Of a DNA stretch of 34,549 nucleotides, positions 1-34,549 are shown one piece after another. The notes beneath the pieces are model-generated. The model ran no database searches and was not told the DNA's origin. It saw only the letters and a list, made by a program, of their open reading frames with translations. How positions within the stretch are numbered: position 1 is the first letter of the stretch; each line of letters opens with the position of its first letter. Source of the stretch: Acaryochloris sp. IP29b_bin.176 (GTDB lineage Bacteria; Cyanobacteriota; Cyanobacteriia; Thermosynechococcales; Thermosynechococcaceae); contig JANQPU010000362.1 of assembly GCA_028285315.1 (NCBI GenBank), forward strand, positions 1 to 34,549, in the 5' to 3' direction. A program made the position numbers and the translations under genes.

Positions 1-81
1 GCCTATTCGTATCACCCGATGAAGCCTGCTCTGGATCTGACGCCTGAGGAGCTAAAGGCCCTCCCTGCCGCGATTGTTTAG
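1..81 (+). CDS. 3' end of a protein-coding gene cut by the window edge
   Basis: Frame 1 is open from the first base to a TAG at 79-81 and gives 26 residues ending in LPAAIV. The segment contains a short D/E-rich helix-like stretch (LTPEELKAL). The bulk of the gene lies outside the window, so no function can be given. No terminator-like hairpin follows it before the convergent gene that ends at 192. It could be a chance open frame, because 26 codons is short. Confidence 0.4.
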   Translation, partial: AYSYHPMKPALDLTPEELKALPAAIV

Positions 82-191
82 CGTCGAACTCACGTTATCT
101 CTGGTCCACCTATAAATGCCATGCACCGGAGTCGCGAAGCCAGGCGTTTTTACATGGACAATCACTCGTCGCGGCTCGGTAATTTCAGACG

Positions 192-854
192 TTAGCTGGA
201 ATCTTCAGAGTTGGGTAGACCAATCCACGCCAGTAGACCTTGTGCATTGTATATACGGAACGCGGCAAATGGCGAACCGTAGGATTGCTTTGAGCGTGCC
301 ATAATACCGCCGAACACATTAGTAAGATCAGGCATGGCAGATAGCCCGAGCCAATCACCGCCCGTCCGCATGCCATTGAGAAAGCAGTAGAGCGTCCAGC
401 CGGAATCATCCCCGAAATACATTGCTGGCCGTTTGGCGAGATCATTCCAAAATGCTTGAGGGTCTTTTGCTGCCGAGTTGCCCGACGATTTCAGAGCATT
501 GCATTGATCCTCACTAACTCCATTTTCGCGGTGCCATGCGAGTGCACTGTCGCGTAATTCGGCAAATCCGTCGGCGAACGAGTGATGTGTTATTGCCAAT
601 GCAGTGGCCCAGCGGATTGCCAGATTTGGATGGCCTGTTGCTGCGATAAACCGTTTGTAGAACGCAGGATCATCAAGGACACCAGAAATCCGCCAATCGG
701 GTAGCGGTGATGCAACGTAGTCGCGCCGGAACAACGCACCAGACAGAAACGTTTGCAAGTAGATGGTTGAAGGCCCTCCGATCCATGAATCAGGAGATTG
801 CATGACCGTATATGCCAAGCAGGATTCGATCTCGCCTTCGTGGTTGACGGTCAT
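192..854 (-). CDS. Hypothetical protein, 220 aa, family not recognised
   Basis: An uninterrupted frame starts at ATG 854-852 and ends at TAA 194-192. The protein is soluble-looking, with no signal peptide or membrane segment, and is rich in Trp and aromatics (SWIGG, DWRIS, WFND-like and DWLGL segments). The C-terminal half, from about residue 125, has an FW-D-L-KRPAMYFGDDSG stretch. This resembles short families in which a RPxMYxG motif opens a small alpha/beta domain, but I cannot name the family. No clear ribosome binding site precedes the ATG; ATG at residue 18 is an alternative start. It stands alone, convergent with the gene fragment at the window start and close to a recombinase remnant, so it may be accessory DNA. 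Confidence 0.6.
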   Translation of the reverse strand: MTVNHEGEIESCLAYTVMQSPDSWIGGPSTIYLQTFLSGALFRRDYVASPLPDWRISGVLDDPAFYKRFIAATGHPNLAIRWATALAITHHSFADGFAELRDSALAWHRENGVSEDQCNALKSSGNSAAKDPQAFWNDLAKRPAMYFGDDSGWTLYCFLNGMRTGGDWLGLSAMPDLTNVFGGIMARSKQSYGSPFAAFRIYNAQGLLAWIGLPNSEDSS

Positions 855-980
855 GCAATTTGATGCTGCGATTGTCAGCTAACTACGGTTTAGACGACAG
901 CCTAACTTATAACTCTCTTATATCAGGATATTTGATATCAGATGTTGTAGAACAACTTACTCAAGGGAATTATATGTCAG

Positions 981-1229
981 ATGTTGTCTAATCCCCCTGA
1001 TTTGGATGGAAAAGTGACACATTTCCGGATAAAACCCCTATTTTCGACCCTATTGCGTAAGCTTCCAGCAACAGTAATGTCCCCTGCTGTTCAGCATCAA
1101 CCTCCACGTCTGTTTGATCAAGTTCGTCAGTTAGCCAGACTCAGACATTTCAGTTGCAGAACTGGAAAGTCATACATCTTCTACATTCGAGCATTTATCC
1201 TATTCCATCAGAAGCGGGTAGTTAGGTGA
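981..1229 (+). pseudogene. Truncated integron-type tyrosine recombinase (N-terminal core-binding part only)
   Basis: From about residue 40 (base 1100) the reading frame carries the signature of the N-terminal SAM-like DNA-binding domain of integron/phage integrases: PPRLFDQVRQ, then LARLRHFSCRTGKSY, then IRAFILFHQKR. In intact family members this is followed by about 250 residues holding the catalytic R-H-R-Y set. Here a TGA at 1227-1229 ends the frame just after the FILFHQKR motif, and the next 60 bases show no recognisable continuation. The first 40 residues before the homologous part do not look like the family. I read this as a decayed remnant with no recombinase activity. It sits in a poorly packed region between an orphan gene and a GH13 gene, which fits an old insertion site. 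Confidence 0.6.
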
Positions 1230-1294
1230 GATTATCTCAGCCCCCTATTCAATTATGGTGATGAACAAATAATTCTGGAATGTACTTCTGAGTT

Positions 1295-2977
1295 TTATGC
1301 TTTCCTCAATACATCTATCTCGAAGGATTGCAAATTCTCAGGGAGTGCCAAGGTTTTTCCAGACTCCCATTGGTTGGAAGCTAAAACAGTCCAACCCTCT
1401 TGAGTGATTGGCTCATCCAACTCTAGAGGTTTTTCATAGGCAAAATTGATCAAGATCAGCACCTGCTCAGAGGCTGTCTCGCGCAGATAGGCCATATGTT
1501 CGTAGGGATAATGAATCAGCGTTCGCCAACTGCCAAACTGGAGTGCTTCACTTTGGGCTCGCACATAGAGCAACTTGCGATAGAAATTCAAAATCGAGTT
1601 CTTATCTTTTAAGGTGGTTTCGACATTAACTTCCTGATAGTTAGCATGAACGGGGAGCCAAGGGGTGACCTTCTTGCCAAAACTAAAGCCAGCATTCGCC
1701 GATGCATCCCATTGCATAGGGGTGCGCGAGCCATCTCGATTCGGGGGGAGTTCTCCCGTGGGGCTAGCCACCACCGCCTGATCACGCTGTAGCTCCGGGG
1801 GAATATCGAGGTTATCTTCCATGCCAATTTCTTGGCCGTAGTACAGCACGGGCGTTCCCCGCACCGTTAACAGCAGGGTGGCTGCGGCCTTAGCAATTTC
1901 CGTGGGATTGGTGCATAAGGCACATTCAATCCAGCGGGACAAATGGCGCGGTAAATCGTGGTTATCCAGAAAATAGGTGGGCCAAGCCCCAGCCGGGGTG
2001 ATGTGCTCCTTCTTTTCGATTTCCCGTTGTAAATAGCCGGGATACCAGGGACTAAAGGGGAATTCAAAGGCAAAAGGGAGATGCAGCTCATCATTGTTGA
2101 CCCCATAGAAACTATTGGAGTCATATAAGCGGCTATCGATAAAGGTTTCACCGATCAGGACCCGGTCTTTGTACTCGTCCATCAGGGCACGAATTTCTCG
2201 GATAATGATATGGTTGTCGGGCAGATCTTTGTCGTAGAGGTGATCCTGGTTATAGTAGGCATTCTTATCGGTTGCCCCAAATTTGACTGGGTTATCCCGA
2301 TAATATTGGTCCTTGCTATAGACGCTAGAGGCATCTAGCCGAAAACCGTCCACCCCCATATCTAGCCAATAGCGCAGCATGTCATAAATGGCAGCTTTGA
2401 CCTCGGGATTGTGCCAGTTTAAGTCAGGCTGGTTTTCGTTAAAAACGTGAAAATAATATTGTTGACGTTCCTCATTAAAGGTCCATCCGGTTCCGCCAAA
2501 ATAAGACAGCCAGTTATTGGGCAACCCATCCTTGTAGCCTGGATCTTGCCAGAGATACCAATCGCTTTTGGGATTGTCCCGACTTGAACTCGATTCAATA
2601 AACCACGAGTGCTGATTTGAGGTGTGATTAAGCACCATATCCATAATCACCCGTATTCCCCGAATATGGCATTGTTCTAAAAGCGCTTGAAACTCAGCTA
2701 AGGTACCAAAGATGGGGCAAATATCTCGATAGTCGCTGATATCGTAGCCGTTATCCACCATGGGCGATTTATTGATGGGGGAGAGCCAGATGGCATCAAT
2801 TCCTAGGTCAGCTGTATTGTCGGGGTCACCATCATTCAAATAATCCAAGCGCTGAATAATGCCTTGTAAATCACCGACCCCATCTCCATTCCCATCGGCA
2901 AAGGTCAAGGGATAGATCTGGTAAATTACACCCTTTTGCCACCACTTTTGAGCTTGGGTGCCCATCGTTGAGGTCAT
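1295..2977 (-). CDS. GH13 alpha-glucosidase (alpha-amylase family)
   Basis: A 560-residue glycoside hydrolase family 13 enzyme of the oligo-1,6-glucosidase/alpha-glucosidase type, acting on short alpha-glucans or disaccharides in the cytoplasm (no signal peptide). The (beta/alpha)8 barrel motifs appear in order: WWQKGVIYQIYPLTFAD at the N-terminus, DMVLNHTS, the QPDLNW motif typical of the exo-acting alpha-glucosidase subfamilies, GFRLDASS with the nucleophile Asp215, LIGET with the acid/base Glu277, and FLDNHDLPRH with Asp341 (numbered from the chosen start). A C-terminal beta domain follows. The longer frame begins at a TTG at 3007, but ATG 2977-2975 has GAAGGA eight bases upstream and fits family N-termini, so I use it. 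Exact specificity (sucrose, maltose, isomaltose or trehalose) cannot be read from sequence alone. Confidence 0.93.
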   Translation of the reverse strand: MTSTMGTQAQKWWQKGVIYQIYPLTFADGNGDGVGDLQGIIQRLDYLNDGDPDNTADLGIDAIWLSPINKSPMVDNGYDISDYRDICPIFGTLAEFQALLEQCHIRGIRVIMDMVLNHTSNQHSWFIESSSSRDNPKSDWYLWQDPGYKDGLPNNWLSYFGGTGWTFNEERQQYYFHVFNENQPDLNWHNPEVKAAIYDMLRYWLDMGVDGFRLDASSVYSKDQYYRDNPVKFGATDKNAYYNQDHLYDKDLPDNHIIIREIRALMDEYKDRVLIGETFIDSRLYDSNSFYGVNNDELHLPFAFEFPFSPWYPGYLQREIEKKEHITPAGAWPTYFLDNHDLPRHLSRWIECALCTNPTEIAKAAATLLLTVRGTPVLYYGQEIGMEDNLDIPPELQRDQAVVASPTGELPPNRDGSRTPMQWDASANAGFSFGKKVTPWLPVHANYQEVNVETTLKDKNSILNFYRKLLYVRAQSEALQFGSWRTLIHYPYEHMAYLRETASEQVLILINFAYEKPLELDEPITQEGWTVLASNQWESGKTLALPENLQSFEIDVLRKA

Positions 2978-3254
2978 CACTGCCGTCCTTCGTGCAAACC
3001 ATATCAACGATCAAACTTACCGCACGGTATTAAGCTGAATCTGAATTCTGGCTAAATATTTAACGAGGGCGGGTATTGGACAAGCCTAATTTTTTAGACA
3101 ACAGGTTGTGAATATCTTGTCGCACCAATCTGAAATGGCTGTCTGTTCCACCAGCAGGATTTTCCGGCAGGCCGCAGTGATATATCTTAAGCATCTGAAG
3201 AGCAAGCCGGACTGGAAATACAAATTTAGGTACACCCACTATCAACAGGACATT

Positions 3255-3680
3255 TCAACGTATTATTTTATGTTGAATTACATCTGGATCAGATTGTGGT
3301 TCATAATCAGCCAGATATCCAACTCCTTTCAGTTGGTGAACAATACTCCACACCAAGTTATCTACATCATCATGATTGAGTCCACTCCGACCCAGATTGG
3401 AGCTAACACGTAAACGGTCATACAGTAAGGCAATGAGGTAATTGGAGTTGCAGGGCAAGTCACGCTTGTGGCAATCACAGCAAAAAAGGCACGCTACCAC
3501 GTCATACCAGTAATGCATGAGGGATAGATCAAGGAGGATATTTATAAATACACGGAACACAGGGTTCCACCCTACCTCTTCCGCTAATACAGCAATCTCC
3601 TCTGAGATCTCATCCTCTGTTGATTCATCTTGAAATTTTGGGTCTGCAAGTATTTTGAGAATCTTCTGTTGAAGCTGCAT
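3255..3680 (-). CDS. Hypothetical Cys-rich protein, about 141 aa
   Basis: The start is ATG 3680-3678; a TTG two codons upstream is possible but less likely. The N-terminal third is acidic and helical (ESTEDEISEEIAVLAEE). The middle carries a hydrophobic stretch, FINILLDLSLMHYWYDVVACLF, leading straight into a cluster of cysteines and histidine (CLFCCDCHKRDLPC) that could bind a metal. The C-terminal part is polar (YEPQSDPDV). I do not recognise the family. The frame stays open after its TGA stop for a further 60 codons (to 3060), which raises the possibility of a shortened gene. It lies between the GH13 gene and the MoxR-type gene and has its own strand-specific upstream gap of 147 bases. Confidence 0.55.
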   Translation of the reverse strand: MQLQQKILKILADPKFQDESTEDEISEEIAVLAEEVGWNPVFRVFINILLDLSLMHYWYDVVACLFCCDCHKRDLPCNSNYLIALLYDRLRVSSNLGRSGLNHDDVDNLVWSIVHQLKGVGYLADYEPQSDPDVIQHKIIR

Positions 3681-3827
3681 GTGCAATAGTCTCTACTTGT
3701 TCACAATAATTTTGGAGGCTGGCTTCAAGTCACCCCACTCTCGCATTAAGTTATTCATGAAATAGAAGAGCCATGGAAGCCAAAATACCTGATAATTGCC
3801 ATTGTCTCTACTCTTTTGCAATAAGCT

Positions 3828-4952
3828 ATGGCTGCTAAGACAAAAAAACAGTCTTCAGGAACCGTTGAACAACAGACTGCCATTCTCCGGCAACATGCTG
3901 AGCAGCAGTTTGCAGCAGAACTCGAAGAGCTTCGCAAAGCCGATACACGTCAACGTCCAGCGAATTGGCAGCTTTCTCCCTGGGCTGTCTCCACCTATTT
4001 ATTAGGTGGCACCTTAGAGAACGGATTTGAAGTCTCCGCAAAATATATTGGCAATCGGCGTTTAATGGAAATCGCTATTGCCACGCTGACCACCGATCGC
4101 GCCCTTTTACTGTACGGGGTTCCGGGTACGGCTAAGTCTTGGGTTTCGGAACATTTAGCGGCTGCGATCGCAGGAGATTCCACCCTCCTTATCCAAGGCA
4201 CCGCAGGCACCAGCGAAGATGCGATTCGGTATGGCTGGAACTATGCCAAGCTCCTAGCAGAAGGGCCATCCCTCGATGCGATCGTTCCCAGTCCACTGAT
4301 GCAGTCCATGCGCCAAGGCAAAATCACTCGAATTGAAGAACTAACCCGTATTCCTGCAGATGTGCAAGACACCTTAATTACCGTCCTGTCCGAGAAGACG
4401 TTACCCATTCCCGAACTTGGAGAAGAGATTCAGGCCACCCAAGGCTTTAATGTGATTGCCACCGCCAACAATCGGGATAAAGGCGTAAATGACCTGTCCA
4501 GCGCCCTGAAGCGTCGCTTTAATACGGTCATTCTGCCGTTACCAGACGATGCCGACTCTGAAGTCAAAATTGTGCAAGAACGGGTCCAAAACCTGAAAAC
4601 CGCCCTCGATCTCCCTGCCGAAGCACCAGCGCTAGCTGAAATTCGGCGTGTTGTTACCATTTTTAGGGAATTACGCAACGGCTTAACAGAAGACGGCAAA
4701 ACCAAACTCAAATCGCCCAGTGGCACCCTGAGCACGGCAGAAGCCATTTCCGTCGTCAATAGTGGCTTATCCCTGGCCGCCCATTTTGGTGATGGCTCAC
4801 TTCAGGCCCATGATCTTGTATCTAGCTTGGTGGGAGCCGTGGTCAAAGATCCCGTGCAAGATCAAGTGGTGTGGAAAGAATATCTTGAAACCGTGGTGAA
4901 AGAGCGGGACAACTGGAGTGACTTATACCGAGCCAGCCGCGACGTTCTTTAG
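3828..4952 (+). CDS. MoxR-type AAA+ ATPase
   Basis: A 374-residue AAA+ ATPase. Residues 1-50 are a charged, helical lead-in. The P-loop GVPGTAKS is at 97-104. A Walker B-like strand ends in ITRIEELTR, followed by a sensor-1 region, FNVIATANNRDKGVNDLSSALKRRF, that also contains the arginine finger typical of MoxR-like proteins. A helical lid domain follows. Such ATPases act as chaperones that remodel or insert metal cofactors, often with a von Willebrand A partner. No vWA gene is adjacent here, so the partner is probably elsewhere. The start ATG 3828 has no strong ribosome binding site. The gene converges with mutM, with only four bases between the two stop codons. Confidence 0.85.
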   Translation: MAAKTKKQSSGTVEQQTAILRQHAEQQFAAELEELRKADTRQRPANWQLSPWAVSTYLLGGTLENGFEVSAKYIGNRRLMEIAIATLTTDRALLLYGVPGTAKSWVSEHLAAAIAGDSTLLIQGTAGTSEDAIRYGWNYAKLLAEGPSLDAIVPSPLMQSMRQGKITRIEELTRIPADVQDTLITVLSEKTLPIPELGEEIQATQGFNVIATANNRDKGVNDLSSALKRRFNTVILPLPDDADSEVKIVQERVQNLKTALDLPAEAPALAEIRRVVTIFRELRNGLTEDGKTKLKSPSGTLSTAEAISVVNSGLSLAAHFGDGSLQAHDLVSSLVGAVVKDPVQDQVVWKEYLETVVKERDNWSDLYRASRDVL

Positions 4953-4956
4953 CGTT

Positions 4957-5811
4957 TTAGCTTTCCGGCTGGCACTGTGGACAAAAATGGGTGGAGCGAC
5001 CGACGAGCTTAATCCGCTCAATGGTTTGACCACAGCTTCGACAGGGCTGACCTTGGCGGCCATACACCCAGGCCATGCCCCCATAATTTCCGTTCACCCC
5101 CTTGAGGTCTCTAAAATCACTGAAGGTGGTTCCGCCTGCGCCAATACTGGTAGATAAGACATCGACAATTGCTGTTCGCAACCGCTGCACCTGCTCAGGT
5201 TGCAATTGGCGACATAAGGTCGTGGGACAAATCCCACTCATAAACAAAGCTTCATCCGCATAGATATTACCGACTCCTGCCACCAGTGCTTGATCGAGCA
5301 ATGCACTTTTAATCGAACGCTTGCGGCCCTGTAACGATTCGCCCAAATATTCGACAGAGAAATCGTCTGAGAACGGTTCGGGGCCAAGTTTTTGTAGACC
5401 CGTGATCACATTTTCAGGATCTTCGGTTGGCGCTACCCACCACATTTGGCCAAACGTCCGCTGATCCACAAATCGGAGTTCACGATTATTCGCAAAAAAT
5501 AGACGTACCCGAGTATGCTTCTGCACTGACTCATTTCGATCGAGCCACAGCAGCTGTCCCGTCATCCGTAGGTGAACGCCTAGCCAACAGGGTTGCTCAT
5601 AATCAGCTAGAGATAGCTGCCCTAGCAAATATTTTCCACGTCGCATCCATGCCAAAAATGTTGTGTCTTGCACCCCTTGGACAAAGGCTTGCGGAGTGTG
5701 AGGATGGGCAATCGTCCGGGGATAGAGGACTTCGCCACCCAAAATTTGCATCCCAACAGTCACTTTTTCTAGGCCCAGCCGAACCGTTTCTACTTCAGGT
5801 AGCTCAGGCAT
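4957..5811 (-). CDS. mutM: Formamidopyrimidine-DNA glycosylase MutM (Fpg)
   Basis: A 284-residue base-excision repair glycosylase/AP lyase that removes 8-oxoguanine and formamidopyrimidines. The N-terminus is the invariant MPELPEVETVR, in which Pro2 becomes the catalytic N-terminal proline and Glu3 assists. Lys60 in RRGKYLLG and the helix-two-turn-helix segment with VGNIYADEALF are present. The C-terminal zinc finger has four cysteines (257, 260, 277, 280) plus the conserved Arg272 in the loop. Length and motif order are normal. It lies 41 bases downstream of psaE on the same strand and may be cotranscribed with it. That is plausible because repair of oxidised guanine would follow photosynthetic load, but a separate promoter cannot be excluded. 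Confidence 0.97.
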   Translation of the reverse strand: MPELPEVETVRLGLEKVTVGMQILGGEVLYPRTIAHPHTPQAFVQGVQDTTFLAWMRRGKYLLGQLSLADYEQPCWLGVHLRMTGQLLWLDRNESVQKHTRVRLFFANNRELRFVDQRTFGQMWWVAPTEDPENVITGLQKLGPEPFSDDFSVEYLGESLQGRKRSIKSALLDQALVAGVGNIYADEALFMSGICPTTLCRQLQPEQVQRLRTAIVDVLSTSIGAGGTTFSDFRDLKGVNGNYGGMAWVYGRQGQPCRSCGQTIERIKLVGRSTHFCPQCQPES

Positions 5812-5852
5812 GCGAACGGACTGTTGGGATGGAGGTTAGCCAAAAAAGCAAA

Positions 5853-6131
5853 TTAGCCGTCGCCTTCTGCTTTAGGCGCTGCGGCGGCGGGCTTAGCGGC
5901 GGGCTTCTTACCCCCTTTGGGTGCTTCTACTTCTTCGAGTTCGTGAAGTCCGAAGTTATTGGTATTGACACCAGCAGCCGTACCGCTGATTCCGTTGTAA
6001 TTACAGGTATCAAAACGAACAATCACAGGATACTTAATACCGCTTTGATCAACGGAGGCAACGGTGCCGATTTGACGAAACCAGTAAGACTCCGGGCGGA
6101 GAATTTTAACCTTAGAACCGCGTTGAACCAT
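5853..6131 (-). CDS. psaE: Photosystem I reaction centre subunit IV (PsaE)
   Basis: A 92-residue stromal-side subunit of photosystem I that helps dock ferredoxin and supports cyclic electron flow. The SH3-like barrel core is seen in full: [16 protein letters not shown], then GTVASVD, then [17 protein letters not shown], then [11 protein letters not shown]. After this core (about 68 residues) there is an Ala/Pro/Lys tail of roughly 24 residues, longer than in compact PsaE proteins but known in several cyanobacteria. The start is ATG 6131-6129 with AAGG about 10 bases upstream. The upstream region holds a 14-bp AT palindrome at 6213-6226 and a 14-bp motif at 6160-6173 that recurs upstream of sasA. 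Confidence 0.97.
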
Positions 6132-6159
6132 GAATCTTTTACCTTATTGAAATTGCAAA

Positions 6160-6173
6160 CAAAGCATTGATCT
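6160..6173 (-). promoter_or_regulatory. 14-bp motif upstream of psaE, repeated upstream of sasA
   Basis: On the minus (coding) strand the sequence reads AGATCAATGCTTTG. It lies 29-42 bases upstream of the psaE start. An exact copy in the same orientation lies at 7573-7586, about 120 bases upstream of sasA. Its function is unknown; it could be a shared regulatory site or chance. Confidence 0.3.
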
Positions 6174-6282
6174 CAGCCTACTATGGTCTTGGCGCAGTCC
6201 TATCCTAAAATCTATAAAATTTTATAACTATCGTGAAAATTGATAAATATTCCACGCGGGCGCATCTTTCTGGGGATCCCAA

Positions 6283-7452
6283 CTACCGATAAACCGGCAG
6301 CGTAAAGTGGAAGCAACTGCCATGATGAGGGGCAGAATCCACCCAAATCTCACCGTAATGGTTACCCACAATCCGCTTGCAGAGGGCTAGCCCCATCCCA
6401 TAACCCGCTTGATCTTGATCTCGGTCTAACCGATATTGATTGTCAAAAATGTATTGTTGTTTTTCCAAGGGGATTCCCAAGCCATTGTCGCAAATACTCA
6501 CCTGCACCTTTTGAGTGGTGCGATGCAAGATAGATAATTTAATCTCCCCACCCTCTGGAGTATATTTCATGGCGTTATCTAACAGGTTGAGAATCACCTG
6601 CTGCACCTGATCCACATCGGCATGGACATTGGGGATATCCGGAGGAATATCACTTTCTAAAACCTGAGACTTGGCCTTGAGCACGTTATGGACTCTGAGC
6701 GCAATTTCTTGACAGAGTCCACTTAAGTCCAGTTGCTTAGGATGAGTTTTGAGCGCAAGCTCACTCCCTTGAGAGGCTTCCAACAGATTTGTAATCATCC
6801 GCTCAATAATTTGGGTTTGGGCATGCGCATGTTTCGTCAAACGTTGGATCAGGGCAGGGGAAAGATCTTTAATGATCTCATTGTCTTCATCCCATTGCCC
6901 GTTCAGCGTCTCTAGGGCGATGGTTGCAGCCGTTAATGGATTGCGCAGATCATGAGCTAGCATGGCAATCATCCGATCTTTAAACCTGAGTTGATCTTGT
7001 AACGCCTCATTTTCTTGCCGCAACTGAAACATTTGATCGGAGAGCTGCATGAGTTGAGCAGCATCAGCAAAGGAGGTTGTATCTGTCGCCAAGTCCATCT
7101 GATCGTCAAGCAGGCTAGCAGATAAAGAATGTTGCCAATAGGGCCAGGATTCCTCTAGCTGAGCGACCAAGTTACTGCCTGCCAAAATATGCCGAGGTTC
7201 AGGTCGGATCTTGACTAAAGCGGGGGTGGCCACCAATTTGTAATGTTCTACTAAGTAAGGCTGTTCCGAAACTTCAACGACATGCAGCTCAAAGTCACAA
7301 TCGGGTTTGAGTGTATCGAGATATTGAGATATTTGATGAATCTGCTCTTTAGCTGTTGTGCGTTTGTCAACAAACAACAGCAGTTGTAGTGAAGCATCTG
7401 ACTTAATTACAGATTTCAGATGTTCAGTGGGGGTCTCGGAAGATGATCTCAT
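6283..7452 (-). CDS. sasA: Adaptive-response sensory histidine kinase SasA
   Basis: A 389-residue histidine kinase that reads the KaiC clock state and phosphorylates the response regulator RpaA in cyanobacteria. Residues 15-105 form the KaiB-like thioredoxin-fold sensor (LQLLLFVDKRT, then FELHVVEVSEQPYLVEHYK, then VATPALVKI). A coiled linker at about 130-160 precedes the HisKA box MLAHDLRNPLTA with phospho-acceptor His167. The HATPase domain shows the N box (LLDNAMKYTPEGG), G1 box (CDNGLGIP) and G2 box (GYGMGLALCKRI). The start is ATG 7452-7450. No kaiABC or rpaA gene is in the window, which is usual because these genes are generally unlinked. The gene is on the same strand as psaE, but 151 bases separate them. 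Confidence 0.95.
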   Translation of the reverse strand: MRSSSETPTEHLKSVIKSDASLQLLLFVDKRTTAKEQIHQISQYLDTLKPDCDFELHVVEVSEQPYLVEHYKLVATPALVKIRPEPRHILAGSNLVAQLEESWPYWQHSLSASLLDDQMDLATDTTSFADAAQLMQLSDQMFQLRQENEALQDQLRFKDRMIAMLAHDLRNPLTAATIALETLNGQWDEDNEIIKDLSPALIQRLTKHAHAQTQIIERMITNLLEASQGSELALKTHPKQLDLSGLCQEIALRVHNVLKAKSQVLESDIPPDIPNVHADVDQVQQVILNLLDNAMKYTPEGGEIKLSILHRTTQKVQVSICDNGLGIPLEKQQYIFDNQYRLDRDQDQAGYGMGLALCKRIVGNHYGEIWVDSAPHHGSCFHFTLPVYR

Positions 7453-7572
7453 TCCGGCGATTCAGATCAGAACACAATGGATATGGGAATGGTCGGTATG
7501 TGATGCCAATGCATGACTCACAATAACGGATTTAACTTCATATTAGTTGACAATGTCCCTTGCAGGATCAAG

Positions 7573-7586
7573 CAAAGCATTGATCT
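7573..7586 (-). promoter_or_regulatory. Second copy of the psaE/sasA upstream 14-bp motif
   Basis: An exact copy of AGATCAATGCTTTG on the minus strand, upstream of sasA. The copy near psaE is in the same orientation. It lies in the 184-base gap between the WD40 gene stop and sasA, where the sasA promoter is expected. Confidence 0.3.
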
Positions 7587-7636
7587 TGATACCTGAACTC
7601 ATAAGCACATCTTAAGAGTACCCTTATCCGCTGATT

Positions 7637-10600
7637 TTAATTCTGAGCACAGGGATTTGTTTGATCAGGATGTTGCTGTTGATACGTCTGTAGCCATTGA
7701 CATCCTCGCTGCAATAGCTGGGAGAGGGTGCCAGTTTGCCAGATCCGGATCACATCATCTTTCCCCACTGTAATCAACGATTTGCCATCGGCTGCAAACT
7801 GTAGGCTATAGACGGCTCCTTGATGCCCCATCAGTTCCGCTAATTGCTGCCCCTTGGCGGTCCAAATTTTGACAATCCCATCTTGCCCTGAGGTGGCCAG
7901 GCGCTGGCCATCCGCACTGAGCACCAGGCGAAGAATATCGTTGGGATGACTCTGAAACTGATGTTGCAGCTGACCTTTGACGGACCAATATTTGACTGAA
8001 CCGTCTTTCCCCACCGTTACGAGTTGCCGACCATTCGGTGTAAAGCGCACATCACTCAGCCAACCTTGATCAGCCTTAAACTGACCTAGTCGCTTGCCAG
8101 CGGGTGTCCAGAGTTTGATCAGTCCTTCTTTGCCTGCAGTCACCAGTTGCTGACCATCTGGGCTAAAGCGGATGGCCCATAGGGGCTGGGTAGATGCCTC
8201 AAATTGACGGTGTTCTTTCGACTTAAAATCCCATAGATGGACGGTGCCATCATTGGCGGCAGCGGCTAGCATCTCGCCATTGGGGGCATAACTAAGCGAA
8301 TATACTCCGTTTTTATCAACAAGATGGTCTTCTAGTTGACGACCTTGCAAATTCCACATGCGGACATGTCCATCTTCCCCTGCGGTTGCGATTTGTTTTT
8401 GATCAGGGCTGAACAAAACGTCATTGCCCCGATTATGGGCTTCGGCTGCCCAAAGCAGTTTGCCGGTGCGATCCCACAGCCGTAGCTTGCCGTCTTTGCC
8501 CGTTGTCGCAAGGGTCTCTTGCTGGGGATGAAGGGCGACGCTCCAAATACTTGTATGTTGGCCTGCCCATTGCTTCTGGCCAGCTATGTTCCATAAATGG
8601 AGGCTGCCATCTCTGCCTGTCGTCAATAGATTTTGACCATCAGGACTGAAGCTAGCGCTACTCACCTGTCCAGCATGCCCTTTGAGTTCTGCCAGTTTTC
8701 TCCCGGCAAAGTCCCAAATTCGAATCGTACTGTCTTCACCTAGCGTGACCAGTTTTTGTCCTGTGGGGCTGGCATCAACCAGATAGAGAGAGGTTTGACT
8801 GCCTCGCCATACATTTAAAGGCTGGTTACTAGACGCACTCCACAGGCGAATCAGGCCATCCGTACCGACCATGGCAAACCGTTGGTTTTGTTGGCTTGAG
8901 GGAGTGGTTGCAGAGGATGGATTAGGTAGGAAGTTAACACTATTAAGCTTGAGGTTGGGATTGATACGGCTTTTCCATTCCCTCAGTTTCTGGCCTGATA
9001 GTGTCCAGGTTTGCATCGTCCCGTCTGTCCCGACGGTAACGACGGTTTGCCCATCGGGATTGAAACTCAAACTACTCACGGATCCATTATTTGCAGTAAA
9101 TTTGGCCAGCTGCTGACCTGTTTGATTCCAGATATAGACTTGGCCATCGGTAGAAGCCGTAGCAAATTGGTCTCGACTAGGGTTAAATCGAATACTTCTA
9201 AGTCTGCCTATCTTTTGGGGAACGGTGGATTTAAGATCACCCTCCGCATCCCAAAATTGGAGCTGCCCCACTGGGGTAATGGTCAAAATCCGATCCTTTT
9301 TGAGGAACGCAGCAAACCTCACTCCTTTAGCATTCGCTTGAAACGCTTGCAGCTGTTCACCGATTGGAGACCAAATACGAACATAGCCGTCTTTGCCTGC
9401 TGTGATCAGCTTTTCACTATCGGGACTAAAGGAACCACTATAAATCCGCCCCTTATGTCCCTGCCAGGTATTGGTTTCATAAATGTTGTCTAGAATGCTT
9501 TGCAGTACAAATAGGGGTTTGACGGTGGGATAGTCCTGTAAGGGACGTTTGGCGGGCACCAAGTCTTGTAGCTTTTGGCCCAGCTCAATCGCAGATTGCA
9601 AGGCTTGCAGCTGGTCGGTGGGAAACTGCCGCAGAGTAATCACCCCTTCCTGTTCCAACGCTAGACTTTGCTCTGATTCTTGCAGGTCTCGGCCCGTGCG
9701 AATGCCAACGGCAATGGCTAGAACGGAGATACCGGAGACGAGTGCCAAGGCTGCGATCGCAACTCTAACAATTCGACGGGCCTTGCGATGGGCCTGTGTC
9801 AAAATTTGGTTGGCTTCTTCAATCGCTTTCTTAGACTGGCGTTCGGTCGCAAGGCTAACTTCAACCTCCTGCTTATCGGCGTCTTGACTCGCACTTAAAA
9901 ACTGATAGTCCTGGTCGCTTAAGCTTTTGGTGTTGGACCAGGCCAAGGCTTCTTTTAAGGCTTGGCCTCGCAGTAGCCGGGACATATCTTGTCCATCGGA
10001 CCGTAACCAAGATTGCATCACATCGGCATAGGGTCGCAACTGCGCCAGCTGCCGTTCAACCCAAGCCAAATCAAAGATCTGGGCATAAATACGATTGTGA
10101 ATATGGAGCTGTCCCTGCCGCTGAATCACCAATCCTGACAACAGAAGTTCCATCTGTTCAGAACTATTGTCTGTGGGAATACCCACTTGCCAATCGGGTT
10201 GATCGAGAAGCTTTTGATAGCTGCCGAGGAGACGGCCTGCTCGCTTTTCGTTTTGCAGCAAGCGATTGCGGATCGTTCTCAGGTGCTCTGGTTCATCTTG
10301 GGCTTCCCAACTGTGGAGAATTTTCGACTGCACCAGCTCAGTAACGGTTTGTGCTTCTGTATCTGGAAGGATGGTTGGTCCTGTGGCTAAGAACTTACAC
10401 AGCTTTTGGGTTAAAAAAGGTTGACCGTTAGTCCACTCTAAAACCGCTTTCACCAGCCGTTCTGGATACTCGGACACTTCACTTAACCCCAAGGTGAGGG
10501 GGCGGATTTCTGAGGATTGAAAGCCCCGCAGGTGAATAGCTCGGCCAATATTAAAGGGGGTACGCTGCTGGTCTTGAATCAGTTGCGAGGGCGTGGCGAC

Positions 10601-11182
10601 GCCGAACAAGGCAAAGGTGAGTCGCTTATAGTCATCCCGATCCACCCGGCTGTTGTAATGAGCCCGCAGCAGAGCAAAGAAATCGTCGGCAGAAAAGCTA
10701 AGGCTGAGCAAGCTATCGACTTCATCAATAAAGATCACCATGTTCTGGGGAACATGGGCAAACAGCACCTGTTCGATAAAGTCCGTGAGGCGTTGGGCGG
10801 GGGATAACAAGGTGCGATCGCGCCACCAAGACCGCAACTGAAATTTGTCTCCCAGCTTAAATTCACTGACCAAGGCCCCAATCAAACTGGCGTACCATTG
10901 CTCAGCAGTAATATTCTGGCTACCAATTTTGGTGACATCAATGGAGGCACAGGCAAACCCTTCCACGGTTAACCGCTTCATGGTGTGGACCCGCAAGCTG
11001 GACTTGCCCATCTGGCGAGCCGTCAGTACGTAGCAGAATTCCCCCGCTTTTAGGGCCTGATATAAGTCACGATCGGCCTGGCGAACCACATAGGTGCGAG
11101 CATCGACCGGTAAACTACCCCCAACCTGATAGGGATTAATGGGGGATGTGTCTGGCGTCCAGCCTGAAACAGAGGTATCCAT
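7637..11182 (-). CDS. AAA-type ATPase-transmembrane-WD40 protein (14 WD40 repeats)
   Basis: A 1181-residue multidomain protein. Residues about 15-380 form an AAA_35-like ATPase found mainly in cyanobacteria, with the atypical P-loop TARQMGKSS (about 56-64) and Walker [10 protein letters not shown] (about 152-160). A helical region ending in a charged coiled coil (about 435-470) leads into one membrane helix (about 474-496). After a short helical stretch there are 14 WD40 repeats (about 575-1160), many of the form FSPDGxxLVTAGKDGxxxxW, enough for two seven-bladed propellers. The likely role is a membrane-anchored signalling scaffold whose propellers sense or bind partners, with the ATPase as switch; no substrate can be named. 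ATG 11182 is preferred over TTG 11188, although neither has a clear ribosome binding site. It follows the kinase-TIR-ATPase gene by 59 bases, and the two probably form an operon. Confidence 0.9.
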
Positions 11183-11241
11183 AGGCAAACCATAACCAGC
11201 AATGGGCCGTCCCTAGAAGACGAGCCAATAGTCCCAAAATA

Positions 11242-13836
11242 TCACCCTGATTCGCTGGCCCCTTTATCAGCAGCCACCGTGGCAAAATATTGACGATACA
11301 AATCGCAGCGAGGTTGCGCCTCATTGCCAACCAACCGGATCAGTCCTAAGCTATGCAGCTTGAACAACACAGACGGCTCTAGGGAGATCGCCTGCTCAGA
11401 CGTGACGACGGAGATGAAAGCTTGAGCCAATTGGGCATGCTGTTGCAAATTCCACCAATGGCCCCTCAGGTGATCGCGGAATAGTCCTGCTTCGGTCGGT
11501 GCCGTTTCGAGCAGTTGCTCCACACTCATATCCCCCTTAGCCACGTGATACAAAGCCAACCGAATTAGATAGGGATGCCCCCCGATCAGGGTTTGAAGCT
11601 GGGAAATTTGGGCTTCATCCCAATCTAGGTTGTGCAGCTCCGCCAGTTGACTAATCTGGGCCAAGGAGAATTCGGGTAAGTCAATCGGTAGGCCGACATT
11701 AAAGGGGGACTGGTTGGTATTGAGGGGAATATAGACCTCCGTGGCATGAACCACAATCAGCCGTAGCTTTTGCCAGATCTCCTGATTTTTGGCTTCCTCA
11801 TGCCAGGCCCGTAACAGGCCAAAGAAGTCGCTGGCAATTTCAGGATATTCAAATACTCGATCGACTTCATCCAGAGCCAGGGTGAGTGGACCATCTAATT
11901 CAGGCAGAATATATTCTTCAAAATAAGCAGTGCAATTGTATTTACTGCCAAAAATATCGTCCCAAGTCTCGGCAATCCGGTTAGGCAAGCGCAATCGACG
12001 GCTGACGCTAGCACAGAGCCACTGCAACAGCTTATCTAAATCCGTAAACACCTTGCCGTCCGCCAGTTGCAGATTCAAGGACACCGTATTTAACCCTTGG
12101 CTGGAGGCTTCATGGAGGATGCGGGCCATCAGCGAGGTTTTGCCCATTTGCCGAGGGGCTTTGATCCGAATTAAGGAACCCGGTTGCACCACCGTTTCCG
12201 CACAGCGCAGTTCTATCGGTGGCCGCTCAATATAAAACGCAGATGCCACATTCACCTGCCCTTCCGGTAACTCTGGCTCAGCAACAGGTAAGGGTGGCGC
12301 ATCCGATCCCTGTTTAGGCGGCGGTACGGTCGGAAACGATCCAGAACTGCCTTGATCAGCCGTTTTGGTTAAGGAGTCACTGGCATCTAAGGCCGATAAA
12401 ATATCTTGAACCAAGTTGGGGGTATCACTGGCAGACCGCCAAATGCGCTGCTGTAGGCGATGGAGATAGCCTCGCAGTTCATAATTCAAGGAGCCATCCA
12501 TGGGCAAATCCACCCGAATGGGCACAATTTGCGGTCGCTGTTCTGCACGATTTTGATGAAGTGCTTTAACCGCTCGCACTTCCTGCAGCATCAGCTCGCT
12601 ATGGGCTGAGGCCCGCGACAACAGCAGAATATAAAAGTCACAGGCTTTGAGGGCATGATCAATATGCTGTGCCCAATTCTCTTTTAGCTCCAGGCTCTGG
12701 GTAGACATAAACGGCTGGTAACCCGCCCCTTTCACGGCTTCAAATAACTCCTTGGCCACCTGCAGCTCCGGTTCTCGGTTTAAAGCACTGATAAAGACCT
12801 GGCTAGTCACTTCCACAAAGGGTTGAGTGGCGCTCTCAGGATCGGCGGTGAGGGGCTCTGATCCTAGAGAGTTACTGGGGAAATCGGCAGGACGCGCCAC
12901 TTGCGGTGTCGTCTGATAGCTGCGTTCTCCGGCCGAACCCGGTTCACCTGCCCACAGGTTTTGCACGGGCGATCGCAACATCTTACCGACTTTTTTAAAC
13001 CATCCCGACGCAGGTTGGGCTTGGAGTTCTTTGAGAACATCTTCTGCGGATTGATACCGATATTGGAAGTGGTAGCGGACCATTTGCTGCAGCACATCCC
13101 CTAAGACTGGGCTCACCGGCACTTCTTCCTGCCAGTCAATCTCGCCTTGGGCCGTTTGGGTAAATTGGGTCGGATTTTTGCCAATAAAAGCCTCGATACC
13201 TATCATTCCTAAGGCATAGAGATCGCTATTGGCTCGGGGGCGGCCTTGGGCCTGTTCAGGAGCCATATAGCCAGGGGTGCCAATAGCAATTGTTCCTCCC
13301 ACAGGCAAGGGCTGATGGGGATCGCTGCTCAGTTCTTTGCGCAGCTGCTTGACAGCCCCAAAGTCGATTAAGACCAAACGACCATCCTGCTGCCGACGAA
13401 TAATATTTTCGGGTTTGATATCCCGGTGAATGACATTGAATTGGTTAATAAAGGTCAGGATGGACAGGATGTCCTGCAATAGTTGGGTGACCTGTTCTTC
13501 TGACCATCGACAGCCCTCTGGTAATTCTTTGCGCAGGAGGTGACCGGGGATATATTCTTGGACGAGATAAAACTCTTGTTTTTCTTCGAAGTAGGCTAGT
13601 AATCGTGGAATCTGATCGTGATTCCCCAGCTTCTCCAGCATGACGGCTTCTCGTTCAAAGAGAGACCGGGCTTTGGGCAGAAACTCAGGATCTCGTTTTG
13701 CTGGTTTGAGATGTTTGACCACACATTGAGGACGCTCAGGACGGTGAATATCCACAGCCAGATACGTCTGGCCAAAACTACCGCCGCCTAGAGTTTCTTG
13801 AACTTGATATCGTCCACCGAGGGTTCGACCGAGCAT
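11242..13836 (-). CDS. Ser/Thr protein kinase-TIR-AAA ATPase fusion
   Basis: An 864-residue cytoplasmic fusion. Residues 8-270 form a Hanks-type kinase with all key elements: glycine loop GGGSFG (17-22), Lys41, HRDIKPEN with catalytic Asp139, DFG 158-160 and MAPEQ 191-195. After a low-complexity linker, residues about 345-445 look like a TIR domain: SQVFIS, a GYQPFMST strand, WAQHIDHALKACDFYILLLS, then SELMLQEVRAVKAL, where Glu419 sits at the position of the family catalytic Glu, and IVPIRVDL. A second Pro-rich linker leads to an AAA_35-like ATPase with P-loop APRQMGKTS (560-568) and Walker B LALDEVDRV (653-661). The start is ATG 13836-13834. Whether the TIR domain degrades NAD or only mediates contacts cannot be read from sequence. 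The downstream gene carries a sibling ATPase domain. Confidence 0.9.
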   Translation of the reverse strand: MLGRTLGGRYQVQETLGGGSFGQTYLAVDIHRPERPQCVVKHLKPAKRDPEFLPKARSLFEREAVMLEKLGNHDQIPRLLAYFEEKQEFYLVQEYIPGHLLRKELPEGCRWSEEQVTQLLQDILSILTFINQFNVIHRDIKPENIIRRQQDGRLVLIDFGAVKQLRKELSSDPHQPLPVGGTIAIGTPGYMAPEQAQGRPRANSDLYALGMIGIEAFIGKNPTQFTQTAQGEIDWQEEVPVSPVLGDVLQQMVRYHFQYRYQSAEDVLKELQAQPASGWFKKVGKMLRSPVQNLWAGEPGSAGERSYQTTPQVARPADFPSNSLGSEPLTADPESATQPFVEVTSQVFISALNREPELQVAKELFEAVKGAGYQPFMSTQSLELKENWAQHIDHALKACDFYILLLSRASAHSELMLQEVRAVKALHQNRAEQRPQIVPIRVDLPMDGSLNYELRGYLHRLQQRIWRSASDTPNLVQDILSALDASDSLTKTADQGSSGSFPTVPPPKQGSDAPPLPVAEPELPEGQVNVASAFYIERPPIELRCAETVVQPGSLIRIKAPRQMGKTSLMARILHEASSQGLNTVSLNLQLADGKVFTDLDKLLQWLCASVSRRLRLPNRIAETWDDIFGSKYNCTAYFEEYILPELDGPLTLALDEVDRVFEYPEIASDFFGLLRAWHEEAKNQEIWQKLRLIVVHATEVYIPLNTNQSPFNVGLPIDLPEFSLAQISQLAELHNLDWDEAQISQLQTLIGGHPYLIRLALYHVAKGDMSVEQLLETAPTEAGLFRDHLRGHWWNLQQHAQLAQAFISVVTSEQAISLEPSVLFKLHSLGLIRLVGNEAQPRCDLYRQYFATVAADKGASESG

Positions 13837-13962
13837 AATCTAGAATGCTTGAGTGAGGGATGTACTATCTCTGAGCGACCACTACAGACTATTCAGGGTT
13901 CTGTAATAGAACGATTGTCATGGGTTAGGTGGGCAAAGAGGAGGTGGGATGGTCGGCAAATA

Positions 13963-14015
13963 CCAAAACCCAACCGTATCCTAACTGCTTGTGGATACGG
14001 TTGTAGTGATTTTGG
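13963..14015. repeat. Inverted repeat (11-bp perfect arms with partial outer stem), possible terminator
   Basis: CAACCGTATCC at 13971-13981 pairs perfectly with GGATACGGTTG at 13993-14003 across an 11-base loop. An outer CCAAAA (13963-13968) can pair with TTTTGG (14010-14015). It lies 47 bases past the stop of the minus-strand gene ending at 14062. Read on that strand the stem is followed by a GGTTTTGG stretch rather than a clean T run, so terminator function is only possible. It is also about 130 bases upstream of the kinase gene start. Confidence 0.5.
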
Positions 14016-14061
14016 CATCGTTAAGGTTTGAAAAAACTCATAGTAGGGTTTAGCCAAGACT

Positions 14062-14946
14062 CTATCGACGCCGCATCATCGGTCTAACAGTTTTGATGCG
14101 GCGCAAGGGTCGCTTCCTAACCGGGGAACGTCGGAGGGTGGGACGCAGGCGTCGACCCGTTGATTTAATCCGCCGCTGATTCTTGCGCAAGCGTTTCCCT
14201 AGGGACTTGATTTGGCGGCGATTAGATTTGATTTGTTTTCGCAGCAGCTTACGGCGAGCGCTGGGCTTGACCCGCTTCACCCGTCGAGCCCCTGGCTTTA
14301 GCCGAACCCGTTTCTTTGGAGAAGCCTTTTTTGTCTGGAGTCTCGTTTTACGTATCAAGCCTTTGGGTGCCTTGGAAGGAGGCTTAACGGCTGGAGTCGG
14401 CACTAAGACTTTTTCTTCTGGAATGACGGGTAACACTTCCTCTTCGGGGTCGTCTAGACCAGGATCTGGGACTTCGCCAAAATCTTCATCTGGTGGAAAT
14501 GCCCCCTCATTTTCTGAAGAACCGATTTCAATCAGGGGGCCTCCTGAACCGATATTGATATTGACATTGATAGAGGGGCCGTTGGAGGCTGGTGTCTCTT
14601 CTTCCGCTAACTCTGTGTCTGCATCGTCTGCATCGGCAAATTCGTCTTCGGAAAGGGCATCAGCGGCGCAGGGCTCAGTCTCTTCTACTGCATGAGCCTC
14701 ACCGCTAGGTTCAACTTCGGTCTCCTCACTTTCGCCAGCCGTAGGTAGGCAATCGTCCGTAAGGGATGGTTCGATTAATTCAGTGGGTTCGGTCTCTAGA
14801 GCAATAGTAGTGGCTTCGGTTGGATTGGGATTTGTCTCTGAAGCGAGGCTGGCAAGAGGATTGAACCCGACCACCAAGCAAGCCAAGAGGAAGACTTGCA
14901 GTTTTTGAGGGGCACGGTGAGTTGCAGCAGTTTGTTTCAGCATCAT
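14062..14946 (-). CDS. Exported protein with acidic N-half and strongly basic C-half
   Basis: A 294-residue protein of unrecognised family. Residues 1-36 look like a Sec signal peptide: a basic start, the hydrophobic core VFLLACLVVGF, and a cleavage-like site after LASLAS. Residues 37-178 contain about 44 Asp/Glu and no Lys or Arg by my count. Residues 191-294 contain about 48 Lys/Arg in 104 residues and no Asp or Glu. The basic half includes a 14-residue near-repeat (242-255 and 256-269, pattern NRRQIKSLGKRLRK). A glycine/asparagine patch (INVNINIGSGG) sits between the charged regions. The start is ATG 14946 with AAGGA seven bases upstream. It is divergent from the sigma-factor gene. A cell-envelope or polyanion-binding role is a guess. 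Confidence 0.7.
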   Translation of the reverse strand: MMLKQTAATHRAPQKLQVFLLACLVVGFNPLASLASETNPNPTEATTIALETEPTELIEPSLTDDCLPTAGESEETEVEPSGEAHAVEETEPCAADALSEDEFADADDADTELAEEETPASNGPSINVNINIGSGGPLIEIGSSENEGAFPPDEDFGEVPDPGLDDPEEEVLPVIPEEKVLVPTPAVKPPSKAPKGLIRKTRLQTKKASPKKRVRLKPGARRVKRVKPSARRKLLRKQIKSNRRQIKSLGKRLRKNQRRIKSTGRRLRPTLRRSPVRKRPLRRIKTVRPMMRRR

Positions 14947-15046
14947 TAAAGTTCCTTGTAGTCGTCAGCGTTGAGAAGAATTAGCTTGTACTGTTTTCTT
15001 AGGGCCAACGCGGTTGGTTTATGCACGCTGCTGAACATTGGGATAC

Positions 15047-16267
15047 ATGCAACCTCGAACTGCACTGCTGGCAATCTTTTCCACCTTTCTGCAATTTGAG
15101 GCGGATCATGTCCAAACCTGGGCCAGTGATCCAAAGTTGCGGCGCAGTATGCAGATCCAGCTTGAACAATCCCAGAAAGCGGATCTATCGGCAAAGTTTT
15201 GGTCGCTGTACTGGCATAAGCGATGGCGATCGGAATTTCAGCCCGCCTTGCGAAAGGTTTCGGCAGGCCATTTATCGGCTTATCTACAAGAAACCTGCTA
15301 CTGGACGGCTCAGAAAACGGCGACTCGATTTAGCAGCAGCCGATATGGCGTGAGAGATTATTTTCAAATTGCGATGGCGCAAGTGGAGAAAATTCTCAAG
15401 GGGTTCAACTCCGATCAGGGCTTTAATCTGCAAAATTATGCCAGCGCTACCTTCGCCAGCCTGATGCGGGAGACGCTACGGCAACGCCGCGAAATTGATA
15501 TTTGCAGTGATTGGGCTTTGCTGCGGAAGCTGAGCCAAAAGCGGCTGGTCGAAGCTTTGAACAATAATGGTGTACCCCAGGAAACGATTGATCGTTACGT
15601 TTTGGCCTGGACTAGCTTTAAGGCAATTTATGTTCCTCAACAGGCAACGGGAACTCAGAAATTGGAGAAACCAACGGCTGAGGTTTGGGCTGCGATCGCA
15701 ACCCAATACAACCAAGACCGTACCACTCAACTGCCCCCGAACACTGCTGCCATCACCATTGAGGGTCTCGAAACCACCTTAATGACCTGTGCTAAAGCAG
15801 CCCGAGCTTATCTTTACCCGGCTCAAATTTCCATCAATACGCCTAGGCCAGGACAAGATGCTGGAGAATTTCTCGATCAGTTACCCAATACAGAGCAAGC
15901 GTCTTTGCTAGAGGAGATGATTGCCACTGAAGAAGTGCAAACCCGGCAAACCCAGTATCAACAAGTTGGTGAGGTGCTAGCCGCCGCGATTCAGGCTCTG
16001 GATCAGCCCTCTCAATCCCTCTTGCAGCTCTACTACTCCCAAGCCTATACCCAACAGCAAATTGCCGAGAAATTGGAGATGAAGCAGTACACCATCTCGC
16101 GACGATTAACCAAACTCCGCAAGACGCTGTTGACGGCTTTAGCCACCTGGAGCCAAGAGACTCTGCATATTTCACCCGACTCGGACGTACTCAAAGCTAT
16201 GAGTTCTTCCCTGGAAGAATGGCTGGCAGGACACTACGGTGAGCCGGCCCCACTACCCCTGCATTAG
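15047..16267 (+). CDS. Sigma-70-like RNA polymerase sigma factor, divergent
   Basis: A 406-residue protein. Near the C-terminus (about 317-370) is a typical region 4 helix-turn-helix: ALDQPSQSLLQLYYSQAYTQQQIAEKL, then YTISRRLTKLRKTLL. The middle part (about 105-165) has a region 2-like segment, NLQNYASATFASLMRETLRQRREID, corresponding to regions 2.3-2.4. The protein is longer than usual ECF sigma factors and lacks the classical region 1.2/3 pattern, so it belongs to the divergent cyanobacterial sigma-like group. ATG 15047 is used; a TTG three codons upstream is possible. The DUF1822 gene begins four bases after its stop, suggesting translational coupling. Its target promoters are unknown. Confidence 0.75.
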   Translation: MQPRTALLAIFSTFLQFEADHVQTWASDPKLRRSMQIQLEQSQKADLSAKFWSLYWHKRWRSEFQPALRKVSAGHLSAYLQETCYWTAQKTATRFSSSRYGVRDYFQIAMAQVEKILKGFNSDQGFNLQNYASATFASLMRETLRQRREIDICSDWALLRKLSQKRLVEALNNNGVPQETIDRYVLAWTSFKAIYVPQQATGTQKLEKPTAEVWAAIATQYNQDRTTQLPPNTAAITIEGLETTLMTCAKAARAYLYPAQISINTPRPGQDAGEFLDQLPNTEQASLLEEMIATEEVQTRQTQYQQVGEVLAAAIQALDQPSQSLLQLYYSQAYTQQQIAEKLEMKQYTISRRLTKLRKTLLTALATWSQETLHISPDSDVLKAMSSSLEEWLAGHYGEPAPLPLH

Positions 16268-16271
16268 AGTG

Positions 16272-17426
16272 ATGATCATGACGTCTGATTTAGCCTTATT
16301 TGATTCCACCTATTTAGAAATTGATCCGAACCTCCAGGCCCAGGCTTGGCAACAAAACGACGGCCCTAGCTGCTGGCAGGCTTATTTAAATCAGCTCTGT
16401 TTGGAAACAGTGATTCCCTGGCTACGGGAAGATTATGATCTGCAAGCGATACCCGCGTTAAAATTGCCGTCTTTGCAAAGTATTTGGGCTGTGGTGACGG
16501 GGACGCCGATTCAGGTAGGGGCACAAAAATTAGTCCTGATTCCCACGGAAACGATTGATTTAGATGAATTTCGGGTTCCGCAAGAATGGGTGGATATTCC
16601 CAACTGGATTACGGATTATTATGTGGCGGCGCAGGTGAATCCTGATGAGGGTTGGGTGAGACTCGGTGGGTTTACCAAACACTTACAGCTTAAGGCACAG
16701 GGGGCGTATGATTGGCGCGATCGCACTTACACCCTCAACGATACCGATCTCACTTCGGACCTGAATGTGCTCTGGCTCACCCAGCAATTCAATCCCCAAG
16801 AGATGACCCAAGCAGAGGTCAATGCTTTACCTGCACTATCCAAAGTCCAAGCCGATCAACTCATTCAACGCCTCGGCAATTCAGAACTCGTTACCCCTCG
16901 CTTGTCGATTCCTTTTGAACAATGGGGAAGCTTAATGGCTCATGGCGGTTGGCGACAACGCCTCGCTGCCCAACGATATGGAATGGTTGAACAGCAGTCA
17001 GTCAGACAATGGCTACAAACAGGGATGACGAATTTTGCCCAACAGCTGGGCTGGCAACCGATTACTCTACAACCTCAACTGTCGGCTGCTCGTGGTGATC
17101 AACCCTCAATGCCCATTTCTGCGATCTCGCGGCAGTTGCAGATCGAGGGACAACCCTATGAACTCAATGTTCATGTTGTGGCGACTGAGCTCACGACAGT
17201 ATGGCGGTTTGAACTCCGACCTGTAACCCCCGGTGTCGCTATTCCAAGAGGTTTTGTGCTCAGACTGTTGACTGAGGATCTGGCATCGTTTGAGGGAAAT
17301 GAAGACCAAGCTACTGCACCTGTCGATCGGTTATATATTGATGTCGCTCTAGAGGCGGGAGAAGGGCTCGTTTGGATGATAGAACCTCAACCCAACCAGT
17401 TCGATCAAGAAATTCTACGGTTTTAG
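16272..17426 (+). CDS. DUF1822 family protein
   Basis: A 384-residue protein matching the cyanobacterial DUF1822 pattern: an opening LEIDP-NLQAQAW-QQN segment, CWQAYLNQLCLETVIPWLRED at about 27-47, the LPSLQSIWAVVTGTPI strand, an EFRVPQEWVDIPNW-DYYVAAQVNPDEGWVRLGGF domain, and a C-terminal beta-rich part ending VWMIEPQP. Function is unknown. From general knowledge, such genes often follow sigma-factor-like genes and precede CHASE2/CHAT or two-partner-secretion genes in cyanobacteria; only the sigma partner is present here. ATG 16272 is preferred because it sits just after the sigma stop; a GTG at 16239 would give an overlapping, less typical start, and ATG 16278 is also possible. Confidence 0.8.
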   Translation: MIMTSDLALFDSTYLEIDPNLQAQAWQQNDGPSCWQAYLNQLCLETVIPWLREDYDLQAIPALKLPSLQSIWAVVTGTPIQVGAQKLVLIPTETIDLDEFRVPQEWVDIPNWITDYYVAAQVNPDEGWVRLGGFTKHLQLKAQGAYDWRDRTYTLNDTDLTSDLNVLWLTQQFNPQEMTQAEVNALPALSKVQADQLIQRLGNSELVTPRLSIPFEQWGSLMAHGGWRQRLAAQRYGMVEQQSVRQWLQTGMTNFAQQLGWQPITLQPQLSAARGDQPSMPISAISRQLQIEGQPYELNVHVVATELTTVWRFELRPVTPGVAIPRGFVLRLLTEDLASFEGNEDQATAPVDRLYIDVALEAGEGLVWMIEPQPNQFDQEILRF

Positions 17427-17788
17427 TTGATCTGGTTTAACTGATCTGGCTCTTGTCCTCATGTTGGGTGACCCATTCAGTCACCAGGGCTAGAAAAGCC
17501 CATGTATATCAAGCCTCATAGTCGGCTAATAGTGATGGAAATCGGAATCATTCTGTCTATTAGCCTCTAGCTCTAGCATTGCCCCCATCTGCATAGGCCC
17601 AAAGATTTTGGTTAGGGCACATCTGGTTGCCAGCCTGGTTAAGTACCCATCCCACAACTCCCAAACGCATCATCTAGAACCCTGATTGTCCGAAAGGATT
17701 ATAACCGTTACGGCTTTGAGGGGGTTGAGCGACACCAGCAGATTAGAAAACGGTTGCAGTCTTGAAGGAAGATCTCCCAAATACAGAA
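17427..17788. other. Gene-poor intergenic stretch with two small hairpins
   Basis: About 360 bases lie between the convergent DUF1822 and SRPBCC genes. Two neighbouring stem-loops sit about 40 bases past the DUF1822 stop: GGTGAC/GTCACC (17467-17485, 7-base loop) and GGGCT/AGCCC (17487-17501, 5-base loop). Neither is followed by a T run, so they are weak terminator candidates. An 8-base direct repeat (TGATCTGG) occurs twice just after the stop. A minus-strand 37-codon open frame (17560-17673) is discussed as a low-interest finding. Confidence 0.4.
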
Positions 17789-18361
17789 TTAAGCCGCTTT
17801 GAGTAGCGATCGTGCCTGGGTTTCCTGTTGAATTGCTGTGAGGGTCCGCTCCAATGTCTCTCGAAAGAGAAGATGAAAGCTGCCCTCCAGTAACCCCATA
17901 TCCGCATCGGCGGTCACAACTTGTTTGACCAAGATCTGAGGTGTGGAATGGGAGAGGGGCAACACCTGCCAGTACCCTTGCAAATACTTAAGATCACCTT
18001 CGAGGAGGTGAAAGGAAAGTTTACCGGGTGCCATCACTCTATTTTCAGTTCGCACCCTAGATTGCACCTGGGCAAATAGAATTTTGGAAACATTGGTTTG
18101 CTCAACGACAGTGCGCTGTGCAGATGCTTCCAGGACTTGGGTAGCAACGACGTTAGGCAGGAAGCTCGCCAAATGCTCAAAATCAGTGAGCACCTGCCAA
18201 GCAATCTCCGGTTCACCTTCAATTACAATCTGAGCCACATACTCGCCTGCACTACCAGAGACAATGGCTTCTCCACGTCGCACAGCCTGCTTTTGTAGAT
18301 CGGACAGCCCTGCCACTAAAACATCCAGGGGTTGGCGTGGGGGGAAAGAGGTCTTCATCAT
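17789..18361 (-). CDS. SRPBCC (START-like, cyclase/dehydrase type) family protein
   Basis: A protein of about 190 residues from ATG 18361. The central part has the SRPBCC ligand-binding fold pattern: VAQIVIEGEPEIAWQVLTDFEHLASFLPNVVATQVLE, then TVVEQTNVSKI, then alternating beta strands and a long C-terminal helix (LLEGSFHLLFRETLERTLTAIQQE). Cyanobacterial members of this group are often annotated as cyclase/dehydrase or as lipid/polyketide-binding proteins; the ligand is unknown. The frame extends upstream to a TTG at 18463, but that extension does not resemble the family. No clear ribosome binding site is seen at the ATG pair at 18361/18358. It lies 106 bases downstream of the DJ-1/PfpI gene on the same strand and may be cotranscribed. 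Confidence 0.75.
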   Translation of the reverse strand: MMKTSFPPRQPLDVLVAGLSDLQKQAVRRGEAIVSGSAGEYVAQIVIEGEPEIAWQVLTDFEHLASFLPNVVATQVLEASAQRTVVEQTNVSKILFAQVQSRVRTENRVMAPGKLSFHLLEGDLKYLQGYWQVLPLSHSTPQILVKQVVTADADMGLLEGSFHLLFRETLERTLTAIQQETQARSLLKAA

Positions 18362-18467
18362 TAGGCTTGTGAAACCTTCAAAGGCGAGTGAGCAGGACAA
18401 AGCATTCTTTACAAAGGATAAAGAAAGTTTGTTTTTATTGCATAATTGCCCTATGCGCAGCAAAACA

Positions 18468-19067
18468 TCAGGTCAAGACCATCTCTGGATCCTCTATTCG
18501 GGTCCCTAAAACCTGCAAAAATGCCGACAACCACTTAGGATGAGCAGGCCATGCAGGAGCTGTCACTAGATTGCCATCAATCAGTGCATCATCCATAGCC
18601 AGGTCAATATACTCACCTCCTGCCGCACTCACCTCTGAACCACAGGCCGGATAAGCCGAACAGCGCTTTCCTTGCAGAACACCTGCTGCGGACAGCAGTT
18701 GAGCCCCATGACAAATTGCCGCTAATGGCTTCTGAGTTTGGGCAAAGTGCTGCACTATTTTGATCACCTCAGGATTGAGGCGCAAATACTCCGGGGCTCG
18801 CCCACCTGGAATGACTAGAGCATCGTAGTCAGTAGCAGTAACCTCCGCAAACGTGGCATTGAGCATGAAGTTATGGCCTGGCTTTTCGCTATAGGTCTGG
18901 TCACCTTCAAAATCATGGATAGCCGTTCTGACCACGTCGCCAGCTTTTTTATGGGGACAAACCGCATGCACCGTATGCCCTACCATCAACAATGCCTGAA
19001 AGGGGACCATCACTTCATAATCTTCTACAAAATCACCCACCAGCATCAAGATATTTTTGCTAGCCAT
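18468..19067 (-). CDS. DJ-1/PfpI family protein
   Basis: A 199-residue class I glutamine amidotransferase-like protein. It has the expected order: [23 protein letters not shown] with the conserved acidic residue near Glu15, [15 protein letters not shown], and the nucleophile elbow [10 protein letters not shown] with Cys119-His120, followed by [14 protein letters not shown] near the C-terminus. Relatives act as glyoxalase/deglycase, chaperone or peptidase under stress; which applies cannot be decided here. The start is ATG 19067-19065. It is flanked on the same strand by a small membrane protein gene upstream and an SRPBCC gene downstream. Confidence 0.92.
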
Positions 19068-19098
19068 TGCCGTTTGACCTCATGCTGTAGAACTTGTT

Positions 19099-19287
19099 CT
19101 ATGCGTTTGCTTTCTCTTTCGAGAATATCAGGCAGTTCCCTAGCAAAGCCATAACAATTGTTCCTGTTAGCCGCCTTATTCCATAGACAGTTGCCCCTCC
19201 ATAGCTCAGGGGTTGAATCGTCCCAATGATACGAGGGATATTGACAGCCAAAATTACTGCGCCAACGATGCTCTTGACAATATTCAT
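19099..19287 (-). CDS. Small hydrophobic protein, possible membrane protein (62 aa)
   Basis: From ATG 19287 the frame encodes 62 residues with two hydrophobic segments, IVKSIVGAVILAV and GTIVMALLGNCLIF, joined by a loop (IPRIIGTIQPLSYGGATVYGIRRL), and a short charged tail (SKEKANA). A TTG at 19305 would add six residues. The composition is plausible for a small membrane protein, but I do not recognise a family. It ends 31 bases before the DJ-1/PfpI gene on the same strand. A perfect 10-bp inverted repeat (19307-19330) sits just upstream. Confidence 0.4.
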   Translation of the reverse strand: MNIVKSIVGAVILAVNIPRIIGTIQPLSYGGATVYGIRRLTGTIVMALLGNCLIFSKEKANA

Positions 19288-19306
19288 CAAGTTTAGAGCC
19301 GACAAT

Positions 19307-19330
19307 GTATTCCGAGATCTCTCGGAATAC
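19307..19330. repeat. Perfect 10-bp inverted repeat with 4-base loop
   Basis: GTATTCCGAG (19307-19316) and CTCGGAATAC (19321-19330) are exact reverse complements around ATCT. It sits 20 bases upstream of the small membrane protein ATG on the minus strand. There is no T tract on either side, so an operator or mRNA hairpin fits better than a terminator. Confidence 0.6.
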
Positions 19331-19437
19331 TAAGCCTGATCCATTGACGAGCCATCTGCTGCCTAATGGCTATATCAGGCCGCGTGATTTTAACAGAGCA
19401 TCCAATCGATGAAGTTCACCGTAAAGAAGACAGGAAC

Positions 19438-20178
19438 TCAAAGCACCATCTCATTCTCCATTGCTGGAGGGGCCATTGGAATATCTTGATTAGACGGAGA
19501 CACATTCGCAATGCCCAAAAAGCGCTCATTAATGAGTTGTTGGAAGGTGGCGACGGTGGACTGCCAAAGCTGGATACGCTCTTTGACATTCTGAACTCGC
19601 TTAACACCTATGTCCCCACGCACGGGATAATTGAAATTCCCCGAAAAGACCAAGGCTGATACAGATTTCCCATCTTGGGTTTTAAGCTTGGCTTCATTGA
19701 TTGCCAAGTTGAGCTGGCCCTGTTCTAGGACGTAACTGAGCTGAATAGTCGCTTGGGCAGGAGCTTGACCAAATTCTTGCCAAGATCCCATCGCAAACAG
19801 TTGTTTGAATAAAAACTCATGAGCCCCCCGATCGTTGTCAAAGAACGGCACCAGTCCCCGAGGATTAACCCCAACTGCCAGGTAATCTGCATTGGGGAGT
19901 TTTTCTGCAAACTTGATGACCATCGTATCGATCAGAAATTGCGGTTGATCGGTTGTAGACACCATTTGAGCAAAGGCCACCCGATTGGGTTGGGCACTGA
20001 GCCGAATGCCGTTGTTATAGGAGACGCGCACACCACTCTTTGAGAAGACAGGTTGCTGATCGTACTGCCAATCTGACGGCACGATATCGCTATACTTCAG
20101 AAAATCAGGATTGAGGATAGATGGGCTGAGATCTTTAGCGGCAATGATAATGCTGATTTCTTGAATCGAAATACTCAT
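19438..20178 (-). CDS. Hypothetical protein, 246 aa, beta-rich
   Basis: The start is ATG 20178, with a GAGGA element about 10 bases upstream; the frame runs on to 20250 but that extension is not needed. The protein opens with SISIQEISIIIAAKDLSPSILNPDFLKYSDIVP and continues with strands such as GVRVSYNNGIRLSAQPNRVAFAQ, FDNDRGAHEFLFKQLFAMGSW and an ATIQLSYVLEQGQLNLAINEAKL segment. The last 20 residues are Pro/Met-rich. There is no signal peptide or membrane helix. I have seen proteins of this style in cyanobacteria but cannot name a family. It is separated from the giant phosphatase gene by 224 bases containing a long hairpin. Confidence 0.65.
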   Translation of the reverse strand: MSISIQEISIIIAAKDLSPSILNPDFLKYSDIVPSDWQYDQQPVFSKSGVRVSYNNGIRLSAQPNRVAFAQMVSTTDQPQFLIDTMVIKFAEKLPNADYLAVGVNPRGLVPFFDNDRGAHEFLFKQLFAMGSWQEFGQAPAQATIQLSYVLEQGQLNLAINEAKLKTQDGKSVSALVFSGNFNYPVRGDIGVKRVQNVKERIQLWQSTVATFQQLINERFLGIANVSPSNQDIPMAPPAMENEMVL

Positions 20179-20350
20179 ACTGTAGTCATCCTCACAAATG
20201 GACTTAATGCCAACGTAAATGGCTGATGATCTTTGCGGTATGTAGCCCAATAAACAACAAGCTAGAGAATAAAACAGTCAATATTTGACCTGATTGTATT
20301 CATAAGTTCTTTGATACCGCTCCTTGCCCAACCAGAATGATATACCTAGC

Positions 20351-20393
20351 GAATGATGAGCTATTCTGCCTTTTAAAAGGAATAGCTTCATTC
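20351..20393. terminator. Long hairpin just past the giant phosphatase gene stop, probable terminator or boundary
   Basis: GAATGA...AGCTATT (20351-20365, with a two-base bulge) pairs with AATAGCT-TCATTC (20381-20393), and the apex is the palindrome CCTTTTAAAAGG (20369-20380). It begins 10 bases beyond the minus-strand stop at 20403. No T run follows it, so factor-independent termination is uncertain, but position and length favour a 3'-end structure. Confidence 0.5.
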
Positions 20394-20402
20394 AACTATG
20401 GC

Positions 20403-23400
20403 TTAGATAGGAGCATAGTCTTGGATAGACAGGTCTGCCAGATCAACCGTAACCCCTCTCAAAATCATTAGAGTTTGCTCTGAATCAATCAAGGAGATGC
20501 GAGTATCTCCATCATCGGTCGTGGCACTAAGTTGACCTAAGGTTAACCCTCCAGCAAGACCTAAGGTATCCAGGTCAACATCAAAATCCAGAACTGTATC
20601 TAGACCTTGACCGATCTCGACGACGAACCAGTCCGCACCAGATCCACCGGATAGCCAATCTGCCCCTTGACCCCCGACTAAGGTGTCGTCCCCGGCACCG
20701 CCGAAGAGCTTATCGGCTCCTGGACCACCTGTTAGCAAGTCGTTATCGGCACCACCATACAGAGTGTCTTTGCCACGGCCCCCCATGAGGGTGTCATTGC
20801 CAGCATCGCCTAAGAGCCGATCTCTGCCCCGATTACCCGCTATCTGATCGTCGCCGCCACGGCTAAATAAGATATCTCGGCCTCGCAAGCCTTTGATATC
20901 ATCTGCTTCAGCCGTTCCCCGGAGGATATCCCGACGGTTGGTGCCCACAATTTCATTGAAGGTAGGCATCACCATATCAATGACCATATCATCTCTAAAA
21001 TCGAGATTCTGAATTCGGGTATCTTCAGCGGGGTCTGTTTCTGAGGCGGCAAAAGCAGGAGTGGCTAGATCTGCATCAGCAGGGAAGTTAGCGGCAAGAT
21101 ACTCGGCTAGGGCATCTTGCTCTGTGCCTGGATCTGCAAACGTAGCAACACCCGGATCGGTCAGCACATCGGGTAAGTCAATCCGATTGGCGTCTGGCCC
21201 GGTGGGGAAGGGATAACCGTCGCCACCATCCGCCAAAAAGTTAAGGGTGACAATGCGGAAGGTGCGGCTGGCATCCCCCACAATCTCTCCGTTTTGGACA
21301 ACAACATCGATGTCATTGCCATTCTCATCGGTAATGACTAAGGACTGCACTCGATCACCCACAGGCGCATCAGGGTCAAAACTGAACTGCACGCCAGCGA
21401 CTTGGGGGAACTGACCAGGAGTGGCCCCATCGGCAATCGCCGCCACACTATGCTCAATCACCTCTAGCAGTTGATCGGCGGTCAATGTCAGCAGCGTCAG
21501 GCTATTATTAAAGCGCAGGGAGTTGTCAATGTCGAGCTGAGAGATTTCGCCTTCCGCCTTACCAGAGACAGGGTTAGCCTGCGGAGGCAACTCATTACCA
21601 TTAGCATCAATTTCACCAATAGGAGCACGGATGCCACCTCCGTTTTTGAGGGAAACAACAACCGTATCGTCAAAGGTTTTTGCAGCTGCTAAGTTGGCAT
21701 CTGCCGTCAGGTTGCCTAGATTAGTTTCTTCGGTACGGACACTTTCGCGACGACCATCGATAAATACTTCCGAAAGCCCGAAAACATTGCCATCCTGGGT
21801 AGCTACCACATCAGAGACGGCATCGGTGAGCTGCTGGACATTGGTGGCTTTGTCTGAGGATGCGATCGCATCCCCTATATCCGTCGTGCCATAGACAGTA
21901 TTGACCACTTCATCAGTAGTGGCATAAGCCCCACTGACCGCTGGGTCAATGCTGTTGGTAATGATGTTGCCATCGGCATCAAACTCCAGCACCAAGCGAC
22001 CCAGATAGCTGTACTCCCCATCTGTACTGACAACCAATACAGGGTTACCACTGGCATCCGTGGTTTCAAAGGGATAGTCCCCTGCGGCCACATCTCCCGG
22101 TCGAAGGACATCGGTTGAGTCCGCTAGGAGGGTATCTGAGCCCCCCGCAATAATCACATCAACGCCATCTAAGAGACCCGCCAGTTCTTGCTCTAAGGCA
22201 ATCTGCTGCAAGTGAGATACCAAGATGATTTTGTTAATGCCCAGGTTGCGGAGACGATCCACTTCTGGCTGTAGGGCTTCGGCTAAGGCTGCCATGTCAT
22301 TGGTTTGGGGACCAATGACCGTTGTCCCCGTGGGAGAGGAAATACTTTCGAGTAACTGCGTCGTGGCCCCAATTACCCCAATCTGTTCGCCTCCTTCTTC
22401 AATAATGGTGGACGGGGCAATCTTGGGGGTCGTTGTTCCAGCCAGAGACTCCTCTGGACCCGTTCGGAACGCGGTATTCACTAAAATATCGTTGGTGAAT
22501 ACATCACTTAAATCTGCATCACCGGAGAAATCGAGATTGGCCGACAGATAGGGGAATAAGGCACCTACCGAGCGATCATCTCCCAGACCTGGATCGCGGA
22601 AGTCGGGTTCGATAATGCTTTCAAACGTATCAGATCCTAAATCAAACTCATGGTTGCCAACCGCCGAGGCATCAAAGCCAATCAAGTTCATGATTGAGAT
22701 ATCGACGCGACCGCCCCCTTCTCGCAATCCGGCATAGAAGTCGTCAACGGCATCGCCGTCCAGATCGGCGGGTAAACCAAACAGGTCATTGTAAAGATCA
22801 TTGAAGAGGCCGCTATCACGAAACGCGGTGCGATCACCCGCCGCATTGAAGAAGGGACCGGCCAGATAGTTATCACCTGCCGACAGGATCACCGTGTTCT
22901 CAAACTCATCTTCAAAGAAATCGGTCAGTGCCGCAAAGTTAGGAGCGCGGCCAATGGCATCTACCCCACCCTCTAAATCAGAGGCATGGAGAATTTGCAA
23001 TGTGAAGGTATCAGAGCTACTACCGCCCCCATTATCATCTTCTAGGGTGAATCGACCGACGATAGGCTCATGATCGCTGGCGACCACCTGATCTGCAAAA
23101 AGAGCCCGGCTATCATCTCGGACAAAGTCATTGTTGACATGAACAATATCGAATTCTGCCCCCTCTGCCAGCGAATTCGTGGCGAACTGATGATCCAGCA
23201 CTTGGGCATTGCCATCAAAAATGAAGGTGTAGGCATCATCCGCAGCTACTGCCTGAGGGACCAAACTCGTTAAGACCTGCTCATCCCCCACACCTGGCAA
23301 TATTTCCTGTAAGTCGTTGGTGGTGTCAAAGGTATTCAGATCGCCAGCCACAATGATATTGGCGGCTGGATCTTCAGCCAATTGAGCATCAACAAAATCG

Positions 23401-26400
23401 TTAATAGCTTGGGCTTGGGCTTCCCGTTCCTCCTCTGCCGCTTGGATAAAGGGTTGGGTGGCTCCAAAAATTGGCGAGGACCCAAACCGCGACGAGAAGT
23501 GATTGTTAATCACCTGTACGGTTTGACCCTTGAACTCGAAATTCGCGGCTAAGGGGGTCCGACTGCCCGCAAAGGCATCTGGATTGCTAGCTCCCGCTGC
23601 AGCCAGGACCTCTGGGGTGAGCAATTGCAGCGAGCTATCGTCTATCGCCACTCGGTCGGGGTTGAACAAAAAGGCATTGCGAATGTTACCGCCGGGTTGA
23701 CCGCCAAAGGCACCATCTTCAGGATCGATGGTGCGGAATTCATAGGTGGGTCCGCCTGCGGCTGCGATCGCATCCACGAGTATTTGCAACGTTCCATCTG
23801 CAGCAGTCGTGCCATCATCTACACTGCCAGAGTTATCCTGAATCTCTTGCAGCGCAATGATATCAGGGGCTTGGAGATTATTAACGATCTGAGTGGCTAA
23901 GCGTTCAAACTGGCCGTTGGCGACATCAGCCGAGCCATCTGCATCATTCGGATCCAGGTTGAGAACGTTGTAGCTCGCCACCGTTAGTTGAGTCTCAGTG
24001 CCCACTAGAGTCGTTGTTTCTGGCTCTAATCCACTCGGGGTGGGGGTAAATGCCTCTGTTACATTCACCTCAAAATTGCCGAAGCTATAGCCAACAACAC
24101 CTGTGACATCTCCCAGTTGATCGCCCACGTTGAGGCCAGGAGTATCAAAGCCATCTGGGAGGAGAGCGGGGTCAAATTGGAGTTGGATGCGCTCTGGGTT
24201 TTGATCGCCCGTGTTGTTAGGGCCAGAGACCAGATTCAGCGTGCCTCGGTTCGTGAGGGCATCCGTAGGAGACACATTGGCTCCTTGATTCGGAAGGGTA
24301 AAGGCTTCTGCCGAGAATGGGTTGAAGATCCGGGTCGGCGAGATGGCTACTGCATCTTCCACGGTGACTCGCATGCCTTCTAGACTTTCGAAGAAGTCGA
24401 TGGCATCGTTTTCTGGATCGTACTCACCTGGATCCATTTGCAGGTTAATGGGCAACTCATCCGCACTAATGACCGTGTTGTTGGAGGGTAGTCGACCGTT
24501 CTCACCGAGCAAGGTGGCGGTAGGCAGCGCATTACCGCTAGATAAGACCTCAACCGCGTCCAAACTCAGTTGCGTAATCGATAAGTTATTGGTGGAAGCC
24601 CCTCCAGGAATAAACTCTGACACTTGACCCGTCAGTTCCAGTTCATCCCCAATACTGACGGTGGGGTCACTTCCCGTAAACACAAAAATGCCGTCGGAAG
24701 TGGCGTCATTCTCATCGCCAGTGGCATCTTGGAGATAAAACCCATTGAAATCAACGGCTGTAACAATTCCCGTGGTCGTTACTGTCAATCCATTAAAGGC
24801 AGACAGATGACCTTCACCCTGAATGTCGTAGATCTTGACTTCAGGCGTAAATTCATAAACAGCAACGGTCTCACTTACCTCATTACTGATCACCAATAAG
24901 CTATTGCCGTTGGGACTGTCATCCGCAGCAATAAAGGTCAAACCCTCCGGGGCTATATCGGCATCATCGCGGATATATTGCAAGAATTCGGGGGCTGTAG
25001 GGTTAGTGACGTCATAGACCAGAACCCCGCCACCAGCTCGCTCAAGACCAATAAAGGCATAGGTGCGGTTCCCTACCTTGCCCACGGCTACGGCTTCGGG
25101 CTCAGCGCCTTTATTATCGGATCGACTATCAAATTCGGAAGGGTCTCCGTCATCGGCGTTGAATAAATCTGGAGCCAGTTCAGCGGTAATTTTGGCAATC
25201 TGATCGCCACTATCGAAGACTTGGTTGCCCACCTCATCCCAAATGCTGAAGGAGCGACCCCCATAGGAGAACAGCTGATCAAAGTCGCCATCTCCATCAA
25301 TATCACCGTCGATGGTGGAGACTTGCAGCCGCCCAAGCTGATCGTCTTGTTGCAAAGTCGCTGCATCAGGGAAGGCGGTTGGGTCTAGGGTCAAATCGGC
25401 GATGCGCTCGTCTTCACTGCGGGCATCCCCTTCGTTTGCCGTGATGTAGTACGTTTGGCCGTTGGCTTCAAAGGATGCGATCGCATCTGGTTGATACAAC
25501 CCAAACACCGGATGATTTTGCAGATTGATACCCCCATCGCGATCGCTTGGATCCAGCGTATTTCCCTCACCAAATTGAATAAAGCCCAGCGTGATTGGCG
25601 TTGGATCAGGATTTTGCAGCACATTTCCATCTAAGGGAATATCGCCTTCTGCCAGCCCAAAGTCATTGTCATTGAGGACCACCAAGGTGCCATCAGGAAG
25701 TAATGCCAAGCCTTCGGGCTTATCGCCAGCGAGGTAGCCAAGAGACGGTAAATTCGTGGTCTTAATTTTATTAACGGGTTGAAGTCCAGCAGCCAATAAC
25801 GAGTCAGCCGTTTGCTGCTCCAGCGTGCCCTCTTCAAAGATGCCAATTTCATCCTTATCCAGTGTTAGCAGGTTAGTTGCAGCGGAGATGTCAATTTCAA
25901 AAATAAACTTCTTGGCCGTCTCGCCAACCGCAGAATCCCGTTCAATGACATAGAATTTGCCATCGCCAGCAAACACAGCATCGCCGATCTTGTCCACTCT
26001 GCCTCCTGATCTCACGGCAGGGTCTTCCAAGAGATAAACGTATTCAGCAACGGGATTACCTGTTGCCGTATCAATCCCTAGGATTCGAATGACATCAGAA
26101 TTGTCAGATGCTGCGCGATCAGGATTGGCAAGGGGCGTTTGGATAAAGGCATAAAGAATTCCCGCCTCATCATCCAAGGCTACGGCTTCAAATCCCCGAT
26201 TGCGGCGACGGTTGATATATTCAGCAGGTAAGGTTTCCGTGCCAAAATTAACTTCTGTCTCGTCCTCATTATCGTCCCCACTGCTGGCTTGGGCTGCGGT
26301 CCCTTCCGGCACATACCGATTCAACAGTACGCCCTCCGGTGAGAACTGGTAAATCGCAGGCCGATACTCATCCACCATCCAGAAATTGCCATTGGCATCC

Positions 26401-28163
26401 TTCAAAATGCCTTCAAAATCGCCTCCCAAGGGATCAAAGGTCAGCGGGTTGCCAAATAAATCAACGGGTTGCTCATCAACGGCTTCGTTACTGATGTTGG
26501 AGCGTCCCGTGATCGGTGTGCCGTCATCTTGGGTGAGGAAAATCTGAGCGGCAATGCTGACACTCGTCAGATCAGGGGTAACTTCTAATTTGACAATCCG
26601 AGCTTGGTAATCCGGCAAGGCAAAGGGCCGCTCATTGATGTCGTCTCCATCCACATCTAAAGTCTCGGGATTAGGGCCGCGATCAGGAATGGTGTAAAAG
26701 ATGAGATTGCCTGAATCGGGGTCGGTACCCCCGAACCACAGTCCCGATAAACCGCCTAGCGGAATCTCCTGCCCTGCTGGTGTTGTGCCTAGACTGGGTA
26801 AGTCTTCTAAGGTCAGTTGGGTGAGTTGGGCAGGCCCACGGCTAAAATCTTTAGCCCCTAGAGGTAAGATGTCTGTCACGGCCGCCGTTGCTATATCCAC
26901 GACGGCAAACGCATTATTCTCCTGCAAGGTCACGAAAGCCGTTGTCCCATCGGTTGAAACGGAGATAAATTCGGGCTCGACATCTTCAGAGGTCGTTTTA
27001 TCGGGAAAAATACGAACACCTTTGGCCCTGAGTTCAGCTTCGCGTCCATCGAATGCGGTGAAATCAGCCGTTTGTACGGACAGATTATCGAATCCTGCAG
27101 ACAAATCAATAATGCTGATCGATCCAGCAGGATCAATATCATCCTCGGGTTCACCCTCATTCGCGACCAACACTTTGGTACCGTCCGGGGTGAAGGTAAG
27201 CATATCTGGTAAGGCACCCACTTCGATTTCACCTAGGATCTCACCCTCACTATTGAGAAACAAAACGGTGCCATTATTGGTGGCCGGATCGGCCTCAATA
27301 GCTACTGCAATAATGCCGTTACTAATGGCAACGCTATTGGCTCCCGCTCCGAAGCTGGATAAATCGATGGAAGTTAAGGCTTCTGGCTGAGTCGGATCGC
27401 TCAGGTCCACCACCTGTAATTCGGGTTTACCGGATACTAAAAAGAGTTTCTGAGAGGCGGCATCAAAGGCATTAATTTCAGCACCGTTATCCAGGGTAAT
27501 CCCTCCAATTTTGCTCAAGGGAACATCGGAACTGCCAGTGCCAGGATCACGATCACCGATTGTGAAGGGAGCTGTGGGCAAAGTTAGTGCTGAATTGTCT
27601 CCTGTCCAATTACTGGCATCGCTAATGGCTGCTAGGAGTTCGGTGGGAGTCCCGGTTACAGGACCACTGTAAACTGCGTTATCTACCTCTTGGGTAGGTC
27701 CAGCACCAGCCCCAACAGCAACGGCAGAAGTACCCACCACAAGATCGGGGGGCAGTGCCGATGTATTTGAAGAGGTCGCATCGGCTTGGAATTCCGTGCT
27801 GTTTGTTAATAGGGCAAACAGGAATGTGGGGTTTGTGGAGAGGCCCTGAAAGGCAATAATTTGATCCCCGCTGCTAGAAAGGGAAAACCCACTGGTTCCT
27901 ACCCCGGCATCATTATCAGCCGTGAAGTCCACATTATTATTAACGAAATTGATGACGGTCCCCGCCGTCAGGGCAGAGGGTGCAGTGTATTTCACGGCTC
28001 CTTCATTAGCTCGGAAACTGCCATCGCTGAGTACACCGCTATCGGTGAAGCGAATTTCAGTGCCCGCATCGATATCAACGAGCAACACAAAACTAAAGTC
28101 ATCAGGATTATCGGTGTTAACTCCGATAATTGCTATGTCACCAGCAGAGAGGGAAGTAGCCAT
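20403..28163 (-). CDS. Giant secreted multidomain phosphatase/nuclease with RTX repeats
   Basis: About 2586 residues, cysteine-free on reading through, with no Sec signal. Domains in order: a lamin-tail-like N-terminus (1-200); a choice-of-anchor I beta-propeller (about 220-1105) interrupted at about 443-866 by a phytase-like esterase domain ([40 protein letters not shown]); an OB-like strand region (about 1110-1200); an ExeM/NucH-type endonuclease (about 1390-1710) with LQEIQDN, INNHFSS, AGDLNTF and ASDHEP; a 5'-nucleotidase-like metallophosphatase (about 1725-2400) with SAGDNY, VGNHEFD and NGGGIRAP; then nine RTX nonapeptides (about 2435-2515) and a type I secretion-like C-terminus. It probably releases phosphate from extracellular nucleic acids and esters. 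ATG 28163 has AGGA six bases upstream; ATG 28169 is an alternative. Confidence 0.92.
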
Positions 28164-28190
28164 GAGCATTCCTAAACAAACAGTAAAACC

Positions 28191-28210
28191 AATCTGAAAG
28201 TTTTCAGATT
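28191..28210. repeat. 20-bp palindrome in the leader of the giant phosphatase gene
   Basis: AATCTGAAA and TTTCAGATT (9-bp arms) flank a two-base centre, 28 bases upstream of the start codon. It could be an operator or a leader hairpin affecting translation. Confidence 0.5.
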
Positions 28211-28294
28211 TTCAGCAGAATAAACCTAAATATCAGCAAATTTTTGACTGAATTTATTTAGACTCAGAATAGTGATGAGTAGATTGAGGAATTA

Positions 28295-28339
28295 GATTCT
28301 TCGCTAACTGTAAATTCTGCTATCCCCCAACGAAGAATC
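28295..28339. repeat. Widely spaced 9-bp inverted repeat
   Basis: GATTCTTCG (28295-28303) and CGAAGAATC (28331-28339) are exact reverse complements, 27 bases apart, in the leader region between the Pho-box-like array and the giant gene. The arms are 36 bp apart start to start. Confidence 0.4.
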
Positions 28340-28432
28340 AAACAAGTGAGAAGCACTTCCAGTTATTTGTCAAGCAGTATTAAAAACGACAAACACTGCT
28401 TCAGAAGCACCGAATGTAAGACTCGCAGAGGG

Positions 28433-28495
28433 ATGTAAAGGCTAGCTAAACTATAGTTTAAGAAGGCTATTAGTTTTGGTTAAGCTTTGATTATG
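28433..28495 (-). promoter_or_regulatory. Pho-box-like array (six 8-bp units, 11-bp period)
   Basis: Read on the minus strand, the units are CATAATCA, CTTAACCA, CTAATAGC, CTTAAACT, GTTTAGCT and CTTTACAT, each followed by a three-base spacer. Against the cyanobacterial Pho box PyTTAAPyPy(T/A) they match 7, 8, 3, 7, 5 and 6 of 8 positions. The unit size, spacer and repetition match the known PhoB/SphR site architecture. It lies about 270 bases upstream of a secreted phosphatase gene on the same strand, the expected target. A weak -10-like TACATT sits at 28418-28413. Confidence 0.6.
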
Positions 28496-29092
28496 TCACT
28501 AAAAAGTCAATTTATTTAATAACTGAATTTACGCATTACAGAATATCTAAGTAATGATCAACACATAAAAAACTTGGATAAGCCGCAGTTTAAACATTAG
28601 AAACGAATAATCTTTTGGTTCATTATGATTAGATGATATTCAGGCTATTTATGAGTAAATAAATTTTAGGCAGCGATATTCACTTAATTCATATCAGATA
28701 TTTCTTGCCGAGAAAAGATATATCAATATTACTAAATATAATGAAATTCTTGTCTTTGTTGTAGTTTTTTTGACCTAAATTTTTGACCTAGAATACTGCA
28801 TGAACTTAGATATATATGTCCTATTCTTACTGCAAAAAATGAATGCAATCTATAAATCAATAAATATTAAGATTAAAGCTGTTTTCCCCATTTAGCACCG
28901 TATTCAAAGACATCAGGAAGCTAATAAAATATAAAAATCTTGCTGACATGCGAGCTAATATGCTTGCGTAGTCGTTTAATAGATATGATTGTCGAATTTA
29001 TTCTCTGTTGTTCAGTTCATCTATTTAAGAAGAAGATGATTTGGTGTTATGTTCTGTATGAACTGATACATTCTTAAATGCCAAATTGGACC
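28496..29092. other. AT-rich gene-free stretch between divergent transcription units
   Basis: About 600 bases of strongly AT-rich sequence hold no open frame of note, no tRNA-like cloverleaf and no recognisable repeat family. It separates the Pho-box-like array of the phosphatase gene from the sbtA promoter region. Remnants of genes are not recognisable. A small RNA cannot be excluded by reading. Confidence 0.5.
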
Positions 29093-29105
29093 GTTTTTTG
29101 ACTCA

Positions 29106-29133
29106 TTGACATCCGGTCGTGGTCCACGATAAA
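29106..29133 (+). promoter_or_regulatory. Candidate sbtAB promoter with palindromic operator in the spacer
   Basis: TTGACA (29106-29111) is followed after 16 bases by GATAAA (29128-29133). The spacer contains the palindrome TCGTGG-T-CCACGA (29117-29129), which overlaps the -10 edge. The start codon of sbtA is about 70 bases downstream. Placement of a dyad between -35 and -10 is typical of repressor or MerR-like control. Bicarbonate transporters of this type are induced by low CO2 in other cyanobacteria, but the dyad is not obviously a LysR-type site. Confidence 0.45.
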
Positions 29134-29204
29134 CAAGGGTTTGTCAGAGAAATAATTTCTACATAGTTTTTTGCGTGCTTTTTGCTGCACCTGGAGGGAT
29201 CTTT

Positions 29205-30173
29205 ATGGACGTCAGCCTAATCGTATCCAATATTCTGAATCCACCTGTACTGTTCTTTTTCTTGGGTATGACAGCTGTTTTCGTCCAGTCTGACTTAGAA
29301 ATACCAGCCCCGATCCCGAAATTATTCTCGCTTTACCTGCTGTTTGCGATCGGCTTTAAGGGGGGAGTTGAACTCGTTAAAAGTGGAATTACCCAAGATG
29401 TGATGCTAACCCTAGCCGCTTCGGTGCTGATGGCCTGTTTTGTGCCGCTGTACACGTTCTTTATTCTCAAAATTAAGCTGGGGAATTATGATGCAGCTGC
29501 GATCGCAGCCACGTATGGCTCCATCAGTGCCGTGACCTTCATTACCGCCAGTGCTTTCTTAACTGAGCTGGAGATTGATTTTGATGGCTTTATGGTAGCC
29601 GCGCTTGCCCTGATGGAATCGCCTGCCATTATCGTCGGCTTGATTTTAGTCAACCTGTTTGCTGCTAATCGAGAACAAGACCTTGAATGGCCTGAAGTCT
29701 TAAAAGAAGCCTTTCTCAACAGTTCCGTCTTTCTACTCGTCGGCAGCTTGCTGATTGGCGTCTTAACCGGAGAGCGTGGTTGGGAAGTTCTAGAACCTTT
29801 TACCCAAGGCTTGTTCTATGGTGTGCTCACCTTTTTCTTACTCGATATGGGGCTAGTGGCCGCTCGCAGAATTAAAGACTTGCAAAAAACCGGCGTTTTT
29901 CTAGTTGGGTTTGCCATACTGATACCAATAGTCAACGCTGGCATCGGTTTAGTCATCGCCAAACTCATTGGGATGTCTGTTGGCAATGCGCTCTTATTCT
30001 CAGTGCTGTGCGCCAGTGCGTCCTACATTGCCGTCCCAGCAGCGATGCGCATGACCGTTCCCGAAGCCAATCCGAGCCTCTATGTCTCAACCGCTTTGGC
30101 AGTGACCTTTCCGTTCAATATCATTGTGGGAATCCCGCTATACCTTGCTGGAATCGAGTTTTTATGGAGTTAA
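29205..30173 (+). CDS. sbtA: Sodium-dependent bicarbonate transporter SbtA
   Basis: A 322-residue inner-membrane protein of the SbtA (formerly DUF897) family, which imports HCO3- with Na+ for the carbon-concentrating mechanism. About ten hydrophobic helices are visible in two related halves. Conserved-looking segments include LYLLFAIGFKGGVEL, ATYGSISAVTFITA and, in the second half, FSVLCASASYIAVPAAMRMTVPEANPSLYVSTALAVTFPFN. The cytoplasmic loop between the halves is short (NREQDLEWPEVLKEA), so the protein is more compact than the roughly 370-residue Synechocystis form. ATG 29205 has GGAGGG six bases upstream and is a clear start. The SbtB-like gene follows four bases after the stop, in an arrangement normal for this pair. 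Confidence 0.92.
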   Translation: MDVSLIVSNILNPPVLFFFLGMTAVFVQSDLEIPAPIPKLFSLYLLFAIGFKGGVELVKSGITQDVMLTLAASVLMACFVPLYTFFILKIKLGNYDAAAIAATYGSISAVTFITASAFLTELEIDFDGFMVAALALMESPAIIVGLILVNLFAANREQDLEWPEVLKEAFLNSSVFLLVGSLLIGVLTGERGWEVLEPFTQGLFYGVLTFFLLDMGLVAARRIKDLQKTGVFLVGFAILIPIVNAGIGLVIAKLIGMSVGNALLFSVLCASASYIAVPAAMRMTVPEANPSLYVSTALAVTFPFNIIVGIPLYLAGIEFLWS

Positions 30174-30177
30174 GCGC

Positions 30178-30483
30178 ATGCGTCCCGTTAACAAAATAGA
30201 AATTATTGCCAATTCCTTTGAACTCCCTAAAATCTTAGACGCTTTAGATAAATCGGGTGTTCATGGCCATGCCGTCATTCGCAATGTGGCGGGTAAAGGC
30301 TTGCGGGGAAACACAGAAGATTTAGACCATACAATGCTGGACAACGTCTATATCCTTGCTTTCTGTACTCCTGACTTATTAAAGCAGGTCGTAGAAAATA
30401 TTCGCCCCTTACTCAACAAATTTGGCGGTACCTGTTACGTCACGGATACCCAAGAGATTCGGTCTGTGCGCTGTTTCTCATAA
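30178..30483 (+). CDS. sbtB: PII-like carbon-sensing protein SbtB
   Basis: A 101-residue trimeric ferredoxin-like PII-superfamily protein expected to bind SbtA and adenine nucleotides (cAMP, AMP, ADP, ATP) as a gate on bicarbonate uptake. Visible parts: NKIEIIANSFELPKILDALDKSGVHGHAVI with the first beta-alpha unit, the T-loop region AGKGLRGNTEDLDHT, and the second unit VYILAFCTPDLLKQVVENIRPLLNKFGGTCYVTD. The chain stops at SVRCFS and lacks the C-terminal CGPEGC redox loop seen in some SbtB proteins. ATG 30178 has GGAG about eight bases upstream, inside the end of sbtA, so the two genes form an operon. Confidence 0.85.
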   Translation: MRPVNKIEIIANSFELPKILDALDKSGVHGHAVIRNVAGKGLRGNTEDLDHTMLDNVYILAFCTPDLLKQVVENIRPLLNKFGGTCYVTDTQEIRSVRCFS

Positions 30484-30848
30484 ATCCGTTGCTTCCCTGT
30501 TGATTCTCCGATATTCAACACCCTGAAAACTGAGCTAAACCCGTTAATGGCAATATTGAATTATTAAAATATTTTGCTGTTGCATAGAAATCGGTATTTC
30601 TACGGTGAAAGAAGTCAGAAAGACAAGCGACCATGAACAAAAGCAAGCGTTCATGGTCAAAAATATGCCTAAAAGATTCTTCAATCACTGTATGCATATT
30701 GGCTTATGGTTGTGTGTCGCGTCATTCGCCTTGCCTCTCATCAGCAGACTGTAGTTCTAAGGGTAATGTTGTCTGCCTAGCAAAATCTCATCAGTGGAAC
30801 GGTAACGTTCGCAGTAAGCTGGTTGAAAGTGTTCATCCCTAAGACAAC
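30484..30848. other. Gene-free stretch between sbtB and dapL
   Basis: About 365 bases without a convincing gene. A perfect hairpin lies at 30629-30658. Short open frames on both strands overlap each other and lack ribosome binding sites; one + strand frame starting near 30666 has a hydrophobic, signal-peptide-like run but stops after about 30 codons. No clear terminator for sbtB is seen. The dapL promoter is expected here. Confidence 0.5.
30629..30658. repeat. Perfect 10-bp inverted repeat with 10-base loop
   Basis: GACCATGAAC (30629-30638) and GTTCATGGTC (30649-30658) are exact reverse complements. It is about 190 bases upstream of dapL and 145 bases past sbtB. The right flank on the + strand is A-rich, not T-rich, so a standard terminator is unlikely for sbtAB. 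It could be an operator or a relic of a mobile element end. Confidence 0.55.
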
Positions 30849-32078
30849 ATGGCAACGATTAACGACAATTATTTAAAGCTCAAAGCAGGTTATTTATTTC
30901 CTGAGATTGGTCGCCGAGTCAGTACGTTCGCTGAGGCTAATCCAGATGCACCGATCATCAAACTGGGGATTGGGGATGTCACCGAACCCTTGCCAGAAGC
31001 CTGCCGTAACGCCATGGTCAAAGCTATCGACGACATGGGAAATCGGGACTCCTTCAAAGGTTATGGTCCTGAACAAGGCTATGCCTGGTTACGCGAGAAA
31101 ATTGTGGCCCATGATTTCCAAGCCCGAGGCTGTGAGGTTGATGCCGGAGAAATCTTTATTTCTGACGGGTCTAAGTGCGACTGTGGCAATATCCTCGATA
31201 TCTTTGGTGATGACAACACGATCGCAGTCACCGACCCGGTCTATCCCGTCTATGTCGATACCAATGTCATGGCCGGACATACTGGTCCCTGCAATGACCA
31301 AGGCGAATATGAAGGGTTAACCTACTTACCGATCAATGCGGGTAACCACTTCACCGCTCAAATCCCGAATCAAAAAGTGGATTTGATCTATCTCTGTTTT
31401 CCCAATAACCCCACAGGTGCAGTTGCCACTAAAAACCATCTGCAAGATTGGGTGAACTATGCCAAATCCCACGGCTCCATCATTCTGTTTGATGCCGCCT
31501 ATGAAGCTTATATCACTGATCCAGACATTCCCCATTCCATTTATGAGATTGAGGGTGCTAGAGATTGTGCGATTGAGTTTCGCTCCTTCTCCAAAAATGC
31601 GGGATTTACGGGGACTCGCTGTGCTCTGACAGTTGTGCCCAAAACCTTAACGGCTCAAGCGGCGGATGGCTCGGAGGTAGAACTCTGGAAGCTCTGGAAC
31701 CGTCGCCAATCCACCAAATTTAATGGGGTTTCCTATATCGTCCAGCGTGGCGCAGAAGCAGTCTATTCGGAAGCAGGTCAGGCGCAAATTAAGGGGCTGA
31801 TCAGTTTCTATCTGGAAAATGCCAAAATTATTCGCGAGAAATTGACGGCTGCTGGGTTACAGGTGTTTGGTGGCGTCAATGCCCCCTATGTCTGGGTCCA
31901 AACACCCAACGGCATCTCTAGCTGGGACTTTTTCGATCAGTTGTTGCATAAGACCCATGTGGTCGGTACCCCAGGGTCAGGCTTTGGCGCAGCGGGGGAA
32001 GGCTATTTCCGAATTTCAGCTTTCAACAGTCGGACCAATGTTGAAGAAGCCATGCAGCGAATTACAGCAAATCTCTAA
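30849..32078 (+). CDS. dapL: LL-diaminopimelate aminotransferase
   Basis: A 409-residue PLP enzyme converting tetrahydrodipicolinate directly to LL-2,6-diaminopimelate, the one-step lysine/peptidoglycan route shared by cyanobacteria and plants. The N-terminus [19 protein letters not shown] and the motifs [12 protein letters not shown] and [13 protein letters not shown] are diagnostic. [13 protein letters not shown] carries the Schiff-base Lys249, with Asn187 in the PNNPTG motif and Asp215 and Tyr218 in LFDAAYEAY as cofactor contacts. The C-terminus [17 protein letters not shown] holds the substrate-binding Arg. Length is normal. A sulfurtransferase gene begins 18 bases after the stop on the same strand, suggesting cotranscription without an obvious metabolic link. 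Confidence 0.97.
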
Positions 32079-32096
32079 GCATTTTGGTTTGGACCA

Positions 32097-32939
32097 ATGG
32101 CTCATTTAGATAATGTGGTGTCACCGCAATGGCTGCATAAGCATCTTGAAGATGCGCAGGTGGTGATTGTGGATTGTCGGTTTGCCCTGAGTGCACCTCA
32201 GCAAGGGCGAGAGCAATACCAAGCAGGCCATATTCCCGGTGCCTATTATCTAGATTTGAACAAGGACTTGTCGTCTCCTGTGCAAACGCATGGGGGACGG
32301 CATCCTTTGCCAAATACGTCTCAATTCGCAGCTAAGCTCTCGCAGATGGGCATTACTCCAGACACCTTAGTCGTGGCTTATGACGATAGTCGACTAGCCT
32401 TTGCCTCAAGGCTGTGGTGGTTATTACGCTATCTCGGTCATACCCATGTGGCCGTTTTGGATGGGGGATTTGCAGCCTATCAGGCCCACTATCCCGTCAC
32501 CACCGTGGTGCCTGAAGTCCGATCAGGAGCGTTTCAAGCAAGTCCTAGTCCTGAGCAAGTCGTGGATATTCAAACCGTCAAAGCCCGCAAAGATCAACCG
32601 AATATGACGGTGGTTGATTCCCGTGCCCATGAGCGGTATCTAGGTGATCATGAACCTATTGATCCAGTGGCCGGACATATTCCAGGGGCAGTCAACTATC
32701 CCTGGCAGGCTGTGACGGATGAGCACGGTTTTTTGCTGCCTTCCTCTGACTTACAAGCTCACTATGCTGACTTAAACGGTGCAGATGAAGTTATTGTCTA
32801 TTGTGGGTCAGGCGTAACCGCTTGTGTCAACTTGCTGGCTTTAGAAATAGCAGGTATTAAGAGCGGCAAACTGTATGCTGGAAGCTGGAGTGATTGGTGT
32901 TCCTATCCTCTGGATCAAAATATGGAAGCCCAAATCTAG
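32097..32939 (+). CDS. Sulfurtransferase with two rhodanese domains
   Basis: A 280-residue tandem rhodanese protein (thiosulfate or 3-mercaptopyruvate sulfurtransferase type), cytoplasmic. The first domain (about 8-140) has VVIVDCRFAL and HIPGAYYLDL but an Asp-rich AYDDSRLA loop where an active cysteine would be, as expected for the inactive N-terminal domain. The second domain (about 155-275) has TVVDSRAHERY, HIPGAVNYPW and the active loop VYCGSGVTAC with nucleophile Cys236. The CGSGVTA loop is nearer the mercaptopyruvate type than the classical CRKGVTA rhodanese loop, so I favour mercaptopyruvate as substrate, without certainty. ATG 32097 follows dapL closely. It is followed by an AT-rich gap before the convergent OLD-like gene. 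Confidence 0.92.
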   Translation: MAHLDNVVSPQWLHKHLEDAQVVIVDCRFALSAPQQGREQYQAGHIPGAYYLDLNKDLSSPVQTHGGRHPLPNTSQFAAKLSQMGITPDTLVVAYDDSRLAFASRLWWLLRYLGHTHVAVLDGGFAAYQAHYPVTTVVPEVRSGAFQASPSPEQVVDIQTVKARKDQPNMTVVDSRAHERYLGDHEPIDPVAGHIPGAVNYPWQAVTDEHGFLLPSSDLQAHYADLNGADEVIVYCGSGVTACVNLLALEIAGIKSGKLYAGSWSDWCSYPLDQNMEAQI

Positions 32940-33033
32940 CAGGCTTAATTTCTCTCACAATTACGAAAACATTAAGTTAAAGCTTAGGGAAGTTGCTTTT
33001 GATTCCCATGTTTATTCAACTATATAGATAGTC

Positions 33034-34549
33034 TTACAGTTTTTGCATAGTATGTTCGATATCTTCAGGTATTTCTGTTAATGCTTCAGTTAGTCCATGA
33101 GCCGATAAGTTAAGCTTGTAGTCGTTCTTACACCAATCTCTTAATTTGGCAAGAACATCTTTGCCAGGGCAGTTCCTTATTTTCCAATTTTGATCACTCC
33201 ACATCTCTTCAAACCATTCCTCTCCTTTCTTTTCCTTCGTTGAAGAATCAAGAGAATTCCCTAGCGTGTCACGATATTTAGGAGTAACCTGACATTTAAC
33301 AGTAGAATAAATTTCTGAACTATTTAATAACTCAGAGATCTTAGCTTTAATTACGTCTACTGATGGGTTCTCTCTTTCCGCAAATTGTCTCTGCTTTTCC
33401 ACTGAAATCAATACTGCCTGATGAATTACATTAGGCTCAATAAAATAATTTTCGATTTCTTTGCGTTGTAATCTCAATAATAATGTGTCCGCTTCAGAGT
33501 CACTATCAAGGGGCAAGTCATAATCATTATCTACTATGCAAGCAATTTTTACTTTTGAACTAAATGTCTCATATAAGAGCTTTTGGAAAATATCTAAATG
33601 TTTGATATCACCTTTCCCATTTGGAAGTTGAGCAATGATGATAGTTTTATCAGTAAATGGATTGATAAAGCCAGTATTTTCTTGGCAGAAAATACTGGCA
33701 AGCTTGGTTAGAACCTTACGATCAATACCGCCTTCAATAAACAAGATTTTGTCTGCATCACCATTACGAATGGCGTCAGCTTTTGTTACAGCACCAAGAT
33801 CAGCAAGAAAATGACCTACTTTGCTGCAAGTACGACTTTCTTGTTTCGTTCGATCAACCCATGTCAAATTCTTAACAGGAATCTCTGCAATAAAATCAGG
33901 GGCATGACTTGTAACAAATACTTGTACGTTTCTCTCAATAGAGTAGTCAAGAAGCATCTGCGCGACTTGATGTTGCAAAGTACTGTGAAGGTGTGAGTCT
34001 GGCTCATCCAATAGTAAGCATTTCGAGTTTGTAAAATGTAATATAAAGGCTAGACTGGAGATCGTGCGAAGTCCCCCTCCACTAACACTAATATCAAAGT
34101 TAGTTTCGCCTTCCTCGAATTCTATTAAAACTTGGGGTGGGTATGAATGCGTTAATTGGGGCAATTTCAGAACTGTATCTGGCAAGTATCTCTGAACCAT
34201 CTCAACGACTTGGTTGGAGTGTCTATGATCACCATCGTTGCATAACCAATATAGATATGAGCGCCAACATTCAGCTATTAGCCCTTGGTCTAGCTTCCTC
34301 TGGAGATCAGAATGGGTAATAAATTGCTCAATTGGAGGAAGACTTGCGGTAGGTGGAACGAAAGCAGGGAACAGAGAAAAGAAATCTTCTACAAAGTGGT
34401 GGTAATCAGAGTTATGAATTTTACCTTTGATACTTGAATGATTTTGCAAAATAAGGCGATGTGCGACTAAATGCCTGTAACCGTTGATTCCTCGTTTCCT
34501 CTGGCTAAATGTTGTGATCAGTAGCAACGTAGTATCAGTACTTTCAGGA
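33034..34549 (-). CDS. OLD-like AAA ATPase/TOPRIM nuclease, 5' end cut by window
   Basis: The minus-strand frame is open to the last base of the window, so the N-terminus with the Walker A motif is missing. Visible parts: an ABC-type signature (SVSGGGLRTISSLAFI, near 34070-34095), Walker B with LLLDEPDSHLHS (near 33985-34020), and an H-loop-like VTSHAPDF. A TOPRIM-like domain follows, with ILFIEGGIDRKVL (near 33715-33755) and CIVDNDYD (near 33517-33540) giving the Glu and Asp-x-Asp metal site. This order is that of OLD-family ATP-dependent nucleases, several of which act in phage defence. A C-terminal region of about 150 residues is not recognised. The gene is clearly more AT-rich than its neighbours and has no HIP1 site, suggesting horizontal origin. 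No GajB/UvrD-like helicase partner lies on the visible (downstream) side. Confidence 0.8.
   Translation of the reverse strand, partial: PESTDTTLLLITTFSQRKRGINGYRHLVAHRLILQNHSSIKGKIHNSDYHHFVEDFFSLFPAFVPPTASLPPIEQFITHSDLQRKLDQGLIAECWRSYLYWLCNDGDHRHSNQVVEMVQRYLPDTVLKLPQLTHSYPPQVLIEFEEGETNFDISVSGGGLRTISSLAFILHFTNSKCLLLDEPDSHLHSTLQHQVAQMLLDYSIERNVQVFVTSHAPDFIAEIPVKNLTWVDRTKQESRTCSKVGHFLADLGAVTKADAIRNGDADKILFIEGGIDRKVLTKLASIFCQENTGFINPFTDKTIIIAQLPNGKGDIKHLDIFQKLLYETFSSKVKIACIVDNDYDLPLDSDSEADTLLLRLQRKEIENYFIEPNVIHQAVLISVEKQRQFAERENPSVDVIKAKISELLNSSEIYSTVKCQVTPKYRDTLGNSLDSSTKEKKGEEWFEEMWSDQNWKIRNCPGKDVLAKLRDWCKNDYKLNLSAHGLTEALTEIPEDIEHTMQKL

Follow-up and report, generated by a model that had tools for sequence, protein, structure and literature searches.

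Layout of the locus

The window analysed here, 34,549 nucleotides in length, spans an entire contig (C82) of a cyanobacterial assembly of 5.35 Mb in 438 contigs. Two consecutive minus-strand genes, referred to as gene A and gene B, form the locus under study, with gene A upstream of gene B according to the ORF calls (Table 1). Both ORFs lie where a preceding reading of this DNA from its letters and ORF translations (the sequence-only reading) had placed them, and the gap of 59 bases described there holds if gene B starts at the ATG. A scan of this gap revealed no terminator-like site between the genes, and promoter and terminator scans at the locus gave results no better than chance.

Table 1 Features of genes A and B (window positions; residue ranges refer to the gene products).
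Feature	Position	Strand	Description and evidence
Gene A	11242..13836	-	864 aa, Ser/Thr kinase - TIR - AAA_35 ATPase; putative effector/output partner, first of the pair; ORF and Pfam
Protein kinase domain, gene A aa 10-261	13054..13809	-	Pfam PF00069 (Pkinase), E 3e-36; K41, HRD and DFG intact
TIR domain, gene A aa 346-470	12427..12801	-	Pfam TIR_2 (aa 347-445), E 1.3e-12, above Pfam cut-off
Codon Glu419, predicted NADase catalytic glutamate	12580..12582	-	Invariant in 14 kinase-TIR relatives
Class A AAA_35 ATPase, gene A aa 523-852	11281..12270	-	PF14516, 511-514 bits; Walker A, Walker B, GGHP
Intergenic gap	11183..11241	.	59 bases if gene B starts at ATG 11182; 53 if at TTG 11188
Gene B	7637..11188	-	1183 aa, AAA_35 ATPase - TM - WD40; putative sensor partner; ORF and Pfam
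Class B AAA_35 ATPase, gene B aa 24-372	10073..11119	-	PF14516, 104 bits; RQMGKS, DExD, NGQP
Single transmembrane helix, gene B aa 476-494	9707..9763	-	Hydropathy 2.66; RKARR just before
About 14 WD40 blades, gene B aa 576-1165	7694..9463	-	Pfam WD40, E 6e-95, 12 separate stretches; predicted extracytoplasmic sensor

The pair is flanked on one side by sasA, fpg, a MoxR-type ATPase gene and an alpha-amylase gene, and on the other by genes for sigma-r4, DUF1822, DJ-1, a Sbt-type bicarbonate transporter family protein, an aminotransferase and a rhodanese. The gene of the sigma-70 region 4 protein overlaps the DUF1822 gene (15038-17426, plus strand); the two are oriented divergently to the pair, and relatives retain them. 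On the minus strand, positions 14062-14946 encode a protein of 294 aa whose start is signal-like, whose middle is acidic and whose tail is very basic and Arg/Lys-rich; it has no Pfam match, and genomes of the genus keep it upstream of the pair. Positions 20403-28169, also on the minus strand, encode a protein of 2588 aa that combines phytase-like, choice-of-anchor, endonuclease/phosphatase and 5'-nucleotidase C-terminal domains with RTX calcium-binding repeats, a domain content suggestive of a large secreted phosphatase. The syntenic block as a whole (window 5865-16304) recurs once more in this assembly (G000:C153:1-14000; L038), its kinase-TIR pair being 82% identical at the DNA level to that of the window over 10.5 kb including flanks. 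At this level of identity the second block is probably the copy of a co-assembled relative, the assembly being mixed, and it was not counted as a duplication.

Kinase, TIR and sibling ATPase domains

The kinase domain of gene A contains all the elements by which Hanks-type Ser/Thr kinases are recognised (G-x-G-x-F-G, K41, HRD and DFG). The sequence-only reading had described this kinase as intact, and its P-loop, Lys, HRD and DFG are indeed complete; these key residues, together with Glu419 of the TIR domain, are invariant in 14 of 14 kinase-TIR-AAA relatives. The model of full-length gene A is mediocre (pLDDT 66), matching PknB-type kinases and being useful for kinase matches only. An AlphaFold model of the TIR region, built from 47 relatives, has a pLDDT of 89.9, and its best matches in the PDB are TIR domains, including plant NLR TIRs, the TIR-APAZ of SPARTA, RUN1, SARM1 and AbTir, with RPS4-RRS1 TIR structures also among the matches; pentatricopeptide matches to the same region were discarded as repeat artefacts. 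As the closest solved structures are TIRs, the domain previously described as TIR-like, for which a non-TIR structure had been named as the refuting outcome, has a TIR fold by both Pfam TIR_2 and the model, and Glu419 was confirmed in its position as the acidic residue of the domain. The catalytic Glu is retained in 42 of the 47 TIRs of the A-type family. Sequence and model together support the TIR fold and catalytic Glu of gene A, with NADase activity as a prediction, and the loss of the residue from the other 5 of 47 TIRs suggests that some A-type TIRs may only scaffold.

Both gene products carry an ATPase scoring far above the gathering cut-off of Pfam AAA_35 (PF14516; 27 bits). Cyanobacterial matches to this profile form two score classes, class A at approximately 200-520 bits with a C-terminal ATPase and class B at approximately 90-130 bits with an N-terminal one. 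The classes are homologous over their full length (hhalign 99.8%, ~20% identity), bearing out the earlier view that the two genes contain the same kind of P-loop ATPase. The RQMGKS/T motif, previously considered unusual, is the normal Walker A of the AAA_35 family, GK being present in 141 of 142 class A and 122 of 122 class B sequences. GG-P is found in 140/142 class A sequences, and among the 122 class B sequences DE is conserved at 116/122 and 122/122, and the G and P of G-QP are each conserved at 122/122. Both classes possess the hallmarks of STAND NTPases (Walker A, Walker B and a C-terminal GxP). In a comparison with accepted STAND families (NACHT, NB-ARC, ATPase_2, nSTAND), the matches obtained, to AAA_16, NPHP3_N, nSTAND3, ATPase_2 and NACHT, were weak only. 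No relative of solved structure was found for these ATPases, recA matches having been rejected as repeat artefacts. The catalytic Glu is invariant in class B and replaced by Asn or Asp in 39 of 142 class A sequences, which suggests that class B may be an obligate ATPase and class A sometimes a passive partner.

Pairing, modularity and topology across relatives

Pairing of the two classes was surveyed in 69 cyanobacterial genomes of at least 95% completeness, spread over the class, with the window's own genome left out. Both classes were present in 39 genomes, class A alone in 0, class B alone in 2 and neither in 28 (Fisher 2.6e-17), and the copy numbers follow a 1:1 relationship, with 103 A and 108 B genes (rho 0.97). 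A class B gene lies within 5 kb of 81 of the 103 class A genes (~0.7 expected by chance), 72 of the 103 being directly upstream of B on the same strand in the operon-like order A then B, and the median gap is 19 bp for the 77 same-strand pairs. Adjacency is thus conserved in cyanobacteria, which was the check proposed with the sequence-only reading; the 22 class A genes without a B gene inside 5 kb count against the pair model. Partner co-evolution is evident from a mirror-tree correlation of 0.85 across 85 linked pairs, a value reached in 0 of 2000 within-genome shuffles of partners, which keep the species signal (mean 0.32, max 0.74). With divergent pairs removed, the correlation was 0.79 versus a shuffle maximum of 0.73.

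The kinase-TIR A gene and its B gene are widely separated in several relatives, genus g6 among them, and the g6 member G011 retains both. In other genera, the clades that hold the unlinked kinase-TIR A and B genes match those of the linked pair (support 0.997 for A and 0.976 for B), and a single 904-aa ORF fuses a B-ATPase, a guanylate cyclase and an A-ATPase (L189:3447-6158). Co-occurrence, adjacency, mirrored trees, matching unlinked clades and fusion, all drawn from comparison of sequences, make a functional partnership of A and B very likely, and we infer that the two are in physical contact. The kinase-TIR form is kept in 5 of 5 Thermosynechococcus-like genomes. In one of them, G018, the class B gene is interrupted by three in-frame stops (G018:C1:2216861-2217934; L233), a possible case of sensor decay, with kinase-TIR A remaining open, and this also counts against the pair model. 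Pairs extend beyond cyanobacteria to an Abditibacteriota plasmid, on which a TIR-AAA_A gene overlaps an AAA_B-PAS-GAF gene by 8 bp.

The domains attached to the two ATPases are modular. N-termini of class A (135 scanned) comprise TIR (46), kinase (32), CHAT (11), HTH_26 (11), HTH_3 (11), guanylate cyclase (7), trypsin (3) and LuxR (2). TIR is often positioned between another output and the ATPase, as in kinase-TIR, cyclase-TIR, CHAT-like-TIR and trypsin-TIR proteins (output labels beside TIR assigned by sequence motif), and is the sole recognised N-terminal domain in some relatives. In class B, the C-terminus is WD40 in 74 of 104 proteins scanned, with CHASE2, GAF, PAS, FHA, TPR, LRR-Roc-COR, kinase and periplasmic-binding domains among the others. 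One class B protein (L125:11300-12799) has a periplasmic-binding/ANF-receptor C-terminus, and plasmid pNsp_e of Nostoc sp. ATCC 53789 (L238:6064-12956) carries Trypco1 followed by trypsin-TIR-AAA_35 and then AAA_35-TM-WD40-Amidase_3. Given the variety of class A N-termini and class B C-termini, class A looks like the output and class B like the sensor.

The 14 WD40 repeats counted earlier in gene B are compatible with the 12 stretches found by Pfam, as ~590 aa at ~42 aa per blade agrees with 14 blades. Exactly one hydrophobic helix is present in 67 of 77 WD40-type B proteins, typically ~94 aa past the ATPase, and ~13% lack a TM at the threshold used, which is one of simple hydropathy rather than a trained predictor. 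The summed K+R before the helix exceeds that after it in 67 of 73 cases, an N-in/C-out bias. The helix is at about the same place in CHASE2-type and TPR-type B proteins, CHASE2 being an extracellular sensor domain (PMC5587647); of the 7 GAF-type proteins listed, 5 are without a helix and 2 have marginal ones at 1.62 and 1.63, while no helix is seen in the FHA type. The class B protein of pNsp_e has a peptidoglycan amidase (Amidase_3) beyond its WD40 part. The single TM, the inside-positive charge and the CHASE2, periplasmic-binding and amidase relatives indicate that the WD40 part of gene B probably lies outside the cytoplasm, facing the periplasm or lumen, a reading based on relatives and simple hydropathy that would make gene B a transmembrane receptor. 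WD40 propellers elsewhere are mostly cytoplasmic, which counts against such a placement.

All domains are under purifying selection, with omega of 0.02-0.05 for the kinase, TIR and ATPases and 0.07 for WD40. The WD40 part is the fastest-diverging main domain (84% identity to G002 versus 98% for the ATPases). Fast repeat turnover was rejected, as there are no DNA-level tandem repeats and omega is 0.07; the WD40 part evolves faster than the ATPase but is not under positive selection overall.

Proposed mechanism, rival explanations and known systems

We consider it reasonably probable that genes A and B belong to a widespread receptor system of two genes, built on STAND-type ATPases. Gene B would be a transmembrane sensor with its N-terminal AAA_35 ATPase in the cytoplasm, one helix across the membrane and WD40 in the periplasm or lumen, and gene A a cytoplasmic output protein whose C-terminal sibling AAA_35 ATPase carries the kinase and TIR. 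A ligand on the WD40 part would switch the gene B ATPase, which would hetero-oligomerise with that of gene A and cluster the N-terminal domains of the latter; the clustered kinase could then phosphorylate targets, and/or the TIR could adopt an active NAD-cleaving or scaffolding form. Signalling would run from B to A, with this clustering as its mechanism. The earlier proposal of a membrane-tethered sensor and a soluble effector is supported as regards the partners and refined in that WD40 is probably outside and the outputs are many and interchangeable, kinase and TIR among them.

The pair could instead be an anti-phage or self/non-self conflict system. WD40-B would then respond to an invader, and A would use NAD depletion together with phosphorylation to kill or arrest the cell, much as TIR-STAND defence proteins do. 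The TIR fold with its catalytic Glu is in keeping with this, as are the swapping of effectors on a fixed ATPase, which resembles predicted conflict systems (PMC7159879, PMC8195603), the occurrence of relatives on 63 plasmid records, and the Trypco1 gene adjoining two trypsin-TIR-ATPase relatives (one plasmid, one chromosomal). Trypco1 is a domain named from such predicted systems, and its place beside these relatives accords with the trypsin-Trypco rule (PMC7159879). The kinase part of gene A also scores against PADLOC kinases; however, these matches (to PD-T4-6/MAD6-type models) reflect the kinase fold only, gene B matches a HEAT model via its repeats, and no whole-protein PADLOC model matches across genes A and B. 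PADLOC matches in the flanks were generic only, one being to amylase and the rest to AAA in the contig's terminal gene, and neighbours such as sasA, fpg, MoxR, the bicarbonate-transporter-family gene and the aminotransferase are of a housekeeping kind, so the locus does not lie in a defence island. No relative of the pair was found in the viral contigs searched, on which ground viral or phage carriage was rejected, and phage matches, among those listed, cover the kinase region only. The kinase-TIR form is chromosomal, single-copy and apparently vertically inherited in small genomes, an outside-facing WD40 could not see phage products inside the cell, and we know of no defence phenotype for the pair. 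The conflict link is confined to distant relatives, namely the trypsin-effector versions adjoining Trypco1, and we regard a conflict role as unlikely here. The sequence-only reading had left the choice between a signalling and a conflict system; a signalling pair is the preferred reading here, and the conflict part is disfavoured by the housekeeping flanks, the apparently vertical inheritance and the lack of viral relatives.

A housekeeping pathway for stress signalling, with the kinase as output and the TIR as a non-enzymatic oligomerising adaptor, ranks somewhat above phage defence for this locus in our view, though we still find it doubtful. The fully intact kinase active site, the very strong purifying selection (omega ~0.03), the retention in all Thermosynechococcus-like genomes and the adaptor-like placement of TIR next to the ATPase, behind kinase, cyclase, CHAT or trypsin, all agree with it, but an adaptor would not need the Glu that most of these TIRs keep, and some relatives have no other recognised N-terminal domain. 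That A and B are two independent neighbouring multidomain proteins, adjacent through recent tandem duplication of an ATPase gene, is highly improbable: the ATPases are homologous, the genes adjacent and some A and B genes unlinked, but the two classes are distinct and ancient at ~20% identity, which argues against recent duplication, and the 1:1 copy number, the mirrored trees and the retention of both genes when unlinked would be unexpected of independent proteins, so that this explanation is largely refuted. Within the favoured two-gene receptor reading, we tentatively raise a more specific possibility, that of a transmembrane 'split NLR': a previously undescribed class, present in most cyanobacterial lineages, in which an obligate pair of sibling STAND-type ATPases joins an extracytoplasmic WD40 (or CHASE2, TPR or periplasmic-binding) sensor to a swappable cytoplasmic effector and would pass outside signals by hetero-oligomer assembly.

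Pfam treats AAA_35 (PF14516) as one family of unstated function, whereas two co-occurring classes with opposite architectures are distinguished here. The family is very likely the 'MNS clade (Npun2340/2341 family)' of STAND NTPases (Leipe, Koonin, Aravind 2004, as cited in PMC8195603), matched by description from the citing text: both are cyanobacterial STAND NTPases with effector N-termini that include TIR and kinase. The two Nostoc genes are numbered consecutively, as would be expected of an A-B pair, and AAA_35 was therefore probably seen already in 2004. The citing text in PMC8195603 names the Npun2340/2341 family solely among the NTPases that lectin-linked proteins may carry, and describes no two-class sensor/effector pair. 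A 2007 kinase survey placed tlr1460 of T. elongatus in a class with 'long unidentified C-terminal domains'; judging from gene order, tlr1460 may be the A gene of that organism. The literature searched contained no text on AAA_35 pairs, nor the two-class rule, co-evolution, module census or topology. The many genes annotated as cyanobacterial 'AAA-like domain-containing protein' can now be brought under one testable rule, that each effector ATPase has a matching sensor ATPase. Thermosynechococcus genomes have a single A and a single B, and the genus offers a simple model for studying what these ATPases sense and whether TIR domains signal outside defence.

Several known systems share features with the pair. 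The VMAP/MoxR-vWA ternary conflict systems (PMC7159879) have the same interchangeable kinase, TIR, trypsin and cyclase outputs as the A/B relatives, some of which adjoin Trypco1, but their MoxR-vWA-VMAP core is not part of the pair; no vWA or VMAP gene adjoins it in the window, where the MoxR-like gene is on the opposite strand and separated from the pair by sasA and fpg. Apaf-1, the bacterial AP-ATPase-WD40 proteins and NLRs likewise place a STAND-like ATPase between an effector and a repeat sensor, WD40 being the sensor in Apaf-1 (PMC7159879). In these proteins, however, effector, ATPase and sensor form one cytosolic polypeptide, while A/B distribute them between two sibling ATPases, of which one is predicted to be transmembrane. 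If WD40 is outside the cell membrane, the pair would represent a bacterial transmembrane receptor type based on apoptosis/NLR-like ATPases and distinct from two-component systems. Paired plant NLRs such as RPS4/RRS1 also consist of two neighbouring STAND proteins, of which one senses and one executes, with a TIR-based output. The plant and cyanobacterial pairs are not homologous, and the plant genes are divergent, their products being cytosolic and without a transmembrane sensor, but the modularity of sensors and outputs of A/B across cyanobacteria resembles that of split immune receptors.

Follow-up and report, generated by a model that had tools for sequence, protein, structure and literature searches.

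A six-unit Pho-box-like array upstream of a giant phosphatase-type gene of Acaryochloris: a probable SphR operator read as two plus three boxes

Does the row of short repeats upstream of the gene for a giant, phosphatase-like protein in Acaryochloris sp. IP29b_bin.176 act as a phosphate-responsive operator, and is it this gene that the repeats serve? They occupy positions 28433–28495 on the minus strand of contig JANQPU010000362.1 (assembly GCA_028285315.1), whose 34,549 nucleotides, analysed as a whole, are called the window below; the source genome is a 5.35-Mb draft in 438 contigs, among which the window is contig C82. As argued here, the array is very probably an operator for SphR, a PhoB-type regulator, in the promoter of a giant secreted phosphatase/nuclease gene that would be activated at low phosphate, a reading built on sequence comparison.

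Reread on the minus strand, which is that of the phosphatase gene, the six 8-mers follow one another at 11 bp from start to start without exception, confirming the exact register claimed in the earlier note. Against the consensus YTTAAYYW given in PMC13226834, unit 1 (CATAATCA, 28495–28488) matches at 7 of 8 positions, unit 2 (CTTAACCA, 28484–28477) at 8, unit 3 (CTAATAGC, 28473–28466) at 3, unit 4 (CTTAAACT, 28462–28455) at 7, unit 5 (GTTTAGCT, 28451–28444) at 5, and unit 6 (CTTTACAT, 28440–28433) at 6, the same counts as first reported. A weight matrix was built from Table 1 in Su et al. 2007 (PMC1906773), using 25 of its 30 rows; it gives units 1 to 6 scores of 5.3, 9.4, −5.8, 9.2, 3.9, and 5.2 bits, respectively, and the array a total of 27.2 bits. 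A second matrix, made from 16 pst/sphX sites with no phosphatase or nuclease site included, gives 27.3 bits and again ranks the array first. The in-register units flanking the array on its two sides score −0.9 and −9.7 bits, which places its borders where the earlier note had drawn them.

The scores divide the array into five Pho-box-like units (1, 2, 4, 5, and 6) and one degenerate unit. Units 1 and 2 (CATAATCA, CTTAACCA; 28477–28495, minus strand) form a pair of 14.7 bits, and units 4 to 6 (CTTAAACT, GTTTAGCT, CTTTACAT; 28433–28462, minus strand) an unbroken triple with 3-bp linkers. This triple is the best of the array, at 18.2 bits, and lies inside the leave-one-out range of the known and predicted Pho-box sites (6.3–24.1 bits). 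Unit 3 (28466–28473, minus strand) stands in register between them, yet it is no Pho box.

Orthologous arrays precede the orthologous gene in the three other Acaryochloris-type genomes whose promoters were read (3/3), scoring 26.7 (G002), 29.2 (G001), and 31.6 bits (G003) with the register unchanged. In G002, the giant protein itself is 92% identical. The array of G003 shares only 62% of its bases with that of the window, and its boxes are kept despite the many base changes: units 2 and 4 read CTTAACCT and CTTAAACT, and units 5 and 6 read TTTTAGCT and TTTTACGT. The pair of units 1 and 2 is kept in G001 and G002, and unit 1 is weaker (2.0 bits) in G003. The array is 83% identical among three genomes and 57% identical among all four, compared with 40% and 21% for the 164 bp on its 5′ side and 76% and 48% for the leader on its 3′ side; since, in three genomes, the leader at 76% comes close to the array at 83%, the footprint is sharp on the 5′ side only, a point against the Pho reading. 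Unit 3 scores poorly in all four genomes (−5.8 bits in the window, −5.8 in G002, −3.3 in G001, and 0.3 in G003), and for this reason the operator is better read, from the aligned sequences, as a pair and a triple of boxes with an in-register spacer unit between them. Of the original claim of six Pho boxes, five thus stand, but the third falls away. The sub-arrays of units 1–2 and 4–6 would take separate groups of SphR around the degenerate unit, and the earlier suggestion of two overlapping dimer-binding sites is a guess.

Could such an array be a chance or relic product of AT-rich sequence, without function? It lies in a 1005-bp, AT-rich intergenic region, GC content is 33% over positions 28001–29000, and TTAA-rich boxes arise easily in sequence of this kind. 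Against this explanation, none of 2000 dinucleotide shuffles of the region, scored on both strands, reached the six-unit score of 27.2 bits. In the same shuffles, the best five units were likewise never equalled, the best four were reached by 3, the best triple (18.2 bits) by 1, and the best pair by 25. Among 443 other upstream regions, drawn from 20 contigs of the source genome and 20 stretches of G002 picked regardless of content, the six-unit maximum is 12.8 bits, although two of them attain the triple score of the array. These computations make the array rare and bear out the earlier judgement that its occurrence by chance is unlikely; together with the boxes and register kept in four genomes, they leave the chance or relic explanation extremely improbable.

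Scans at the scale of genomes agree. Within the sample taken from the source genome (G000; 45 sources, 558,996 of 5,351,368 bases, with pst and response-regulator contigs over-represented), the array is the top six-unit site, and the second-ranked site, at 22.4 bits on contig C70, precedes another giant phosphatase gene. Among six-unit sites in the samples of G000 and G002, none except those of orthologues lies closer to the array than 4 bits. A five-unit pattern with at most 3 mismatches, run over 29 genomes, yielded 13 matches in 8 genomes; the four orthologous arrays match with 0, 0, 0, and 1 mismatches, and the remaining nine with 2–3. The seven genomes of the same genus (G000–G006) gave 10 matches with the forward pattern and 0 with a reversed control, compared with 3 and 5 in the other 22 genomes, so that the enrichment is specific to this genus. 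Phosphatase-type genes lie downstream of four of the nine non-orthologous matches: the C70 phosphatase gene of G000, a homologue of the giant protein in G014, a 5′-nucleotidase-type gene in G006, and, in G001, a PhoX-RTX gene, separated from the match by 1.65 kb that include a small ORF. Of the remaining five, two stand at contig ends, one at a repeated sequence of G036, one at an esterase gene, and one at a glycosyltransferase gene. Many random sites scoring as high as the array, an outcome that the earlier note had named as refuting a Pho operator, were found neither by these wide pattern scans nor by those with the matrix.

Triples are less telling. By triple score, the array ranks fourth in the G000 sample, behind sites on C209 (24.0 bits), at a pstS gene on C183 (22.8 bits, 73 bp from the start), and on C40 (20.4 bits). 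Because triples of 20–24 bits also occur at three loci with no phosphate link (L076, L102 at an MFS gene, and L150), a triple alone is weak evidence, and we dropped triples as sole evidence. At L076 (C40, 7619–7892), an acyl-CoA ligase-type gene and a pyruvate formate lyase-like gene, neither with a known phosphate link, flank Pho-box-like sites on both strands, the 20.4-bit triple among them. At L150 (C209), triples at 3891 and 5967, of 24.0 bits (the strongest of the sample) and 16.9 bits, point away from the adjoining minus-strand genes (MFS, NTP transferase, and lactate permease).

The array lies upstream of, and is oriented towards, a gene with phytase-like, nuclease, and 5′-nucleotidase parts (20403–28169, minus strand). 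Pfam finds choice_anch_I, Phytase-like, Exo_endo_phos, 5_nucleotid_C, and RTX calcium-binding repeats in its 2588-aa product, and NCBIfam adds matches to ExeM/NucH-type DNases and 5′-nucleotidases, these two below their cut-offs. Given this domain content, "giant secreted phosphatase" is a fair name for the predicted protein, with the activity inferred. At about residues 1820–1830, in the metallophosphoesterase part, the protein reads HASDLEGG where 5′-nucleotidases have a D-x-H motif.

Two genes share the intergenic region, and the array might serve the divergent one, an SbtA-type Na+/bicarbonate transporter gene (Sbt_1) at 29175–30173 on the plus strand, or both. The common region is what speaks for this; the repeats, however, read towards the phosphatase gene, the sbtA start is some 680 bp away from them, and no triple of the opposite strand scores above 7.5 bits. 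The SbtA-type gene is therefore not a likely target, and service to it, alone or jointly, has scarcely any probability. Further off in the window are a SasA-like histidine kinase with a KaiB domain (6283–7452) and a kinase/TIR/AAA_35 protein (11242–13836) adjoining a WD40/AAA_35 protein.

The phosphatase gene, in turn, belongs to a family with which such boxes are associated. In other cyanobacterial genera, a Pho-box triple of at least 10 bits occurs within 500 bp before 12 of 15 homologues, compared with 2 of 98 control genes on the same stretches (Mann–Whitney p = 3e-7); ORFs with less than 200 bp upstream and ORFs matching through RTX repeats only were left out of this comparison. Near full-length orthologues with 57–58% identity also occur in alphaproteobacteria of the Kiloniellaceae/Rhodovibrionaceae kind (L002, L004, L005, and L006), which suggests that the giant-protein gene has been transferred. 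No Pho boxes were found before the two of these four orthologues that were scored (L002 and L004, with L005 and L006 left out). With boxes before the cyanobacterial homologues and none before these two, the box follows the cyanobacterial setting and not the coding sequence. A match on a contig titled Bacteroidales (L008) covers residues 5–193 only, at 68% identity, and mis-binning is possible. The source genome holds a second giant phosphatase gene (L055; C70, 732–6365, minus strand), whose 1877-aa product combines Alk_phosphatase, GDPD, Phytase-like, and RTX domains; 565 bp before this gene lies a six-unit Pho-box-like array of its own (6931–6993, minus strand, 22.4 bits).

The pstS promoters of the genus serve as working controls. 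From 54 PBP_like_2 matches, 36 were scored as loci, and dropping 5 without a called ORF left 31. Ten of these 31 upstream regions carry a triple of at least 13 bits, and the other 21 score below 9. All ten high-scoring sites lie 67–97 bp before PstS-type genes of 334–351 aa; the matrix that scores the array highly also recovers pstS promoters in this genus. On contig C183 of the source genome (L056, 6825–9729), a MotA/ExbB-type gene, two small ORFs, and a second pstS stand in a row, with triples of 16.2 bits 84 bp before the ExbB gene and 14.1 bits 67 bp before pstS; the locus is possibly a TonB-linked, phosphate-controlled uptake cluster. On C365 (L155, 2807–3889), a 13.5-bit triple lies 138 bp before the gene of a phosphonate-binding ABC transporter.

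Compared with these controls, the array is far from its gene. It ends 263 bp from the listed ATG at 28169, so that the earlier wording "directly upstream" holds as to the side of the gene but not as to adjacency. We count this distance against the Pho reading, as it is far beyond the 67–97 bp of the pstS boxes of the genus. Nevertheless, 263 bp falls inside the span of −23 to −403 covered by the sites that Su et al. 2007 list in Table 1 (PMC1906773).

Which regulator would bind? The candidate that we favour is encoded at 17444–18202 on contig C79. It is the second-best match to the PhoB model in the source genome and stands before a kinase without a HAMP domain, the top NCBIfam matches of which, PnpS and PhoR, partly cover the N-terminal half too. 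A regulator of this type occurs in 27 of the 29 genomes searched, as a single copy in 26, and in all 22 of the well-assembled ones; its presence and conservation are plain from the searches. Its recognition-helix region reads VDVHIRWLREK, and E. coli PhoB has R at the position of the W. Judged by these sequence features, the C79 pair is a good candidate for SphR/SphS; because all matches of regulator and kinase fall below the curated NCBIfam cut-offs, it is a candidate and not a proof. The best PhoB-model match, at 4014–4679 on C262, was rejected as SphR, the C79 regulator being preferred since the best family of the C262 protein is NblR (288 bits, cut-off 300). A regulator on C307 was also set aside; its kinase is best matched by BaeS and has a HAMP domain.

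Another member of the OmpR/PhoB family that uses 11-bp direct repeats might occupy the array in place of SphR. The source genome holds about 16 near full-length matches to the PhoB model, and binding to direct repeats is a class trait of PhoB-type regulators. The unit sequences, however, fit the SphR matrix, including the one from pst/sphX sites alone, and these boxes recur in pstS promoters of the genus, so that we consider use by a different regulator decidedly improbable. The HLR1 element of RpaB has two 8-mers 2 bp apart; the spacing of the array does not fit, and an HLR1 element was rejected.

Binding by SphR might also repress the gene or leave its transcription unaffected. Boxes near a −10 element can repress, and there is a precedent in Synechocystis, where urtA is repressed by SphR and has its Pho boxes near −10 (PMC13226834). 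The target, however, is of a phosphate-scavenging enzyme type, and cyanobacterial homologues widely have such boxes; repression or a silent site is accordingly very improbable. We therefore return to activation by SphR, a Pho-type reading to which the phylogenetic footprints, the homologues, the pst controls, and the single-copy SphR-like regulator lend support at the level of sequence. SphR binding, activation rather than repression, and the place of transcription start are what we infer for this promoter. Under low phosphate, the SphS-like kinase would phosphorylate the SphR-like regulator (the candidates on C79), which would then bind the 11-bp repeats head-to-tail, filling boxes 1–2 and 4–6, and recruit RNA polymerase to transcribe the giant gene. 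The product would be a single RTX-secreted polypeptide with phytase-like, endonuclease-like, and 5′-nucleotidase-like domains, the presumable role of which is to free phosphate from organic phosphorus and nucleic acids. Activated Synechocystis promoters are described with two to four Pho-box motifs each, overlapping the −35 element or located further upstream (PMC13226834), and an exchange in any of three TTAA cores was reported to weaken or abolish binding (PMC11126600).

The least ordinary, less expected part of the promoter is a gene-specific hairpin between the array and the start codon (GATTCTTCGTTGG...AGCGAAGAATC, 28295–28339, minus strand). As RNA, the form of the window (GATTCTTCGTTGGGGGA...AGCGAAGAATC, 28339–28295) can pair over 13 bp. 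The 17-base left arm has one exact copy per genome in G000–G003 and, of the other 54 among the 58 genomes searched, a one-mismatch copy in a single one. RNA folding z-scores are −1.5 in the window (63 nt with flanks), −4.2 in G002, and −5.7 in G003, and as the arms are almost invariant, covariation says little. Rfam returned no listed family over 28100–29250, only a sub-threshold snoRNA match (E 0.56) that we take as chance. The hairpin possibly forms a structure in the leader or marks a protein site. Across the four genomes compared, no conserved sigma-70-type −10 element stands where one would be expected after unit 6, which counts against the Pho reading; as the hexamers 3′ of the array differ among them, a conserved sigma-70 promoter there was rejected and no promoter is claimed. 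The two-plus-three array split by a non-box unit, its distance from the start codon, and the hairpin unique to this gene form the basis of a further, tentative and on balance unlikely proposal, namely two-layer control, in which a cooperative, high-threshold SphR switch is combined with a structured leader that tunes mRNA stability or translation. If so, the switch would turn on only in deep phosphate starvation, and the leader would act on the 7.8-kb mRNA of a secreted enzyme that is very costly to make.

Our literature search on Acaryochloris SphR and phosphatases and on six tandem cyanobacterial Pho boxes found no title or abstract reporting this array. On sequence evidence, the Pho regulon of Acaryochloris-type cyanobacteria gains a fused phosphatase/nuclease/nucleotidase-like gene, and the known picture of Pho control is left unchanged. 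With its length, degenerate unit, distance, and leader hairpin, the array offers a clean case in which to ask how the number and layout of boxes determine the phosphate threshold at which SphR targets respond.

Among known systems, the phoA-nucH operon of Synechocystis PCC 6803 likewise has tandem 8-mers of the CTTAACCT type with 3-bp linkers, and in both cases the boxes precede phosphatase and extracellular nuclease functions. Unlike the array, with five boxes and one degenerate unit 263 bp from the ATG, phoA-nucH is described with four tandem boxes at −156 (PMC1906773), and its functions are divided between two genes, whereas here phosphatase-like and NucH-like domains are joined in one 2588-aa protein. 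The Pho boxes of cyanobacterial pstS/sphX genes, including those of the Acaryochloris type, share the 8-mers and the 11-bp register of the array, which is longer and further out than their mainly three boxes at 67–97 bp from the start codon. The PHO operators of Streptomyces PhoP also consist of 11-bp direct repeats of variable number and quality, termed "complex operators", but with another consensus (GTTCACC) and another regulator (PMC4415409). By its sequence, the array is thus most likely an ordinary cyanobacterial Pho operator, longer than those of Synechocystis, for which two to four motifs are described.
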